64,000 nt of DNA from Massilia violaceinigra (GTDB lineage Bacteria > Pseudomonadota > Gammaproteobacteria > Burkholderiales > Burkholderiaceae_D), in assembly GCF_002752675.1 (NCBI RefSeq), contig NZ_CP024608.1:5890001-5954000 (forward strand), written 5' to 3'. Position numbers and translations under genes: made by a program. Under the pieces are notes generated by a model. The model ran no database searches and had not been told where the DNA came from. It was given only the letters and a program-made list of their open reading frames with translations. Below, piece by piece: positions 1 to 64,000 of the stretch (position 1 is its first letter; every line of letters starts with the position of its first letter).

Positions 1-105
1 CGCATCAAGGATTTGCGTACCAACTTCGAGACCGGCAACACCAAAGGTGTGCTGGACGGCGACCTGGACGACTTCATCTCGGCCTCACTCAAGCAAGGCG
101 TGTAA
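1..105 (+). CDS. prfB: Peptide chain release factor 2, C-terminal end (partial)
   Basis: The window opens inside a gene whose last 34 codons are visible, ending in TAA at 103-105. The visible tail carries the [20 protein letters not shown] pattern, which matches the C-terminus of RF2, the factor that releases nascent peptides at UGA and UAA stops. The downstream lysS, separated here by one small phosphatase gene, fits the prfB-lysS linkage known from many proteobacteria. The GGQ loop and any programmed frameshift site lie outside the window, so the identification rests on this short tail plus context. Confidence 0.85.
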
Positions 106-108
106 TTC

Positions 109-774
109 ATGACCGCTACCCGACGCGCATTCATCTTCGACATGGACGGCACAATCGTCGACAACATGTCCTTTCACACCGAGTCCTGGATTGCTTTTTT
201 CCAGCGCCGCGGCAAGGACATCGACGCCGACGAGTTTTTCCGCGCCACGGCAGGACGCCAGGGCAAGGAAATCATCCGTTCGCACATGGGCGAGCACCTT
301 AATGACGACGAGGTGCGGGTCCTGAACGACGAAAAGGAACTGGTCTACCGCGAGCTGTACGAGCCGCACCGCAAAACGGTGATGGGTTTCGACGTCCTGA
401 TCGCGCTGGCCAAGGAGATGAATGTTGCGCTGGCCGTAGCGACCGCCGCGCCCAACGCCAACATCACCTTCACGCTCGATGGCCTGGACCTGCGCCGCCA
501 CTTCGACACCGTGGTCGGTGCGGCCGACGTTGCGCGCGGCAAGCCGCATCCGGACGTGTTCCTGCTCGCCGCCGAACGCTGCGGCGTCGCGCCCGAACAC
601 TGCATCGTGTTCGAAGACGCGCCGCTGGGCGTGGAAGCGGCGCGCCGCGCCGGCATGCGCGCCGTGGTGCTGACCACCACCCTGCCCGCCGAGGCCTTTG
701 CCGAATTCGACAATGTCATTCATATCGCCAGCGATTTTTCCGAGCTGACGATCGACGCACTGTTTTCGTCCTGA
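109..774 (+). CDS. HAD-superfamily hydrolase (beta-phosphoglucomutase-like phosphatase)
   Basis: This 221-residue cytoplasmic protein starts three bases after the prfB stop, so the two genes are probably cotranscribed. Residues 10-15 carry the nucleophile motif DMDGTI (DxDGT), with the acid/base Asp two residues after the nucleophile. A helical cap follows, then the late motif VFEDAPLGVEAARRAG near residue 167, whose Asp coordinates Mg2+. This is the subfamily IA layout of sugar-phosphate phosphatases and phosphoglucomutases. The family dephosphorylates small phosphate esters. The substrate cannot be told from sequence; a metabolite-repair or sugar-phosphate phosphatase is the best guess. Confidence 0.9.
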   Translation: MTATRRAFIFDMDGTIVDNMSFHTESWIAFFQRRGKDIDADEFFRATAGRQGKEIIRSHMGEHLNDDEVRVLNDEKELVYRELYEPHRKTVMGFDVLIALAKEMNVALAVATAAPNANITFTLDGLDLRRHFDTVVGAADVARGKPHPDVFLLAAERCGVAPEHCIVFEDAPLGVEAARRAGMRAVVLTTTLPAEAFAEFDNVIHIASDFSELTIDALFSS

Positions 775-822
775 TTTATACGTAATCCCATACCTGCATC
801 AACCCACATAGCGATACTCACC

Positions 823-2355
823 ATGACTACGGACATCCAAGACCAAGCACCCGCCCCGGCAGATGAAAACAAACTGATCGCCGAACGCCGCGCCAAGCTG
901 GCTACGCTGCGCGAAGGCGGCATCGCCTTTCCTAACGATTTCCGTCCGCAGCACAAGGCGGCGCAACTGGTCGAGGAATTCGGCAGCAAGACGCGCGAAG
1001 AACTCGAAGCGACCGAAGTGCCCGTGGTCCTGGCCGGGCGCATGATGCTCAAGCGCGAAGCCGGTAAAAAAGCCGTGTTCGCAACCCTGCAGGATTCGTC
1101 CGGCCCGCGCGCCGACGGCCGCATCCAGATCTACGTCACGCTCGACAAAACCGGCGAAGCCGCCATGGAAGCGCTGAGCCACTACGACCTGGGCGACATC
1201 CTGGGCATCGAAGGCACGCTGTTCAAGACCAAGACTGACGAACTGACGGTCAAGGTGTCGACCCTGCGCCTGATCACCAAGTCGCTGCGTCCTTTGCCGG
1301 ACAAATTCCATGGCCTGTCGGACCAGGAAACCAAATACCGCCAGCGCTATGTGGACCTGATTACCAATGACCAGGCGCGCCGCACGTTCAAGGCCCGCAC
1401 CGCCGCCATGTCGTCGATTCGCCGCTTCATGGAAAAGAACGACTTCATGGAAGTCGAAACGCCGATGCTGCATTCGATTCCTGGCGGCGCCGCCGCCAAG
1501 CCGTTCGTCACCCACCACAATGCGCTGGACATGGAAATGTTCCTGCGCATCGCGCCGGAGCTGTACCTCAAGCGCCTGGTGGTCGGCGGCTTCGATCGCG
1601 TGTTCGAAGTAAACCGCAACTTCCGCAATGAAGGCGTCTCGCCGCGCCACAATCCAGAATTCACGATGATGGAATTCTACGCGGCCTACACCGATTACCA
1701 GTGGATCATGGACTTCACCGAAGCGGTGATCCGCCAGGCCGCCATCGATGCGCACGGCACCGCGGAACTGACCTATGGCGGGAAGGCGCTTGACTTGTCC
1801 AAGCCGTTCCGCCGCATGACCATCGTCGGCGCCATCAACGCCTATGCGCCGCACTACACCGCGGAGCAGCTGCAGGATGCGGAATTCATCAAGGCCGAAC
1901 TGCTCAAATTCGGCGTGAAGCCGTTTTCGACCGCCGGCCTGGGCGCGCTGCAACTGGCGCTGTTCGAGGAAACCGCCGAAGCGCAGCTGTGGGAGCCGAC
2001 CTTCATCGTCGACTACCCGGCCGAAGTGTCGCCACTGGCGCGCGCGTCGGACACGGTAGCCGGCATCACCGAGCGTTTCGAGCTGTTCATCGTCGGCCGC
2101 GAGCTGGCCAACGGCTTCTCGGAGCTGAACGACTCCGAAGACCAGGCGGCGCGCTTCCTGGCGCAGGTAGCAGCCAAGGACGCGGGCGATGATGAGGCGA
2201 TGTTCTACGACGCCGACTACATCCGCGCGCTGGAATACGGCATGCCGCCGGCCGGTGGCTGCGGTATCGGCATCGATCGCCTGATCATGCTCATTACCGA
2301 TTCGCCGAACATTCGCGACGTGATTCTCTTCCCGCACTTGCGCCGCGAAGAGTAA
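823..2355 (+). CDS. lysS: Lysyl-tRNA synthetase, class II
   Basis: LysS charges tRNA-Lys with lysine in the cytoplasm. The 510-residue length is normal for bacterial class II enzymes. An N-terminal OB-fold anticodon-binding domain (about residues 60-170) is followed by the class II catalytic core. Motif 2 is visible as [20 protein letters not shown] and motif 3 as the [16 protein letters not shown] stretch near the C-terminus. The ATG at 823 follows the HAD gene by 48 bases. A perfect 6-bp-stem hairpin (2365-2381) lies ten bases after the stop. No unusual residue was noticed in the motifs. Confidence 0.98.
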
Positions 2356-2883
2356 AACCGAAGGGCGGGCGCCATGCCCGCTACCGCCGTCGTACCAACA
2401 CCACTCTCGTCGTCCCCGCGCCAAGGCGGCACTCGGCGGGGACCCAAGTTTGTCGAGCCGCCTGGGTGCGGTGGGAACTTGGGTTCCCGGCTCTCCAGGA
2501 ACTGGCATTTCGACTCGATGGCGTTAGGTTCAGCGGTTTCTGACCACAAACTTCAAGACCGTCTTTCCCGCGCAGGCGGGAATCCAATTCCGTAGCGCAG
2601 TTGCAGGCGGCTCATTGAAACTTGGATTCCCGCCTGCGCGGGAATGACGAAGCTTGCGTTATCGGCATTTACCCCGGGACTTGCCTTGTTCCACGGAATT
2701 CGAGGAGTTTCTTGGAAACTGGGACCTGCGCGGGAACGACGGAGTCTTTCTTCTAACCCCACCCTCCTTCCCCTCGCCCCCCACCATACCCCTCCGTTCG
2801 AACAAACATTCTATCGAACGCCCCCGCACTATCGGTACACTCCTTGATTCCATTGCAATATTACAAACAAGCGAGGAACCCCC
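2356..2883. repeat. Gene-free spacer with dispersed dRS3/REP-like palindromic repeats
   Basis: This 528-bp spacer holds no credible gene. It carries GTCGTCCCCGCGCCAAGG-type sequence (2408-2451) and several palindromes built on ATTCCC-N8-GGGAAT. A perfect 20-base example is at 2626-2645, inverted partial copies are near 2567-2585, and a degenerate copy is near 2715-2745. The first unit recurs at 48561-48603 and, truncated, at 51403-51426. The ATTCCC-N8-GGGAAT form matches the dRS3 repeat described in Neisseria. The 3' end of the spacer holds the ribosome-binding site GAGGA (2873-2877) of the next gene. Confidence 0.75.
2365..2381 (+). terminator. Possible lysS terminator hairpin
   Basis: GCGGGC and GCCCGC form a perfect 6-bp stem around the 5-base loop GCCAT, just after the lysS stop. 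There is no T-run, so this is at best a weak intrinsic terminator. Confidence 0.35.
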
Positions 2884-3981
2884 ATGTCTGCTACCACCTA
2901 CGTCCGTTACAACGACAATCTGGAACAAAAGCAGGAAAACGAGGATGCGATCATCGACAGCGTGGTCGAATCGATGATGCGCGTAAACACCCGCGTGTTC
3001 GACAAACACCGCCACGCCAAGCGCGACGCCCACGCCAAGTGCCACGGCGTGCTGGTTGGCCACGTCACCGTCTACGACAACCTGGCACCGCACCTGGCCC
3101 AGGGCGTGTTCGCGCGTCCCGGCACCTACCCAGTCGTGATCCGCCTTTCCACCGCGCCCGGCGACATCCACAGCGACAAGCTGCCGTCCCCGCGCGGCAT
3201 GGCGATCAAGATGCTGGGCGTTGACGGCCCGCAGTTCCTGCCCAACCGCCAGGACGCGACAACGCAAGACCTGCTGCTGGTGAACCACCCGGTGATCGCC
3301 TTCGGCCACGCCGCCGCCTACCTCAAGACCCAGAAGCTGCTGGAGAAGCACGCGGACGACCCGGACATGGTGCGCCGCATCGTGGCCGCCCTCGCCCGTG
3401 GCGGCAGCAAGGCGCTGCACGCGCTGGGCATCGAGAACCCGATCGTCGACACGCTCGGTGCGCCCAACAACCATATTCTTGGCGAGACCTTCTTCAGCAT
3501 GGCCGCGGTGCGCTACGGCGACTACGTGGCCAAGCTGTGCGCCGCGCCGCTCTCAAGCAATGTGCGCGCCCTCACCGGCCAGCCGCTCGGCGACGACGCC
3601 GACGACTCGGCCCTGCGCAACCTGGTAGTGGACTTCTTTTCGGGCCAGGGCGCCGAGTACGAGCTGCGCGCGCAGCTGTGCACCGACACCGCCACCATGC
3701 CGATCGAAGACGCCTCGATCGAGTGGCCGCAGAAAGACTCGCCCTACCAGCCAATCGCCAAGCTGACCATCCCGCCGCAGCAGGCTTTCAGCCCGGCGCG
3801 CCGCGTGTTCGCCGACGACGTTTTGTCGTTCAACCCGTGGCACTGCATCGAGGCGCACCGCCCGCTCGGCTCCATCATGCGCGCGCGCATCAAGGCCTAT
3901 GAAGCGTCGTCCAAATTCCGCCACGAGATGAACGCGCAGCCGCGCATCGAAATCGACAGCATTGGCCAGGTACCGGAATAA
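2884..3981 (+). CDS. Catalase-family haem protein (small, SrpA-like)
   Basis: This 365-residue protein has the core of the catalase fold but is shorter than classical catalases. The distal haem side is recognisable in HAKCHGVLVG (about residues 49-58), where catalases have HAKG. The substrate-channel segment VIRLSTAPGDIHSDKLPSPR corresponds to the catalase VRFST...R region. Near the C-terminus, R-x-KAYEASSKFRHEMN resembles the proximal R-x3-Y region that supplies the haem-ligating Tyr. No signal peptide is visible, so it is probably cytoplasmic. It begins an apparent three-gene operon with an unknown protein and a DyP peroxidase. Family members have peroxidase or lipid-hydroperoxide activity; true catalase activity is unproven. 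Confidence 0.88.
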   Translation: MSATTYVRYNDNLEQKQENEDAIIDSVVESMMRVNTRVFDKHRHAKRDAHAKCHGVLVGHVTVYDNLAPHLAQGVFARPGTYPVVIRLSTAPGDIHSDKLPSPRGMAIKMLGVDGPQFLPNRQDATTQDLLLVNHPVIAFGHAAAYLKTQKLLEKHADDPDMVRRIVAALARGGSKALHALGIENPIVDTLGAPNNHILGETFFSMAAVRYGDYVAKLCAAPLSSNVRALTGQPLGDDADDSALRNLVVDFFSGQGAEYELRAQLCTDTATMPIEDASIEWPQKDSPYQPIAKLTIPPQQAFSPARRVFADDVLSFNPWHCIEAHRPLGSIMRARIKAYEASSKFRHEMNAQPRIEIDSIGQVPE

Positions 3982-4033
3982 GCAGTCAGGCAGTCCAGGC
4001 ATCACCATTTTTTTTAAGACCCAAGGAGCAATC

Positions 4034-4642
4034 ATGAGCGACATCACCCCACAAAATAAATCTTCCAATGACCTCGCGGACATCAAGCGCAAGGTCCAGG
4101 AGGTCCTGGGAGACGCCCCCGACCTGCTCAAGCTCGCGCTCGAAAACATGCTGCGCGAGCAGGATCCGAATACCGAAGGCCACGCGGGATCGGCCGGCCG
4201 CATCGGCCGCCAGTCCGGCAAGATCTCCGAACTCACGGCCATGGCCGACCTGAAGCCGGGCGGCGCCGACCGCCTGCGCCGCATCTTCAAACTCGTCAAC
4301 GGCAACTTCAACGGCGCGCAGAAGGTCTCGACCCTGCACGACATGCGTTTTGTATTTTTTGAAAACGATACCAAGATCCTCTTCGCCACCACCTACGATG
4401 GCGACTGGGATACCTACATCGAAGACTTCGCGACCAAGATTCCCGACCTGATGGATTTGCTGTTTTCGTCCGTCGAAGGCTGGCCGGGCATCACCGATCC
4501 GGGCGTGAAAGACTTCATCGCCGGTCACCAGATCACGGCCGACGGCTGGTACGTCGCCAATCCGAACCTGTCGGTCGTCGAAACGCGCCGCCTGCAAAAG
4601 CAGAACGACGCACTCCAGGAATTCCTGGACAAGATTGCTTGA
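4034..4642 (+). CDS. Conserved protein linked to DyP peroxidase, function unknown
   Basis: The ATG at 4034 is preferred over an in-frame ATG at 3962 because AAGGAG stands at 4023-4028 and the upstream ATG overlaps the catalase-like gene. The 202-residue product has a charged N-terminal helix (about residues 12-45). A mixed alpha/beta part then includes STLHDMRFVFFENDTKILFA and ATTYDGDWDTYIEDFATKIP. There is no signal peptide, membrane segment or catalytic motif that I recognise. It sits between a catalase-like gene and a DyP gene, with only 7 bases to the latter, which suggests a partner in the same haem-peroxidase function. Its fold resembles a ferredoxin-like half of DyP, but this is only an impression. 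Confidence 0.8.
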   Translation: MSDITPQNKSSNDLADIKRKVQEVLGDAPDLLKLALENMLREQDPNTEGHAGSAGRIGRQSGKISELTAMADLKPGGADRLRRIFKLVNGNFNGAQKVSTLHDMRFVFFENDTKILFATTYDGDWDTYIEDFATKIPDLMDLLFSSVEGWPGITDPGVKDFIAGHQITADGWYVANPNLSVVETRRLQKQNDALQEFLDKIA

Positions 4643-4649
4643 GGTTCCC

Positions 4650-6020
4650 ATGACAATCATCGATACACTCAAAAACCTGGTCCATTCCTCGCCAAAGCTG
4701 GAACTGGACGACATCCAGGCCACCATCCTTTTCAAGCGTCCCGACCCTTACTACGGCACCCACGTGCTGCTGAAAATCATTGATGCCGCCGGCGGCCGCG
4801 CGCTGCTCTCGCGCCTGGCGCCGCACGTGCGCAGCGCCGCCGACGCGCGCATTAATACCACCGCATGGATCGCCGTGGCATTGAGCCACGCGGGCCTGGT
4901 GGCGCTGGACATCCCCGAGGATTCGCTGGCCAGTTTCCCGGCCGCCTTCCGCGCCGGCATGGCGGCGCGTGCCGACCGCCTGCAAGACTTTGGAGCAAGT
5001 GCGCCGGCAAACTGGGAAGCGCCTTACGGCAGCGGCGACGTGCACGTGACGATATCGATCTTCGCCCCTGATGAAGCATCGTGGAAGCATGCGCTGGCCA
5101 CCGCGCAGAACGAATTCAAGGATATCGACGGCGTCACGCTGCTCGGCATGCACGACTTCGGCGCGCAGCCGGACAGCCTGAACCCCTTCGGCTACCGCGA
5201 CAACATCAGCAACCCGGCCATCGACGGCGGCATCGAAGACCTGCTGCCGGGCCAGGGCGACGCGATCAAGGCGGGCGAACTGATTCTCGGCTATCCGGGC
5301 GAATCGGGCGTGCCGATGGCGATGCCGCAGCCGGAGGCGCTGGGGCGCAACGGCACCTTCGTGGTGATCCGCAAATACCAGGCCGACGCCGCCGCGTTCA
5401 ACCGCTTCCTGCGCGATAACGCCGACGACGAAGCCGGCCAGGAACTGCTGGCCGCCAAGCTGGTGGGCCGCTGGCGCAGTGGCGCGCCGCTGACCCTGGC
5501 GCCGGAAAAGGACGATCCGGCCCTCGGCGCGGACCCGAAGCGCAACAACGACTTCACGTACAAGGATGACCAGGCCGGCCTGCAGGCGCCGCACGGTTGC
5601 CACATGCGCCGCATGAACCCGCGCGACAGCAAGCTGGCCGTGCTGACGGACGTGAACATCCACCGCATCATTCGCCGCAGCACCACGTTCGGCGCACCGT
5701 GGCGCGCGGACCTGCTGGAAGACGACGGCCAGGAGCGCGGCCTGTTCTTCATCGGGATCAGCGCCAAGGCGCCCGAGACCGTGGAGTTCATGCAGGCCGA
5801 GTGGGTCGACCATGGTAATTTCATGGACCTGGGCAAGGAGCGCGATCCGATCCTCGGCCAGCAGGATGAGGACAGCACCTTCACCATCCAGAAGCGCCCG
5901 GTGCGCCAGCGCATCCACGGCATCCAGACCTTCTGCACTGTGCGCGGTGGTGAATACCTGTTCATGCCGAGCCTGACGGCGCTGCGCTGGCTGGCGGGCG
6001 AAGGCCGCGAAACGGCCTGA
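4650..6020 (+). CDS. DyP-type (dye-decolourising) haem peroxidase
   Basis: DyP peroxidases use haem and H2O2 to oxidise dyes, phenols and other substrates. The ATG at 4650 lies 7 bases after the previous stop and is preceded by GAGG. The signature region reads GYRDNISNPAIDG near residue 180: the catalytic Asp is kept, but the final Gly of the usual GxxDG is Asn. The proximal haem-ligand region is visible as NIHRIIRRSTTFG, followed by GLFFIGISAK. The length, 456 residues, is at the long end of the family. No Tat or Sec signal is seen, so it is probably cytoplasmic and works with the two upstream gene products. Confidence 0.93.
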   Translation: MTIIDTLKNLVHSSPKLELDDIQATILFKRPDPYYGTHVLLKIIDAAGGRALLSRLAPHVRSAADARINTTAWIAVALSHAGLVALDIPEDSLASFPAAFRAGMAARADRLQDFGASAPANWEAPYGSGDVHVTISIFAPDEASWKHALATAQNEFKDIDGVTLLGMHDFGAQPDSLNPFGYRDNISNPAIDGGIEDLLPGQGDAIKAGELILGYPGESGVPMAMPQPEALGRNGTFVVIRKYQADAAAFNRFLRDNADDEAGQELLAAKLVGRWRSGAPLTLAPEKDDPALGADPKRNNDFTYKDDQAGLQAPHGCHMRRMNPRDSKLAVLTDVNIHRIIRRSTTFGAPWRADLLEDDGQERGLFFIGISAKAPETVEFMQAEWVDHGNFMDLGKERDPILGQQDEDSTFTIQKRPVRQRIHGIQTFCTVRGGEYLFMPSLTALRWLAGEGRETA

Positions 6021-6063
6021 CCGCCGTGCCATGGGGGCGCCGGCTGCCGGCGCGTATCCACTT

Positions 6064-6069
6064 TATAAT
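6064..6069 (+). promoter_or_regulatory. Probable -10 box of the AraC-type regulator
   Basis: A perfect TATAAT lies 33 bases before the GTG start at 6102. The -35 position (about 6041) is poor, as expected for an activator-dependent or weak promoter. A CGCCGG/CCGGCG hairpin at 6038-6052, which may end the DyP transcript, overlaps it. Confidence 0.45.
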
Positions 6070-6101
6070 GCAGGCTCTCTTTTTCAGGACGAGCCCACAT
6101 T

Positions 6102-7019
6102 GTGAATACCGACGCCAGTTCGACGCCCCTGGCACGCCTGCGCAGCATGGTCGCCGCGCGCGCCGTGAGCGAAGGCCGCACCGATTCCATCTGGCCCGGC
6201 CTGCGCTACTACCGCTTTTCAACGCCGCTGCGTTACGACAAAACCCAGACTCTGGCGCCGGGCATCGTCGTCGTGCTTCAGGGCCGCAAAAGCGCCCGTC
6301 TCGGCGCCAGCACGCTCGCCTACGACGAGATGAGCTGCCTCGTGCTCGGCGCCGAAACGCGCTGCGAAGGCACCGTGGTCGACGCCAGCCCGGGCCAGCC
6401 CTATCTCGCGATCCACATGGACCTGCCGCCCGACCTACTGGTGAAGACCTTCATCGCGCTGGCCGACGCCTCACCCTCTTCAACCGCGAACGTGACCCTG
6501 AACTACGTGGCGCCGGTCGACGAGCGCGTGCTCGACGCGTTCACGCGCCTGCTGCCGGCGACGGACCTGGCGATCGACCGCGCCACCATCGCGCCGCTCA
6601 TCGTGGAGGAGATTATCGTGCGCCTGCTCAGGTCCGACGCGGCGAGCGCCATCCGCGATGCGGCGGCGATGAAGCGTTCGGCCGCCCGCATCCAAAAGGC
6701 AGTGCAGCTTATACAGCAGCATTTCCGCCGCCCGCTGGATATCGCCGAACTGGCCGGCGCCGTGGCGATGAGCCCCTCGCACTTCGCCCACACCTTCCGC
6801 GAGGTGGCCGGGCTGGCGCCGATGCACTTCTTGCGCAATACCCGCCTCGACGCAGCGCGGGTGCTGCTGCTGGCCGGCGGCAGGCGGCCCGGCGAAGTGG
6901 CCGCCCTCACCGGTTTCGACAGCGCCGCGCACTTCACGCGCGAATTCAAGCGCCGCTACGGCGCCCCGCCGGCGCAGTACGCGCGCCAGCTCGCAAGTCA
7001 GCAGGCACAGTCAATATAA
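6102..7019 (+). CDS. AraC-family transcriptional regulator with AraC_N sensor domain
   Basis: The 305-residue protein starts with GTG at 6102. Residues about 25-180 form a cupin-like N-terminal domain of the AraC_N type (LRYYRFSTPLRYDKTQTLAPG, then GASTLAYDEMSCLVLGAE). The C-terminal 100 residues carry the double helix-turn-helix: the first around DIAELAGAVAMSPSHFAHTF, the second around AALTGFDSAAHFTREFKRRYG. It binds DNA in the cytoplasm; its ligand is unknown. The following ABM-type gene on the same strand is a plausible target or cotranscribed partner. Related regulators often sit next to oxidoreductase genes that they activate. Confidence 0.93.
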   Translation: MNTDASSTPLARLRSMVAARAVSEGRTDSIWPGLRYYRFSTPLRYDKTQTLAPGIVVVLQGRKSARLGASTLAYDEMSCLVLGAETRCEGTVVDASPGQPYLAIHMDLPPDLLVKTFIALADASPSSTANVTLNYVAPVDERVLDAFTRLLPATDLAIDRATIAPLIVEEIIVRLLRSDAASAIRDAAAMKRSAARIQKAVQLIQQHFRRPLDIAELAGAVAMSPSHFAHTFREVAGLAPMHFLRNTRLDAARVLLLAGGRRPGEVAALTGFDSAAHFTREFKRRYGAPPAQYARQLASQQAQSI

Positions 7020-7115
7020 GCGCAGCCTGGCCGCTGGCGGCACCATTCATCAAGGCCTATCGTATGTGCACGGCCGATTCGCGGCCGCAACCACCATACG
7101 CAAAGCGAAGCAACC

Positions 7116-7406
7116 ATAACAGGCACCGCCTTTATCATCACTTTCACCACCCGGCCCGAGGCCGCATCGGATTTTCGCGCCATGCTCGAAAACCTCAAGC
7201 GCGACCTGCCCGCCGTCGCCGGCTGCCGTGGCGTGAGCATCTTCCGCGCCAAAGACGATCCGGCCGTGTTCACGCTGGTCGAACAATGGGATAGCGAACA
7301 GGCGCACAAAGCGCACATCGACCGGCTCACCGGATCCGGTGGATGGGACGCCATTGCCGCCTGTTTGCTGGAGCCGCCGTCGGGACGCTACGTCAGTCAG
7401 TTGTAA
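7116..7406 (+). pseudogene. Antibiotic-biosynthesis-monooxygenase (ABM) domain protein lacking a normal start codon
   Basis: The frame from 7116 to 7406 encodes a typical small ABM (dimeric alpha/beta-barrel) protein: a first strand TGTAFIITFTTRPE, a helix around DFRAMLENLKRDLP, then FRAKDDPAVFTLVEQWDS. The only in-frame ATG is at 7182, which would delete the first beta strand. Upstream the frame is open to 7020 with no ATG, GTG or TTG. ATA at 7116 is where an ATG is expected, giving M-TGTAFIITF, so an ATG-to-ATA change is likely. The gene may be silenced, use a non-canonical start, or make a 74-residue short form from 7182. Homologues include quinol monooxygenases and small haem-degrading enzymes. 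Confidence 0.7.
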
Positions 7407-7564
7407 CAATACGCCAAGGTTGCGCTGCCGGCTGCGCGGGCGCCCATACGCTCCGCTGTAACGCCAAGTGTAACAAGTCATCCCAATGCCTCGGTCATGC
7501 ACAAAAAGGAGTACCATCCAGCCTGAAATATGATCATTCTATTAATCTTACCAATAAGGCAGCC

Positions 7565-9934
7565 ATGTCGCTCCATAAAACCCGCCAGGCCCGCAGCATC
7601 AACGCTGCAGCGATCACCGCGCTCGTTTGCATAACGGGCCTGAGCGCCTGCGGTGGAGGCAGCGACGGTGGCTCTCCAACTCCGCCGCCGGTAACGGTGC
7701 CGGTGGCGCAAGCGCCCTCGTTCACATCGCAGCCGCAGAACCAGTCGGCGCAGGCCGGCCAAAGCGTGACTTTCAGCGTCGCAGCCAGCAGCACCGATCC
7801 GCTCAGCTACCAATGGACCCGCAACGGCGTGGCGATCCCCGGCGCCACCGGGTCGACCTACACCGTGGCCGCAGCCCGGTTGAGCGACAACGCCGCCGTG
7901 TTCAGCGTCACCGCGCGCAACGCCGCCGGCAGCGCCGATAGCGCGAAGGCGGCGCTCACCGTCACGGGCACCGGTCTCGTGCCCCTGGCCGGCGCCATCG
8001 CGGAAAAACCCGGGCCGGACACGCCCCCCGCCTTTGACGCAATGGGCGGCCTGTCCATCGACGCCGCCGGCAAGCTGTTCGTCGCGGGCGGCTACAACAT
8101 CACCAGCATCGACAGCGCCGGCATCATCCGCCGCCTCCCGGTCGACCCGGTATGCAATACCTGGGCGGCGGGGCACGATATGGCGGGCAACGTCTATGTG
8201 TCCTGCTGGGCGGCCATCTACAAGGTATCGCCGGCCGGCGTCGTCAGCCTCGTCGCCGGCAACCGCGACGCGCGCGGCGCCATCGACGCCAAAGGCGCGG
8301 CGGCCCGCTTCGACAACCCGCAAGACATCGCGGTCGACGCTAATGGCGTTGTCTACGTCAGCGACCGGGGTCGCGAGGCGGCCAGCTTGCGCCGCATCGA
8401 CGCCGCCGGCAACGTGACCACCATGGCTCTGCACACCTTCCGCGACGGCACCGGTGGCGCCAAGCCAATCACTCTGCGCGCGCCGTCGGCGCTGGCGATT
8501 GACGCCACCGCCAACGTGCTGCTCATCGAAGGAAACCTGATCTACAAGATCACGGCGGGCGGTACCGCCACCATCGTTGCCGGCAGCGCAGACGGCGGAT
8601 GGGCCGACGGCGACGCCTTCAACGCGCGCTTTTCGTCCCCGTCCGGCCTGGCCATCGACGCGGCGGGCACGCTGTATATCAGCGATACCGGCAACGCCAG
8701 CATCCGCAAGATCGCCGCCGATGGCAAGGTGCAGACGCTCGCCGGGCGCTACGAGCAGATTGGCTCGGCCGACGGCCAGGGCAACAAGGCCTCGTTCAAC
8801 CTGCCGCGCGGGATCGACGTGGACGCTGCCGGCAACGTGTTCGTCAACGATGCGGGCAACAAGACCGTGCGCAAGATCACGCCGGCCGGTGTCGTCACCA
8901 CCGTGGCCGGCACGCCGGTTCTGCCGCGTTCGAGCGGGTCGATCGACGGCCTCGCCCATGACGCGCGCTTTTACGCGCCCAAGGGCATTGCCGCCGACGC
9001 GGCCGGCAACGTCTTCATTGCCGATTCGCTCAACCACGCCATCCGCAAAATCAATCCGGATGGCGCAGTGACGACCCTGGCCGGCTCCGCACGCGTGAGC
9101 GGCAATGCCGATGGCACCGCCGGGCAGGCCAGCTTCCGCCTGCCGACCGAACTGTCCGTTGACGCCAGCGGCAATCTGTTCGTGTTCGACGTGGCCAGCA
9201 GCCAGGCCCCGGGTATCAGCCTGGTACGCAAAGTCAGCACGGCCGGCGTGGTCACGACGGTGCAGATACCGGTCGACCCGCGCGATGTCACACCTGCCGG
9301 CAAGCCTGCCACGGTCACGCTGCCGACGATGACCACCGACGCGGCGGGGAATATCTACCTGGTGAGCACCGCCACCAACGCGAATAACTATTGCGCGACG
9401 CCGAAAAATCCGGCATTTTGCGACAGCCTGCGACGCATAACACTGCGCCGCATCGCAGCCGACGGCAGCGTCGCCACCCTGGCGGAAAACTACAACGGCA
9501 CCTCGCCGGGCGTGTTGATGCTGGGGTTCCGCTACGGCGGCATGGCGGTCGACCATGCCGGGGCCGTGTATCTGTCGGACCTCGAAAGTAACGTCATCTG
9601 GAAGGTAAGCGGCGGCGCGATGACCATCTTCGCCGGCACCCCTGGCAAGGGTGGCGCGAGCGACGGCAAGGAAGAAGCGCGTTTCTCCACGCTTGGCCGC
9701 ATGGCCTTCGACAAGGCCGGCAACCTGTTCGTCGCCGACACCGGTAACTTCACGATCCGCAAAATCACGCCGGCCGGCGTGGTGAGCACCCCGGTCGGCA
9801 CGGCGGGCAAGAACGACCTGGCGCTGGGCAGCTTGCCGGGCAGCCTGCCCGCGGTGAGCGGTATCGCCTTCGATGCCAAAGGCGTGATGTATCTCACCGT
9901 GGCCGATGGCGTCGTCAAGGTGGTGCTGCCGTAA
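7565..9934 (+). CDS. NHL-repeat beta-propeller lipoprotein with Ig-like domain
   Basis: The ATG at 7565 starts a 789-residue exported lipoprotein. A basic N-terminus and hydrophobic stretch end in a lipobox-like LSAC about 25-30 residues in, followed by a Gly/Ser/Pro linker. An Ig-like segment (about residues 55-140, SFTSQPQNQSAQAGQSVTFS) resembles the Ig domains that decorate bacterial surface proteins. The rest is a long series of NHL-type blades, each with a D-A-A-G-N-x-[FY]-[VI]-x-D core followed by I-R-K-I-x-P-x-G-x-V-T-T-x-A-G. NHL propellers bind proteins or carbohydrates. The frame stays open upstream to 7343, but the lipoprotein signal fixes the start. The ligand is unknown; an outer-membrane or periplasmic location is likely. 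Confidence 0.9.
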   Translation: MSLHKTRQARSINAAAITALVCITGLSACGGGSDGGSPTPPPVTVPVAQAPSFTSQPQNQSAQAGQSVTFSVAASSTDPLSYQWTRNGVAIPGATGSTYTVAAARLSDNAAVFSVTARNAAGSADSAKAALTVTGTGLVPLAGAIAEKPGPDTPPAFDAMGGLSIDAAGKLFVAGGYNITSIDSAGIIRRLPVDPVCNTWAAGHDMAGNVYVSCWAAIYKVSPAGVVSLVAGNRDARGAIDAKGAAARFDNPQDIAVDANGVVYVSDRGREAASLRRIDAAGNVTTMALHTFRDGTGGAKPITLRAPSALAIDATANVLLIEGNLIYKITAGGTATIVAGSADGGWADGDAFNARFSSPSGLAIDAAGTLYISDTGNASIRKIAADGKVQTLAGRYEQIGSADGQGNKASFNLPRGIDVDAAGNVFVNDAGNKTVRKITPAGVVTTVAGTPVLPRSSGSIDGLAHDARFYAPKGIAADAAGNVFIADSLNHAIRKINPDGAVTTLAGSARVSGNADGTAGQASFRLPTELSVDASGNLFVFDVASSQAPGISLVRKVSTAGVVTTVQIPVDPRDVTPAGKPATVTLPTMTTDAAGNIYLVSTATNANNYCATPKNPAFCDSLRRITLRRIAADGSVATLAENYNGTSPGVLMLGFRYGGMAVDHAGAVYLSDLESNVIWKVSGGAMTIFAGTPGKGGASDGKEEARFSTLGRMAFDKAGNLFVADTGNFTIRKITPAGVVSTPVGTAGKNDLALGSLPGSLPAVSGIAFDAKGVMYLTVADGVVKVVLP

Positions 9935-9974
9935 GCTGCGGCGCTGGTGCGCGCCACGGCGTGGTCGCAATACG

Positions 9975-10409
9975 CTATTCCGGCATTTTGGCAAATCCCA
10001 CCGCGAGGCGGTTCCACCCATTGATGGTCGAGATCAGCAAGGTGAGATCGACCATCTCCTCGGCGCTGAACTGCTCCGCCAGCGCCGCGTAGCTCTCGCC
10101 GGTGTCCGGCTGCTGCGCCAGGCGCGTCATCGTTTCGGTCCAGCCCAGTGCGGCCCGTTCGCGCGGCGTGAAAAACCGCGTTTCGCGCCACACCGACAGC
10201 GCATGAAGGCGCCGTTCGGCTTCGCCGCCCTCGCGCGCATCGGTCGCGTGCATGTCGACGCAATACGCGCAGCCATTAATCTGCGAACTGCGCAGCCGCA
10301 CCAGCTCCGCCAGCGGCTTATCGATACTCGACGTGGCGATGTATTGTTCGAGCGCCACCCATGCCTTGACGGCCTTCGGTGAAGCGGTGTAAAAATCGAT
10401 GCGTTCCAT
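9975..10409 (-). CDS. AhpD-like carboxymuconolactone decarboxylase family protein
   Basis: This 144-residue cytoplasmic protein has the CMD/AhpD core with CAYCVDMH (C-x2-C-x3-H, about residues 47-54). That is the redox-active dithiol and proton-relay His of alkylhydroperoxidase D. ERIDFYTASPKAVKAW at the N-terminus is typical of the group found beside ECF41 sigma factors. The ATG at 10409-10407 is chosen over upstream in-frame starts because the signature ECF41 promoter lies at 10457-10483. It is transcribed divergently from that sigma gene and is its probable direct target. The likely role is peroxide or organic-hydroperoxide detoxification; the substrate is unknown. Confidence 0.93.
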   Translation of the reverse strand: MERIDFYTASPKAVKAWVALEQYIATSSIDKPLAELVRLRSSQINGCAYCVDMHATDAREGGEAERRLHALSVWRETRFFTPRERAALGWTETMTRLAQQPDTGESYAALAEQFSAEEMVDLTLLISTINGWNRLAVGFAKMPE

Positions 10410-10456
10410 GCTGATTCCTTTTTGGTGAGGTTGATTGGTTGGCCTTACAATCATTA

Positions 10457-10483
10457 GACGAGCCTGTCGCACCGTTTGTGACA
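10457..10483 (-). promoter_or_regulatory. ECF41-type promoter for the AhpD-like gene
   Basis: Read on the minus strand, the -35 element is TGTCACA (10483-10477), then 16 bases, then the -10 element CGTC (10460-10457). This matches the ECF41 promoter signature described for the family. Transcription would start near 10450 and give a leader of about 40 bases before the ATG at 10409. Confidence 0.85.
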
Positions 10484-10500
10484 GCTTTCCTCAAAAAAGA

Positions 10501-11418
10501 ATGAACGATACCTTCACCAGCCAGTTCCACCAGCTCCGTCCACGCCTTTTTGGCATCGCCTACCGCATGCTCGGCTCGCGCGCCGACGCCGACGACGCCG
10601 TGCAGGATGCATGGCTGCGCTGGAATGCGAATGACGCGCGCGCCGCGCTGGCCAGCGCCGACGCCTGGCTGGTCACCGTCGTCACGCGCCTGTGCATCGA
10701 CCGCCTGCGCAGCGCCATCGCCGAACGTGAAGCCTACATCGGCCCATGGCTGGCGGAACCGATCGTCACGCGCGCAAGCGACCTGCCCGAGTCGCGCCTG
10801 GAACTGGCCGGCGATATCTCGATGGCCTTCATGCTCATGCTGGAGCGCCTCGGTCCCGAAGAACGCGTGGTATTTTTGCTGCATGAAGTGTTCGAGTGCG
10901 GCTACGCGGACATTGCCGCTGCCGTCGGCAAAACCGAAGCGGCATGCCGCCAGCTGCTGCACCGCGCGCGCGAACGGGTGCGCGCCGAGCGGCCGCGTTT
11001 TGCGGTGAGCGATGCAATGCATATGGATTTATTGGGACGCTTCGTGACAGCGGCCCAAAGCGGCGAACGCGCGCAGCTGGCGCAATTGTTCGCACCGGAC
11101 GCCTCGTTCACGGCCGACGGCGGCGGCAAGGTATCGGCGACCATCAACGTGGTACGCGGCGCCGACAAGATCGCCCGCTTCTACGAGAGCATGGCGCGCA
11201 AGTTCGGCACCGTCACCACGTTCGAGCACGCGATCATCAATGGCGAGGCAGGCCTGCTGCGCCTTGTCGATGGCAGCCTGGATTCAACCATGTCGTTCGA
11301 TATGGAAGATGCCAGGATCAGCGCGATCTATGTGGTGCGCAATCCCGACAAACTGGTGCGCGCGCAGGCGCTGAAAATAGCCGCCGACGGCTGTCAAAAT
11401 CCGTCCATTAACGCGTAG
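10501..11418 (+). CDS. ECF41-family RNA polymerase sigma factor with SnoaL-like C-terminal extension
   Basis: The 305-residue protein begins at ATG 10501. Sigma region 2 is in FHQLRPRLFGIAYRMLGSRADADDAVQDA and region 4 in VFLLHEVFECGYADIAAAVGKTEAAC. A C-terminal extension of about 110 residues has an NTF2/SnoaL-like fold pattern. The three ECF41 hallmarks are present: WLAEP in the region 2-4 linker (family WLPEP), DGGGK early in the extension, and NPDKL at the end. In this family the extension replaces an anti-sigma factor and tunes activity. The divergent AhpD-like gene with a TGTCACA-N16-CGTC promoter is the expected target. The inducing signal is unknown. Confidence 0.95.
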   Translation: MNDTFTSQFHQLRPRLFGIAYRMLGSRADADDAVQDAWLRWNANDARAALASADAWLVTVVTRLCIDRLRSAIAEREAYIGPWLAEPIVTRASDLPESRLELAGDISMAFMLMLERLGPEERVVFLLHEVFECGYADIAAAVGKTEAACRQLLHRARERVRAERPRFAVSDAMHMDLLGRFVTAAQSGERAQLAQLFAPDASFTADGGGKVSATINVVRGADKIARFYESMARKFGTVTTFEHAIINGEAGLLRLVDGSLDSTMSFDMEDARISAIYVVRNPDKLVRAQALKIAADGCQNPSINA

Positions 11419-11436
11419 AAACGTTACAATGCTGGC

Positions 11437-13578
11437 ATGTATTTTATTCAACGATCCACACCGCGCAGGTGCAAGCACATCACTGCCGCCAACCCATTTC
11501 AGTTTGCCATACTCAGGACGACATTCTCCCTGACCCTGCTCGGACTCGTCGCGCTGACTGTGGAAGCGCGCGCGGAAGATCCGGCAGTGGCGACGGTGAC
11601 AGTGACAGCCAAGAAAGAGCCAGTCGTTAAAAAGCTCGATAAGACTGTTTATGACGTTTCCAATATGGCCAGGGCGGCAAACGGTACAGGCCAGGATGTG
11701 TTGCAATCGACTCCCGGGGTATCGGTAACGGCCGACGGGCAAATTGCGGTCAAGGGAAATACCCAGGTCACCGTCCTGGTCAACGGCAAGCCGACGGCGA
11801 TGATGTCGGGCGACGAGCGGGCGGTGGCGCTGCAAACCATGAGCGGCACCGACATTGCCAGCATCGAAGTGATCACGAATCCGTCAGCCGCCTACAACGC
11901 CAATGGCGGTGCGATCGTCAATATCGTATTGAAGCGAAACCGCAAGCCGGGTGCGCACGCGCAGTTAAAGGGAAGCGCCACGGACCAGGGCCTGTGGAAT
12001 GCCGGTGCATCGGGCGACGTGACCAGAAAGGATATCAGCGTGCATAGCAACCTGGCGTACCGCCGCGACGGCACGCAGAAGTCGCGCCGGTCGGCAGTCG
12101 ACTGGAATAATCCTGTCAGCGGCCAGGCTGGAAGTACAGTACAGACGTCGGAGATATTCGTCCGCCGCAAAGTCCAAAGCGCGGCACTGGGCGTCGATTA
12201 TGCCCTCAGCGACACGGATAGCCTCAGCCTGTCGGCAAGCTATAACGACCGCGCGTCTCGTCCGCTGTTAGACACGCTGAACGTGGCCCGCAACGCAGCT
12301 GGCAAGAGCATCTATCATCGCATATCCTACGGCCCCAACGAGCAAGCGGACGACAGTGCCAGCTTGAGCTACAGCCACCAGGACGCCGGTACCGCGCTGA
12401 AGGCGATGCTTCAGCGCAGCAATACCAAGGGCTTGATCGACAAGTCCTATCGCGATGTGTTCGTCGAACCGGCGCGCGCCACCAGCTACAGTCGCGGTGC
12501 CACCAGGTCGGCGCGCCACCTCAACCAGGCTACCCTCGACTGGAGCCGCGCGTCCGGTCACGGCCAGTGGGGCATGGGCCTCGATATCCAGGACGAGGTC
12601 AACGACCTCTACAACTATCAGGCCTCCGTCGATCGCTTGACGGGACAAGAGACGCCCGATGCCGATACGACCAACGGCTATGCCGTGGCGACAACGCTGA
12701 GCGCAGCCTACATCACCGACCAGATCAGGCATGGACAATGGGAAGCGCTGCTGGGCGGCCGGATCGAGCGCATGGCGCTGCGGGTGAGGCCGGCACAGGG
12801 CGCCATGCAGACCGGGCGGTGGCAGGCCTTTAATCCCAGCCTTCACCTGAAATATGCCGCCAGCGACAAAACCGACCTGACGCTCAGCTATCGGCGCAGC
12901 CTCCAGCGGCCCGATCCGCGCGATCTGAATCCATTCACCACCTACGTCGATGCGCAAAACCTGAGCCGTGGCAATCCCGGCCTCAAGCCGCAGCTGCTGA
13001 CCTCATGGGAGATCGGCACCGACGCGGACATGGAGCACCTGAGCGGCAGCGTGAGTGCCTTCTACCGCACCAGCCGCGATACGGTGGCCGATGCGCGCAG
13101 TTTTGCGGACAACGTGCTGGTCACCTCGAAGCAAAATGGGGGGCAAGCGCGCTCGGCCGGCGTCACAGGCTCTCTCGACTGGACGCCGGATGCGAAGTTA
13201 AGTTTAGGCATGGACGGCGGCGTCTATCGCGTGGTCCTGTCCACGCCCGATTTGTATGGTGCCGTGCGCCAGGACGGCATTGCGGGCTATATCAACCTGA
13301 GAGCAAGTTACAACGCCGGGCCAGACAATCTGTCGCTCGACGCGCATGGCCAGACATCAAGCATCACACCGCTGGGCCGGCATGGCGCGACCAGCAATGT
13401 GAACCTGAGCTGGAAGCGCCAGTTGACCAAGACGCTCAGCCTGACGGTCAACGCCAGCGATATCTTCGATGGCAGCAAGCGCACTTACCGCACCGACGCG
13501 AGCACCTTCCGCCAGACTGGCTACGATCATTTCGTCGCACGGCGCGTTTATGTAGGCTTTGTAAAAAAGCTCGAGTGA
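11437..13578 (+). CDS. TonB-dependent receptor-like outer-membrane beta-barrel protein
   Basis: This 713-residue protein has a signal peptide (about residues 25-47, ending in VEARA). A plug domain (about residues 60-165) contains VYDVSNMARAANGTGQDVLQ and VTVLVNGKPTAMMSGD. The remainder is a large barrel of the OMP_b-brl_3 type rich in alternating aromatic and polar strands. Such proteins carry siderophores, peptides or sugars across the outer membrane with energy from TonB. No clear TonB box is seen. The substrate is not predictable. It begins 18 bases after the ECF41 gene stop with a poor ribosome site, so cotranscription is possible but unproven. Confidence 0.88.
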   Translation: MYFIQRSTPRRCKHITAANPFQFAILRTTFSLTLLGLVALTVEARAEDPAVATVTVTAKKEPVVKKLDKTVYDVSNMARAANGTGQDVLQSTPGVSVTADGQIAVKGNTQVTVLVNGKPTAMMSGDERAVALQTMSGTDIASIEVITNPSAAYNANGGAIVNIVLKRNRKPGAHAQLKGSATDQGLWNAGASGDVTRKDISVHSNLAYRRDGTQKSRRSAVDWNNPVSGQAGSTVQTSEIFVRRKVQSAALGVDYALSDTDSLSLSASYNDRASRPLLDTLNVARNAAGKSIYHRISYGPNEQADDSASLSYSHQDAGTALKAMLQRSNTKGLIDKSYRDVFVEPARATSYSRGATRSARHLNQATLDWSRASGHGQWGMGLDIQDEVNDLYNYQASVDRLTGQETPDADTTNGYAVATTLSAAYITDQIRHGQWEALLGGRIERMALRVRPAQGAMQTGRWQAFNPSLHLKYAASDKTDLTLSYRRSLQRPDPRDLNPFTTYVDAQNLSRGNPGLKPQLLTSWEIGTDADMEHLSGSVSAFYRTSRDTVADARSFADNVLVTSKQNGGQARSAGVTGSLDWTPDAKLSLGMDGGVYRVVLSTPDLYGAVRQDGIAGYINLRASYNAGPDNLSLDAHGQTSSITPLGRHGATSNVNLSWKRQLTKTLSLTVNASDIFDGSKRTYRTDASTFRQTGYDHFVARRVYVGFVKKLE

Positions 13579-13596
13579 CGCGAACGACTGCAAAGC

Positions 13597-13620
13597 GGTG
13601 CGCGCAGGCCGGCGCGCACC
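13597..13620. terminator. Bidirectional hairpin between convergent genes
   Basis: GGTGCGCGC and GCGCGCACC form a perfect 9-bp stem around the loop AGGCCG. It lies between the convergent receptor gene and ppnN. T-runs are lacking, but the position and stability suit a shared terminator. Confidence 0.6.
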
Positions 13621-13627
13621 ATGCGGC

Positions 13628-14998
13628 TTAGGTGATCACCCGGTAGCACGGCGTGTACGCCTTGCCCGGCAACTTCATCCGGCTTTGCGCGACAAACGAC
13701 GACAGCAGCGCATCCATCGGCCCCATGATGGCGGCGTCGCCGTGAATCTCGAAGTGGCCGAACTTTTCGATGGCGCGAATGCCCTCGTCCTTGACGTTGC
13801 CCGCCACCACGCCCGAAAACGCGCGCCGCAGGTTGGCCGCCAGCAGATGCTTTTCCTGGTTCTTGTGCAGACTCAGGTTGCGCATGTTCTCGTGCGTCGG
13901 CCGGAATGGGCGCTGGAATTCCTCGTCGATCTTGAGCAGCCAGTTGAAATAATAGGCATCGCCGCGCGATTTGCGGAATTCGCGCACCTGGCGGATCCCC
14001 AGCTGCATCTCCTTGGCCACCATTTCGGGGTCGTCGATGATGATCTTGTAGCGCTTCTGCGCTTCCTCGCCCAGCGTATCGGCGATGAACTGGTTAATCT
14101 GGATGAAGTAGTCGCGTGCCGTTTCCGGTCCGGTGAAAATGAGCGGAAAGGGCATGTCGGCGTTATCCGGATGGAGCAGGATGCCGAGGATGTACAGGAT
14201 CTCTTCGGCCGTGCCGGCGCCGCCCGGGAACACGATGATCCCGTGCCCGGTGCGTACGAACGCTTCCAGCCGCTTTTCGATATCGGGCATGATCACCAGG
14301 TCGTTGACGATCGGATTGGGCGATTCGGCCGCGATAATGCCCGGCTCCGAAATGCCCAGATAGCGCCCGCCCGTCAGGCGCTGCTTGGCGTGACCGATAG
14401 TGGCGCCCTTCATCGGCCCCTTCATCGCGCCCGGGCCGCAGCCGGTGCAGATGTCGAGGTCGCGCAATCCCATCTGGTAGCCGACTTCCTTCGAGTAGTT
14501 GTATTCGATCCGGTTGATCGAGTGCCCGCCCCAGCACACCACCAGGTTCGGATTGCGCAGCGGCTGCAGCACATTGGCGTTGCGCAAGATATGGAACACC
14601 GAATCGGTGATCCCTTCCGTGCGCGACATGTCGAACTTGGGGTTGTCGGTCACTTCGCTGCTGATGAAAATGATATCGCGCAGCACCGCGAACAGGTGCT
14701 CGTGAATCCCCTTGATCATTTTGCCATCTACGAAGGCGATCGCCGGGGCCCCCTTGATCTCCAGCTTGATGCCGCGCTCGCGCTGTACGATGCTGATTTC
14801 AAAGGATTTATATCGTTCCAGCAGTTCTTTTCCATCGTCGATGGTGCTGCCGCAGTTCAGGACCGCGAGTGCGCAGTTGCGGAAGATTTGATACAGGCCG
14901 CCCTGGCTGGTGTCGAGCAGTTTGAAGACTTCGGCTTTCGAGAGCACTTCCAGCTGGCCTTCCGGCGAAATCAGGGTGTCGACAACATCATGTTCCAT
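13628..14998 (-). CDS. ppnN: Nucleotide 5'-monophosphate nucleosidase (YgdH/LOG family)
   Basis: PpnN cleaves the N-glycosidic bond of nucleoside monophosphates, giving a base and ribose 5-phosphate. In E. coli it is regulated by (p)ppGpp. The 456-residue length agrees with E. coli PpnN (454). The LOG-type core carries the PGGAGTAEEI motif (about residues 254-263), and CTGCGPGAMKGPMKGATIGH precedes it at about residue 187-206. The N-terminal and C-terminal extensions expected of the long LOG proteins are present. The gene stands alone, convergent with the receptor gene. Confidence 0.94.
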   Translation of the reverse strand: MEHDVVDTLISPEGQLEVLSKAEVFKLLDTSQGGLYQIFRNCALAVLNCGSTIDDGKELLERYKSFEISIVQRERGIKLEIKGAPAIAFVDGKMIKGIHEHLFAVLRDIIFISSEVTDNPKFDMSRTEGITDSVFHILRNANVLQPLRNPNLVVCWGGHSINRIEYNYSKEVGYQMGLRDLDICTGCGPGAMKGPMKGATIGHAKQRLTGGRYLGISEPGIIAAESPNPIVNDLVIMPDIEKRLEAFVRTGHGIIVFPGGAGTAEEILYILGILLHPDNADMPFPLIFTGPETARDYFIQINQFIADTLGEEAQKRYKIIIDDPEMVAKEMQLGIRQVREFRKSRGDAYYFNWLLKIDEEFQRPFRPTHENMRNLSLHKNQEKHLLAANLRRAFSGVVAGNVKDEGIRAIEKFGHFEIHGDAAIMGPMDALLSSFVAQSRMKLPGKAYTPCYRVIT

Positions 14999-15251
14999 AG
15001 TACAAATCCTTTTCGATTCGGTGTAACAAACAAGCCTGCAATGCCAATATACGACAACTCGCCGCTCTTGGGGGGCACAAGTTCCGCTGTGCTTGCGCCG
15101 CCTCGTTTCATGGCTTAATTAGCACATCTGGCAAAAATTCGCTGAGCATAGTCGATTTACATTAAAATGCGACCCTATTGGAAAACCGGGGTCACGAGCC
15201 GCGGCTGTCCATATGATTTATCCAACCATAACCATATTCAGGAGAAACCGC

Positions 15252-16790
15252 ATGAGCGGTGCCGCTAACACACCCCACCAGGAAGTCGCTATCCCGGAAT
15301 TCAAGCAGATCTTGGGTCACCCAAGTCCGCTTTGGATGTTGTTCATGACCGAATTCTGGGAACGTTTTGCGTTCTACGGTATCCGCTGGGCACTCGTGCT
15401 ATATATAGTCACGCAGTTCTACGGCGGCGATGCCAGCGGCCAGCAGGCGGCCAACCTGACCTACGGTTCCTACCTCGCGCTGGTGTACGCCGGCGCCGTC
15501 TTCGGCGGCTATGTCGCCGACAAAGTCATCGGCTACCAGCGTTCGATCCTGATCGGCGCCGCTTTCATGGCCGTCGGCCTGTTCGCCATCACGGTTCCTA
15601 ACGAAGATGTGTTCAAGCTTGGCCTGGCCACCATCATCGTCGGTAACGGCCTGTTCAAACCGAACATCTCGACCATGGTCGGCAAGCTGTACACGCTCAA
15701 CGACACCCGCCGCGATTCCGGCTTCACCATTTTCTACATGGGCATCAACGCCGGCGCCTTCCTGGCTCCGATCTTCACCCAGGTGCTGGCCCAGAAAGTG
15801 TTCAACACCGGCGACATCCCGGCCTACAAGGTCGTGTTCTTCGCTTCCGGTATCGGCATGCTGATCAGCCTGGTCTGGTTCTTCTTCGGCCGCAGCGCCC
15901 TCAAGGGCATCGGTGCCCCGCCGGCGGAAGACAACAGCCCGAAACGCATGATCATGGTGGTCGCCGGCGCATTGCTGGTCATTCCGCTGATGTATTTCCT
16001 GCTCAAGGCCGGCGCCAACAATCTGCAGATCGTGCTGACCATCCTGTTCGTGATCCTGGCCGGCATGCTGATCGCCGAAGGCATCCGCGACGGCAAAGTC
16101 GCGCGCGACAAGACCTTCGCCATGATGATCATCTTCGCCTTCAACATCCTGTTCTGGATGTTCTTCGAGCAGGCCGGCAGCTCGTTCACCTTCTTGGCCG
16201 AGAGCATCGTCGACCGCAAGGGCGCACTGTCGTTCATCACCGCGCCGTTCGGCATGAGCGAATTTCCGACCGCCTGGTTCCAGAGCGTGAACTCGGTGGC
16301 CATCATCGCCTGCGCTCCGATCATCGCGTGGGTCTGGGTTGCCATGGGCAAGGCCAACGTCAATCCATCGATTCCGCGCAAATTCGGTCTGGGCATCATC
16401 TTCAACGGCCTCGCATTCGGCCTGCTGATGTACGCACTGGACCATCTGGTCGATCCGACCTACAAGAAGATCCCGTTCTGGACCCTGTTCGCGGTCTACT
16501 GGGTGCAGTCGATCGGCGAGCTGTGCCTGTCCCCGATCGGCCTGTCGATGGTCACCAAGCTGGCGCCAGTGCGCCTGGTTGGCCTGGGCATGGGCGGCTG
16601 GTTCCTCTCGACCGGTATCGGCAACAACCTGTCCGGCATTTTCGCCAGCCACGTCAGCGGCGAAGCGGGCATGTCGATCACGTCGGCACTGTCCGGCTAC
16701 ACCCAGGGTTTCTGGTGGCTGATGATCGGCGGCGTGCTGCTGTTCCTGCTCGCACCATTGATCCAGAAGCTGATGCACGGCGTCAAGTAA
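15252..16790 (+). CDS. POT/PTR-family proton-dependent di/tripeptide transporter
   Basis: The ATG at 15252 has AGGAGA just upstream (about 15240-15245) and gives a 512-residue inner-membrane protein with about 14 hydrophobic segments. The early motif EFWERFAFYGIRWALVLYI contains the ExxER-type signature of proton-coupled oligopeptide transporters. FYMGINAGAFLAP corresponds to the PTR2 motif in the fifth helix. The protein imports small peptides using the proton gradient. Upstream 130 bases contain AT-rich promoter-like sequence without a consensus pair. A strong palindrome follows the gene. Confidence 0.95.
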   Translation: MSGAANTPHQEVAIPEFKQILGHPSPLWMLFMTEFWERFAFYGIRWALVLYIVTQFYGGDASGQQAANLTYGSYLALVYAGAVFGGYVADKVIGYQRSILIGAAFMAVGLFAITVPNEDVFKLGLATIIVGNGLFKPNISTMVGKLYTLNDTRRDSGFTIFYMGINAGAFLAPIFTQVLAQKVFNTGDIPAYKVVFFASGIGMLISLVWFFFGRSALKGIGAPPAEDNSPKRMIMVVAGALLVIPLMYFLLKAGANNLQIVLTILFVILAGMLIAEGIRDGKVARDKTFAMMIIFAFNILFWMFFEQAGSSFTFLAESIVDRKGALSFITAPFGMSEFPTAWFQSVNSVAIIACAPIIAWVWVAMGKANVNPSIPRKFGLGIIFNGLAFGLLMYALDHLVDPTYKKIPFWTLFAVYWVQSIGELCLSPIGLSMVTKLAPVRLVGLGMGGWFLSTGIGNNLSGIFASHVSGEAGMSITSALSGYTQGFWWLMIGGVLLFLLAPLIQKLMHGVK

Positions 16791-16808
16791 GCCTTGTAGC
16801 AGCATGAA

Positions 16809-16834
16809 CAACGGCGGCCCGCGGGCCGCCGTTG
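16809..16834. terminator. Perfect 26-bp palindrome between convergent genes
   Basis: A perfect 12-bp stem (CAACGGCGGCCC pairs with its complement) with a 2-base centre lies between the POT transporter and the LysR gene. It has no strong T-run, but its place and stability suit a bidirectional terminator. Confidence 0.65.
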
Positions 16835-16852
16835 TCGTTAACGCGCGCGCAT

Positions 16853-17755
16853 TTACGAGGACTGTTCCAGCGCGCGCTGCATCTCGTTCATCTCCGCCAC
16901 CAGCCAGGCGCGGAAGCGCTGCACCTTCGGCATGTTCTCCTTGCTGCGGTTGACCATGAAGCGGTAGCCGCTGCCGAAGGGCGCGCTGCGGCAGCTGATC
17001 TGGCGCAGCGACCCTTTCAGGATATCCTGGAACGCGATCCCGTACGCCACCAGCGCAATCCCCTGCCCCGCCACCGCCGCCTGCGCCAGCACGCCCCAGT
17101 GGCTGTAACCGCGCGAAAAATCGTATTTACCCTTCAAGGCCTTGTTCTCGTTGAGCAGCTGCAGCCAGGATTCGGTCGAGTTCTCGTACAGCAGCGGGAA
17201 ATTGGGCAGGTCGGCCAGGGTCAGCTCAGTCTGCCCCGGCGCCAGCAGGTCCGGGCTGTAGACGGCGATCAGGCGCTCGCGAAACAGCAGCGCCGGGTCG
17301 CCATCGCTCACCGGTCCGTAACGCACCGCCACGTCGCTGCTGTCGTCTTCCAGGTTGACCGGCGCGTCGTTCGAATCGAGCCGGATATCGAGTTCCGGAT
17401 ACAGCTTGGTAAACCGGTGCATGCGCGGCACCAGCCACTTGATGGCGAACGAATGGGTGGTCGAGATGCGCAGCACCGACTCCTCGTCGCCGCCTTGCAG
17501 GGCGCCGACCTTGGCGCGCAGTTCGATGAGCATGCGCCCCACCGCCACCGCCAGCTCCTGGCCCTTGGCGGTCAAGGTCACATGGCGCGGATGGCGGATG
17601 AACAGGGCGAAACCCAGGTTTTCTTCGAGCTGCTTGACCTGCTGGCTGATCGCCGCCGGCGTCTTGTGCAGCTCTTGGGCGGCCAGCTTGAAGCTGCCCC
17701 AGCGCGCGGCGCAGTCGAAGTCGACCAGGCCGGAAAGCGTGCGCAGCGGCTTCAT
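16853..17755 (-). CDS. LysR-family transcriptional regulator (GcvA-like)
   Basis: The 300-residue protein has an N-terminal winged helix-turn-helix: GSFKLAAQELHKTPAAISQQ at about residues 20-39 is the recognition region. The effector-binding domain from about residue 90 contains STTHSFAIKWLVPRMHRF and DVAVRYGPVSDG, both typical of the GcvA subgroup. It binds DNA as a tetramer and responds to a small molecule that is not predictable. It is divergent from the epimerase-like gene at 17860, and the roughly 100-bp gap between them is AT-rich, so that gene is the likeliest target. Confidence 0.93.
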   Translation of the reverse strand: MKPLRTLSGLVDFDCAARWGSFKLAAQELHKTPAAISQQVKQLEENLGFALFIRHPRHVTLTAKGQELAVAVGRMLIELRAKVGALQGGDEESVLRISTTHSFAIKWLVPRMHRFTKLYPELDIRLDSNDAPVNLEDDSSDVAVRYGPVSDGDPALLFRERLIAVYSPDLLAPGQTELTLADLPNFPLLYENSTESWLQLLNENKALKGKYDFSRGYSHWGVLAQAAVAGQGIALVAYGIAFQDILKGSLRQISCRSAPFGSGYRFMVNRSKENMPKVQRFRAWLVAEMNEMQRALEQSS

Positions 17756-17859
17756 GCATATCCCATGAATAAGATTTTCTTGCTCATCGGTTCAATTTTT
17801 CTCGGTTGTTGAATCGCCATACTAAGCAGAAAATATACTGGAATCAACAAGGGAATGCG

Positions 17860-18798
17860 ATGCGCAAGAATATATTGGTGATAGGGGGTACCCGCTACTT
17901 CGGCAAGCTGCTGGTGCAGCGTTTGCTCAACGCGGGTCACCAGGTGACGATTGCCACGCGCGGCATCACCGCCGACCCGTTCGGCGCGCGCATTTCCCGC
18001 ATCCGGGTCGACCGCCGCAACGAACACGCCATGCGCGCCGCGTTTGCGCACCTTTCGGGCACTGACGGCTACGACATCGTCTACGACCAGATGTGCTACA
18101 GCCCTCTGGACGCCGCCATCGCCGTCAAGGTCTTCGCCGGCAAGGTGAAACGCTACATCGTCGCCTCCACCATCGACGTCTACCGCGACCTGCTCGGCCG
18201 CCAGGATGCGCCGTTCGCGGAAGACGACATCAATATGCTCGCCCAGCCGATCGACACGCGCTATCCCTGGCACGACCCGAAACTGGCCACCCAGAGCTAC
18301 GTGACGGGCAAGCTGCAGGCCGAAGCCTATCTGTACCGCGACGGCTCGCTGCCCCTGGTGACGGTGCGCATCGGGCACGTGCTGGCGGGCGCCGAGGACT
18401 TTACCGGGCGCCTGGCCCATTACGTCGACCTGGTGCGCCAGCACGCGCCCCTGCGCTACGCCAATGCGGCCGCCGCCAGCTCCTTCATGAGCGCCCAGGG
18501 CACCAGCAATTTCCTGCTGTGGGCCGGCGCCCAGGATTTCCTGGGACCGGTCAACGCGGCCTGCGACGGCGGCTTGTCGGCGTTCGACCTGTACCAGCGC
18601 ATCGGCATGCTGCTCGACGTGCCGGTGCGCGCGCTGCCGGCCAAGCCGCCGGTTGCCGCCGGCGAACTGAGTCCCTTCGACTATCCGGCCCCGTACATGA
18701 TGGACACCGCCCGCGCGGCGCAGCTGGGCTACCGCTTCGGCCACAGCGACGACTGGCTCGATCACCTGATCCTGCAGCACGACCTGGCCTTCGTCTGA
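17860..18798 (+). CDS. NAD-dependent epimerase/dehydratase family protein
   Basis: The ATG at 17860 gives a 312-residue protein starting RKNILVIGGTRYFGKLLVQ. This holds a Rossmann nucleotide-binding loop in the variant GGTRYFG of extended short-chain dehydrogenases. The canonical Ser/Tyr-x3-Lys is partly visible: ASTIDVYRDL and QSYVTGKLQAEAYLY, with Y-x3-K in the latter. The protein is an oxidoreductase or epimerase acting on a nucleotide sugar or a similar substrate. Divergence from the GcvA-like regulator suggests inducible expression. No biosynthetic cluster surrounds it, so its substrate stays open. Confidence 0.85.
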   Translation: MRKNILVIGGTRYFGKLLVQRLLNAGHQVTIATRGITADPFGARISRIRVDRRNEHAMRAAFAHLSGTDGYDIVYDQMCYSPLDAAIAVKVFAGKVKRYIVASTIDVYRDLLGRQDAPFAEDDINMLAQPIDTRYPWHDPKLATQSYVTGKLQAEAYLYRDGSLPLVTVRIGHVLAGAEDFTGRLAHYVDLVRQHAPLRYANAAAASSFMSAQGTSNFLLWAGAQDFLGPVNAACDGGLSAFDLYQRIGMLLDVPVRALPAKPPVAAGELSPFDYPAPYMMDTARAAQLGYRFGHSDDWLDHLILQHDLAFV

Positions 18799-18855
18799 GC
18801 GGTCGGGGGGCCGCGAAAGCGATCGACTATAATTCGCCGGACAGGGCCGTCACTC

Positions 18856-21306
18856 TTGGCACGGCCCGCCCTGGCGGACATCGTTTTGACTACAGACACC
18901 TTTTTCCGGCGCTGGATGACGCGCAAATACATCATCCGCGCCGTGCTGCTGGCGCTTGCCGCCGGCCTGCTGATGGTACTTGGCTTGCTCGGCTACTTTT
19001 ATGGCGTGATCGTGCCGCGCGTGCCGGCCATCGACGCGGTGACCGATTACCGCCCCAAGATCCCGCTGCGCATCTACACCGCCGACAATGTGCTGATCGG
19101 CGAATTCGGCGAAGAACACCGCGACTTCATCCCGATCGGGCAGGTGCCGCCGATGATGAAAAACGCCGTGCTGGCCATCGAAGACACGCGCTTCTACACG
19201 CACGGCGGCGTGGACTGGATCCGCGCGGCCGGGGCGGTGCGCGCCAACCTGCGCGGCGGCTTTCGCGAAGGGGCGTCGACCATCACCATGCAGGTGGCCC
19301 GTAACTTCTTCCTCACGCGCGACAAGGTCCTGGGACGCAAGGCCGACGAAATCGCCCTCGCCTTCAAGATCGAGAACGCGCTCAAGAAGGACAAGATTCT
19401 CGAACTGTATATGAACCAGATTTTCCTGGGACGGCGCTCGTACGGCTTTTCCAGCGCCGCCCAGGCGTATTTCGGCAAGCGCCTCGACCAGCTCTCGATC
19501 GCCGAAATGGCCATGCTGGCCGGCGTGCCGCGCGACCCGGTCGCCAACAACCCGGTCGTCAACCCGCGCAACGCCAAGCAGCGGCAGATGGTCGTACTCA
19601 GGCGCATGCGCGAGCTGGGCTACCTCAGCGACGCCCAGTACGCGAGCGCGAAAGAGGAGCCGATGCGGATCGCCGCCAAGCGCCAGGAATTCGACACCCA
19701 CGCCGAATACGTGGCCGAACTGGCGCGCCAGGTGGTGTTCGAGCAGTACCGGGATGACGCCTACACGCGCGGCATCAGCGTCTACACCACCATCCTCAAG
19801 GCCGAACAGGACGCCGCCTACGACTCGCTGCGCCGCAACGTGCTGGCCTACGACCAGCGGCACGGCTACCGCGGCCCGGAATCGTTCATCGACATGCCCT
19901 CCGACCCGGAAGAACGGGCCGACGAAGTGCGCGAGGAGCTGCGCAAGCGCCCCGTCAGCGACGGCCTGCTGCCGACCGTGGTGACCGAGGTATCGGCCAA
20001 AATGGTCGCCGTCGAAACCATGGACGGCGAGCGCATCGAAATCACCGGCGCCGGTTTGCGCTTCGCCGCGCCCGCGCTGGCGGCCGGCGCCAAGGCCGCC
20101 ATCAAGCTGCGCCCCGGCGCGGTGGTGCGCATCGCCCAGGACAAGAGCAAAGGCAAGGAGAAGGAGAAGGACGACAAACCATGGTCGATCGTCCAGCTGC
20201 CGCAGGTGGCGGCCGGCTTCGTGGCGATCGATTCGGCCACCGGGGCATACCACGCGCTGGTGGGCGGCTTCGATTACGGCCTGCACAAGTACAACCACGT
20301 CACCCAGGCCTGGCGCCAGCCCGGCTCCGCGATCAAGCCGTTTGTCTACTCGGCTTCCATCGAAAAGGGGTATTCGCCGGGCACCCGCATCCTCGATGAA
20401 GCGCTCGAGATGCCGAGCGGCGCCGGCGCCACCTGGACGCCGCAGAACGACGACGGCAAATTCGACGGCGACGTGTCCATGCGGCGCGCGCTGGTGCACT
20501 CGAAGAACGTGCCGTCGGTACGCCTGCTGCGCGCCATCGAGGTCGGCTACGGCCATGAATTCCTCGGCAAGTTCGGCTTCGACCTGACCCGCCACCCTAA
20601 AAACCTGACCATGGCGCTTGGCACCGGCGCGGTCACGCCGCTGCAGCTGGCGGGCGCGTATGCGGTGTTCGCCAATGGTGGCTTCGCGGTCAAGCCCTAC
20701 CTGATCGCAAAAATCACGGACGGCAACGGCACTATCCTGCTTGAAACGCCGGTGCCCGCGGTCGGCGAGGAGAGCATGCGCGTGATCGACCAGCGCAACG
20801 CCTTCATGGTCGACAGCATGCTGCGCGACGTGACCCGTTCCGGCACCGCCGCCGGCGCCACCAGGCAGCTTGGCCGCAGCGACCTGGCCGGCAAGACCGG
20901 CACCACCAGCGACGCCTTCGACGGCTGGTTCGCCGGCTATGCCGGCAACGTGGTCGGCGTAGCCTGGATGGGGTACGACGAGCCGCGTTCGCTGGGCGGG
21001 CGCGAATTCGGCGCCACCCTGGCCATGCCGATCTGGATCGACTACATGCGCGCCGCGCTCGACAAGCGTCCCGTCAAGGAACGCGCCGTGCCCGAAGGCG
21101 TGATGCGCGAGGATGACGACTGGATCTATGCCGAATACGCGGGCAGCACCGAATTCAAGACCATCGACATGGACGCGCTGCCGGGCGAACCTGGCGAGCC
21201 TGGCGAACCGGCCGTGCCGGGCCAGGCGCCGGTTCCGGGCTTGCCCGCCGTGCCGCCGGTGCCGCCGCAGCCGGTGCACGGCGCGGAATCGCAGGCCGGC
21301 GGTTAG
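18856..21306 (+). CDS. mrcA: Penicillin-binding protein 1A (bifunctional peptidoglycan synthase)
   Basis: PBP1A polymerises lipid II and cross-links the strands. A membrane anchor (about residues 25-50) precedes the GT51 glycosyltransferase domain with AIEDTRFYTHGGVD and GASTITMQVARNFF. The transpeptidase domain has the nucleophile motif SAIK (in PGSAIKPFVYSA), SKN and KTGTTSDAF. A linker/OB-like insert holds a charged KSKGKEKEKDDK stretch near residue 435. The C-terminus is Pro/Gly/Glu-rich (GEPGEPGEP repeats). Length is normal for the class. The start is uncertain: TTG 18856, TTG 18886 and ATG 18916 are all in frame and none has a strong ribosome site. Confidence 0.95.
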   Translation: MARPALADIVLTTDTFFRRWMTRKYIIRAVLLALAAGLLMVLGLLGYFYGVIVPRVPAIDAVTDYRPKIPLRIYTADNVLIGEFGEEHRDFIPIGQVPPMMKNAVLAIEDTRFYTHGGVDWIRAAGAVRANLRGGFREGASTITMQVARNFFLTRDKVLGRKADEIALAFKIENALKKDKILELYMNQIFLGRRSYGFSSAAQAYFGKRLDQLSIAEMAMLAGVPRDPVANNPVVNPRNAKQRQMVVLRRMRELGYLSDAQYASAKEEPMRIAAKRQEFDTHAEYVAELARQVVFEQYRDDAYTRGISVYTTILKAEQDAAYDSLRRNVLAYDQRHGYRGPESFIDMPSDPEERADEVREELRKRPVSDGLLPTVVTEVSAKMVAVETMDGERIEITGAGLRFAAPALAAGAKAAIKLRPGAVVRIAQDKSKGKEKEKDDKPWSIVQLPQVAAGFVAIDSATGAYHALVGGFDYGLHKYNHVTQAWRQPGSAIKPFVYSASIEKGYSPGTRILDEALEMPSGAGATWTPQNDDGKFDGDVSMRRALVHSKNVPSVRLLRAIEVGYGHEFLGKFGFDLTRHPKNLTMALGTGAVTPLQLAGAYAVFANGGFAVKPYLIAKITDGNGTILLETPVPAVGEESMRVIDQRNAFMVDSMLRDVTRSGTAAGATRQLGRSDLAGKTGTTSDAFDGWFAGYAGNVVGVAWMGYDEPRSLGGREFGATLAMPIWIDYMRAALDKRPVKERAVPEGVMREDDDWIYAEYAGSTEFKTIDMDALPGEPGEPGEPAVPGQAPVPGLPAVPPVPPQPVHGAESQAGG

Positions 21307-21432
21307 CCGATGGCCCGCCGGTTCCGCCATTGGCGGAACCGACGCAGTATTTGCATTTCGCTTCCGCGTTTGCGCTTTGCCAGCTATGATGAGACGCTTT
21401 TTTAGCCCCCCTTTCTCATACTGGAGCAGTCG

Positions 21433-23415
21433 ATGGCGAACGTCGCCCTAGCCGGACCAAAAGAAATCACGATCAGGGGAGTCCTCCTCGGAATCGTCAT
21501 CACCCTCGTCTTTACAGCCGCCCAGGTCTACCTGGGCCTGAAAGTCGGCCTCACCTTCGCCACCTCGATCCCGGCCGCCGTCATCTCGATGGCGCTCCTG
21601 AGCGCCTTCAAGGACGCCACCATCCAGGAAAACAACATCGTCCAGACCATCGCTTCGGCGGCGGGCACCCTGGCATCGGTGATCTTCGTGCTGCCAGGGC
21701 TGCTGATGATCGGCTGGTGGGCGCACGTGCCGTTCTGGCCGACCTTCGGCGCCTGCGCCATCGGCGGCGTGCTGGGCGTGATGTATACAGTACCGCTGCG
21801 GCGCGCGCTGGTGTCGCAGTCCGACCTGCCCTATCCCGAAGGCGTGGCCGCGGCCGAAGTGCTAAAGGTCGGCACCTCCTCGCGCAGCGGCGCGGCGGAA
21901 GGCAAACTCGGTCTGATGGCCGTCATCTGGGGCAGCGTGACCTCCGCGCTGTTCGCGGCCGCCGCCGGCGCCAAGCTGATGGCGGGCGAAGTAGCCGTCT
22001 ATTTCAAAGCCGGTTCCGGCGCCACCGGCATCGGCGCCGCCAGTTCGCTCGCGCTTCTGGGCGCCGGCCACCTGATGGGCATCACCGTCGGCATCGCCAT
22101 GCTGGTCGGCCTGATCATCGCCTGGGCCGTCCTGGTGCCTGTCTTGACGTCGATGGACCCGATGCCCGCCCTGTCGGCCGCCGACCACGCGCTCGGCGTA
22201 TGGAGCAAACAGGTGCGCATCATCGGCGCCGGCACCATTGGCGCCGCCGCCATCGTTACCCTGGCGGGCCTGGGCAAGCCGGTGCTGGGCGGCCTCAAGT
22301 CGGCCCTCGAAACGGCGCGCAAGGCCAAGATGACCGGCGCCGAGATCCCGCGCGCCGACCAGGATCTGCCGATCTTCATCGTCGGCCTGGTCACCCTGCT
22401 GGCCATGGTGCCCGCCGGCTGGCTGCTGGCCAGCTTCCTGCAGGGCGGCGTTCTGTCGAGCCTCGCGCTGCCGCTGGTCGCGGTGGGCGTCGGCTACATC
22501 CTGGTGGCCGGCGTGTTCGCCGCCGCCGTGTGCGGCTATATGGCGGGCCTGATCGGTTCATCGAATTCGCCGGTGTCCGGCATCGCCATCCTCACCATCC
22601 TGGGGGCGTCGCTGAGCGTCGGTTTCGTCGGCAAACACATCATGGGCCCGGAAGTGGCGCATGCACTGGTCGCTTATGCGCTGTTCGTCACCACCGTGGT
22701 GCTGGCGGTGGCCGTTATCGGTAACGACAACCTGCAAGACCTGAAAACCGGCCAGCTGGTTGGCGCCACACCGTGGAAGCAGCAAGTCGGCCTGCTGATC
22801 GGCGTCGGTGCCGGTTCGGCGGTGGTGCCGCTGGTGCTCGAACTGCTGAACCGCGCCAATGGCTTTGCCGGCGCGCCGAACGTCGGCGTGATCTCGGACA
22901 ATCCGCTGGCGGCCCCGCAGGCCACGCTGATTTCGACCCTGGCCAAGGGCGTCATCGGCAATAACCTCGAGTGGGACCTGGTCGGTTACGGTGCCTTGCT
23001 TGGCCTGCTGCTGGTGGTCGTCAATTTCGTCGTCAAGAAGGCCAGCGGCGATCGTTACAGCCTGCCGCCGCTCGGCGTGGGCCTGGCGATCTACCTGCCA
23101 AGCGCGGTGACCGCGCCGGTGGTGGTCGGCGCCGTCGCCGGCTGGCTGTTCGAACGCGCCGTGAGCAGCGCGACCTGGGGCGAAACGGCCAAGCGTATCG
23201 GTGTCCTGATCATGTCCGGCTTTATCGTCGGCGAGAGCCTGTTCAACGTCGGCCTGGCCGGCTTGATCGTCGCCTCGGGTGTGGGCGAACCGCTGGCCAT
23301 CGCCAACGGCATGAGCGAAACGACGCACATGCTGATCGCCCTGGTGCTGGGCGGTGCGATTGTCAGCGGCCTGTATCGCTGGGCCGCGCGCAGCGCACAA
23401 AAAATCGCTGCCTGA
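21433..23415 (+). CDS. OPT-family oligopeptide/metal-chelate transporter
   Basis: The 660-residue protein is an integral membrane transporter of about 15-16 helices. The start EITIRGVLLGIVITLVFTAA, the early conserved stretch AQVYLGLKVGLTFATSIPAA and SGSSNSPVSG-like segments (LIGSSNSPVSGIAILTI) are characteristic of bacterial OPT proteins. The family imports oligopeptides or metal chelates with protons. It follows PBP1A by about 125 bases with CTGGAG before the ATG. Together with the POT transporter upstream it suggests that peptides are an important nutrient. Substrate is unknown. Confidence 0.95.
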   Translation: MANVALAGPKEITIRGVLLGIVITLVFTAAQVYLGLKVGLTFATSIPAAVISMALLSAFKDATIQENNIVQTIASAAGTLASVIFVLPGLLMIGWWAHVPFWPTFGACAIGGVLGVMYTVPLRRALVSQSDLPYPEGVAAAEVLKVGTSSRSGAAEGKLGLMAVIWGSVTSALFAAAAGAKLMAGEVAVYFKAGSGATGIGAASSLALLGAGHLMGITVGIAMLVGLIIAWAVLVPVLTSMDPMPALSAADHALGVWSKQVRIIGAGTIGAAAIVTLAGLGKPVLGGLKSALETARKAKMTGAEIPRADQDLPIFIVGLVTLLAMVPAGWLLASFLQGGVLSSLALPLVAVGVGYILVAGVFAAAVCGYMAGLIGSSNSPVSGIAILTILGASLSVGFVGKHIMGPEVAHALVAYALFVTTVVLAVAVIGNDNLQDLKTGQLVGATPWKQQVGLLIGVGAGSAVVPLVLELLNRANGFAGAPNVGVISDNPLAAPQATLISTLAKGVIGNNLEWDLVGYGALLGLLLVVVNFVVKKASGDRYSLPPLGVGLAIYLPSAVTAPVVVGAVAGWLFERAVSSATWGETAKRIGVLIMSGFIVGESLFNVGLAGLIVASGVGEPLAIANGMSETTHMLIALVLGGAIVSGLYRWAARSAQKIAA

Positions 23416-23538
23416 GTACCCGGGCGCCTCCCCGGCGCCTGCTTCCCTCGCCCAGGATGCCGGCCGGCGTCCTGGCGAACCATGGATGAGCTCGTTCGAT
23501 GCTACACTTATTGTCGTTCGAATACTATTCCACGCACG

Positions 23539-24279
23539 ATGGCGCCATCCCGACTCAGTCTCCTTATTGCCGCGCCCATCGTGCTGGTGTCCGCCCTTGC
23601 GCTGGGCCTGGGCGTGGTGCTGCAAGCGACCCGCCTTGACGACACCACGCGCGCCATCGACGAATCGCGGCTGCGCTTCACCCTCGACGAATTGCGCACC
23701 CAGTTCGAGGCGCGCATGGCGCTCGGCCTGCCGCTCAACGCCCTGCCCGACGCCGCCGCGGTACTCGAACGCGAACTGCGGCGCGACCCCGACATCGTCT
23801 CCATCAGCGTGATCGACAACGCCGCCGCCAGCGTGTTTCGCGCGGGCGCCGCCGATGCAGGTGCTCCGGCGCTGCTCGGGCAGGCCGCCGCGCGCGACTG
23901 GCTGCTGCGCGAGCCGGGTTTCATCACCCTCGGCGCGCGCCTGTCGCAGCCGGGCGGCATCCCGGCCGGCACGCTGCTGCTGCGCCATGCCACGCACCGC
24001 CAGGCCGGCGCCATCGCGCTGGTGGCGCGCGAACTGACCCTGGCCACCGTGTGCGCGGTGCTGCTCACCACCTTCTGTTTCGTGTTCGGCGTGGACCTGC
24101 TGGTGCGGCGCATGGACGACACCCTGGCGCGCATGAACGCGGCGCTCGGCCTGCCCCCGTCCGGCGACGGCGCCGCGCCGCACGCCGCCGCGCTGGTGGG
24201 CGACGTCAACCTGGCGGCGGCCAACGCGCTGCACGACCTGGCGGCGGGGCGCGACACGCTGGCCCCGGCCCCCGAATGA
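23539..24279 (+). CDS. Membrane sensor-like protein, two helices with periplasmic domain
   Basis: The 246-residue product from ATG 23539 has an N-terminal membrane segment (SLLIAAPIVLVSALALGLG). A periplasmic region of about 150 residues is rich in Asp/Arg/Ala, with a PAS/Cache-like pattern (RRDPDIVSISVIDNAAASVF). A second membrane segment (LTLATVCAVLLTTFCFVFGV) and a short cytoplasmic tail end it. This is the input half of a sensor without an output domain. Its last four bases overlap the next start (ATGA), so the two proteins are made together. The next protein has a similar input layout, so a heteromeric receptor is plausible. No ligand can be named. Confidence 0.75.
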   Translation: MAPSRLSLLIAAPIVLVSALALGLGVVLQATRLDDTTRAIDESRLRFTLDELRTQFEARMALGLPLNALPDAAAVLERELRRDPDIVSISVIDNAAASVFRAGAADAGAPALLGQAAARDWLLREPGFITLGARLSQPGGIPAGTLLLRHATHRQAGAIALVARELTLATVCAVLLTTFCFVFGVDLLVRRMDDTLARMNAALGLPPSGDGAAPHAAALVGDVNLAAANALHDLAAGRDTLAPAPE

Positions 24280-26018
24280 TGCACGTGCAGCGGCGCGACC
24301 GCGAACTGTACGCGCGCCCCACGCGCCGGCTGTGCGCCTTCGTGCTGGCCGTGATGCTGCTCACGCAAGTGGCGCTGGCCGCGTATGCCTGGTCGCTGTC
24401 GCACCAGCGCTTCCTGCCCGCGCTCGAACGCAAGGCCCAGACCATCGGCCAGGCGCTGGCGGGGCGGCTGGCGCGCGCCATCGACCAGGGCACGCCGCTG
24501 GCGCAGGCCGCGGGCAGCGGCGGCGCGTGGGAAGCCATCCTGGCGCGCCATAACGACATCGCCTACATCCTTCTCACCGATGCCAGCGGCAAGGTGCTGT
24601 ACCGCGGCGGCAAGGGCGCCGAAGTGATCGCGCCGGAGAACTACCTGGACACCCGCGCCGACATCGTGCACCGCTACGTCCGCCATGGGCAGGTGCACGT
24701 GGGCGTGGAACGCGGTTACGTGCGAACGCAAATGTCGGCGCTGCGCTACGATCTGGCGGTGCTGCTGCTCGCCAGCCTGTGCATCGCGTTCGAGGCGCTG
24801 TGGTTCATCGTCACCCTGAATTTTTCGGCTCCCGTGCGCCAGGTAATCGCCGTCATGAGCCACATGGCCGCCGGCGACTTTCGCCACCGCGCCGCCGCCG
24901 GCCCGCCCGATGGTCTCGCAGCGCGCCTGAACCAGCTTCAAGCGCGCATCAACGACGGCTTTCGCGAGGTCGCCCGGCGCGCGGCGGCACCGGCGCAGCA
25001 AGCCGTCGGCGCCATTGTGCTGCGCCGCCTGCGCGCGCGTTATCGCTTCGACGAAGACGGCAGCGGCGGCCCGCTGGCGCGCCAGCGCATCGTCACCGTG
25101 CGCCTGCTCACCTTTTTGTGCGTATTTGCCGCGCTGCTGGTGCAGCCGGTGCTGGCGCCGCACGCGGGCGCCTCGCCCCTGCCGGTCAGCGCCTTCGTGC
25201 TGGCGCTGATATTCACGCTGGCCTGGACCGGACCCTGGTCGGACCGGGTTGGCCGCCGGCGCGGCTATATGACCGGGGCACTGGCAACGGCGGCGGCCCT
25301 GGCCTGCACCCCGCTTGCCCCCAATCTGGCGCTGCTGTTGCTGGCGCGCGCCGCCGGAGGAGTCGGCGTGGCGCTGATGCTCAGCGCCTGCCACGGCTAC
25401 GTGCACGACAACGCCGACGCCAGCGGCAACGCGCGCGGACTGGCCCTGCTGGCCGGCGGCGCGGCGCTGGCGGCCTGCTGCGCCCCGGCTGCCGGCGCCG
25501 TGCTGGCCGACCATCTCGGTTACGCCGGCACTTGCTTCGCCGGCGCCGTGGTCGCGCTGGCCGGCGCCGCCCTGGCCGCAGCGGTGCTGGACCGGCGCAG
25601 CGCCCGCCCGCGCTTGCCCATACCCGTGCAGCGCCCGTCCCTGGCGGCGCCCGCCGTCGTGGCGGCAGCCTTCCTGTACTCCGGCGTTTTCATGTTCCTG
25701 ATCCCTTTGACGACGGCGCAGCGGGACGACGCCGGCCTGCTCCCCCTCCTCGGCGGCTTGGCCGCGGCGCTGCTGGCGCTCCTGTTCGCGCGCATCCGCC
25801 CACTGGGCAGAGGCTTGAGCCTGCTGGCCGGCGTGGCCGCGGCGGCGGGTCCCGTCGCCGCCGCCCTGCTCGTGCGCGATCCCGGGCCGGCCGGCGCCAT
25901 GCTGATGCTCGGCGCAGCCACCCTGGGCACGGCGCTACTGGCGGCGCTTGGCCTGGCCGCTGTGAACCGTCCACGCAACGCAGGCGCGCCGCTCGCGGTG
26001 CCCGAGCGCTTGCCCTAG
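24276..26018 (+). CDS. Sensor-HAMP-like N-terminus fused to a major facilitator permease
   Basis: Translation starts at ATG 24276 inside the previous stop (ATGA). Of 580 residues, the first 250 form a receptor input: a membrane helix, a periplasmic Cache-like part (ILARHNDIAYILLTDASGKV), a second helix and a HAMP-like stretch (FSAPVRQVIAVMSHMAAGDF). Where a kinase or cyclase domain would follow there is instead an MFS-like permease of about 10-12 helices. It keeps the loop 2-3 motif in the form WSDRVGRRRGYMTGA (MFS D-R-x-G-R-R). The combination suggests a transporter gated by a sensed ligand or a transceptor. Substrate and partner are unknown. The PP2C gene downstream is on the same strand. 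Confidence 0.8.
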   Translation: MMHVQRRDRELYARPTRRLCAFVLAVMLLTQVALAAYAWSLSHQRFLPALERKAQTIGQALAGRLARAIDQGTPLAQAAGSGGAWEAILARHNDIAYILLTDASGKVLYRGGKGAEVIAPENYLDTRADIVHRYVRHGQVHVGVERGYVRTQMSALRYDLAVLLLASLCIAFEALWFIVTLNFSAPVRQVIAVMSHMAAGDFRHRAAAGPPDGLAARLNQLQARINDGFREVARRAAAPAQQAVGAIVLRRLRARYRFDEDGSGGPLARQRIVTVRLLTFLCVFAALLVQPVLAPHAGASPLPVSAFVLALIFTLAWTGPWSDRVGRRRGYMTGALATAAALACTPLAPNLALLLLARAAGGVGVALMLSACHGYVHDNADASGNARGLALLAGGAALAACCAPAAGAVLADHLGYAGTCFAGAVVALAGAALAAAVLDRRSARPRLPIPVQRPSLAAPAVVAAAFLYSGVFMFLIPLTTAQRDDAGLLPLLGGLAAALLALLFARIRPLGRGLSLLAGVAAAAGPVAAALLVRDPGPAGAMLMLGAATLGTALLAALGLAAVNRPRNAGAPLAVPERLP

Positions 26019-26072
26019 CCCGGGCGGCCCTAGCCCGGGCGGCCCTGGCCCGGGCGGCCCTGGCACGGGTTT
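26013..26072 (+). repeat. Four tandem 15-bp units at the end of the MFS-fusion gene
   Basis: CCCTAGCCCGGGCGG occurs twice exactly (26013-26042), then as CCCTGGCCCGGGCGG and once degenerate, running into a T6 tract at about 26070-26075. The first unit supplies the stop TAG of the MFS-fusion gene. The array may form hairpins and act as a terminator. Confidence 0.8.
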
Positions 26073-26114
26073 TTTGCCCTTACAGGCCGGACAAAGCGCA
26101 CCCTGCGTGCTAGC

Positions 26115-27026
26115 ATGGCAGATATGCGACCGCTGCCCACCATCGGCGCCGGTCCACCTTCAGGAGCCGCCTTGTATTTTTGGAAGCAACTTTCACCGTC
26201 CGCACCGCACCGGCTCGCCGCCGGTACGGCTTTTGGCATGACCGACACGGGCACCGTCCGTCCGTCGAACGAGGATAATTTCCTGATCGATGCCGCTCTC
26301 GGCCTGGTGGCCGTGGCCGACGGCATGGGCGGCCATGATTCGGGCGAGGTCGCCAGCGCCGACGCGCTCACCTCGCTGGCCCAGTTCCTGCACGCCAGCA
26401 CCGATGCCGACAGCAAGGGGGTGGCGCCCAACTTCCGGCCCAGCCCGTTCGACCCCGGCGCCACCGATCTGGACGGCATCGCGAGCGAGGCGGCCCTGGC
26501 CGCCATGGTTACCGTGCACGACGCGGTCGAGTATGCCAACCAGCGCATGTACCAGACCAATCTGGCCAACCGGCGCGGCGATGGCGGCGGCATGGGCACC
26601 ACCCTCACCGGCCTGTGGCAACCCGAACCGGGCGGCCCGCTGCTGGTGTTTCACGTTGGCGACAGCCGCCTGTACTGCTTCCGCGCCGGCCGCCTGACCC
26701 AGCTCACGCGCGACCAGACCATGTACCAGGAAGCCATCGAAGCGGGCGCAACCGGACACTTGCCGCCGCGCAATCTGCTGCTGCAAGCGCTCGGCCCTTC
26801 GTGCGACGTCCACCCCGACCTGCGGATCCAGGCGGTGGAAGCGGGCGATGTCTATCTGCTGTGCAGCGACGGCCTGTATGGCGCAACGTCCGACGAGCGC
26901 ATCGCTGCCCTGCTGGCGGGTGCGAGCGCGGACCGGCTGGGCGACTGCTGCAAGGAACTGATCGCCACCGCCTTGCAGGACGGCAGCCGCGATAATGTGA
27001 CGGTGGTGTTGTTACAGTGCGATTAA
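26115..27026 (+). CDS. PP2C-family Ser/Thr protein phosphatase
   Basis: This cytoplasmic metal-dependent phosphatase removes phosphate from Ser/Thr residues of target proteins. From ATG 26115 it has 303 residues. The PP2C motifs are in order: TGTVRPSNEDNF, LVAVADGMGGHDSGEVAS, GGGMGTTLTGL, VGDSRLYCFRAG, LLCSDGLYGATSDE and SRDNVTVVLL. All metal-ligand Asp residues appear present. A TTG at 26172 preceded by AGGAG (26162-26166) would remove the atypical first 19 residues and may be the true start. It may act on the Ser/Thr kinase at 40907-43075 or on the sensors upstream; neither link is proven. Confidence 0.93.
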   Translation: MADMRPLPTIGAGPPSGAALYFWKQLSPSAPHRLAAGTAFGMTDTGTVRPSNEDNFLIDAALGLVAVADGMGGHDSGEVASADALTSLAQFLHASTDADSKGVAPNFRPSPFDPGATDLDGIASEAALAAMVTVHDAVEYANQRMYQTNLANRRGDGGGMGTTLTGLWQPEPGGPLLVFHVGDSRLYCFRAGRLTQLTRDQTMYQEAIEAGATGHLPPRNLLLQALGPSCDVHPDLRIQAVEAGDVYLLCSDGLYGATSDERIAALLAGASADRLGDCCKELIATALQDGSRDNVTVVLLQCD

Positions 27027-27053
27027 CGGGCTGACAACGGTGCTGCGTACCAG

Positions 27054-27469
27054 TTAATACCGCATTCCGGTCACGTTTACATGGGCCCAAATCCAGGTTC
27101 GCGGCTCGGGATCGTCGACCTGAACCGACTTCACCGCATCCACTATCACTGTCGTGCCCTGTCCCGGTGCGCCAATGCTCTTCTCCATTGGTGGACCGAA
27201 AACGGTTATCAACGCCACAACAATTTGCGTATTGATCTTCGTGGACGGGGCGCGTGCCGATATCTTCGCGCTCGCATCGGTGACGCCGGACGGCAGGTCG
27301 ACGATGAAGCCGATATACGGTGGATCAATCCGGATTCTTCAAGCGGAATGGTCTCGCCGTTCATCCGGAACTCCGTCACCTTCGCGCCTTCTTGGGCGAG
27401 CGGGGCGCAAAACCAGCCGAGGCCGCGGTCGTATTTGGAGGCGATCAGGGAATACAAGTATTCATCCAT
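27054..27469 (-). pseudogene. Frameshifted gene of unknown function
   Basis: Starting at ATG 27469 on the minus strand, the frame runs through GETIPLEESGLIH and then breaks at about 27318-27323. Shifting frame there restores a good protein, PYIGFIVDLPSGVTDASAKI, on to ITVFGPPMEKSIGAPG and TWIWAHVNVTGMRY, with a TAA at 27054-27056. One missing C in a CAC(C)CG context explains the break and would join the parts as ...GLIH-PYIGF..., about 139 residues. I do not recognise the family. The local GC content is lower than in neighbours, which suggests transfer. A sequencing error is an alternative. Confidence 0.7.
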
Positions 27470-27766
27470 GTTTACCTTAGCTGAACTGGAGCCGTCATCG
27501 CCCTCGATAAATCATAATGCGCTCAGGAAATTCACGTACCCGCATCCCGCACGATTTTGATCGCGTTCAATCCTTGAGTTGGGTATTGTGGAAATGTAGT
27601 CCTGGTGCATACCTCATCCGGGCGGATGCGTCGGCGACCGCATGTGTGTTCAACACGCGCCACAAGACGAAATTCCACGCTGCCGGACGATTCCGGCCGA
27701 TGTTTCTACTGAGTAATGAGGTAAAATCCCGGTGAGGGCCTTTGTGCAGGAAAAAAGAGATACGCG
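27470..27766. other. Low-GC spacer without recognisable gene
   Basis: Nothing I can name is coded here. TAAAAT at about 27721-27726 may be the -10 box of the HDOD gene that starts at 27767. The region continues the lower-GC stretch of the frameshifted gene. Confidence 0.4.
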
Positions 27767-28762
27767 ATGAAACGGTGGTTAGATCGATTGTTGGGCAGCG
27801 ACAGCGAAGAAAGCAAGCCTGCGCCCGCCCCTGTCGCGCCCGCTCCAGTGCGTGTGCGCGCACCCGACCCCGTGCACGCGCAGCAGGTCGACGCGCTGTT
27901 CTACCGCTGGCTGGCCGGCATTACGCCGCACAGCGGCCCATCGAATGATGAAAAAGTCATTCTTGTCGATCTGGCCTACATGGGCCAGCTGCCGATGGAC
28001 GAGATCACCCTCGCGCCCAGCATGCCCGCCCTGTTTCCGCAATTGCTGCGCAGCATGCGCGACAATACCGTTTCCGGCGCCGACCTGGCGCGCCAGCTGT
28101 CGCAGGACAAGGAACTGGTCGCCGAGATACTGCGCGAAGCAAACCGTCCCTGCCACCATCCCCACTACCACACCAACGACCCGGTCACCACGGTCGAACG
28201 GGCCACCATGCTGCTGGGGGTGAACGGCTTGCGCATGCTGATCGGACGCGCCTCGCTGCTGCCGATCATCATCAGCATGACGCCAGGGCCGTTTTCGCAA
28301 TTGTCCACGCCGCTGCTGTGGCGTCAGTGCGAAAAATGCGCGCTGGCGGCCAGCGTGCTGGCGCCGGCGGTGCGCGCCAACCCGGTCGAAGCGTATTTCG
28401 CCGGGCTGCTGTACAACCTGGGCCTGATCGTTTCCTTCCGCCTGATGGACCAGGTCAATACCGAGCCCGCGCTGCCGCAATCGGAAGCGTTCATCATCGC
28501 CCTGCACGCGCAGGCGCGCGCCTTGTCGGTGCGGATCGCCGAAGCGTGGGGCTTTCCTGATACAGTGACGTCCGCCATCGAGCAGGCCGGCCAGCCGGAC
28601 GGCACGCCGCTCTCGCAGGCGCTGGCGCTGGGCGACATGATCAGCCGCCTGCGCATGCTGGTCGACTCGGCCCACTTCGAGGCCGACGACCCGTTCGTGC
28701 TCGAAGGGCTGGACGCGGCCGGCCTGGCCTGTTTCGAGGAACTCCAGAATGAGGATGAGTGA
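27767..28762 (+). CDS. HDOD-domain signalling protein
   Basis: The 331-residue cytoplasmic protein has a short N-terminal region rich in Ala/Pro and then a HDOD domain (about residues 80-290). The helices LAPSMPALFPQLLRSMRDNT, ARQLSQDKELVAEILREANR and TVERATMLLGVNGLRMLIGR follow the HDOD pattern. HDOD domains are related to HD-type phosphohydrolases but lack the metal-binding residues and usually serve as output or scaffold modules in signal transduction. No second domain is fused. Its stop (TGA at 28760-28762) shares one base with the ATG of the 5'-nucleotidase gene, so the two are translationally coupled. Confidence 0.9.
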   Translation: MKRWLDRLLGSDSEESKPAPAPVAPAPVRVRAPDPVHAQQVDALFYRWLAGITPHSGPSNDEKVILVDLAYMGQLPMDEITLAPSMPALFPQLLRSMRDNTVSGADLARQLSQDKELVAEILREANRPCHHPHYHTNDPVTTVERATMLLGVNGLRMLIGRASLLPIIISMTPGPFSQLSTPLLWRQCEKCALAASVLAPAVRANPVEAYFAGLLYNLGLIVSFRLMDQVNTEPALPQSEAFIIALHAQARALSVRIAEAWGFPDTVTSAIEQAGQPDGTPLSQALALGDMISRLRMLVDSAHFEADDPFVLEGLDAAGLACFEELQNEDE

Positions 28763-29700
28763 TGTCGTTCGAGATTGAGGGAAAGCTGGTGATCGGCGTG
28801 GCGTCGAGCGCCCTGTTCGACCTGACCGCCTCGCACCAGGTGTACCTGGACAGCGGAGCGGACGAATACCGCAGGTACCAGGAGCGCAATCTTGACGTCA
28901 TTCTGGGCAAGGGCGTGGCGTTTCCCTTCATCCGCCGCTTCCTGGCCATCAACAAGGTATTCCCGCGCCACAATCCCGTGGAAGTGGTGCTCTTCTCGCG
29001 CAATTCGCCGGAAACGGGACTGCGCGTGATGCGTTCGATCGCCCATTACGGGCTCGATATTTCGCGCGCCGCCTTCATCACCGGCAAGTCGCCCTACACC
29101 TATCTGCCGGCGTTCAACGCGGCCCTGTTTTTAAGCGCGAACGAGGAAGACGTCAAGAGCGCCATCGCGGCCAATTATCCGGCCGGCCTGGTGCTGCCAT
29201 CGAAAATCGTCGACGAGGATGACGACGTCGAACTGCGCGTGGCCTTCGATTTCGACGGCGTGATCGCCGACGACGAATCCGAGACCATCTTCAAGCGCAA
29301 TAACGATCTCGACGAATTCCACGCGCACGAAACCAAACACATGGCCATTCCCCACCAGCCGGGGCCCCTGGCCGAGATGTTTCGCAAGCTGTCGCTGATG
29401 CAGCGGCTCGAAGAACGCGCACAGCGGCGCGACCCGGCCTACAAGAAGGTGCTGCGCATCGCCATCATCACCGCGCGCAACGCGCCATCGCACGAGCGCG
29501 TGGTGACCACGCTCAAAAGCTGGGGCGTATCGGCCAGCGAAACCTTCTTCCTGGGCGGGATGAACAAGACGCGCGTGCTGTCGATCTTCAAGCCGCATAT
29601 TTTCTTCGACGACCAGCTGACGCACCTGACGTCCTCGCCCGGAGGGACGATCCCGATGGTGCATGTGCCGTTCGGGATTGCCAACCGCCGCCCGGCCTAG
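28762..29700 (+). CDS. 5'-nucleotidase, cytosolic NT5C1-like family
   Basis: This family hydrolyses nucleoside 5'-monophosphates to nucleosides. The 312-residue protein has the HAD-like Asp motif as VAFDFDGVIADDESE (about residues 171-185). The N-terminal part LVIGVASSALFDLTASHQVY is typical of the bacterial 5'-nucleotidase (PF06189-type) group. The C-terminal FFLGGMNKTRVLSIFKPHIF and FFDDQLTHL carry the late Lys and Asp motifs. Its TAG stop (29698-29700) is part of the CTAG target duplication of the adjacent insertion sequence, so the insertion left the coding frame intact. Confidence 0.9.
   Translation: MSFEIEGKLVIGVASSALFDLTASHQVYLDSGADEYRRYQERNLDVILGKGVAFPFIRRFLAINKVFPRHNPVEVVLFSRNSPETGLRVMRSIAHYGLDISRAAFITGKSPYTYLPAFNAALFLSANEEDVKSAIAANYPAGLVLPSKIVDEDDDVELRVAFDFDGVIADDESETIFKRNNDLDEFHAHETKHMAIPHQPGPLAEMFRKLSLMQRLEERAQRRDPAYKKVLRIAIITARNAPSHERVVTTLKSWGVSASETFFLGGMNKTRVLSIFKPHIFFDDQLTHLTSSPGGTIPMVHVPFGIANRRPA
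29697..29700. repeat. Left target-site duplication CTAG
   Basis: CTAG directly flanks the left inverted repeat and is repeated at 31271-31274 after the right one. A 4-bp duplication suits IS1380-family elements. Confidence 0.75.
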
Positions 29701-31270
29701 CCCGGATATTTCGTGAGTAGAGGTCGGCGATCCCGTGCCGCAGCGCGTTGTTACTGGTATCTGACGCCAATCACAACCGGGGACCGCCGATGCCAAATTG
29801 TACCAATGAACCGATCAAGTTGGGGAGGGTTGGACGGCGCGTCGTTGAGGCGTCATTCGACGGCGGCGACATCGTCAGCGACGGCGGGGTTCTGCTGCTG
29901 CGCCAAGTGGATCAGCGCATCGGCTTAAGCAAAGCGATTGCGCGCGTATTCGAGGATCGACGCCGTCGTGCCAGCGTTTCGCACAGCATGCGCGACTTGC
30001 TCGCGCAGCGCGTGTACGGCCTGTGCTGTGGCTGGGAGGACGTCTGTGACCACAATGTGCTGCGCCGCGACTTGGCCATGCAAACGGCAGTGGGCCGGGC
30101 CGATGACTTGGCCTCGGCGCCGACGCTGAGCCGGCTTGAAACGTCCTCCACGCGCGCGTAGGCGGCCGCCCTGCATGGCGTTCTGCTCGATCAGTTCATC
30201 GCCAGCAAAGCTAAGCGGCCCAAGGAACTGGTGCTCGACATCGATGCCACCCACATGCCGCTGCATGGAGAGCAAGAGAAGTCCCACTTCCACCGCTACT
30301 ACGACAATTACTGTTACTTGCCGCTGTACGTCTTTTGTGGCCAGGATATCCTCGCCTGCGTCTTGCGGCCCAGCAGCCGCGATCCGGCCGGTATCCTCAG
30401 CGCATTAATCAAATTGATCTCCCGGCGCTTGCGCCAGGCTTGGCCACGCATCCGCATCATCGTGCGCGGCGATTCCGGGTTCTGCCGTCATCAAGCTCTG
30501 CGCCGCTTCGAGAAATGGGGGCTGCACTATATCGTCGGCTTGCAAAAGAACTCAGCGTTGCTGCAACGAGTAGAGTTGGCCGAACTGGCACTGGCCGAGA
30601 TGTATCAGAAGGCCGGTTCCAAGCAGCGCATGATTGGAGAATTCACTTATGCGGCGGGGACGTGGGATCGGCAACGGCGCGTCATCGCGCGGCTGGAACA
30701 CGATGCGCGCGGCGCCAACCCGCGTTTCATCGTCACCAACCTGACTGGGGGTCCCAAGGCACTGTACGAACGCGTGTATTGCGCCCGTGGCGAAGCAGAG
30801 AACCGTATCAAGGAGGCGCAGCTCGATTTGTTCGGACGCCGTGCGAGCTGCCATAAATTCCAGGCCAACCAACTGCGGCTGCTACTGGCAGCGTTCGCCT
30901 ATACCCTGATGATCAATTTGCGCCGCCTGGCTTTGGTTGGCACGGAACTGGCACGCGCCTGCACGGCGACGATCCGCATCAAACTGCTCAAGATCGGCGC
31001 GGCCGTCGTGCGCAACACGCGGCGCGTGCGCGTCATGCTCGCATCCCAACATCCACTCAAGCACGTCTTCCTCACTGCCGCCCGCGCGCTGGCACCATAA
31101 GCCCGCCAAGTGCTGTCCCCGGCACGCTATAAAGCAACGGGGGTAGGGGGAGTTACGTCTGCAATCAGGCCGCGCGGCAGAACCGACACCAGGAAGCGAG
31201 CAATCAACATGCCGCAGCCATGTTCGGCGCACCCCGGCCCTCAGATTGGCAGACTCATGAAATATCCGGG
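29701..31270 (+). mobile_element. IS1380-family insertion sequence, 1570 bp
   Basis: The element is bounded by near-perfect inverted repeats, CCCGGATATTTCGTGAGT at 29701-29718 and its complement (one mismatch) at 31253-31270. It is flanked by CTAG duplications. It carries one transposase gene, interrupted by a stop codon. The intact ends and matching target duplications mean that it inserted as a unit and could still be moved by a transposase supplied in trans. It lies in the spacer between the 5'-nucleotidase gene and mfd, ending 90 bases before mfd. Confidence 0.9.
29790..31100 (+). pseudogene. IS1380-family transposase interrupted by an in-frame TAG
   Basis: A single reading frame from ATG 29790 to 31100 (436 residues if read through) encodes a DDE transposase. 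Asp in VLDIDATHMPLHG, Asp in IIVRGDSGFCRHQ and Glu in GEAENRIKEAQLDLFG are the likely catalytic triad. The frame is broken by TAG at 30159-30161, between SRLETSSTRA and AAALHGVLLDQF. Relatives have a Gln-rich join here, so CAG-to-TAG is the simplest change. The downstream part alone (from ATG 30231) keeps all three acidic residues but lacks the N-terminal DNA-binding region, so the element is probably not autonomous. Confidence 0.9.
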
Positions 31271-31324
31271 CTAGGGCTCCCGCAGGTCGCCGGCAGGGCG
31301 CAGTCACCGTTACCCATATCCAGC

Positions 31325-31330
31325 TATAAT
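31325..31330 (+). promoter_or_regulatory. Probable -10 box of mfd
   Basis: A perfect TATAAT lies 30 bases before the mfd ATG and outside the insertion sequence. The -35 region (around 31302) is weak. The insertion ends 54 bases upstream, so the core promoter appears unaffected. Confidence 0.5.
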
Positions 31331-31360
31331 TAGCCGTCCCGCTCACAGCCCGCAGCCCGC

Positions 31361-34300
31361 ATGCCTTTCGATTTAAAGAAATCACTCCCGAAATCCGGTA
31401 ACCGCTTCGCCCTTCCGACCCTGTACGGATCCTCGGACGCGTATGCGCTGGCGGTGGCGGCGCTCGAACTCAAATCGGCAAAGCAGATGCTGACCGTGAT
31501 CGTGGCCAACGCCAGCGACGGCCAGCGCCTGCTCGATGAAATCCCCTGGTTCGCCGACGGCAAGCTGGCCTGCCACCTGCTGCCCGACTGGGAAACGCTG
31601 CCTTACGACGCCTTTTCGCCGCACCAGGACCTGGTCTCCGAACGCCTGGCGACCCTGCACGAAATCCAGAACGGCCAGTGCGATGTCCTGATCGTGCCGG
31701 CCACCACGGCCCTGGTGCGCCTGGCGCCGCCATCGTTCCTGGCCGCCTACACCTTCTTCTTCAAGCAGGGCGAAAAGCTCGACGAAACGCGCCTCAAGGC
31801 ACAACTGACCCTGGCTGGCTACACCCACAATTCGCAGGTGATGTCGCCCGGCGAATACTCGGTGCGCGGGGGCCTGATCGACCTGTTCCCGATGGGTTCC
31901 GCCCTGCCCTACCGGCTCGACCTGTTCGGCGACGAAATCGAAACCATCCGCACCTTCGACGCCGACACCCAGCGTTCGCTCTACCCGGTGCGCGAAGTGC
32001 GCCTGCTGCCCGGGCGCGAATTCCCGATGGACGAAGCGGCCCGCACCACCTTCCGCAGCCGCTGGCGCGAACGCTTCGAGGGCGATCCATCGCGCTCGGT
32101 GGTGTACAAGGACGTCAGCAGCGGCATCGCCTCGGCCGGTATCGAATACTACCTGCCGCTGTTCTTCGAGCAGACCGCGACCCTGTTCGACTATTTGCCC
32201 GAAAAAGCCAGCCTGGCGCTGGTGGGCGACATCGACGGCGCCATCAAGCGCTTCTGGCTCGACACCGAATCGCGCTACCGCTTCCTCAAGGCCGACCGCG
32301 ACCGCCCGATCCTGGCCCCCGATGAACTGTTCCTGAGCGACGAGAACTTCTTCACCCTGGCCAAATCGTACGGGCGCTGGGTCCTCACCAAGGACGCCGA
32401 CCTGCAGGCATCCGAACTGTCGGCGCCGATTCCCAACATTGCGGTGAACCGCCGCATCGACGATCCGCTGACGAACCTGCGTTCCTACCTGCTGGAGAAC
32501 GACAAGCGCGACAAGCGCGTGATGATCTGCGCCGAATCGAACGGCCGCCGCGAAACGCTGCAGCAGTACTTCAACGAATACAACCTGGCGCTGGTGCCGG
32601 TCGAGGGCTTCGCCGGCTTCGTGCAGTCCGACGCCAAGCTGGCGCTGGGCGTGGCGCCCCTGCAGGCCGGCTTCGAATTGTCGGAGCTTGGCACCGGCAA
32701 CCTGATTTTCATCACCGAGACCGAGCTGTATGCGGGTTCGGGCCGGCGCGCCGGCAAGAAGAAGCAGGAAGGCGTGACCCAAGTCGAGTCGATGGTGCGC
32801 GACCTGTCGGAACTCAAGATCGGTGACCCGGTCGTGCACATCAACCACGGCATCGGGCGCTACATGGGCCTGACCAGCATGGACCTGGGCGAAGGCGAAA
32901 CCGAATTTCTGCACCTCGAATACGCCAAGGACACCAAGCTGTATGTGCCGGTCTCGCAGCTGCATGTAATCTCGCGCTACTCGGGCGCCTCGCCCGAAGA
33001 CGCGCCGCTGCACGCGTTGGGGTCGGGCCAGTGGGAAAAAGCCAAGCGCAAGGCTGCCGAACAGGTGCGCGACACCGCCGCCGAACTGCTTAACCTGTAC
33101 GCGAGGCGCGCGCTGCGCCACGGCCACTCCTTCGAATACTCGGCGCACGACTACCAGAACTTCGCCGACAGCTTCGGTTTCGAGGAAACGCCCGACCAGG
33201 CCGAGGCCATCAACAACGTCATCAAGGATATGACCGCCGGCAAACCGATGGACCGCCTGGTGTGCGGCGACGTCGGCTTCGGCAAGACCGAGGTGGCGCT
33301 GCGCGCCGCCTTCATCGCCGTCATGGGCGGCAAGCAGGTTGCGATCCTGGCGCCGACCACCCTGCTGGCCGAACAGCATGCGCAAACCTTCGCCGACCGC
33401 TTCGCCGACTGGCCGGTGCGCATCGCCGAACTGTCGCGCTTCCGGACCGGCAAGGAAATCAACAACGCGATCAAGGGCATGGCCGACGGCACGCTCGATA
33501 TCGTGATCGGTACCCACAAGCTGCTCTCGCCGGACGTGCAGTTCACCCGCCTTGGCCTGGTCATCATCGACGAAGAACACCGCTTCGGCGTGCGCCAGAA
33601 GGAAGCGCTCAAGGCCCTGCGCGCCGAAGTCGATGTGCTGACCCTCACCGCCACGCCGATTCCGCGCACGCTGGGCATGGCGCTGGAAGGCTTGCGCGAC
33701 TTTTCGATCATCGCCACCGCGCCGCAAAAGCGCCTGGCGATCAAGACTTTTGTCCGCAGCGAAGACGGCTCGATCATCCGCGAAGCGTGTTTGCGCGAAC
33801 TCAAACGCGGCGGCCAGATCTACTTCCTGCACAACGAAGTCGAGACCATCCAGAACCGCATGGCCATGCTCACCGAGCTGCTGCCGGAGGCGCGCATCGG
33901 CGTGGCCCACGGCCAGATGCACGAACGCGACCTGGAAAAGGTGATGCGGGACTTCGTGGCGCAGCGCTATAACATCTTGCTGTGCACGACCATTATCGAA
34001 ACTGGCATCGACGTGCCGACCGCGAACACCATCATCATGCACCGCGCCGATAAATTCGGCCTCGCGCAGCTGCACCAGCTGCGCGGGCGGGTGGGCCGGT
34101 CGCACCACCAGGCCTATGCCTACCTGCTGGTCACCGATGTGAGCAGCCTGACCAAGCAGGCGCAGCGCAGGCTCGACGCCATCCAGCAGATGGAAGAACT
34201 GGGGTCCGGCTTTTTCCTGGCGATGCACGACCTGGAAATCCGCGGCGCCGGCGAGGTGCTGGGCGAGAACCAGTCCGGCGAAATGCTCGAAATCGGCTTC

Positions 34301-34816
34301 CAGCTGTATTCCGACATGCTTAACGAAGCGGTTCGTTCGCTCAAGGCCGGCAAGGAACCCGACCTGGCCGCGCCACTGGCCACCACCACCGAAATCAACC
34401 TGCACGTACCGGCGCTGCTGCCGGCCGACTTCTGCGGCGATGTGCACGAACGCCTGTCGATCTACAAGCGCCTGGCCAACTGCAGCGCGCAGGAAAAGAT
34501 CGACGACATGCAGGAAGAGCTGATCGACCGCTTCGGCAAGCTGCCCGACCCGGTCAAGGCCCTGATCGAAACGCACCGCCTGCGCATCGCGGCCAAAACG
34601 GTCGGCATCATCAAGATCGATGCCCACGGCGAAGCGGCCAGCCTGCAGTTCATGGTCAACCCGCCGATCGACTCGATGCGCATCATCACGCTGATCCAGA
34701 AGAACCGCCACATCAAGCTGGCCGGCCAGGACAAGCTGAAAATCACCGCGAGCATGCCGGATCTCGCGGCGCGGGTCACGCAGGTCAAGCAAACGATTAA
34801 ACAACTGTTAGCGTAA
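31361..34816 (+). CDS. mfd: Transcription-repair coupling factor
   Basis: Mfd removes RNA polymerase stalled at DNA damage and recruits UvrA. The 1151-residue length is normal. The N-terminal UvrB-like region (about residues 10-330) precedes the RNA-polymerase-interacting CarD-like module GDPVVHINHGIGRYMGL (about residues 488-504). Translocase motifs follow: Walker A GDVGFGKTEVALRAAF, Walker B as IIDEEHRFGVRQKEAL, the TATPIPRTL motif III, and helicase motif VI in QLRGRVGRSHHQAYAYLL. The C-terminal autoregulatory domain is complete. mfd and serB are 7 bases apart and probably form one operon. Confidence 0.98.
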   Translation: MPFDLKKSLPKSGNRFALPTLYGSSDAYALAVAALELKSAKQMLTVIVANASDGQRLLDEIPWFADGKLACHLLPDWETLPYDAFSPHQDLVSERLATLHEIQNGQCDVLIVPATTALVRLAPPSFLAAYTFFFKQGEKLDETRLKAQLTLAGYTHNSQVMSPGEYSVRGGLIDLFPMGSALPYRLDLFGDEIETIRTFDADTQRSLYPVREVRLLPGREFPMDEAARTTFRSRWRERFEGDPSRSVVYKDVSSGIASAGIEYYLPLFFEQTATLFDYLPEKASLALVGDIDGAIKRFWLDTESRYRFLKADRDRPILAPDELFLSDENFFTLAKSYGRWVLTKDADLQASELSAPIPNIAVNRRIDDPLTNLRSYLLENDKRDKRVMICAESNGRRETLQQYFNEYNLALVPVEGFAGFVQSDAKLALGVAPLQAGFELSELGTGNLIFITETELYAGSGRRAGKKKQEGVTQVESMVRDLSELKIGDPVVHINHGIGRYMGLTSMDLGEGETEFLHLEYAKDTKLYVPVSQLHVISRYSGASPEDAPLHALGSGQWEKAKRKAAEQVRDTAAELLNLYARRALRHGHSFEYSAHDYQNFADSFGFEETPDQAEAINNVIKDMTAGKPMDRLVCGDVGFGKTEVALRAAFIAVMGGKQVAILAPTTLLAEQHAQTFADRFADWPVRIAELSRFRTGKEINNAIKGMADGTLDIVIGTHKLLSPDVQFTRLGLVIIDEEHRFGVRQKEALKALRAEVDVLTLTATPIPRTLGMALEGLRDFSIIATAPQKRLAIKTFVRSEDGSIIREACLRELKRGGQIYFLHNEVETIQNRMAMLTELLPEARIGVAHGQMHERDLEKVMRDFVAQRYNILLCTTIIETGIDVPTANTIIMHRADKFGLAQLHQLRGRVGRSHHQAYAYLLVTDVSSLTKQAQRRLDAIQQMEELGSGFFLAMHDLEIRGAGEVLGENQSGEMLEIGFQLYSDMLNEAVRSLKAGKEPDLAAPLATTTEINLHVPALLPADFCGDVHERLSIYKRLANCSAQEKIDDMQEELIDRFGKLPDPVKALIETHRLRIAAKTVGIIKIDAHGEAASLQFMVNPPIDSMRIITLIQKNRHIKLAGQDKLKITASMPDLAARVTQVKQTIKQLLA

Positions 34817-34823
34817 AACGAAC

Positions 34824-35675
34824 ATGACGACCATGAACCTGGTGCTGCAAGGCCCTGACACGACCATCGACACCCTGCGCCGCATCGCCGCACTGGCCAA
34901 TCCGGCGCGCGTGAGGGAGCTGGGCCCGCGCGCCATCCGCTGCGAACGGATCGATTTTTCCGAGGTCCTCAAGCAGACCATCGAGGTGGCCGCCGGCGCG
35001 GCGCGCATCGACGCCACCTTCATCGCTCCCGGGCGCATGCTGGCCGACTTCCGGCTGGTGGCGATGGACATGGACTCGACCCTGATCACCATCGAATGCA
35101 TCGACGAAATCGCCGACATGCAGGGGCTCAAACCCCAGGTGGCCGCCATTACGGAGGCGGCCATGCGCGGTGAACTGGAGTTTTCCGAAAGCTTGACGCG
35201 GCGCGTGGCGCTGCTCGCGGGCCTGGATGCCTCGGCGCTCGAACGCGTGTATGAGGAACGCCTCGCCATTTCCATGGGCGGCGAAGCGATGCTGGCGGCA
35301 GTGCGCGCGGCCGGCCTGCGCACGCTCCTGGTGTCGGGCGGCTTCACCTTCTTCACCGAACGCCTGAAAACGCGCCTGGGGCTCGATTACACGCATGCCA
35401 ACGTGCTGGAAATCGTCGACGGCAAGCTGACCGGGCGCGTGCTGGGCGGGATCGTCGACGCCGAGGAAAAAAAACGCACGGTCGAACGCGTATGCGCCGA
35501 CATCGGCATCGACACGTCGCAGGCAATCGTCATGGGCGACGGCGCCAACGACCTGCGCATGATGAGCATCGCCGGCCTGTCGGTGGCGTTCCGCGCAAAG
35601 CCCGTGGTGCGCGCCCAGGCCGACGTGGCGCTGACCTATACGGGCCTGGACGGCCTGCTCTCCATCCTCACGTAA
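34824..35675 (+). CDS. serB: Phosphoserine phosphatase
   Basis: SerB catalyses the last step of L-serine synthesis, hydrolysing phosphoserine. The 283-residue protein has an N-terminal ACT-like region (about residues 5-70) and a HAD core with nucleophile motif VAMDMDSTLITIECIDEI (about residues 75-92). The second motif is LLVSGGFTFFTERLK and the Mg2+-binding motif is VMGDGANDLRMMSIAG. The DMDST form of the nucleophile motif is specific for this family. An alternative ATG nine bases downstream (34833) is possible. Only four bases separate its stop from the convergent GNAT gene. Confidence 0.96.
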   Translation: MTTMNLVLQGPDTTIDTLRRIAALANPARVRELGPRAIRCERIDFSEVLKQTIEVAAGAARIDATFIAPGRMLADFRLVAMDMDSTLITIECIDEIADMQGLKPQVAAITEAAMRGELEFSESLTRRVALLAGLDASALERVYEERLAISMGGEAMLAAVRAAGLRTLLVSGGFTFFTERLKTRLGLDYTHANVLEIVDGKLTGRVLGGIVDAEEKKRTVERVCADIGIDTSQAIVMGDGANDLRMMSIAGLSVAFRAKPVVRAQADVALTYTGLDGLLSILT

Positions 35676-35679
35676 AACC

Positions 35680-36210
35680 CTACAGGCTGCGCCCCATGCG
35701 GGTCAGCCGGATCACCTCCCCACCGGGCAGCGGCAACGCAATCGGCTCGATCGCCGCGAAGCCGTGCGCCCGGTACAGCGGCTCGCCCGGCATGGTCGAT
35801 ACCAGTTCGAGCGAGCGGAAACCCGCCTGCGCGGCTGCGTCGACGCAGTGCCGCAGCAGCATGCTGCCTAGCCCTTTGCGCGCCATCGCCGGGTCGACGA
35901 AGAACGCGCGGATGCGCGCCGGCTCGGTGGCCGGATCGAGCAGGCGGTCATTGCCATGCTTGGCGCCGTCGCCGCCGAAATCGGTGGCGCGCCGGCTCCA
36001 GCCGCCGCAGGCGACCACGGTGTTTCCATCTTCAATCGCGAAATACGTCCCGTCTTCCACCAGCGCGCTATCGACGCCGAACACCTCGCGCGTAACGGCC
36101 GCAGCTTCCTGCGGCGTGTAGAACCCTGCGGCCAGGCCAATTCCGGAACGCTCGATGAGCGCGTCGAGCTGCGGTTTTTCGGACAGGCGCGCCAGGCGGA
36201 TGGTGAACAT
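35680..36210 (-). CDS. GNAT-family N-acetyltransferase
   Basis: The 176-residue protein has the GNAT fold. Motif A, which binds acetyl-CoA, is in RAFFVDPAMARKGLGSMLLRHC (R/Q-x-x-G-x-G/A as RKGLGS). The C-terminal LELVSTMPGEPLYRAHGFAA is the usual motif B region. The substrate is unknown; members acetylate amines, antibiotics or protein termini. The start at 36210 has GGAGAT eight bases upstream and a TATAAT (36244-36239 on the minus strand) further up, so it has its own promoter. Confidence 0.9.
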   Translation of the reverse strand: MFTIRLARLSEKPQLDALIERSGIGLAAGFYTPQEAAAVTREVFGVDSALVEDGTYFAIEDGNTVVACGGWSRRATDFGGDGAKHGNDRLLDPATEPARIRAFFVDPAMARKGLGSMLLRHCVDAAAQAGFRSLELVSTMPGEPLYRAHGFAAIEPIALPLPGGEVIRLTRMGRSL

Positions 36211-36238
36211 GCGATCTCCAGCTATGAGTGGTCAAGCA

Positions 36239-36244
36239 ATTATA
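36239..36244 (-). promoter_or_regulatory. Probable -10 box of the GNAT gene
   Basis: TATAAT on the minus strand, 29 bases before the ATG at 36210, with the ribosome site GGAGAT between. The -35 region overlaps the terminator of the preceding gene pair. Confidence 0.5.
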
Positions 36245-36260
36245 GGCGACCCGGCCGGCC

Positions 36261-36289
36261 AAAAAAAACGCGCACTCGGGGTGCGCGTT
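36261..36289 (-). terminator. Intrinsic terminator of the 38381-36338 operon
   Basis: AACGCGCAC and GTGCGCGTT (36267-36275 and 36281-36289) form a perfect 9-bp stem. On the minus strand it is followed by a run of eight T (36268-36261). It lies 48 bases after the stop of the cytochrome-like gene. Confidence 0.9.
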
Positions 36290-36337
36290 AAAGGAGACGA
36301 CGGGGTGCAGCGGCAGGCGCGGTGGAACGCCGTCCGC

Positions 36338-37582
36338 CTATCGTCTGGCTGTAATCCTCGTTCGATCGAGGTTATGCGGGTTCTTCGCCTGCTCCACTGG
36401 CACGGCGTTGATTGTCAGGATGCCCCAGATGAAATCGTTGGCGACGATCTCGGCCGGCAGTTTCACCGTGCCCATGGGGTGCGATGTGAGCTGTTTGAGG
36501 TACGGACTGCCGTCGCGGCTGAAGCCCGCGCTGGCGTGGCAGGAGATGCACGAGGAACGCTTGATCGGAATCCCGGCCGCGACCCGCTCGGTGAACGAAT
36601 TGCCGTGCATGAGCGGCTCTCCGCCGGGCGCCACGAAGGCGATTTCGGACGCCTTGAGGCAGTAGTTGTGCCATGCCGGCGCCACGCGCTTGACCTCGAG
36701 CAGTTTTTTCAAGGCCGGCGTCTTGGCGCAGTCGCCGTACTGGCCGTTTTGCGCGCCGGCCAGCGGGACAATCCTGCGCCGCGCCGCGCCATAGCTGTCG
36801 TTGCAGCCCATGGTGTCGCAGCGGCCCGGATTGAGGCGGTGCTCGAAGCTGGCCCAGACCCAGTTGGGCGCATCCTTGGAGCTGATGTGCATGGCCACCA
36901 TCGCAAAGCTGGTGTCCTGCGCGGTCGTGGTGTGGAACTGGGCGCGCACCTGCGCCGCGTTCAGGCGCACGCCGTTGCGTCCCAGCCAGGCGACCAGGGT
37001 ATCGACCGGCACCCAGTCGGCCTTGACCTGGACCGCGTCTTCCGGCAGCGATACGCGCCAGCCGCCCTGCGCCTTCTGGTAGGCGGCGGCCAGCCCGGCC
37101 TGGGTATGCAACTGGTTCTGCACGATGTAGCGGTAGGTGGCGAGGTTGCGTCTGACTTCTTCGGCAAAGCACGGCGCCTGGCCGGGCTGCGCGGCCTCGA
37201 CAGGAAAATTGCCCGAGGTGGCATTGGCCACCGCGCCGCAGTCGCCGCTGGGGGCACCGAGGCTGCCGTGGGCGGCCAGCACGCGCTGCAGCACGCTGCT
37301 GCGCAGGCGCCGCGGGCCGGCGTCCTCGCCCGGCCAGGCCGGGGTCTCGGTGTAAATGTCTTCGTCGGCGGCCCAGGTTTCGAACTGGACCCGGCCGCGC
37401 CCGGCCGGCGCCACGATGCCCGCGAAGTGCTGCCATGCCAGCCGGTCGGAGTGGATGCCGCTCGCCAGCAGGCCGCCGCTGGCGCCGACCGCGCCGGCGG
37501 CGCGCGCCGGCAGGTCCACCGCCATCGCCAGCAGCGCCATGCCGATCAGGATCCAGTCACGCAGCTTCAAGCATGACTCCAT
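36338..37582 (-). CDS. Exported protein with one CxxCH haem-binding motif
   Basis: The 414-residue product has a hydrophobic N-terminal segment (WILIGMALLAMAVDLPARA) acting as a signal peptide. One c-type haem site, CISCHASAGF, lies around residue 348. The region between is rich in Trp and Arg and includes a lysine/asparagine-rich stretch ending in DSYGAARRRIVPLAG. It is thus a putative periplasmic monohaem cytochrome-like protein; no known cytochrome family is recognised with confidence. It overlaps the end of the threefold-repeat gene by 26 bases and shares its sigma-54 promoter. A terminator follows. Confidence 0.75.
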   Translation of the reverse strand: MESCLKLRDWILIGMALLAMAVDLPARAAGAVGASGGLLASGIHSDRLAWQHFAGIVAPAGRGRVQFETWAADEDIYTETPAWPGEDAGPRRLRSSVLQRVLAAHGSLGAPSGDCGAVANATSGNFPVEAAQPGQAPCFAEEVRRNLATYRYIVQNQLHTQAGLAAAYQKAQGGWRVSLPEDAVQVKADWVPVDTLVAWLGRNGVRLNAAQVRAQFHTTTAQDTSFAMVAMHISSKDAPNWVWASFEHRLNPGRCDTMGCNDSYGAARRRIVPLAGAQNGQYGDCAKTPALKKLLEVKRVAPAWHNYCLKASEIAFVAPGGEPLMHGNSFTERVAAGIPIKRSSCISCHASAGFSRDGSPYLKQLTSHPMGTVKLPAEIVANDFIWGILTINAVPVEQAKNPHNLDRTRITARR

Positions 37583-38381
37583 AGGCGGTAATGCCGCTCG
37601 GCGGGGCTGATTTGTGCACCTTGCGGGCGGCGAACCACCCGGTCAGGCGGCCGTCCTGGCTGCTGATGATGGGACACGAGGCGCTCAGCATCGTGCCGCG
37701 CCCGTTTTCGCCCACCAGCGCGCCGCCGCCGGCCACCACGGCATTGCCGTGGGGCGCCGCCACCAGCGCGCTCGGGTAGCCGGTCAGGAGGCTCGTGTTC
37801 GATACGATGTGGGCTTCCAGCGCCACGTCCGGCCCGGTGCGGATGCCGATCACGAACGCGGTCACGCGCGCCTGGTCGGCCGCGTCGTGGTCGCGCCCGG
37901 ACGCGCTCCAGCCGCAGATCTTGCCGTCGGCGCCGATCAGCGGGTAGCTGGCGGTGAGCATGTTGCCGTTGACGGGGGTGGCGTAGTTGTCCTGGGCGCC
38001 GCCACCGGTGCCGATCCAGCCGGCGCCGAGCTTGACGCTCACGCCGGGCTCCGACACCAGCGCGCTGGTGGCCGAAAACACTTGCTGCTCGACCTTGACC
38101 GGCACGCCGTCGCGGGTGATGCGGATGCCGACCGCGTACACCGCCAGCGGCACCGGGTCGGCCAGGCCGAAATCGCGGCCGGCCGCGGTCCAGCCGTTGA
38201 AGACGCCGGCGTGATTGCGGGTCGGGTAGCAGGCGGTCAGCGTGTTCGAGGTGCCGCGGCCCATGTCGTAGGCGCCGCCGCCGGTCAGCGTAAAGCCGGG
38301 CGGCAGCCATACCTGGGCCGTCGGCCCGGTTGCCCGGGTGGCCACGCCAACAAATGCATAACTCTCGATCACGATACCCAT
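37557..38381 (-). CDS. Threefold-repeat beta-rich protein, function unknown
   Basis: From ATG 38381 (GGAGAGA upstream) the 274-residue protein consists of three related units at about residues 20-90, 111-182 and 202-272. Each has GGGA, then [ML]xTA[CS]YP or LSASCP, then GW[TS]A.GRD (third copy GWFAARK), and ends in VYAVGIR, AFVIGIR or AYGVMLE. There is no signal peptide, no transmembrane helix and no catalytic motif. The beta-rich repeats suggest a beta-prism or lectin-like fold, but this is inference. It is the first gene after a perfect sigma-54 promoter and is divergent from an FHA-type sigma-54 activator, which points to tight inducible control. Confidence 0.8.
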   Translation of the reverse strand: MGIVIESYAFVGVATRATGPTAQVWLPPGFTLTGGGAYDMGRGTSNTLTACYPTRNHAGVFNGWTAAGRDFGLADPVPLAVYAVGIRITRDGVPVKVEQQVFSATSALVSEPGVSVKLGAGWIGTGGGAQDNYATPVNGNMLTASYPLIGADGKICGWSASGRDHDAADQARVTAFVIGIRTGPDVALEAHIVSNTSLLTGYPSALVAAPHGNAVVAGGGALVGENGRGTMLSASCPIISSQDGRLTGWFAARKVHKSAPPSGITAYGVMLEAA

Positions 38382-38443
38382 GTTCCCAACTCTCTCCGGC
38401 GGATTAGCCACTTGCAGCCCGACAAGGCCACGCTTAGGTACAT

Positions 38444-38459
38444 AGCAACTCCCGTGCCA
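38444..38459 (-). promoter_or_regulatory. Sigma-54 (-24/-12) promoter
   Basis: On the minus strand the sequence is TGGCACGGGAGTTGCT, a full match to the TGGCAC-N5-TTGC consensus with the extra conserved G and final T/A. Transcription would start near 38434, giving a leader of about 50 bases to the ATG at 38381. It needs an ATP-dependent activator, and one is encoded divergently at 38699. Confidence 0.9.
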
Positions 38460-38480
38460 CACTGATAAGTGCGCAAATGG

Positions 38481-38640
38481 CATGTCAATTCCTTAATTTA
38501 CAAGGCAAAACATGTCAACGGGCATGTAAAGGCGCCCCTATTTACATGTTCAGAGGCAAGATGACGCGGATGGGTCCGGAGGGGATAGGACGCGAAACGT
38601 GTAAAACACGTGTAAAGCGCAGTCCCTTTACATGTCAACA
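38481..38640. promoter_or_regulatory. Cluster of TTTACATG / CATGTAAA / CATGTCAA half-sites
   Basis: Within 160 bases there are CATGTCAA (38481), CATGTCAA (38511), CATGTAAA (38523), TTTACATG (38541), CGTGTAAA twice (about 38598 and 38609) and TTTACATGTCAA (38628). Opposed copies would make the palindrome TTTACATGTAAA. They stand about 50-210 bases upstream of the predicted sigma-54 start, the usual place for enhancer sites. The divergent activator gene is the natural candidate for binding them. Confidence 0.65.
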
Positions 38641-38656
38641 ATTGCCGGGCTTGCTC

Positions 38657-38662
38657 TATAAT
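38657..38662 (+). promoter_or_regulatory. Probable -10 box of the FHA-type sigma-54 activator gene
   Basis: TATAAT lies 37 bases before the GTG start at 38699. The TTTACATGTCAA half-site at 38628-38639 covers its -35 position, so binding there could repress or activate the regulator's own gene. Confidence 0.5.
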
Positions 38663-38698
38663 TGGCAATTACTAAACGCTGTGCCATGGAGCCGAACG

Positions 38699-40276
38699 GT
38701 GAATGATGTTGATAACACGCTGACGACACAGCTTTTCTCGCAGAAAAATGGCATCACCAGTGCCTTGCTCGGCCTGACGATCCTGTGGCACCCGGAAACC
38801 GAGCGCATCGGCGAGCAGTTCATCGGACCGGCCGAGGAAGGCGCGATCGAGGTGTGCCGCTACGCTCCGCTGTTTTTCCGTCCCGGCCAGGATGGCATCG
38901 CGCTCGGCCACCGGGCGATCGCGCGCGCGCCGCTGATGGTGCGCCGTACCGCCGACGACGGCGTCGAACTGGCCGCGCCCGACAGCCGCATGGCGCTCGA
39001 AGTCAATGGCACGCTGCTGAGCGGCACGCGCAGTTTTACCCGCGACGAGGTGGCCGCCGGCGTGGTGCTGGGCCTGGGCGGCCATGTGCTGCTGTGCCTG
39101 CACTGGATGACGAGTTTCCCCCGCCCTAACCTGTTTCCCGGCCTGCTGGGCGTGAGCAGCGGCGCCATCGCCACGCGCGAACTGATCCGCCAGGTGGCGG
39201 GTACCGACCTGGCCGTGCTGCTGCTGGGCGAAACCGGTACCGGCAAGGATGTGGCCGCGCGCGCGATCCATCAGGCCAGCAAGCGCAGCGCCAATCCGCT
39301 GGTGGCGGTGAACATGGCGACCCTGAGCGAGTCGCTGGCCGCGGCCGACCTGTTCGGCGCGGCCAAGGGCGCCTACACGGGCGCGCAGGCGCCGCGCCAG
39401 GGACTGTTTGCCGAAGCCGATGGCGGCACCCTGTTCCTCGACGAGCTGGGCGACACGCCGGCCTCGGTGCAGCCGATGCTGCTGCGGGTGCTGGAAACGG
39501 GCTGCTACCGCCCGCTCGGCGCGAGCCAGGATGCGCGCACCACGGCGCGCCTGATTGCCGCCACCGACCAGGATCTCGACGCGCGCGGATTCAACCAGCC
39601 TTTGCTGCGCCGCATGGAAGCGTTCGTGATCCGCGTGCCGACCTTGCGCGAGCGGCGCGAGGATATTGGCGTGCTGCTGCTGCACATGCTCAAGGGCTGC
39701 GGCTTGAAAGCCGAGGAGCTGGCGGCCTTTCCCCCGGCGCTGGTGAGCGAGATGTGCAATTACGACTGGCCGGGCAATATCCGCCAGCTGGCCAATGTGG
39801 CGCGGCGCATGGTGATGGCGCTGCAGGCGGGCGAGCGCCCGCTGCTGTCGCAGTACGTGCAGGCGCCGGCGCCGCTGCGTTCGGCCAGCGCCAGCCTGGC
39901 CGCCCCGAACGGGCAGCCGCACGGGCAGGCACACGAACAGCCGCGCAGCGCCAGCCTGAAAGCGCCGCTCGATACGGCGCCGCGGCGCAAGCTGGCCGAG
40001 GTCAGCAACGATGACCTGCTCGGCGCGCTGGAAGAACACGGCTGGCAGATCAGCGGCGCGGCCCAGCAGCTGGGCCTGTCGCGGCCTTCGCTGTACAAGC
40101 TGATCGAAGCGCATCCGGCAATCCGCCCGGCGGCCCTGATTCCGCGCGACGAACTCGATGCCGCCCTGCGCGCCCATGGCGGCGACCTGGCCCTGTGCGC
40201 CTCGCTCCTCAAAACCCCGAGCGAGGCGCTGCGCCGCCATTTGCGGGTGCTGGGCCTGGACGCCGGCACCAGCTAG
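38699..40276 (+). CDS. FHA-domain sigma-54-dependent transcriptional activator
   Basis: The frame is open further upstream, but the GTG at 38699 follows a promoter and gives a normal N-terminus, 525 residues. An FHA-like domain (about residues 30-137) precedes an AAA+ domain with Walker A GETGTGKD (177-184), the sigma-54 contact loop GAYTGA (224-229), Walker [10 protein letters not shown] (244-252) and [11 protein letters not shown]. The C-terminal region ends in a Fis-like helix-turn-helix, [23 protein letters not shown] domains bind phosphothreonine peptides, so phospho-signals should control it. The divergent sigma-54 promoter and the neighbouring Ser/Thr kinase make it the centre of a likely circuit. 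GAYTGA differs from GAFTGA only by the aromatic residue. Confidence 0.93.
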
Positions 40277-40286
40277 CTTATCCGGA

Positions 40287-40910
40287 TCAGGCCGGCAAGC
40301 CGCCGATGACTTCGCCTTCCGGCATGCAAGCGACGCCGTCGTCGGTGTCGCCCATGTCCGGCGGAGTAACGCCGGCGCCGACCACGCCTTCCGGATCGAA
40401 GACGAACACGCGCGTGTCCTGCTTGCCGGAGCGGCGCGTGATCTCGACGGTCAGCACGAATGACACTTCCCAGCGGCCGGTATCTTCGCCGACGGTGAGG
40501 AAGTTGTCCCATTTGCGCGAGATCGTGTGGTATCTGCGTCCGTCATCCTCGCTCTCCCTGGCACGGGGCGGGCCGAATTCGTCCGGAGCGATCGCCACGC
40601 AGGCGCCGGCCACGCCGTCGAAGGGCGACGGGCTGGCATAGGTGGCCAGCTGGCCGGGGGCGATACAGACGATTTGCGGGCGGGTAATGAGGGAGCAATC
40701 GAGCACCTTGAACGACTCGAACTTCTCGTAGCCGCCCGCGCGTACCTTGATGTGCACCAGTTCGCCCATGGTGAAGTAGATGGCGCCGGCGTACCGGCCC
40801 GTGAGCGGGTTGCCATCCCCATCCTTGCGGCTGAACTTCCATTCCAGCGTTTCGCCGATCTGGTTGATGTCGAAGTTTGCTTCAAGAAGCATCGATGTCG
40901 GTTTCTTCAT
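40287..40910 (-). CDS. Unknown protein coupled to Ser/Thr kinase gene
   Basis: The 207-residue product has no signal peptide, membrane helix or recognised motif. It is rich in beta-type segments (AGAIYFTMGELVHIKVRAGG, WEVSFVLTVEITRRSGKQD) and ends in an acidic/glycine-rich tail. Its ATG overlaps the kinase stop in an ATGA arrangement, so it is translated with the kinase. It could be a kinase substrate, a phosphothreonine source for the FHA activator, or a secreted inclusion-type protein. None of these can be shown from sequence. Its 3' end is 10 bases from the convergent activator gene. Confidence 0.75.
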   Translation of the reverse strand: MKKPTSMLLEANFDINQIGETLEWKFSRKDGDGNPLTGRYAGAIYFTMGELVHIKVRAGGYEKFESFKVLDCSLITRPQIVCIAPGQLATYASPSPFDGVAGACVAIAPDEFGPPRARESEDDGRRYHTISRKWDNFLTVGEDTGRWEVSFVLTVEITRRSGKQDTRVFVFDPEGVVGAGVTPPDMGDTDDGVACMPEGEVIGGLPA

Positions 40911-43075
40911 TTATCACTTTCTGTGGTGGAATCAAAGTACCGCGGGTCGCGCCGCAGCGCGATCAGATCGGGCTCGGCGTTGATGAGATGGATGGGATAA
41001 CCTCGCTGGCGCGCCGCCGCCAGCTCCGCCAGGGCGCGCTCGCGCTCGCCCAGCAGTTCGTAGGCCATGAGCGCGCGAAAGCGCAGGTTGGGGTCTTCCG
41101 GCCGCATTTCCACGGCGCGCCGGGTATGCTCGAGCGCGGCGGCACGCTCGCCCAGGCGCGCTCCGTACAGCCCCATGCGCGATTGGAAGGTGGCGTCGCC
41201 CGGGGCATCGCTCAGCATCGGCTTGAGTATCCCGATCGCTTGCCGGTAAGCCTTGCGCGAATCTTCCTCGCGCCCCGGAATCCAGCGCAGGGTGTCGCCC
41301 AGGTTAGCCCAGCGCAGGTAATCGGACGTGGTCGCGAACGGGGGCGCGACGGCGCGCTCGAACGCCTCGGCCGCGCCGACGTAATCGCCGCGGTTGAACA
41401 AGGCATTGCCCAGGTTGGTGTAGAGCGTGCCCGTCGGACGTACCTGCAAGCCTTGCTGCAACACTTGCAGACTTTCATCCATGCGATTCTGGCGCTGCAA
41501 GGCAAGGCTGAGGTTGCCGTAGGAGGTGACCGTATCCGGTTGCAGCTTGATGCTGCGCCGGAATGCCTCTTCGGCAGCCTTGAGCTGCCCCTGCTCGAAA
41601 TACAAGGTACCCAGCAAATCCTGCAGCACGTGGTCGGCCGGATAGATCTTGATCGCATCGCGCAAAGTGCGTTCGGCCTCGCCATAGCGGCGCGAACGCG
41701 TCAGGGCGTTGCTCTTGGTAATCAGGCCGAACCAGTTGAGCGGGTCGAGCCGCAAGGCATGGTCGGCCAGCGACAGTGCCTCCGGCAGCCTGCGCTGGCC
41801 GGCGCGCACGGTCGCCTGGGCCGCGTAGCCCAGCGCCAGCTGGCTGTTGAGCTTAATGGCGAGCTGGGCACTGGCATCGGCGCGCTTGAGCCAGGCAGCG
41901 TCGCGCTGATCGCTGGTTTGCTTGAAGCTATAGGCAAACGACAAGCCGGCGGCGGCGGCGGCATGATTCGGATCGCGCTCGAGAATGGCGCTGAAGCTGC
42001 GCACCGCCAGGTCGAGGCTCTCGGGACGCTCGAAGGTCCGCAGCGCCGTCAGTCCGGTCTGCATCGCCGTCGCTTCCGAAAAGAAGGGATCGTTGCGCTG
42101 GTACCAGTCGTTGAGCACACCGCTGCGCAGCACGCCGCCCACCCCGATCGCCAGCGCGGCCAGGACCATGGCAATCTGCACTTTCTTCTTGCCGAACAGC
42201 GTCGCCGCGCGTTCGCGCCCGCCCTTGCCAGCCTCGGCGGGGATGGAGGCGGGGTTCAGCTGGCGCAGCACCGCATCCTGCACCGCCTGCATCGAGGCCA
42301 GCCGGTCCTCGACCTTGCGCGCCGTCATGGCGCGCACCAGTGCGATCACGCCCGGCGCGGTTTGCGCCGGGAACGGCCACAAGTCCGAGGAAGATTGAAT
42401 GTGGGCGGCGGCCAGCGCCAGCCCGCTCAGGTGCGAAAACGGCCGGGTACCGGTCAGCAATTCATACATCACCACGCCGAGCGCATACACATCGCTTTGC
42501 GGGCTCAGCGTGGAGCCCATCATCAGTTCCGGCGCCAGGTAGGCGATGGTGCCCTCAGTCTGGTCGAACGCGATCGATTCGGTCGCTTGCGGATCGATCT
42601 TGCGCGCCAGGCCGAAGTCCATGATGCGCACCTTGCCGGACGCGTCGAGCATCAGGTTGGCCGGCTTGATATCGCCGTGGATCAGTTGGGCCGCGTGGGC
42701 TTCGCGCATGGCGTCGGCCACCTGGGCCACGATGTCGAGAACTTTGTCTTGGGACATCGGACCGCGCTTGCCCGCTTCGCGCAAGGTGCAGCCATCGACA
42801 AATTCCATTATGATCGACTGGTGGGCCGCGTCGCCCTCGATCGAGAAGATGCGCACAAAGCCCGGATGGCGCAACGACGCGGCAAGGCGCGCCTCGTCGA
42901 GCAGGTTTTCCGGCCGCGACGACAGCAATTGCGGTTTGAGTCGCTTGATGGCGATGGTACGCTGCAGCTTAGAATCCCAGGCCTCGTATACCTGCCCGAA
43001 GCCACCCTCACCCAACAGACGCTTCAGCCGATAATGACCCAGTTCTTGCTCATCCACCTGCAAATCGCGCTCCAC
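40907..43075 (-). CDS. Membrane Ser/Thr protein kinase with C-terminal TPR repeats (non-RD)
   Basis: The 722-residue protein has a kinase domain with GEGGFGQVYEA (about residues 22-32), the ATP-binding Lys in AIKRLK (about 44), the catalytic loop HGDIKPANLML (133-143), DFG (153-155) and APEL (181-184). HGD replaces the usual HRD, which makes it a non-RD kinase whose activation would not depend on loop phosphorylation in the standard way. One membrane helix (about residues 298-318) leads to a C-terminal part with about nine TPR-type repeats (LNNLGNALFNRGDYVGAAEAF-like). The outside TPRs may sense a partner. The FHA activator encoded next to it is a likely downstream element. Confidence 0.93.
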   Translation of the reverse strand: MERDLQVDEQELGHYRLKRLLGEGGFGQVYEAWDSKLQRTIAIKRLKPQLLSSRPENLLDEARLAASLRHPGFVRIFSIEGDAAHQSIIMEFVDGCTLREAGKRGPMSQDKVLDIVAQVADAMREAHAAQLIHGDIKPANLMLDASGKVRIMDFGLARKIDPQATESIAFDQTEGTIAYLAPELMMGSTLSPQSDVYALGVVMYELLTGTRPFSHLSGLALAAAHIQSSSDLWPFPAQTAPGVIALVRAMTARKVEDRLASMQAVQDAVLRQLNPASIPAEAGKGGRERAATLFGKKKVQIAMVLAALAIGVGGVLRSGVLNDWYQRNDPFFSEATAMQTGLTALRTFERPESLDLAVRSFSAILERDPNHAAAAAGLSFAYSFKQTSDQRDAAWLKRADASAQLAIKLNSQLALGYAAQATVRAGQRRLPEALSLADHALRLDPLNWFGLITKSNALTRSRRYGEAERTLRDAIKIYPADHVLQDLLGTLYFEQGQLKAAEEAFRRSIKLQPDTVTSYGNLSLALQRQNRMDESLQVLQQGLQVRPTGTLYTNLGNALFNRGDYVGAAEAFERAVAPPFATTSDYLRWANLGDTLRWIPGREEDSRKAYRQAIGILKPMLSDAPGDATFQSRMGLYGARLGERAAALEHTRRAVEMRPEDPNLRFRALMAYELLGERERALAELAAARQRGYPIHLINAEPDLIALRRDPRYFDSTTESDK

Positions 43076-43097
43076 GTCGTCTGGTTATGTAAACATT

Positions 43098-43126
43098 TCC
43101 ATAGTGTACATGTAGGAAGGTGTCAA
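43098..43126 (-). promoter_or_regulatory. Probable sigma-70 promoter of the kinase operon
   Basis: On the minus strand TTGACA (43126-43121), a 17-base spacer and TATGGA (43103-43098) form a promoter 23 bases before the ATG. The spacer contains CTACATGTACAC, and ATGTTTACATAA lies just downstream, both resembling the TTTACATG half-sites found at 38481-38640. Confidence 0.6.
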
Positions 43127-43234
43127 TGACAAAAAAGTTTCGTATGATGTCATCGTTGTAACAAGCTGTAAGTAGCCGCGCCGCCAGCGGCCGTTTGCCT
43201 ATAGTGATCGCATCGGAATGAGGAGTTTCCCGTC

Positions 43235-43603
43235 ATGAAAAAACTGTTATTGATCGGTGTCCTGGGCGCGCTCGGCGGCTGCGCCACCCACCCTGCGTCA
43301 ACCCGCTACGCGCAGCCGTCCGATCCGACCCAGTGGCGCGTGGTGTCCGTCACGCCGGTGGCGCCCGGCACCGGCGACCGCGTGGCCGCCGCCTCGCCCA
43401 CCGGTTCGCGCGTCGAGTATTCCTCGCGCCCGGTGACCGTGGTCGAACGGGTGTATGTGCCGCAACCCGTGTATGTGCCGGCACCGGTGTACATCGACGA
43501 ACCGGCCTATTACTATCCGCCCGTCTCGATCAGTCTCGGCTTCGGCTTCGGGCGTTACTGGGGCCACGGCGGCCACGGCCGCGCGCACATCGGGCGCGGC
43601 TGA
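43235..43603 (+). CDS. Small lipoprotein with Pro/Val/Tyr-rich C-terminus
   Basis: The 122-residue product has a lipoprotein signal: a short basic N-terminus, hydrophobic core and lipobox LGGC at about residues 12-15, followed by ATHPAS. The mature part has a low-complexity VYVPQPVYVPAPVYIDEPAYYYPP stretch (given here in part) and ends in a Gly/His-rich segment. Such proteins are anchored to the outer membrane and often have no assigned function. It lies alone between the kinase operon and the GFA-type gene. Start is supported by GAGGAG-like sequence 9-14 bases upstream. Confidence 0.8.
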   Translation: MKKLLLIGVLGALGGCATHPASTRYAQPSDPTQWRVVSVTPVAPGTGDRVAAASPTGSRVEYSSRPVTVVERVYVPQPVYVPAPVYIDEPAYYYPPVSISLGFGFGRYWGHGGHGRAHIGRG

Positions 43604-43636
43604 CGCCACCGCTGAGGCGTGGGCAAGCGTTGCAGC

Positions 43637-44035
43637 TTACAAATAGCCCGTTTCGGCGGGCGGCTTGTCCCACTCGTCGTTGCGTCCGTCCACGTAGCGC
43701 ACCGGCACCCAGGACAGTTCGTCGTCGGTGACGCCGTCCAGGCAGGCGATATTGACGCCGTAAAATTTGCCCAGGCGGGGCGACTGGCCGATGCAGAACG
43801 GCGGCACCCCGCAGTGGCGGCAGAACAGGTGATGCTCGACCCGGCGCTGGAACTGATAATCGCTCAGCTCCGACGCGCCGCACAGCAGGCGGAACGATTC
43901 CGGCTTCACGATCGCCGCCCACCAGCGGATCTTTTTGCAAAACGAACAGTTGCAGCGCAACGTTTCCAGGCTCAGGTCGATATCGGCCTCGAAGCGCACG
44001 GCGCCGCAATGGCAACTTCCAAGATACGTTTTCAT
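43637..44035 (-). CDS. GFA-family zinc-binding protein (Mss4-like fold)
   Basis: The 132-residue protein has the GFA pattern: GSCHCGAVRFE at the N-terminus, CNCSFCKK (about residues 28-35) and HHLFCRHCGVPPF (about residues 68-80). These cysteines bind zinc. The family was named after a glutathione-dependent formaldehyde-activating enzyme, but most members have no proven activity. Length is normal. It stands alone and is convergent with the lipoprotein gene. Confidence 0.92.
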   Translation of the reverse strand: MKTYLGSCHCGAVRFEADIDLSLETLRCNCSFCKKIRWWAAIVKPESFRLLCGASELSDYQFQRRVEHHLFCRHCGVPPFCIGQSPRLGKFYGVNIACLDGVTDDELSWVPVRYVDGRNDEWDKPPAETGYL

Positions 44036-44165
44036 CGTCGGTTCACCGCCGCGCGGTGTCGTCTGGTTGGATGGTTAGTTTCAGTCAAGCATTGGACGTG
44101 AGTGTACCAGCAAGCCTGCCCGCCGGGCGTGGACATTCGCCATGCCAGCGGGTATGCTGTACCGC

Positions 44166-44420
44166 ATGAACATCAACCAGCAAATCGCCCTGACCCTGAG
44201 CACCGCCGCCAACGCGCGCGCGGCCAACTGGCGCGCCTGGGCGGCGCTGGCCGGCATGATGGTGACCATCGGCGGCATGGTGGCGATGATGTGGTTCCTG
44301 TCCACCCAGCCCACGCTCGACCTGCGCGGCTGGCTGTGCGGCGGCGCCAGCATGGCCGGACTGGCACTGTGGCGCGCGATGCTGCCACTGGCCGTGGAGC
44401 ACGAGCGGCGCGGACGCTGA
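44166..44420 (+). CDS. Small membrane protein of unknown function
   Basis: From ATG 44166 the 84-residue product has two hydrophobic segments (WAALAGMMVTIGGMVAMMWFL and GWLCGGASMAGLALW) with a basic C-terminus, so it is probably an inner-membrane protein. I do not recognise the family. An upstream ATG (44142) would add eight residues. It precedes the hybrid kinase by about 140 bases. Confidence 0.6.
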   Translation: MNINQQIALTLSTAANARAANWRAWAALAGMMVTIGGMVAMMWFLSTQPTLDLRGWLCGGASMAGLALWRAMLPLAVEHERRGR

Positions 44421-44487
44421 AGCGATTTTCCTGACGCACCGGCCAGTGCGGTAAAATCGCGCCCATTGTTCCCGTCACGCCGGATTG

Positions 44488-44511
44488 TCCATTCATTCGT
44501 CCATTCATTCG
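44488..44511 (+). repeat. Two tandem copies of TCCATTCATTCG
   Basis: A perfect 12-bp direct repeat sits in the leader of the hybrid kinase gene, about 50 bases before its ATG, followed by a partial third unit. It may be a binding site or a replication-slippage product. Confidence 0.6.
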
Positions 44512-44562
44512 TACATCCATGCCAGCACAGTCCCTCTTGCGCCGCAGCGGCGCCTCCCGTTG

Positions 44563-46758
44563 ATGCGCCTGCGTTCCCACTACATCGTCCTGGCCATCTC
44601 GATTGTCGTTCCGGTTGCCGTGTTCGGCGGCATTGCGCTGCACATTCTGCAGGACACCCAGCACAGCTCGGCCATCGGCCGCATCGAGCAAAGCGCCACG
44701 CTGACCGCGCGCGCCATCGATGCCGATATCTACCGGGCCCAGTCGGTGCTCAAGGTGCTGGGCCACTCGCACGCGCTGGCGCGCGGCGAGCTGGCGCGCT
44801 TCTACGTGGAAGCGCGCGAGGCAAGCGCCGCGCCCGGCGGCTGGATCATCCTGTACGACACCAACGGCCAGCAACTGATCAATACGCGCCTCCCGTATGG
44901 CACCGCCCTGCCCAGGCGTGCCGATCCGGAACAGGTGACGGCGATGCTCGCCTCGGGCAAGGGCCAGGTCAGCGGCATCAAGTGGGGCGCAGCGCTGAAA
45001 AACCATTTTGTCATAGTCGAACAGCCGATCCAGACTGCAACCGGCCAGGGCTACGCGATCGGACAGGCGTTTTCGCCGGCCTTCTTTGCGCATTCGTTCG
45101 CCGGGGGCACCCTGCCGCCGGGCTGGCGCGTGGCGATCCTCGACCGGGCCGGCGTCATCATCGCGCGCAGCGAGAATGCCGACAAATTCGTCGGTGTCAC
45201 GGTCCGTCCCGCCACCCTTGCCGTCATCAACAAAAAGCGCAGCGGCGTGTTCACGCATCCGTCGGGCGACGGCAACGACGTGGTCGACGCCTTCACCCGC
45301 TCCGAGCGTTCGGGCTGGTCGATCATCATCGGTGCGCCTCTGGCCGAGATCGATGCGGCCGTGTGGCGCGGGGTGCCGGTGATGGGCGCCGGCCTGGTGA
45401 TCGCCCTGATCGCGGCGCTGACCCTGGCCATGGTGGCCGGACGCCACCTGGTGCGCTTCGTGGCGCGCGCCTCGCAGGCCGCCGCCCTGCTCGGCCAGGG
45501 TGGCGAAGTGAACGCGCTGGCGCGCTCCGGCATCCACGAACTGGAAAGCCTGAACGAAGCGATCCGCGAAGCGAGCAAGCGCCTGCAGGCCGAAATGCGC
45601 TCGCGGTCCGACGCCGAGAACGAACGCAATGCGCTGCTGGTGTCGGAAAAGACCGCGCGCGCCCGCGCCGAAGAACAGAATGCCGCCAAGGACGAGTTCC
45701 TGGCGATGCTCGGCCACGAGCTGCGCAACCCGCTCAGCGCGGTCGCCAGCGCCGTCTCGATCCTCGACAACGGGCGCAACATCGACGACGCCATGGCCCA
45801 GCGCGCGCGCGACGTGCTGCGGCGCCAGACCGACCACCTGCGCAAGCTGGTCGACGACCTGCTCGAAGTGAACCGCGCCCTGATGGGCAAGCTGGAACTG
45901 GACAAGGCGCCGGTCGACCTGGCCGAGGTGCTGCAGCGCTGCGTCGACACGCTCAAGGCGAGCGGGCGCACGGCCGCCTTCACCGTGCGCCTCGATACCG
46001 TGCCGGCCACCGTCAACGCCGATCCGACCCGCCTGCTGCAAGTGATCGACAACCTGCTCGACAACGCCATCAAATACAGTCCGGGCGGCGGCGAGATCGT
46101 GCTGTCGGTGCGCCACGTGGGCGACGCGGCCGAACTGAGCGTGCGCGATGCGGGCCTCGGCATCCCGGCCGACCTGCTGCCGCACGTGTTCGACATTTTC
46201 GTGCAGGGCAAGCAGAGCCTGCAGCGCGCCCATGGCGGGCTGGGGATCGGCCTGTCGCTGGTGCGCCGGCTGGTCGAGCTGCATGGCGGCTTCGTGCGCA
46301 TCGACAGCGAAGGCAGCGGCAAGGGCAGCACCGCCACCGTCACCCTGCCGCGCCTGGCCGGGCACGCCGCCGTGGCGCCGGACGCGCCAGCGGCCCCGTC
46401 GGCGCGCCTGCGCCGCGTGCTGCTGGTGGAAGACAATGCGGATGCGCGCGAGATGATGTCGATGCTGCTGCAGTTGCGCTCGTGCGAGGTGGTCAGCGCC
46501 GCCAGCGGGCCGGAGGCGATCGCCACGGCGCTGGCCGTGCAGCCGGAGCTGGCCTTTATCGATATCGGCCTGCCGGACATGGATGGCTATGCGGTGGCGC
46601 GCGCGCTCAAGGCCGACGAGCGTACCGCCGGCATCGAACTCATTGCCCTGACCGGCTACGGCAGCGAAAAAGACCGCACCTTGGCGCTCGACGCCGGGTT
46701 CGCCCGCCACTTCACCAAGCCGATCAGGCTGGACGACCTGGATCTGGCGCTGTCCTAG
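44563..46758 (+). CDS. Hybrid sensor histidine kinase with receiver domain
   Basis: The ATG at 44563 gives 731 residues. Two membrane helices (about residues 8-28 and 270-290) bracket a periplasmic Cache-like sensor domain. The cytoplasm holds a short coiled linker, the HisKA domain with FLAMLGHELRNPLSAVASAV (phosphoacceptor His), and an ATPase with LLDNAIKYSPGGG (N box), DAGLGIP (G1) and GGLGIGLSL (G2). A C-terminal receiver domain (RRVLLVEDNADAREMM, phospho-acceptor Asp in FIDIGLPDMDGY) completes it. No response regulator gene is adjacent, so phosphotransfer partners must be elsewhere. Its 3' end overlaps the convergent DUF72 gene by 35 bases. Confidence 0.94.
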   Translation: MRLRSHYIVLAISIVVPVAVFGGIALHILQDTQHSSAIGRIEQSATLTARAIDADIYRAQSVLKVLGHSHALARGELARFYVEAREASAAPGGWIILYDTNGQQLINTRLPYGTALPRRADPEQVTAMLASGKGQVSGIKWGAALKNHFVIVEQPIQTATGQGYAIGQAFSPAFFAHSFAGGTLPPGWRVAILDRAGVIIARSENADKFVGVTVRPATLAVINKKRSGVFTHPSGDGNDVVDAFTRSERSGWSIIIGAPLAEIDAAVWRGVPVMGAGLVIALIAALTLAMVAGRHLVRFVARASQAAALLGQGGEVNALARSGIHELESLNEAIREASKRLQAEMRSRSDAENERNALLVSEKTARARAEEQNAAKDEFLAMLGHELRNPLSAVASAVSILDNGRNIDDAMAQRARDVLRRQTDHLRKLVDDLLEVNRALMGKLELDKAPVDLAEVLQRCVDTLKASGRTAAFTVRLDTVPATVNADPTRLLQVIDNLLDNAIKYSPGGGEIVLSVRHVGDAAELSVRDAGLGIPADLLPHVFDIFVQGKQSLQRAHGGLGIGLSLVRRLVELHGGFVRIDSEGSGKGSTATVTLPRLAGHAAVAPDAPAAPSARLRRVLLVEDNADAREMMSMLLQLRSCEVVSAASGPEAIATALAVQPELAFIDIGLPDMDGYAVARALKADERTAGIELIALTGYGSEKDRTLALDAGFARHFTKPIRLDDLDLALS

Positions 46759-47527
46759 GCGGCACCTGGCCGGGCCGCGCAAGGCCGAGCGCTGCGCGCA
46801 GGTCGAGCGCATTGGGCAGTGCCGCGCCGGACGCCGTGTTATCGAAGATGCACCAGACATCGCGCCCATGCGCCGCGTGGGTCGCCATGTCGCGCGCCAG
46901 CTGGGCCAGATAGTCCGCGGAATACGGCGAGTAGTAGATGCGCGGCGAGCCATGCAGGCGCACGTAGATGCTTTCCGTGGTTGGCACGTGCGCGCCCTCC
47001 TGGCCCTTGGCCGGATCGGCGATCACGCGCGTGATCGATTCGCGCCGCAGCAGCGCGCTGGCGTCTTCGCCGAACCAGGTCGGATGGCGCGCTTCGCAGG
47101 CGATCATGCAGCCGAAGGTGTCTTTCAGGCGCGCGAAAAAGTCGCTGGCGACGGCGGCGTCGAAAGCGAGCTTGGGCGGCAGTTGCACCAGCAGGCAGCC
47201 GAGCTTGTCGCCGAGGGCGCCGGCTTCGGCCGCGAACTGGCTCAGCGGCGCATCGATGCCCACAAGGCGCGCATCGTGCGTGATGGTGCGCGGCAGCTTG
47301 ACCGCGAAGCGGAAATCCGGCGGCACGCTATCGGCCCAGCGCGCATAGGTCTTGGCCTGGTGCGGACGATAAAACGAGGAATTGATTTCGACCGTGCCGA
47401 GCACGCGCGCATAGCGTTCCAGGTGGCTGCCGGCGGTCTCGAACGCGCCCGCCGCCTCGCGTGAAATGGTCCAGCCGGCGCAACCGATGCGCAGCGTCCC
47501 GGCGTCTTGATGTGTACGATTTGTCAT
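46724..47527 (-). CDS. DUF72-family protein (TIM-barrel, YecE-like)
   Basis: From ATG 47527 the 267-residue protein starts with RIGCAGWTISREAAGAF and has VEINSSFYRPHQAKTYARWA, FRFAVKLPRTITHD and VCIFDNTASGAA-like segments. These fit the DUF72 TIM-barrel family, which has no firmly known activity. The start is chosen because the upstream in-frame extension of 30 residues is Arg-rich and unlike the family. It overlaps the histidine kinase gene end-to-end and is divergent from trxC. Confidence 0.9.
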   Translation of the reverse strand: MTNRTHQDAGTLRIGCAGWTISREAAGAFETAGSHLERYARVLGTVEINSSFYRPHQAKTYARWADSVPPDFRFAVKLPRTITHDARLVGIDAPLSQFAAEAGALGDKLGCLLVQLPPKLAFDAAVASDFFARLKDTFGCMIACEARHPTWFGEDASALLRRESITRVIADPAKGQEGAHVPTTESIYVRLHGSPRIYYSPYSADYLAQLARDMATHAAHGRDVWCIFDNTASGAALPNALDLRAALGLARPGQVPPRTAPDPGRPA

Positions 47528-47637
47528 GGTGAGAAAGTGTAGCAGCGAGCGGCGCGCGAGCCGAACACGGTTGGCGACGCGCGAGGCGACGCGCGGTCTA
47601 CAATGGCGTTTTACCAATCAGTATGCAGGAGGATTTC

Positions 47638-48081
47638 ATGACCGACCCCGTCCACATCGTCTGCCCGCATTGCGAAGCGGTCAACCGGCTGGCGCACGAG
47701 CGCCTGAACGACACACCCGTGTGCGGCAAATGCGCGCGTGAGCTCTTCGTCGGCATGCCGATCGACGTCAACACGGAACGCTTCAACAAGCATGTCGAGC
47801 GCAACGATATTCCCGTGCTGGTCGATTTCTGGGCCGAATGGTGCGGACCGTGCAAGATGATGGCGCCGGCCTACCAGCAGGCGGCCAAGCGGCTCGAGCC
47901 GCGCATCCGGCTGCTCAAGGTCGATACCGAGCACCTGCAGGATCTCGCGGCTCGCTACAACATCCGCAGCATTCCGACGCTGGCGCTGTTCCGGAATGGC
48001 CGCGAAATGGCGCGCCAGCCGGGCGCGATGGACGTGAATGGAATTGTTTCCTGGGTGGATGCACTCATGCGCCACGCATGA
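47638..48081 (+). CDS. trxC: Thioredoxin 2
   Basis: TrxC is a cytoplasmic disulfide reductase. The 147-residue protein has an N-terminal zinc ribbon with two CxxC motifs (CPHC and CGKC, about residues 8-11 and 29-32), which distinguishes it from thioredoxin 1. The thioredoxin domain has WAEWCGPCKMM (about residues 64-74) and the cis-Pro in SIPTLALF. AGGAGGAT at 47627-47634 sets the ATG at 47638. In several bacteria trxC is under OxyR control; no clear OxyR site was identified here. Confidence 0.97.
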   Translation: MTDPVHIVCPHCEAVNRLAHERLNDTPVCGKCARELFVGMPIDVNTERFNKHVERNDIPVLVDFWAEWCGPCKMMAPAYQQAAKRLEPRIRLLKVDTEHLQDLAARYNIRSIPTLALFRNGREMARQPGAMDVNGIVSWVDALMRHA

Positions 48082-48156
48082 TATGCATGCGAAACAAGCG
48101 GAGGGGGCGCGGCGGGACTGCTACAATCGGGTCATATTGCTAAAGGAGCATGAATT

Positions 48157-48534
48157 ATGACGCAAGACCTGGTACTCGATTCCAATTTGGAAGAACAAAA
48201 AAACGTCGCGCGGATTCTGTACATCGTGCATGCCCTGGCCCTGGTTTTCTCGCTGGGACTGCTATCGGTCGTGCCCTTGATCGCCAACTATATCAAGCGG
48301 CCCGAGACGGAAGGGTCGTTTTTGTACAGCCATCACAGCTGGATGATCCGCTCGTTCTGGTGGTTTTTCGTGTGGGCCGTGGTTGCCGCATTTTTCTTCA
48401 TCACCTTGTGGTGGGTGCTCGGCCTTGGCATCGTCATCGCGTATGTGGTGGGTGGACTGGCGTGGATCTGGAAGGCTTACCGCTTGCTGAAAGGGTATTT
48501 CGATCTGGAGAAGAATCGGGCGATGCCGGGTTAA
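48157..48534 (+). CDS. DUF4870-like small membrane protein
   Basis: The 125-residue product has three to four hydrophobic segments: LYIVHALALVFSLGLLSVVP, WMIRSFWWFFVWAVVAAFFF and VLGLGIVIAYVVGGLAWIW. It is therefore an inner-membrane protein of the DUF4870/Tic20-like type, function unknown. AAGGAG lies 9-14 bases before the ATG and TACAAT further up is a probable -10 box. A repeat pair (48561-48662) follows the gene. Confidence 0.8.
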   Translation: MTQDLVLDSNLEEQKNVARILYIVHALALVFSLGLLSVVPLIANYIKRPETEGSFLYSHHSWMIRSFWWFFVWAVVAAFFFITLWWVLGLGIVIAYVVGGLAWIWKAYRLLKGYFDLEKNRAMPG

Positions 48535-48560
48535 GCGGCATTCCCGTTTCGCCACTATCC

Positions 48561-48662
48561 CGTCGTTCCCGCGCCAAGGCGGCACTCGGCGGGAACCCAA
48601 GTTCATTGATCAGCCAGTAACTACGGCACTAACTTGGGTTCCCGCCTTCGCGGGAACGACGA
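48561..48662. repeat. Dispersed palindromic repeat pair (second locus)
   Basis: The left unit at 48561-48603 repeats the motif at 2408-2451 with only a few differences. The right unit (about 48626-48660) is its inverted counterpart with TTCCCGCCTTCGCGGGAA. The pair could fold into a long hairpin after the membrane protein gene. Confidence 0.8.
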
Positions 48663-48694
48663 AGGTGGTGGCGGGAACGACGGCAGCCAGCGCC

Positions 48695-49855
48695 TCAAAG
48701 CCTCCCCAGCCCCTGCTCCAGATCGGCAATCAGATCATCGGCATCTTCCAGCCCGATATTGAAGCGCACCAGCACCCCCGCATCCTTCCAGTCCTTGCGC
48801 ATCGCCTGCATCCGGTACGGCATGACCAGGCTGTTCGCACCGCCCCAGCTGTAGCCAATCCCGAACAATGCCAGACTATCGACGAAGCGGTCGGTCTGTT
48901 CCTCGCTGTAACGCGCATCGAACACCACCGAAAACAAGCCGCCCGCGCCGGTAAAGTCGCGCTTCCAGTGCTCATGCCCCGGGCAATCGGCAAAGGCCGG
49001 ATGCAGCACCCGCGCAATCTCCGGGCGCGCCTTGAGCCAAGCCGCCACTTTCCTGGCCGCCGCATCGTGCGCCTCGAAGCGCAGCTTCATGCTGCTCAGC
49101 CCGCGCAGTACCAGATACGCGTCGTCAGCGCTCACGCCCATGCCGAGACGCATATGCGCCATCGCAATGCGGTCGTTGAGCGCACGCTCGCGCGTGATCA
49201 CGGCGCCCATCAGCACGTCCGAGCCGCCCGACTGGTACTTGGTCAGCGCCTGCATGATGATGTCGACGCCATGCTCGAAGCCGCGCAGCGCCAGCCCGGC
49301 GGACCAGGTGTTGTCCAGCGCCACCAGCGCGCCCGCGGCATGCGCCGCCTTGCAAATCGCCGGCAAATCGGGCACTTCCATCGACACCGAACCGGGCGCC
49401 TCGGTCCAGACCAGTTTCGTATTCGGCTGCATCAATTCCGCAATGCCGGCCCCGATCATCGGATCGTAATAGCGCGCGGTGATGCCGAAATCCTGGCTGA
49501 GCCAGCGGCCCAGTTCGCGGTTCGGGTTGTACACATTATCGGGCAGCAGCACGTCATCGCCGCTTTTGAGCAGCGCAAAGTCGACCATGGCGATCGCCGC
49601 CAGCCCGCTCGGCGCCAGCAGGCAGAACAGGCCGTCTTCGATCGCGGCCAAGCGCGCTTCCAGGGTAAACGTGGTCGGCGTGCCGTGCAAGCCGTAGGTG
49701 TAGGCGTTCTTGTCTTTCCAGTCGCCCGAGCGCATCGCCGCGACATCCTTGAACAGGACCGTCGAGGCGTGATGGATCGGGGTGGGAAATGCCGCGAAGC
49801 CGGCGGGCGGCTCGTAGGCGTTATGAATCAGTTGGGTCTGGGGGGAAGTTTTCAT
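48695..49855 (-). CDS. metC: Cystathionine beta-lyase (PLP enzyme, MetC-type)
   Basis: The 386-residue protein belongs to the Cys/Met metabolism PLP family. MetC cleaves cystathionine to homocysteine, pyruvate and ammonia. The PLP-binding Lys is visible in QALTKYQSGGSDVLMGAV (about residues 193-210), TYGLHGTPTTFTLEARLAAI is the N-terminal signature and SGLAAIAMVDFALL is also typical. The ATG at 49855 is the likely start; upstream in-frame codons are Arg-rich. Family members also include homologues with gamma-lyase activity, so the beta-lyase assignment is probable, not certain. Confidence 0.85.
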   Translation of the reverse strand: MKTSPQTQLIHNAYEPPAGFAAFPTPIHHASTVLFKDVAAMRSGDWKDKNAYTYGLHGTPTTFTLEARLAAIEDGLFCLLAPSGLAAIAMVDFALLKSGDDVLLPDNVYNPNRELGRWLSQDFGITARYYDPMIGAGIAELMQPNTKLVWTEAPGSVSMEVPDLPAICKAAHAAGALVALDNTWSAGLALRGFEHGVDIIMQALTKYQSGGSDVLMGAVITRERALNDRIAMAHMRLGMGVSADDAYLVLRGLSSMKLRFEAHDAAARKVAAWLKARPEIARVLHPAFADCPGHEHWKRDFTGAGGLFSVVFDARYSEEQTDRFVDSLALFGIGYSWGGANSLVMPYRMQAMRKDWKDAGVLVRFNIGLEDADDLIADLEQGLGRL

Positions 49856-49915
49856 CGGCTGGCAGGCTTTCCGGTGGCGGCGCGGCCAGCGGGCGGCCAT
49901 GCCAGCCGTGGTGAA

Positions 49916-51295
49916 CTAGACCACCGAGGCCCAGAGATCGTGGGCGTCGGCGGCGGTGATGGTGACGTCGGCAAATTCGCCGACGGTGAGCTTCTTGCCC
50001 GGCACCAGCGAACGCTTGATGTGGACCACGCCGTCGATTTCCGGCGCGTCGGCCCACGAGCGGCCGATGGCTTCCTTGCCGCCGACTTCATCGACCAGCA
50101 CGCGCATGATCTTGCCGACCTTGGCCTGCAGGCGCTTGGCCGAGATTTCTTCCTGCAGCAGCATGACGCGGCCACGGCGTTCTTCGCGCACTTCTGCCGG
50201 CACGGGATTATCGAGCAGGTTGGCGGTGGCGCCTTCCACCGGCGAATACGCAAAGCAGCCGAGACGGTCGATCTGGGCTTCCTTGAGGAAGTCCAGCAGG
50301 TACTCGAATTCGGCCTCGGTTTCGCCCGGGAAGCCGGCGATGAAGGTCGAGCGGATCGTCAGGTCCGGATTCATGGCGCGCCAAGCCTGGATGCGGTCGA
50401 GGTTTTTCTCGCCGCTGGCCGGGCGCTTCATGCGCTTGAGTACGTCCGGATGGGCGTGCTGCATCGGAATGTCGAGGTAAGGCAGGACCGAGCCGCCGCC
50501 CATCATCGGAATGATCTGGTCGACGTGCGGGTACGGGTAGACGTAGTGCAGGCGCACCCAGGCGCCGAACTGGGCCGCCAGCTGGCCGAGCGCTTCGACC
50601 AGTTGCGTCATGTGGGTCTTGACCGGACGGCCGTTCCAGAAGCCGGAGCGGAACTTGACGTCGACGCCGTAGGCGCTAGTGTCCTGGGAAATGACGAGCA
50701 GTTCCTTGACGCCGGCCTTGAACAGGTTTTCGGCTTCCATCATCAGGTCGGCGATCGGGCGCGACACGAGGTCGCCGCGCATCGATGGAATGATGCAGAA
50801 ACTGCAACGGTGATTGCAGCCTTCGGAAATCTTGAGGTAAGCGTAATGTTTCGGCGTGAGCTTGATGCCTTGCGACGGCACCAGGTCGAAAAACGGCTCA
50901 TGCGGCTTGGGCAGGTGCAGGTGGACCGAGTCCATGACTTCGCCGAGGGCGTGAGGGCCGGTGACAGCCAGCACCTTCGGGTGTACCTTCATGATGATGT
51001 CGTCGCCGGCAGCATCTTTTTTGGCGCCGAGGCAGCCGGTGACGATGACGCGGCCGTTTTCGGCCAGCGCTTCGCCGATGGCGTCGAGCGATTCCTGGAC
51101 GGCGGCGTCGATGAAGCCGCAGGTGTTGACGATCACGAGATCGGCGCCTTCGTACGACTTGGCGGTTTCGTAACCTTCGGCGCGCAGCTGGGTCAGGATC
51201 TGTTCGGAGTCGACCAGCGCTTTAGGGCAACCGAGCGAGACAAAGCCGACTTTTGGAGCGGCACCAGGAAGGGGAATACGACGAAGTTCGGACAT
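49916..51295 (-). CDS. rimO: Ribosomal protein S12 methylthiotransferase
   Basis: RimO adds a methylthio group to Asp88 (E. coli numbering) of ribosomal protein S12. The 459-residue protein has the N-terminal UPF0004 domain with cysteines for one cluster ([19 protein letters not shown] and GCLGAKKD), a radical-SAM domain with [15 protein letters not shown] (C-x3-C-x2-C), and a C-terminal TRAM domain. The order and length agree with bacterial RimO. The gene stands between metC and phaR with no sign of operon linkage. Confidence 0.96.
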
Positions 51296-51402
51296 GTTGG
51301 AGGCACAATAAGGCAGGGTAATCTGCGATTATACCTGTTTGGGGCGGGGTGATGGTGGTTTAGGCGTTGCCCCTGCGCTACTGTTTGCGCCGCCCCCCAC
51401 GC

Positions 51403-51426
51403 CGTCGTTCCCGCGCCAAGGCGGCA
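51403..51426. repeat. Truncated copy of dispersed repeat (third locus)
   Basis: The first 24 bases of the unit seen at 2408 and 48561 recur here between rimO and phaR. The rest is missing and the sequence changes to a G-rich stretch. Confidence 0.75.
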
Positions 51427-51454
51427 TGGGGGTAAGCGATAACTAAATTCCGGC

Positions 51455-52009
51455 TTACTTCTTCTCCACCGGCGGAAACGGAAACGCCGCCCCAAAAATG
51501 CTCTTGCTCTGGTTCTGCATCTGTTCCTGCATCTGCACAAAGAGGTTTTTGCTCTGGTCGATGTAGTTATTCATCATCCCCTGCATCATCGGTCCCTGCA
51601 CATTCATGAACTGGGTCCACATTTCCGGACTGAACGGTTTGCCCTCGAACGCCCCGGTCGAACCGGTGGTGAACTTGTTCTGGATATCCGTGAATGCCTG
51701 GACGTTTTTCTCCAGGTAAGACCCCATCATCCCCTGCATGGCATGGCCGTAATAGCGGATGATCTGCGACAGCACGCCGCTCGAAAACATCGGAGCACCG
51801 TTCGCTTCCTCTTCCAGGATGATCTGAAGCAAGATGCTGCGGGTCAGGTCTTCGTTCGTCTTGGCATCGATCACGGTGAATTCATCCGCGTCGAGCACCA
51901 GCTGCTTGACGTCGGTCAGCGTGATATACGAACTGGTCTGGGTATCGTACAGACGACGATTCGGGTACTTCTTGATCAGGCGTTCCGTACTCTTTTTTGC
52001 ACTACTCAT
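51455..52009 (-). CDS. phaR: PHA synthesis repressor PhaR
   Basis: PhaR represses phasin and other PHA genes and responds to polyhydroxyalkanoate granules. The 184-residue protein has the N-terminal DNA-binding domain with RLIKKYPNRRLYDTQTSSYI (about residues 9-28) and a C-terminal PHB-accumulation domain with repeated MQGMM-type motifs. The start at 52009 follows a good ribosome site (CCTTGAG on the mRNA side). Its leader contains a hairpin followed by T9; see the terminator entry. The gene is near phaC but not cotranscribed with it as far as the hairpin indicates. Confidence 0.93.
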   Translation of the reverse strand: MSSAKKSTERLIKKYPNRRLYDTQTSSYITLTDVKQLVLDADEFTVIDAKTNEDLTRSILLQIILEEEANGAPMFSSGVLSQIIRYYGHAMQGMMGSYLEKNVQAFTDIQNKFTTGSTGAFEGKPFSPEMWTQFMNVQGPMMQGMMNNYIDQSKNLFVQMQEQMQNQSKSIFGAAFPFPPVEKK

Positions 52010-52054
52010 CTCAAGGTTCCACTTATTGCGCCGCAGCGCATGTTGACTGATCAC

Positions 52055-52080
52055 GAAAAAAAAGCGGACCGGGGTCCGCT
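52055..52080 (-). terminator. Intrinsic terminator, also in the phaR leader
   Basis: AGCGGACC pairs with GGTCCGCT (52063-52070 and 52073-52080), an 8-bp stem with a 2-base turn. On the minus strand it is followed by about nine T (52063-52055). It can end phaC transcription. It also lies downstream of a TATAAT at 52107-52102, so the leader of phaR may contain it. Confidence 0.85.
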
Positions 52081-52101
52081 CCTGACAGGCCTGCTTTTTG
52101 C

Positions 52102-52107
52102 ATTATA
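52102..52107 (-). promoter_or_regulatory. Probable -10 box of phaR
   Basis: TATAAT on the minus strand, about 95 bases before the phaR ATG. TGCAAAAAGCAG next to it contains a TGC-N5-GCA palindrome, similar to known PhaR half-sites. The -35 is weak. Confidence 0.5.
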
Positions 52108-52218
52108 GAGTGGATATTCGCAAAAATACCACTTTACCGGGTCGCGTGCAGCAAATAGTGCGCCGCACCCAAACGATAAATGGAGGGCAACCCCCGTTGC
52201 CCTGCCCCATTGCCTGCC

Positions 52219-53985
52219 TCAGTCCGCCCTGACCTTGACGTAACGCCCCGGCGCCGGCTCGATCGGCTGGTAGGCCTTGCTGCCCGCCTTGGCCGGCGCC
52301 TTGACTTCCTTGCCGCCGTGTTCAGCCAGGAAAGCGGCCCACTCCGGCCACCAGCTGCCCTTGTGTTCGGTCGCGCCGTTGAACCATTCCTGCGCCGATG
52401 CCGCCGCCTTGCCCATGGCTTTGCCTTTACCCTTGGGCGCGGCACCGGCGTCGTTGGTCCAGTAACTGCGCTTGTTCTTCGACGCCGGGTTGATCACGCC
52501 GGCAATATGCCCGGACGCGCCCATCACAAAGCGGTTGGCCTGCGCATTCTTCGGGTTCAGAATGTGCATCGAGCCGTACGCCGCGCTCCAGGGAACAATA
52601 TGATCTTCCTTGGAACCGTACACGAACACCGGCGCCTCGATCGCGCCCAGGTCGACCGGCGCCCCGGCCACGGTCAGCTTGCCCGGCTCCTTGAGACTGT
52701 TTTCCAGGTAGGTATTGCGCAGATACCAGCAAAACATCGGCCCAGGCAGGTTGGTGCTGTCGGAATTCCAATACAGCAAGTCGAACGGCGGTGGTTCCTT
52801 GCCCTTCAGATAGTTCGACTGCACGTAATTCCACACCAGGTCGTTCGGGCGCAGCGACGAGAAGGTCGTGGCCAGATCGCGCCCCGGCATCAGCCCGCCC
52901 TTGGCCAGGGCTTTTTCACGCATCGCCACCTGGGTTTCGTCGATGAACACTTCCAGCACCCCCGTGTCCTCGAAGTCGAGCAAGGTGGTCAGCAAGGTCA
53001 GGCTGGCCGCCGGCTGCTCGCCGCGCGCCGCCAGCACCGCCAGCGCCGTGCTCATGATGGTGCCGCCGACGCAGAAACCGAAGGCGTTGACCTTGTCGGA
53101 CCCGGAAATGGCGCGCGTGACTTCGATCGCCTTGATCGCGCCATTCTCGACGTAATCATCCCAGGTGGTTGCACCCATCGAGGCATCGGGATTGCGCCAC
53201 GACACCAGGAACACCGTATGACCCTGCTCCACCGTGTAGCGCACCACCGAGTTTTCCGGCTGCAGGTCGAGGATGTAAAACTTGTTGATGCAAGGCGGCA
53301 TCATGAGCAAGGGCAGCTGGTGCACGGTCGGCGTGGCCGGGGTGTACTGGATCAGCTGGAACAGCTCGTTTTCAAACACCACCTGGCCCGGCGTGGTGGC
53401 GACGTTGCGGCCCACCTCGAAAGCCGATTCGTCCGACAGCGAAATGCGCCCTTTCTGCATATCGGTCATCATATTGGCCAGGCCGCGGGTGAGGCTTTCA
53501 CCCTTGGTGTCGATGAGTTGTTGCTGCGCTTCCGGGTTCGTCGCCAGGAAATTGGCCGGCGACATGGCGTCGACCATCTGCTGCACGGCAAAACGGATCT
53601 TTTGCCGTTCGCGCGGACCGGTCTCGACCGCATCGGCCATGGCGGTCAGGAACTCGGCGTTTAACAGGTATGATGCGGCACTGAAGGCGGACATCGGATT
53701 GGACAGCCATTCCGGCGCGGCAAAGCGGCGGTCGGTGAGCGAGGGAGTTTTCCCTGCAAGAAATTCCTGCCACAATCCGGCGGCTTTTTGCAGGTAATCG
53801 TTGCGCAACGATTCCAGCGCCTGCGGCGGAATGGTCGCGCCGGCGTCCTTGAGCAGGCCGGCCACCGGACTGGCGCCCTCCGGCGCCGCCCGGAACATCG
53901 CCTGCCAGGCGGAGGGATCGGTCATGTGGGACATCCATGCGGAGGCCATCGCTTGCGGGTCGGGCATATTCATGTTTGCGTTCAT
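52219..53985 (-). CDS. phaC: Class I polyhydroxyalkanoate synthase
   Basis: PhaC polymerises hydroxyacyl-CoA to PHA at the granule surface. The 588-residue length is typical of class I. The lipase-like box with the catalytic Cys is visible as FGFCVGGTIMS (about residues 309-319). The alpha/beta-hydrolase core further shows FVYGSKEDHIVPWSAAY (catalytic Asp) and GASGHIAGVINPA (catalytic His). ATG 53985 is preferred to TTG 54003. The C-terminal tail is Lys/Ala-rich. The 54014 gene is divergent, with 28 bases between start codons. Confidence 0.96.
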   Translation of the reverse strand: MNANMNMPDPQAMASAWMSHMTDPSAWQAMFRAAPEGASPVAGLLKDAGATIPPQALESLRNDYLQKAAGLWQEFLAGKTPSLTDRRFAAPEWLSNPMSAFSAASYLLNAEFLTAMADAVETGPRERQKIRFAVQQMVDAMSPANFLATNPEAQQQLIDTKGESLTRGLANMMTDMQKGRISLSDESAFEVGRNVATTPGQVVFENELFQLIQYTPATPTVHQLPLLMMPPCINKFYILDLQPENSVVRYTVEQGHTVFLVSWRNPDASMGATTWDDYVENGAIKAIEVTRAISGSDKVNAFGFCVGGTIMSTALAVLAARGEQPAASLTLLTTLLDFEDTGVLEVFIDETQVAMREKALAKGGLMPGRDLATTFSSLRPNDLVWNYVQSNYLKGKEPPPFDLLYWNSDSTNLPGPMFCWYLRNTYLENSLKEPGKLTVAGAPVDLGAIEAPVFVYGSKEDHIVPWSAAYGSMHILNPKNAQANRFVMGASGHIAGVINPASKNKRSYWTNDAGAAPKGKGKAMGKAAASAQEWFNGATEHKGSWWPEWAAFLAEHGGKEVKAPAKAGSKAYQPIEPAPGRYVKVRAD

Positions 53986-54013
53986 TGTTTCAATCTTTTC
54001 CAAGGAAAGTTGT

Positions 54014-54346
54014 ATGTGGCTTGTCGCTATTGCATGGATCTATGTGGTCGGACTGATGGCGGTGACCGAGGTTACCGAGCACGGTATTGTCGCAGGGATT
54101 ATGACGTTTTTGGGCTATTGTGTGTTGCCTTTGTCAATAGTCTGGTACATCGCCGGTTCGAAGATGCGGCGCATGAAGATCGCACAGAAAGAAGAAATGG
54201 CGCGCCGCCGACGCGCGGGACGCGAGCCGGATGGCCAGGACGCCACCGGCGAGCGCGAGCGTCATCGCTCGACGCGCGACCGCAGCGATAGCGACAGCGG
54301 CGACAACGACAGCAGCAGCGGCGACGGTGGGTCCGGCGGCGACTGA
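54014..54346 (+). CDS. Small membrane protein with charged Ser/Asp/Arg-rich tail
   Basis: From ATG 54014 (AAGGAAAG upstream) the 110-residue product has two hydrophobic segments (LVAIAWIYVVGLMAVTEVT and IMTFLGYCVLPLSIVWYIA). The cytoplasmic tail is basic, then strongly acidic and Ser/Gly-rich (DSDSGDNDSSSGDGG). The tail is low-complexity and probably disordered. Function is unknown. It is divergent from phaC, so the two promoters must overlap each other's coding sequence. Confidence 0.7.
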   Translation: MWLVAIAWIYVVGLMAVTEVTEHGIVAGIMTFLGYCVLPLSIVWYIAGSKMRRMKIAQKEEMARRRRAGREPDGQDATGERERHRSTRDRSDSDSGDNDSSSGDGGSGGD

Positions 54347-54357
54347 CGCCGCCGGGC

Positions 54358-55149
54358 TCATTTAATCCAGATCAGGCTAGCCTGGCGGCCCGTGACCTGG
54401 TCGCGCCGGTACGAATAAAAGCGGCCGCGCTCGCTGGCGGTGCAATACGTTCCGCCGGAAACATCGGTCACGTTATCGCGCGCCAGCACGATGCGCGCCA
54501 GCCAGTAGATATCGGCCAGATACTTGCCCGGACGACCCGGAAATGGCGCGAAACACTGCGCGGTCTGGCTTGCCTCATCAGCGCCGTGGGCCCCGGCCAT
54601 AAAGCTGTCGAACACATCGCTGCCGACTTCGAACTGGGTTGGACCGATGGCCGGCCCCAGCCAAGCGGTAATTTCGCCGGCGCCGGCCGCGCGCATGGCC
54701 GCCACGGTCTCGCGCAGCACCCCGGCGGCCAGTCCGCGCCAGCCCGCGTGCGCGGCGCCCACCACCTTGCCGTCTCTCGACGCGAACAGCACCGGCAGGC
54801 AATCGGCCGTCATGATTGCGCACACCACGCCGGGCACGCTGGCAATGCTGGCGTCGCCCACCCGCACCGGCTGGCCCGGCTGCACGGTGGCGGCGTCGAC
54901 CACGGCCACGCCATGCACCTGCGAAATCCAGGCCGGCTCGCCCGGCAGCGCCTGCCGCAGGCGCGCGCGGTTCAGGCCGACCAGCACCGGATCGTCGCCG
55001 ACATGGTTGCCCAGGTTCAGCCCTCCGCCGCCGGCCCCGTCGTCATACGGCGCCGGACTGACGCCGCCAACGCGCGTGGTGGCGATGGCGCCAATGCCGT
55101 CCGGCATATCCGGCCAGTCGGGCGCGATGATGTGCAAGCCGGACATCAC
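54358..55149 (-). CDS. pgeF: Peptidoglycan editing factor / YfiH-type multicopper purine phosphorylase
   Basis: The 263-residue protein belongs to the YfiH/LACC1 family, variously described as peptidoglycan-editing factor, polyphenol oxidase and purine nucleoside phosphorylase. Characteristic segments are TTRVGGVSPAPYDDG, LNLGNHVGDDP, HGVAVVDA, ADCLPVLFASRDG and VGAAHAGWRGLAAGVL. The metal-binding His and Cys residues of the family are included (QVHG, TADCLP, AHAGWRG). It overlaps the rluD stop by four bases (ATGA-type), a common arrangement in this group. Confidence 0.93.
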   Translation of the reverse strand: MMSGLHIIAPDWPDMPDGIGAIATTRVGGVSPAPYDDGAGGGGLNLGNHVGDDPVLVGLNRARLRQALPGEPAWISQVHGVAVVDAATVQPGQPVRVGDASIASVPGVVCAIMTADCLPVLFASRDGKVVGAAHAGWRGLAAGVLRETVAAMRAAGAGEITAWLGPAIGPTQFEVGSDVFDSFMAGAHGADEASQTAQCFAPFPGRPGKYLADIYWLARIVLARDNVTDVSGGTYCTASERGRFYSYRRDQVTGRQASLIWIK

Positions 55150-56195
55150 ACCTGCTCGGGCTCGGGAATGCCGGCGCGTTCGATCAGCTCGGCGAAATCA
55201 TCGGCCAGCGGCACGATCCATTCCATGTCCTCGCCGGTGGCCGGATGCACCAGGCCCAGACGGCGCGCCTGCAACGCCTGGCGCGGAAATACCGGCGTGA
55301 GGTGCTGCTTGCCGTACACGGCGTCGCCCACCAGCGCGAAGCCGATCGAGAGCATGTGCACGCGGATCTGGTGGGTGCGGCCGGTCTCGAGCTGGCATTG
55401 AACCAGACTGACGGGACGACGGTCCAACATACCGGTGGCGATGCGCTGGTAGTGGGTAATGGCCGGCTTGGCCGAGAAATTGGTCGACACGGCCATCTTG
55501 ACCCGGTCTTTCGGGTGGCGGCCCATCGACGCGTCGATGGTGCTGCTCAGTTGCGGCGTGCCCCAGACGAGCGCAAAATACTCGCGCTTGACGCTGCGCG
55601 CCTGCAGCTGGCGCACCAGGTCGGTCTGCGCCGCCAGGGTTTTGCCGATGACCATCAGGCCGCTGGTATCCTTGTCGAGCCGGTGCACGATACCCGCGCG
55701 CGGCACGCCGGCCAGTTGCGGACAGTGGTGCAGCAAGCCGTTGAGCAGGGTCCCGGCCCAGTTGCCGGCGCCCGGATGCACGACCAGTCCGGCCGGTTTG
55801 TTGATGACGATGATATGCTCGTCCTCGAACACGATGTTCAGTTCCATCGCTTCAGGCGTGTAGGCCTCGTCTTCCGGCGCACTTTGTGGCAGGATGACCA
55901 CCGCTTCGTCGCCGTAAGCGGTGTCTTTGCCGCGCGCGGGCTTGCCGTCGACCAGCACATGGCCCGCTTCGAACCACAGCTGCAGGCGGCTGCGCGAAAA
56001 TTGCGGGACCAGGCCGGCAATGACCTTGTCCAGACGGTGGCCGCAGGCGTCCGGCGTCAGTTCGAGGTGGATCGGGGAGAGGTCGATGCCGACGGCGGGC
56101 AGGACGTATTCGTCGCCGGCCTCGTCATCGATGTCGATCTCCAGATCGGGGTCTAAGGGCAAATCCGCCGAATTCGGCGTTGGAGTTAATATCAC
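55146..56195 (-). CDS. rluD: 23S rRNA pseudouridine synthase RluD
   Basis: RluD makes pseudouridines in helix 69 of 23S rRNA. The 349-residue protein has an N-terminal S4 RNA-binding domain (ACGHRLDKVIAGLVPQFSRSR, about residues 49-69) and the catalytic domain with GIVHRLDKDTSGLMVIGK (catalytic Asp in HRLDKDTSG). ETGRTHQIRVHMLSIGFA is the C-terminal motif. It is the first gene of a two-gene unit with pgeF. It starts opposite to bamD, with a 65-base gap that must hold both promoters. Confidence 0.96.
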   Translation of the reverse strand: MILTPTPNSADLPLDPDLEIDIDDEAGDEYVLPAVGIDLSPIHLELTPDACGHRLDKVIAGLVPQFSRSRLQLWFEAGHVLVDGKPARGKDTAYGDEAVVILPQSAPEDEAYTPEAMELNIVFEDEHIIVINKPAGLVVHPGAGNWAGTLLNGLLHHCPQLAGVPRAGIVHRLDKDTSGLMVIGKTLAAQTDLVRQLQARSVKREYFALVWGTPQLSSTIDASMGRHPKDRVKMAVSTNFSAKPAITHYQRIATGMLDRRPVSLVQCQLETGRTHQIRVHMLSIGFALVGDAVYGKQHLTPVFPRQALQARRLGLVHPATGEDMEWIVPLADDFAELIERAGIPEPEQV

Positions 56196-56260
56196 AGCAG
56201 TCCCATCGGCTATAATCAGCCTTTCGTTGAATCTCAGTTAATACTCTCTTGCAAAAAGTT

Positions 56261-57091
56261 ATGCAAAAAAAATTATCGCGTGTTGTTGCCAATATTGTTG
56301 CTACTACTCTTCTGCTCGGTTTGTCCGCTTGCAGCTTGTTGCCGGAAAAAACCGACGAGACCAAAAACTGGCCGGTGACGAAATTATACGCTGAGGCACG
56401 CGAAGAAATGGCGGGTGGCCACTACGAGGCGGCAATCAAGCTGTTCGAGCGCCTCGAAACCAACTACCCGTTCGGTAATTATGCAGCGCAGGCGCAGATG
56501 GAAATTGCCTACGCTCACTACAAGAGCCAGGACCAGGCGCAGGCGCTGGCCGCGGTGGAGCGCTTCATCAAGCTGCACCCGAACCATCCCAACGTCGACT
56601 ATATGTACTACCTGCGCGGGCTGATCAACTTCAACGACCAGATCGGCTTCCTGAGCTTCGTCTACGAACAGGACCCGACCGAGCGCGACCCGAAAGCGAC
56701 GCGCGAAGCGTTTGCCGCCTTCAAGGCGCTGGTCGACAAGTTCCCAGACAGCATCTACGCGGCCGATTCGATTGCCCGCATGAAGTATCTGGTGAACGCG
56801 ATGGCGCAGTACGAAGTTCACGTGGCCAACTATTACCACGACCGCGGCGCTTACCTGGCCTCGCTGAACCGTGCGATGGCGGCGGTGTCGGACTACCAGG
56901 ATGCGCCGGCGCGCGAAGAGGCGCTGTTTTTGATGATGCGCAACTACGACAAGCTGGGCATGCCCGAGCTGCGCGACGACACCAAGCGCATATTCGTGCG
57001 CAACTACCCGAACAGCAAGTACCTCGACCCGAACGCCGGCGAGAAAGCGTGGTGGAAGTTCTGGGCCAAGTCGAACCGTCCGGCACGCTGA
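56261..57091 (+). CDS. bamD: Outer-membrane assembly lipoprotein BamD
   Basis: BamD is an essential part of the BAM complex that inserts outer-membrane proteins. The 276-residue product has a lipoprotein signal with lipobox LSAC (about residues 21-24), then TPR-like repeats (LYAEAREEMAGGHYEAAIKL, FGNYAAQAQMEIAYAHYKS, ALAAVERFIKLHPNHPNVDY) typical of the ComL/BamD family. ATG 56261 is preferred to the in-frame TTG at 56249. A strong terminator follows. Confidence 0.96.
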   Translation: MQKKLSRVVANIVATTLLLGLSACSLLPEKTDETKNWPVTKLYAEAREEMAGGHYEAAIKLFERLETNYPFGNYAAQAQMEIAYAHYKSQDQAQALAAVERFIKLHPNHPNVDYMYYLRGLINFNDQIGFLSFVYEQDPTERDPKATREAFAAFKALVDKFPDSIYAADSIARMKYLVNAMAQYEVHVANYYHDRGAYLASLNRAMAAVSDYQDAPAREEALFLMMRNYDKLGMPELRDDTKRIFVRNYPNSKYLDPNAGEKAWWKFWAKSNRPAR

Positions 57092-57115
57092 TCACTGCGC
57101 TGAGGCAGATGCAAC

Positions 57116-57141
57116 AAAAAACCGGGGAAACCCGGTTTTTT
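57116..57141 (+). terminator. Intrinsic terminator of bamD
   Basis: A-run plus CCGGG, loop GAAA, CCCGG and T6 (57136-57141) form a textbook terminator about 25 bases after the stop. The flanking A-run makes it work on the minus strand too, for the convergent yaaA. Confidence 0.93.
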
Positions 57142-57167
57142 ATTGGCGCAGCCCGGTGCCGTCAGGG

Positions 57168-57938
57168 TCAGACCTCGACCCGGCGCCGAAAAATCCACGT
57201 GCGCTCGTCCGAATCGTGCTTGTCGAACGCATAGCCGTCGACCTTGAAACTCTTGAGCTTCTCGGCGTCGGCAATGCCCTTGACCGCCGCGTAGCGCGCC
57301 ATCAGCCCGCGCGCCCGCTTGGCGAAGAAGGAAATGATCTTGTACTTGCCGCCCTTCCAGTCCTCGAACACGGGCGTGACCACCGGCACCGACAGCAACT
57401 TGGGCTTGACCGACTTGAAATACTCTTGCGACGCCAGGTTGACCAGCACCTTCGCCCCCTTGGCGGCAATCGCCTCGTTCAGCGCGCCGGTGACCGTCTC
57501 GCCCCAGAACGCATACAGGTCCTTGCCCTGCGGCGTGGCCAGCTTGGTGCCCATCTCCAGCCGGTGCGGATGGATCAGGTCGAGCGGACGCAGCACACCG
57601 TACAGCCCGGATAAAATACGCACACTGTGCTGCGCGTAATCGAGCTGGCCCGGCTTGAGCGAACGCGCGTCGAAGCCGGCATACACATCGCCGTTGAAGG
57701 CCATGATGGCCTGGCGCGCCTCGCTGGTGTCCTTGCTCCAGCTGGCATAACGGCCCACGTTGAGGTCGGCCAGGGGGTCGGACAAGTGCATCAGGCTGGC
57801 CAGTTCGGCCGGCGAATAGTGGCGCAGTACATCGATCAGCGCGCCGGAACGGTCGAGAAAATCGGGCGTGGTGTGCAGTTTGGTGGTCGGGGGCGTTTCC
57901 AGGTCCAGCGATTTGGCGGGCGACAAGACAATCAGCAT
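57168..57938 (-). CDS. yaaA: Peroxide stress protein YaaA (DUF328)
   Basis: YaaA lowers free intracellular iron and protects against peroxide in E. coli. The 256-residue protein starts [12 protein letters not shown], the family hallmark, and has [40 protein letters not shown] and [18 protein letters not shown]. All are strongly conserved. ATG 57938 is preferred to TTG 57947. It is divergent from the PIN-domain gene. Confidence 0.95.
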
Positions 57939-57975
57939 AAGATTCAATCAACTTACTACGAATAGACAGACCAAT

Positions 57976-58455
57976 ATGATACCCGCTCCAGCCAAACGCA
58001 TCGTGCTCGACACCAATGTCTGCCTCGACCTGTTCGTCTTCCACGATCCGCGCTGGGCCAGCCTGCTGGCCGCCGTCGAGAGTGGCGCGGTCGAAGCCGT
58101 CACGCGCGCCGATTGTCGGGAAGAATATCTGGTGGTGCTGCACTACAAGCACCTGCCGCTCGACGAAGCCTCCCGCCCGCTCGCGGCGGCGCGCTTCGAT
58201 GCATCGATCACCGTCGTCGCCCCCGACGCCAAACCGGTGCGACTGCCGGTCTGCACCGACCGCGACGACCAGAAGTTCCTGGAACTGGCGCGCGACGCCG
58301 GCGCCGACATCCTCATCACCAAGGACAAGGCACTGCTCAAGCTTGCGCGCAAGACAGCCCAGGCCGGCATGTTCCGCATCATGCTGCCGGAGGCATGGGT
58401 CAAGCTCGGTGCTGCGGCGGCGATCGATACGCAAGCCGCGCAAGGCAATTCTTAG
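57976..58455 (+). CDS. PIN-domain protein (putative toxin-like RNase, COG1569 type)
   Basis: The 159-residue product is a PIN-domain protein. RIVLDTNVCLDLFVFHDPRW (about residues 8-27) holds the first catalytic Asp. A Glu follows in ADCREEYLVVLHYKHL, and further acidic residues in CTDRDDQKFLELARDAGADI and ITKDKALLKLARK. These are the metal-binding residues of a Mg2+-dependent ribonuclease. There is no antitoxin gene in the usual position upstream, so a classic VapBC module is not supported. Solitary PIN proteins of this type are widespread in betaproteobacteria. Confidence 0.88.
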   Translation: MIPAPAKRIVLDTNVCLDLFVFHDPRWASLLAAVESGAVEAVTRADCREEYLVVLHYKHLPLDEASRPLAAARFDASITVVAPDAKPVRLPVCTDRDDQKFLELARDAGADILITKDKALLKLARKTAQAGMFRIMLPEAWVKLGAAAAIDTQAAQGNS

Positions 58456-58698
58456 GGCATGACCTGGACAGTCCAGAAAGACAGGGGGCCGGACGAGACT
58501 TGACAGTCAGGCACCTGCAATTTGAAGGCAGCAACCTTCGGTTGGCCTTGCTGACCTTGAACCTGCGGTTCAGCTTTACCTGCAGGGAATCCCTTCGTCT
58601 AGTAAATACGACACTATTCTTTTTTTATTACCTGCTGGTTGTTTTCGCCAGTCGATCGGCATACACTTGGGTTCAGGTCGAATGGAGGTTCGAATGCC
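58456..58698. other. Spacer before the putative secondary-metabolite locus
   Basis: No gene is seen. TTGACA at 58500-58505 has no matching -10 at a good distance. An AT-rich tract with T8 near 58618-58627 and GGAGG at 58684-58688, the ribosome site of the next gene, are the only notable items. Confidence 0.4.
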
Positions 58699-59106
58699 AT
58701 GGAAGCTAACGCTCTTCAAGCCCGCCTTTACCAAGCGTTCCTGCGGGGCTACAGCGAGTTCCCGGACTATCTGTCCGCCGTGGCTGCGGGCGCCAACGCA
58801 CCTGCCCGGCCATCCCCGGCGGTGATCGACGGCGCTGCCCTGGAAAGCCGCGAACTGCGGCGCTCCATCGATGCCTGCCAGCACGCCCTGTCGCAGATGG
58901 CCGATCTTCCCGAGGCTGAAAAAGAGCAGCTGCGCAGTGAGCTGCGCGCCACCCTCGATCATCTCGGCAACGTATCCGACCAGCTGCTGACCATGCTTCG
59001 ACCCGCCGATGATGCACGGCGGAACCCGACATCCGACTCCGAACACCCATCCGACCTGCCGCCCAGTCCGTCCGTACGCGGCAAAAAACCACCGCGTAGG
59101 AGGTAA
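58699..59106 (+). CDS. Small unknown protein at the start of an NRPS-associated gene group
   Basis: The ATG at 58699 follows GGAGG (58684-58688). The 135-residue product has a helical N-terminal half (LQARLYQAFLRGYSEFPDYL), a central helix RSIDACQHALSQMADLPEAEKEQLRSELR (given in part) and a basic, Pro/Ser/Arg-rich C-terminus. There is no signal peptide, membrane helix or known domain. Its stop is four bases before the ATG of the repeat protein, so both belong to one operon with the protease and NRPS genes. Confidence 0.7.
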   Translation: MEANALQARLYQAFLRGYSEFPDYLSAVAAGANAPARPSPAVIDGAALESRELRRSIDACQHALSQMADLPEAEKEQLRSELRATLDHLGNVSDQLLTMLRPADDARRNPTSDSEHPSDLPPSPSVRGKKPPRRR

Positions 59107-59110
59107 AGCC

Positions 59111-59884
59111 ATGAACGAATACAGCTTGCGGAAGGCGATGCTGCTTGAGCAGCTGGCCGCGCAGGAACACGCCCAACTCGAAGCGGAGACCGCCGAAGCG
59201 CGACACATGCATCTGCTTGCGACGGACGAAGCCGCTGCCGCGGGCATGGACCTGCCCACTTACCTGGCCGTGCTGCAGAACCACGAACAGCACCAGGCTG
59301 CGACGGACGAAGCCGCTGCCGCGGGCATGGACCTGCCCACTTACCTGGCCGTGCTGCAGAACCACGAACAGCACCAGGCTGCGACGGACGAAGCCGCTGC
59401 TGCCGGCATGGACCTGCCCACTTACCTGGCCGCGCTGCAGAACCACGAACAGCACCAGGCTGCGACGGACGAGGCCGCTGCCGCGGGCATGGACTTGCCC
59501 ACTTACCTGGACGTGCTGCAGACGCATGAATACCACCTGACCGAGCTGGCTCGGCACCAGGAGCAAGAGCAAATGGCCCAGCTCGCTCAGCAGCACGAAC
59601 AGCAGCAGCTGGCCGGGCTGGCGCAGTACCAACAACAGCAGTATCAGGCGCTGGCCGAGCAGGAAGCGGCGGCCGCCGGCATGAACCTGCCGACCTATGC
59701 GGCCGCGCTGCAGGAAATCGAGCTCGCCATGCTGGAAGATGCTGCATACCAAGAGGGCGCGGCGCGACACGAGGCCGAGCTTGCGCAGCAACAGTGGGCG
59801 GCCATGCCGCCGGAAGTGCTGGCTTACCTGCAGCAACTGCATACCGCTCAGCACCAACAAGCGCAGGCACTCGGTCTACTCTGA
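59111..59884 (+). CDS. Repetitive Ala/Gln-rich protein with 27-residue tandem repeats
   Basis: The ATG at 59111 follows AGGAGGTAAAG. The 257-residue product has four near-identical 27-residue units of the type DEAAAAGMDLPTYLAVLQNH, starting at about residues 37, 64, 91 and 118. A fifth, diverged copy (EQEAAAAGMNLPTYAAALQE) lies at about residue 182. The rest is Gln/Glu/His/Ala-rich and probably helical or coiled-coil. There is no signal peptide. The repeated motif is not a known catalytic or binding motif. The next gene is a subtilisin-like protease, which could process this protein, but this is inference. Confidence 0.8.
   Translation: MNEYSLRKAMLLEQLAAQEHAQLEAETAEARHMHLLATDEAAAAGMDLPTYLAVLQNHEQHQAATDEAAAAGMDLPTYLAVLQNHEQHQAATDEAAAAGMDLPTYLAALQNHEQHQAATDEAAAAGMDLPTYLDVLQTHEYHLTELARHQEQEQMAQLAQQHEQQQLAGLAQYQQQQYQALAEQEAAAAGMNLPTYAAALQEIELAMLEDAAYQEGAARHEAELAQQQWAAMPPEVLAYLQQLHTAQHQQAQALGLL
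59219..59542 (+). repeat. Four 81-bp tandem repeats within the repetitive protein gene
   Basis: Units begin at 59219, 59300, 59381 and 59462. The first two are essentially identical, the third differs at few positions, and the last diverges after about 60 bases. They code for whole 27-residue repeats and could vary in number by slippage. Confidence 0.93.
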
Positions 59885-59932
59885 ACGTCATGCCGGTCGG
59901 CAGATGCTGCACGACCCGGTCGGGGAGAAGTC

Positions 59933-61450
59933 ATGTCGGTCACGAAGCGCTACATCATCGCGGTGCCCCGGCACGTCCGGATGGGCTCGGGCCTGAGCTT
60001 GCAGGACGTGGTCGCAGGGCTGCCGGAACAGCAATTGGGACGCGCCGGCACGACCGGCACGCAGGTGGTGGAAATGACCGCCGCCGAAGCGGATAATCTC
60101 GCACGCGACCATGGCGAGATGCTGATCGAGGAAGACCAGCCGCTCACGCTGCTGGCGCCGATGCCGGCGCTCGGTTTCGAAGTAGGGCCGGACCGTGGCC
60201 AGGAATACCTCTTTGCCGTGCGCGACGCGCAAACGGGCGCGCCGGTCGCGGGCGCGACGCTGTTCGTGAAAGGCGAGCGCGCCACTTACCGGGGCCGCAC
60301 CGGGCAGGACGGCACGGCCGGCGTGCGCGTGCTCGATCCGGTGATCGAACACGTGATCGTCTCGCCCGCCGCCAACTACTGGGCGCGGGTGATCCCGGCG
60401 CCGGCGGCGGACCGGACGACCGAGGTCGCCCTGACCCCGCTGATTCCGCGCGGCGCCGCTGCGTGGGAACGCCAGTGGCTGGGCATGACCAGCGAGGTGT
60501 CCGGAGGCGCCGGCGTCAAGGTCGCGGTGCTCGACAGCGGCATTGCCGATCACCCGGACTTGGCGGTCGCGGGCGGCATGAACGCGCTGGACGGGGCCGA
60601 CGCGGACGACTTCCGCAGCGATGAGAAGGGCCACGGCACCCACTGCGCGGGCGTGATCGGCGGCCGCAATGCGGTCAATGGCGTATGCGGTGTCGCTCCC
60701 GACGTCGCCCTGTATGCCGTCAAGGCGTTTCCCGGCGGCCGGCTGAGCGACCTGCTCGAAGGCCTGCAATGGTGCATCGACAACGGCATGGATATCGTCA
60801 ATATGAGCTTGGCCATCGGCAGCCCCAGCGCCCTGCTCGCGCTCAAGCTGGCCGAGGCGGCCCAGGCGGGCATCACCCTGGTGGCCGCCGCCGGCAATGA
60901 CGGCGGCCCCCAGCTCTGCCACCCGGCGGCCAGCGACGGCGTGCTGGCGGTGACGGCATTCGGCTCGATGCACGCCTTCCCCGCCGGCAGCGCCCATGCG
61001 CTGCGCATCGCCGAACTGCGCAATGACGCGACGAGCCTGTTCGTGCCCAATTTCTCCAACAGCGGGCCGCAGACGGCCTTCATCGCGCCGGGTGTGGCGA
61101 TCATATCGAGCGTGCCCGGCGGCTACGCGGCCTGGGATGGCACATCGATGGCCTGCGCCTTCGTCTCGGGACTGGCGGCCGCGGCCCTGTCCGCGCACCC
61201 CGAAATCCGCACCGGCGACGCGCGCCAGTGCGAACAGCTCAGGCAGCTGCTGGCGGCGAGCGCGATCGACCTGTCGCTGCCGGACCCGATCCAGGGCGCC
61301 GGCGTGCCGCAGGCGGGCCGGCCCGCGCCGCCCCAGGCCGGCCCGCCCGCCGACCCCGGCCGCGCGCAGCAGCAGCGCGTCGCGGCGCTGATCGCCGACC
61401 TGGAAGGCAAGCAGCAAGAAATCCTCGCCATGATCGCCCAATTGGGCTAA
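59933..61450 (+). CDS. Subtilisin-like serine protease (S8 family) with N-terminal prodomain-like region
   Basis: The 505-residue protein has the S8 catalytic triad: Asp in KVAVLDSGIADHPDL, His in KGHGTHCAGVIGGRNAVNG and Ser in YAAWDGTSMACAFVSGLAAA. The oxyanion-type segment is LVAAAGNDGGPQLCHPAA. The first about 75 residues resemble an inhibitor-type prodomain (YIIAVPRHVRMGSGLSLQDV), and residues about 85-165 resemble a carboxypeptidase-regulatory-like beta-sandwich (RDAQTGAPVAGATLFVKG). There is no Sec signal, so it may act in the cytoplasm or leave by another route. The C-terminal QQRVAALIADLEGKQQEI is a coiled-coil. It follows the repeat protein by 48 bases. Confidence 0.9.
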   Translation: MSVTKRYIIAVPRHVRMGSGLSLQDVVAGLPEQQLGRAGTTGTQVVEMTAAEADNLARDHGEMLIEEDQPLTLLAPMPALGFEVGPDRGQEYLFAVRDAQTGAPVAGATLFVKGERATYRGRTGQDGTAGVRVLDPVIEHVIVSPAANYWARVIPAPAADRTTEVALTPLIPRGAAAWERQWLGMTSEVSGGAGVKVAVLDSGIADHPDLAVAGGMNALDGADADDFRSDEKGHGTHCAGVIGGRNAVNGVCGVAPDVALYAVKAFPGGRLSDLLEGLQWCIDNGMDIVNMSLAIGSPSALLALKLAEAAQAGITLVAAAGNDGGPQLCHPAASDGVLAVTAFGSMHAFPAGSAHALRIAELRNDATSLFVPNFSNSGPQTAFIAPGVAIISSVPGGYAAWDGTSMACAFVSGLAAAALSAHPEIRTGDARQCEQLRQLLAASAIDLSLPDPIQGAGVPQAGRPAPPQAGPPADPGRAQQQRVAALIADLEGKQQEILAMIAQLG

Positions 61451-61480
61451 CGAACTGGTGCAACAAGGGGGCGACCCACC

Positions 61481-62200
61481 ATGCGGCTTCTTTGCTTTCC
61501 CCATGCGGGGGCGGGCCCTTCGCAATTCCGTTCCTGGCTGGCGGCGGGGCCGGACAGTCTGCAGATCATGCCGGTCGCGCTGCCCGGCCGCGAAGCGCGC
61601 TACAAGGATGCGATGCCGCGCCGTATGGATGCGCTGCTGCGGGACTTGTCGCACGGCATAGAACCCCTGCTGGACCAGCCCTTCGCCATGCTCGGGCACA
61701 GCATGGGCGCGCTGGTGGCCTTTGAACTGGCGCGCATGATGCGCTGCGCCGGACTGCGCCAGCCGGAGCACCTGTTCGTCTCGGCCTTTCGCGCGCCCCA
61801 CCTGAACGGCCGCAGCCCGCCCCTGCATGCGCTGCCCGGGCATCTGCTCAAGGCGGAGCTGCTGCGGCTGGACGGCACCCCGCCCGAGGTGCTGGCGCAG
61901 CCCGATCTGATGGACACGCTGCTGCCGGTCCTGCGTTCCGACCTCGAGATCGCCGAGCACTACCGCTACCGGCACGCGCCGCCGCTGTCCTGCCCCATCA
62001 CCTGCCTCGGCGGCATCACCGACCAGCGCATCAGCCGGCCCGAGCTGCGCGCCTGGCGCCAGCACACGGCGGACGCGTTCCGGCTCCGGCTCTTTCCCGG
62101 CGGTCATTTTTACCTCTACAAGACACCGGTCCTGGTGCAGCACGCGATCTGCACCGATCTCGGCCTGTCCACCCTGTGTCCCGACGACGCGGTGGCCTGA
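61481..62200 (+). CDS. Type II thioesterase (alpha/beta hydrolase) for NRPS editing
   Basis: The 239-residue enzyme starts with RLLCFPHAGAGPSQFRSWLA and has the nucleophile elbow GHSMGALVAFEL (Ser at about residue 81). ITCLGGITDQRI carries the catalytic Asp and LFPGGHFYLYK the catalytic His. This is the usual type II thioesterase pattern. These enzymes remove wrong acyl groups from carrier domains in NRPS and PKS systems. Its stop is two bases before the ATG of the NRPS, showing a tight operon. AAGGGGG lies ten bases before its own ATG. Confidence 0.94.
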   Translation: MRLLCFPHAGAGPSQFRSWLAAGPDSLQIMPVALPGREARYKDAMPRRMDALLRDLSHGIEPLLDQPFAMLGHSMGALVAFELARMMRCAGLRQPEHLFVSAFRAPHLNGRSPPLHALPGHLLKAELLRLDGTPPEVLAQPDLMDTLLPVLRSDLEIAEHYRYRHAPPLSCPITCLGGITDQRISRPELRAWRQHTADAFRLRLFPGGHFYLYKTPVLVQHAICTDLGLSTLCPDDAVA

Positions 62201-62202
62201 GC

Positions 62203-64000
62203 ATGGAAACCGCCGCCAACCTCTTTCCGCTGTCGTACTCGCAGGCGCGCCTGTGGTTCCTGCACCTGCTCGCGCCCACCAGCCCCTTCTACAACCTGCA
62301 GATCGATATGCCCTTGCAATGCGCGATCGACGAAGCGGTGTGGTGCAGGGTTATCAGCGAGCTGGTGCGGCGCCATGAAATCCTGCGCACGGTCTTTCAC
62401 GCCGTCGACGGCGAACCGGTCCAGCAAGTGCTGGGAGCGCTGACCGTGCCGGTCGCCAGCGTCGACCTGCGCGACACCCCGCCCGGCGCGCGCGAGGAAG
62501 CGGCGCGCCGGACGGCCCTGGAGGACGCGCAGCGCCCGTTCGACCTGACCCGCGGTCCGCTGCTGCGCCCGACGCTGATCCGCCTGGCCGACGACGCCTG
62601 GCTGTTCGTGCTCACGATGCACCACATCGTCACGGACGGCTGGTCGATGGACATCATCACGGGCGAGATCGCCGCCCTGTACGACGCTTTCGTGCAGGGC
62701 GAAGCGTCGCCGCTTCCCGAGCTGCCGATCCAGTACGCCGACTTCGCCGCGTGGCAGCGCCAGAGCCAGACCCTGGAGGTACTCGGCGCCCAGCTCGGCT
62801 ACTGGCGCGAGCAGCTCGACGGCTACCAGGACTTGCAGCTGCCCACCGACTTCGCGCGCCCGTCCGCGCCCAGCTACCGCGGCGCCTTCCAGTGCGCAAC
62901 GACCGCCCTGCCCGTCGTCGACGGCCTGCGCCGCATCGCCCAGCGCGAAGGGGCAACCCTGTTCATGGCCCTGCTGGCCGCGTTCCAGGTGCTGATGATG
63001 CGCTATTGCGGCCAGGACGATATCGTGGTCGGCACGCCGATCGCCAACCGCAACCGGCCCGAGGTGGAGCCGCTGATCGGCTTTTTCGTCAACACGCTGG
63101 TGATGCGCGCACGCCTGGCGGGGCGGCCGAGCTTCCGCGAGCACTTGCGCCAAGTGCGCGAAACGGCGCTGGGCGCCTACGCCAACCAGGACTTGCCGTT
63201 CGAAAAGCTGGTGGAAAATTTGCAGCCCCAGCGCGATCCGAGCCGCAATCCCCTGTTCCAAGTGATGTTCGTGTTGCAGAACGGCGCGGCGCAGCGCGGC
63301 GGCCCGGCGCAAGCGCCGTCGTACCAGCCCGGCCCGGCGGCGTGCTCCGGGGTGTCGTACGGGAACGCCAAGTTCGACCTGACCCTGTACCTGGGCGAGG
63401 ATAACAAGGGCATCTCCGCCATTGTCGAGTACAGCACCGACCTGTTCGCGGACGACACGATCACCAGGTTGATCGGCCACTGGCAAACGCTGTTGCAAAG
63501 CATTGCCTCCAGCCCCGATGTGCCGATCACCCGGCTGCCGCTGCTGTCGCCGCGCGAGCGCGCACTGCTGCTGACCGACTGGAACAGCACCGCAACGGTC
63601 TATCCGCGCGACGCCACGCTCGGCCAGCTGTTCCGCCAGCAGGCGCTGGCCGCGCCCGACGCGGTCGCGCTCAATGGCGAGGACGGCACCCTCACCTACG
63701 GCGAACTGGCCAGGCGCACGGCCCGGCTGGCGCGCTGGCTGCGCCAGCAAGGCGTGCAGCGCGGCGATGTCGTCGGCATCTGCCTGCCACGCGGCATCGA
63801 CATGGTGGCGACGCTGGTGGCGATCGTCGAGGCCGGAGCCGCCTACCTCCCGCTGGACCCGGCCTGCCCGCCGGCGCGGCTGGACGCGATGATCGGGCAG
63901 GCGTCGCCGCGCCTGATCGTCTCGCGCAGCGGCGCGGCGGGCGCCGTCGGCCGCCACGGGCCGGCCCTGCTCGACGCCATCGACCTGCCGGCCGACGACA
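62203..64000 (+). CDS. Nonribosomal peptide synthetase, N-terminal part (partial)
   Basis: The open frame runs from ATG 62203 to the window edge, 599 codons, with no stop. A condensation domain (about residues 5-440) begins with LFPLSYSQARLWFLHLL and has the active-site motif MHHIVTDGWSMD (HHxxxDG, about residues 139-145). It continues with YADFAAWQR, DIVVGTPIANRNRPEVEPLI and LPFEKLVENLQPQRDPSRNP. An adenylation domain follows from about residue 470 (LTYGELARRTARLARWLR, AGAAYLPLDPACPPARLDAM). Its specificity residues, carrier domain and later modules lie outside the window. A condensation domain at the very start suggests loading of an acyl starter or a precursor from another protein. Confidence 0.97.
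   Translation, partial: METAANLFPLSYSQARLWFLHLLAPTSPFYNLQIDMPLQCAIDEAVWCRVISELVRRHEILRTVFHAVDGEPVQQVLGALTVPVASVDLRDTPPGAREEAARRTALEDAQRPFDLTRGPLLRPTLIRLADDAWLFVLTMHHIVTDGWSMDIITGEIAALYDAFVQGEASPLPELPIQYADFAAWQRQSQTLEVLGAQLGYWREQLDGYQDLQLPTDFARPSAPSYRGAFQCATTALPVVDGLRRIAQREGATLFMALLAAFQVLMMRYCGQDDIVVGTPIANRNRPEVEPLIGFFVNTLVMRARLAGRPSFREHLRQVRETALGAYANQDLPFEKLVENLQPQRDPSRNPLFQVMFVLQNGAAQRGGPAQAPSYQPGPAACSGVSYGNAKFDLTLYLGEDNKGISAIVEYSTDLFADDTITRLIGHWQTLLQSIASSPDVPITRLPLLSPRERALLLTDWNSTATVYPRDATLGQLFRQQALAAPDAVALNGEDGTLTYGELARRTARLARWLRQQGVQRGDVVGICLPRGIDMVATLVAIVEAGAAYLPLDPACPPARLDAMIGQASPRLIVSRSGAAGAVGRHGPALLDAIDLPADD

Follow-up and report, generated by a model that had tools for sequence, protein, structure and literature searches.

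A candidate three-component core of Ser/Thr kinase, small protein and sigma-54 activator with a common operator and exchangeable outputs

The locus at positions 36338–43075 of the window (the whole 64,000-nucleotide stretch of DNA analyzed here) probably encodes a three-component signaling core with an exchangeable output, in which a kinase, a small protein and a sigma-54 enhancer-binding protein (EBP) would act through an operator on lineage-specific targets. We put the probability of this reading at roughly 60%. The fuller proposal of a complete Ser/Thr-kinase-to-sigma-54 plug-in pathway, with a GarA-like phospho-tail, a fixed core and operator, swapped outputs and one sigma-54-to-sigma-70 change accompanied by loss of GAFTGA, is more tentative and stands somewhat below even odds. 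A preliminary description of the same DNA had proposed a circuit in which a non-RD Ser/Thr kinase with TPRs, coupled to a further protein, signals to an FHA-domain sigma-54 activator that controls two divergent genes. The outline of that circuit holds, including the nature of the kinase, its coupling to the small protein and its association with the activator; the tie to the output pair does not, and the phosphorylation step is one that we infer. The description had not recognized the small protein as a third, conserved component, and it had passed over the operator, the threonine motif at the N-terminus and the switch in promoter type.

Results

Organization of the locus

The region contains five genes, which are listed here with their regulatory elements.

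36338–37582, minus strand: output gene 2, exported CxxCH (c-type heme) protein; overlaps output gene 1
37557–38381, minus strand: output gene 1, threefold-repeat protein of 274 amino acids with a PCSK9 C-terminal-domain (resistin-like) fold
38444–38459, minus strand: sigma-54 promoter, TGGCAC-GGGAG-TTGCT
38482–38638: operator array (UAS) of eight RTGTMAA half-sites starting at 38482, 38512, 38524, 38541, 38599, 38610, 38627 and 38632
38627–38638: exact inverted-repeat operator, TTTACATGTCAA, which overlaps the predicted -35 region of the EBP gene's own promoter
38635–38662, plus strand: predicted sigma-70-type promoter of the EBP gene, TCAACA-16-TATAAT
38699–40276, plus strand: sigma-54 activator (EBP) of 525 amino acids with an N-terminal TLTT motif, FHA-like region, AAA+ domain with GAYTGA, and Fis-type HTH
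38717–38719, plus strand: codon of Thr7, candidate phospho-acceptor, invariant in 31 of 31 EBPs
40287–40910, minus strand: putative small partner protein of 207 amino acids, coupled to the kinase via ATGA; a beta sandwich that ends in DPExxVG, and a disordered tail
40907–43075, minus strand: membrane Ser/Thr kinase of 722 amino acids (Pfam; alignment of 13 orthologs) with a non-RD kinase domain (15–268), one TM segment (~298–316) and a TPR region (~340–720)

The convergent ends of the activator gene and the 207-amino-acid gene lie 10 bp apart, and the genes for the repeat protein and the CxxCH protein diverge from the activator gene. Among the five genes, Pfam and NCBIfam identified only the kinase and the activator; the repeat protein, the CxxCH protein and the 207-amino-acid protein gave no match above the curated cut-offs of these collections. 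Matches in PADLOC resembled generic kinase and AAA+ matches, and a role as a defence system was rejected. A literature search revealed no description that we recognized of this locus or its operator among the matches listed. Elsewhere in the window, two adjacent ORFs at 29748–31100 read like an interrupted transposase, presumably of the IS1380 type by name.

Distribution of the core

Among 116 genomes of the family, 15 contain an ortholog of the kinase, 11 a full-length ortholog of the EBP, and 10 contain both (Fisher p = 3.9e-10; tallied by hand from at most the best 9–12 candidates per genome). The two genes are adjacent in all 10 genomes. A scan with the N-terminus of the EBP yielded 53 named loci, partly from the same 116 genomes; because of this overlap and of common descent, the locus and genome counts are not independent. 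The kinase is found in 44 of the 53 loci, and in 39 of these 44 the kinase and EBP genes are convergent within 1.5 kb, with flanks (genes called by a simple in-house caller) that diverge around the arrangement. Nine loci lack the kinase: five (L142, L148, L150, L153, L164) represent a second EBP paralog in two-component clusters, three (L126, L129, L157) are on contigs whose end comes within 4 kb, and in L121 the kinase is absent outright. The same gene order, which the preliminary description had suggested seeking in relatives, extends to two other families of the order (L185, L186) that have kinase, small protein and EBP.

The small protein follows the kinase closely. Its gene (40910–40287, minus strand) overlaps the kinase stop codon via ATGA and sits between kinase and EBP in most loci. 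Small proteins fall into two length classes of ~207 and ~120 amino acids, which are homologous (hhalign probability 90.2, E = 1.6e-6) and have a terminal DPExEVG in common. A profile HMM detected them in 39 of the 44 kinase-bearing EBP loci versus none of the nine kinase-less loci, three of which are on short contigs. The long form occurs in 10 of the 116 genomes, all of which have the kinase. In one genus, five genomes have retained kinase and small protein but have no EBP, which indicates that the small protein goes with the kinase. An identification as PixA/AidA (PF12306) was not adopted, as the similarity in fold is weak.

Sequence features of the kinase

The kinase matches Pfam Pkinase (E = 1.3e-51) and carries TPRs. 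The Hanks-type catalytic residues K44, E61, D135, N140 and D153-F-G are invariant in 13 aligned orthologs, and HGD replaces HRD in all 13. The N-side of the TM segment is the more positively charged in each of these orthologs; the TPRs are therefore predicted to be periplasmic. A promoter-like block, TTGTCA-18-TACACT, is located at 43103–43132 of the window, and ATGTACACTA upstream of the kinase is kept in most of eight aligned loci.

Sequence features of the activator

The EBP contains the AAA+ domain with Walker A and B motifs and GAFTGA-type loop of sigma-54 enhancer-binding proteins (Pfam Sigma54_activat, E = 5.2e-49), and it has an HTH_8 match (E = 1.2e-8). At the level of sequence, its upstream sites are also placed to act on a -24/-12 promoter. 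RpoN is present in a single copy in the genome. Conservation of the N-terminus indicates that the protein likely starts at GTG 38699, not at the ORF start, 38477. Thr7 is the sole invariant residue before Leu24 in 31 sequences. This residue is part of a threonine motif, D-x-T-L-T-S/T, that is present in nearly all EBP loci; one lineage has TQT, L159 lacks the motif at its apparent start, and in L152 the motif lies upstream of the matched start. Kinase-less EBP paralogs retain the motif as TLASP, and it may thus not serve this kinase alone. In the window clade, the second EBP paralog, found in two-component gene clusters (L097, L098, L142, L148, L150, L153, L164), no longer has the GAFTGA loop and carries Lys in place of the Walker B Glu, yet it keeps TLASP.

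The preliminary description held that the kinase makes a phospho-signal that is read by the FHA domain of the activator. Its identification of a sigma-54 activator and the linkage of kinase and EBP were upheld, but the FHA label is weak. Pfam FHA gave no match to the window EBP and matched one of 31 relatives, at E = 0.085. The best evidence for FHA is a match with E = 0.0035 to the 3gqs chain (entry title: adenylate cyclase-like protein), which we take to be an FHA domain. Profile comparison (hhalign) of the EBP region with three FHA domains of the same genome gave a probability of 0.5%. Arg54 is invariant in all 31 sequences, and the Ser of SRxH is present in many EBP relatives and is Ala in the window clade; by motif analogy, we assume that both are phosphothreonine-contacting positions. 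We make only the weak assignment of a divergent, FHA-like domain, and this, together with the Ala of the window clade, weakens the case for phosphopeptide reading by FHA.

Operator sites near the activator gene

Alignment of the gap between EBP and promoter in eight loci of the window clade revealed conserved blocks, ACATGTCAACGNGCATGTAAA, ATTTACATGTC, ACGTGTAAAACACGTGTAA and CTTTACATGTCAAC, in an otherwise variable stretch; L119 and L120 have only part of these blocks in common. The block TATAATTGGC at the predicted EBP promoter is kept in six of the eight aligned loci. The overlap of the exact operator with the predicted -35 region suggests that the EBP autoregulates. The half-site and operator patterns were drawn from the window-clade footprint and from a 7-mer listing that included other lineages, and the degeneracies of both occur within the window clade itself. 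The 300-bp stretches upstream of the EBP contain RTGTMAA 46 times in the eight clade loci (shuffle mean 1.5, maximum 6); in other lineages, 40 loci have 82 copies (shuffle mean 5.0, maximum 13), and 23 of these loci have two or more. The density is 5.91 half-sites per 300 bp in the clade and 2.57 in other lineages, versus 0.38 in other intergenic regions. Five EBP paralogs have none, but their intergenic DNA amounts to only 138 bp in all five.

The inverted repeat TTKACAYGTMAA is present in 40 copies in 54 loci (1.03 Mb), and the reversed pattern in none. At a looser cut-off, 32 of the 40 exact operators have an outward-pointing -24/-12 site 20–250 bp away, compared with 12 of 282 intergenic gaps. 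A strong sigma-54 site, scored with hand-set weights, stands in UAS geometry to 25 of 41 half-site clusters. The expectation was 0.66 at random positions, which included coding DNA; in the stricter control, 3 of 282 intergenic gaps without clusters had such a site. Seventeen of the 54 loci lack the exact operator, namely the five paralogs, L136 and 11 whose loop is intact. There is no genome-wide enrichment of the operator (65 versus 77 at up to two mismatches), which suggests that the regulon is local. Its exact form is found at three places in the genome, two of them outside the window (5080310 and 6544591), no more than its control. No half-site cluster surrounds either the exact operator at 5080310 (L183) or the one-mismatch site in L184. 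An operator regulon elsewhere in the genome was rejected on these counts.

The sigma-54 promoter and the output pair of the window

The promoter at 38459–38444 (minus strand) is the sole exact TGGCACN5TTGCW in the window. Genome-wide, this bare pattern is hardly enriched (12 sites versus 9 in the reversed control) and was rejected as stand-alone proof; it is conservation that supports the promoter, not the match alone. The site is exact in seven of nine repeat-gene loci (window, L114–L118 and L120), with varying spacers; L119 departs from it at one position and the interrupted locus L158 at two. The likely start of the repeat gene is 38381, which lies downstream of the promoter, rather than 38483. 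The repeat-gene product has the three-module, pseudo-threefold beta fold that characterizes the PCSK9 C-terminal/resistin-like group; a signal-peptide screen of the repeat family was discarded as too crude. CxxCH is found in 100 of 103 homologs of the gene at 36338. The perfect promoter divergent from the activator, and the threefold-repeat and CxxCH proteins behind it, agree with the preliminary description.

That description had also tied its module to the joint occurrence of kinase, activator and output pair. Kinase and activator proved to be linked, but membership of the output pair in the module was not supported. Only the window's clade has the repeat protein (8 of 53 named loci), which is found in three of the 116 genomes. 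The window, L114 and L115 alone have a full-length CxxCH gene (the window plus 2 of 53 named loci); the full-length product occurs in two of the 116 genomes, with weak partial matches in three more. In three other species, L116–L118, the gene is a 64-amino-acid ORF (L116:8691-8885, L117:8690-8884, L118:8690-8884) that retains the N-terminal anchor and the C-terminal 26 residues of the CxxCH protein. The gene is dispensable in these sister species.

Exchangeable outputs and an apparent switch in promoter class

The genes beside operator and sigma-54 site differ among lineages, the repeat protein being that of the window clade. L135, L138, L140, L141 and their relatives encode an AAA_16 protein (Pfam run on L138) with, by our own reading, an N-terminal HTH. 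L128, L132 and L166 encode a flavin amine oxidase (Pfam run on L132) behind a weaker AGGCAT site. A DUF1842 protein is found in L144, a haem-oxygenase-like operon in L161 and a c29-related protein in L163, and further types exist. An assignment of L156 to LodA–LodB was dropped, since its second gene encodes DNA polymerase III alpha.

The EBPs of sigma-54-linked loci have an intact GAYTGA loop; it is degenerate in L123, L134, L136, L137, L139 and L155 (GAYPGA, GAHIGA, GAYAGA, GAHAGE, deleted, GALPGV). Five of these six have an exact TTTACATGTAAA upstream of a c29 gene, which in turn precedes the EBP. The search for a -24/-12 site found none in the five loci; all have a TTGAC box exactly 20 bp past the operator, followed by -10 hexamers that range from poor to fair. 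Among other loci, two (L115 and L119, on the other strand) have TTGAC 18–22 bp from the operator. The exact operator is absent from L136 and from a G079 relative, both with a degenerate loop. Overall, among loci that bear an operator, a sigma-54 site accompanies 29 of 32 whose loop is intact versus none of five whose loop is degenerate (tallied by hand; Fisher p = 1.3e-4, kinship ignored); three of the 32 have no site at the cut-off. Genes of the c29 family have a relative in L163 (best E = 1.8e-12, 28% identity), and this L163 gene has two operators and a perfect sigma-54 site. Related target genes are apparently under sigma-54 and operators in L163, and under operator and TTGAC in the loop-less lineage.

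Discussion

We envision a kinase with a single passage through the inner membrane: its catalytic domain would face the cytoplasm, and its TPR domain would reach into the periplasm and sense an envelope cue there. The translationally coupled small beta protein would be its partner, as suggested by the finding that it follows the kinase even without the EBP and was not found without the kinase. When active, the kinase would phosphorylate the EBP at Thr7 (or Thr9/10), within the motif D-x-T-L-T-S/T. The resulting phospho-tail may then dock on the FHA-like domain of its own or a neighbouring subunit, as in PknG–GarA/OdhI, and thereby release the AAA+ ring; we infer the step from kinase to EBP with caution because the FHA-like domain is divergent. 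Comparison of sequences alone points to TTKACAYGTMAA (half-site RTGTMAA) as the operator of the EBP, usually 37–170 bp from a -24/-12 promoter; here, the EBP gene and the promoter of the repeat protein flank the putative array. By the same comparison, targets appear to differ by lineage with core and operator held constant. One lineage seems to have lost the sigma-54 contact loop and to use the operator in a class-I-like position before a sigma-70-like promoter.

PspF is controlled by PspA. By analogy, the EBP may answer to the small protein or another direct ligand rather than to phosphorylation, with a kinase that acts elsewhere and is merely co-located. The location of the small protein between kinase and EBP in most loci fits this explanation, as do the weak FHA evidence and the change from Ser to Ala in the window clade. 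We consider it unlikely, however, given that the small protein tracks the kinase (in five EBP-less genomes, and never without it in 53 loci), that kinase-less EBP paralogs are also without the small protein, and that Thr7 is so singularly conserved in the N-terminus. It is less likely still that kinase and EBP are separate circuits in one mobile cassette, with the EBP regulating itself and driving its neighbour. Such a cassette could account for EBP paralogs without the kinase in 5 of 53 loci, for the genus with kinase and no EBP, and for outputs that change freely, but hardly for a tight convergent arrangement that 39 of 44 loci have amid diverging flanks, its presence in two other families of the order, or adjacency in 10 of 10 co-occurrences among 116 genomes.

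Least probable of all is that the locus is a T6SS-type threonine phosphorylation regulator (PpkA–Fha) that lost its secretion genes. PpkA–Fha is encoded with T6SS structural genes, and there are none among the genes scanned here. The preliminary description was correct that this locus lacks secretion genes, but three of five genomes of the genus g6 have PAAR or TssF/TssG/VgrG beside kinase orthologs: kinase and small gene lie beside PAAR in L093 and L096, and beside TssF, TssG and VgrG, followed at a distance by a PAAR-like gene, in L092 and L182. The EBP is absent there. In two of the five g6 genomes, no secretion genes were seen in 15-kb stretches; moreover, the kinase carries TPRs and its partner is a transcription activator. 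The three-component core with exchangeable output remains our preferred reading.

The core resembles several known systems in part. One is the T6SS threonine phosphorylation pathway (PpkA–Fha–PppA) with VasH-type EBPs: T6SS clusters contain a membrane-associated kinase, an FHA protein and sigma-54 activators (PMC10482370, PMC9993120). Unlike that pathway, the present locus has no secretion genes, no phosphatase was noticed in it, and the FHA-like domain is fused to the EBP. GarA has an N-terminal ETTS motif that serves in an intramolecular switch. The TPR domain of PknG influences selectivity for its FHA substrate, and the kinase phosphorylates OdhI (PMC8546545). PknG–GarA/OdhI shares with our model a kinase with C-terminal TPRs and, as proposed target, the N-terminal threonine motif of an FHA(-like) protein. 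Here, in contrast, the target would be a sigma-54 activator and not a metabolic inhibitor, a TM segment separates kinase and TPR domains, and the FHA assignment is weak. Jelsbak reportedly described in 2005 the FHA-domain enhancer-binding proteins of Myxococcus xanthus, in which, as here, an N-terminal FHA(-like) domain takes the place of the receiver. These proteins are expected to receive input from Ser/Thr kinases; to our knowledge, they have no fixed kinase–small protein–EBP locus or operator. GAFTGA-less EBPs that act on sigma-70 promoters include R. capsulatus NtrC, Caulobacter NtrC and VspR, which resemble the loop-less lineage in loss of the sigma-54 contact loop and in sigma-70 control (PMC10274813). 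The present case differs in that orthologs with and without the loop have one operator, and promoter type appears to follow the loop.

The input of Ser/Thr kinases to bacterial transcription via FHA-type activators is a poorly resolved field. The locus described here offers a compact system that many Massilia relatives possess. As it combines a predicted phospho-site with a promoter and a defined operator, every step could be tested in one reporter assay. The comparison of lineages provides a natural case of an activator that changes its sigma factor with no change in binding site or, apparently, in one family of target genes.
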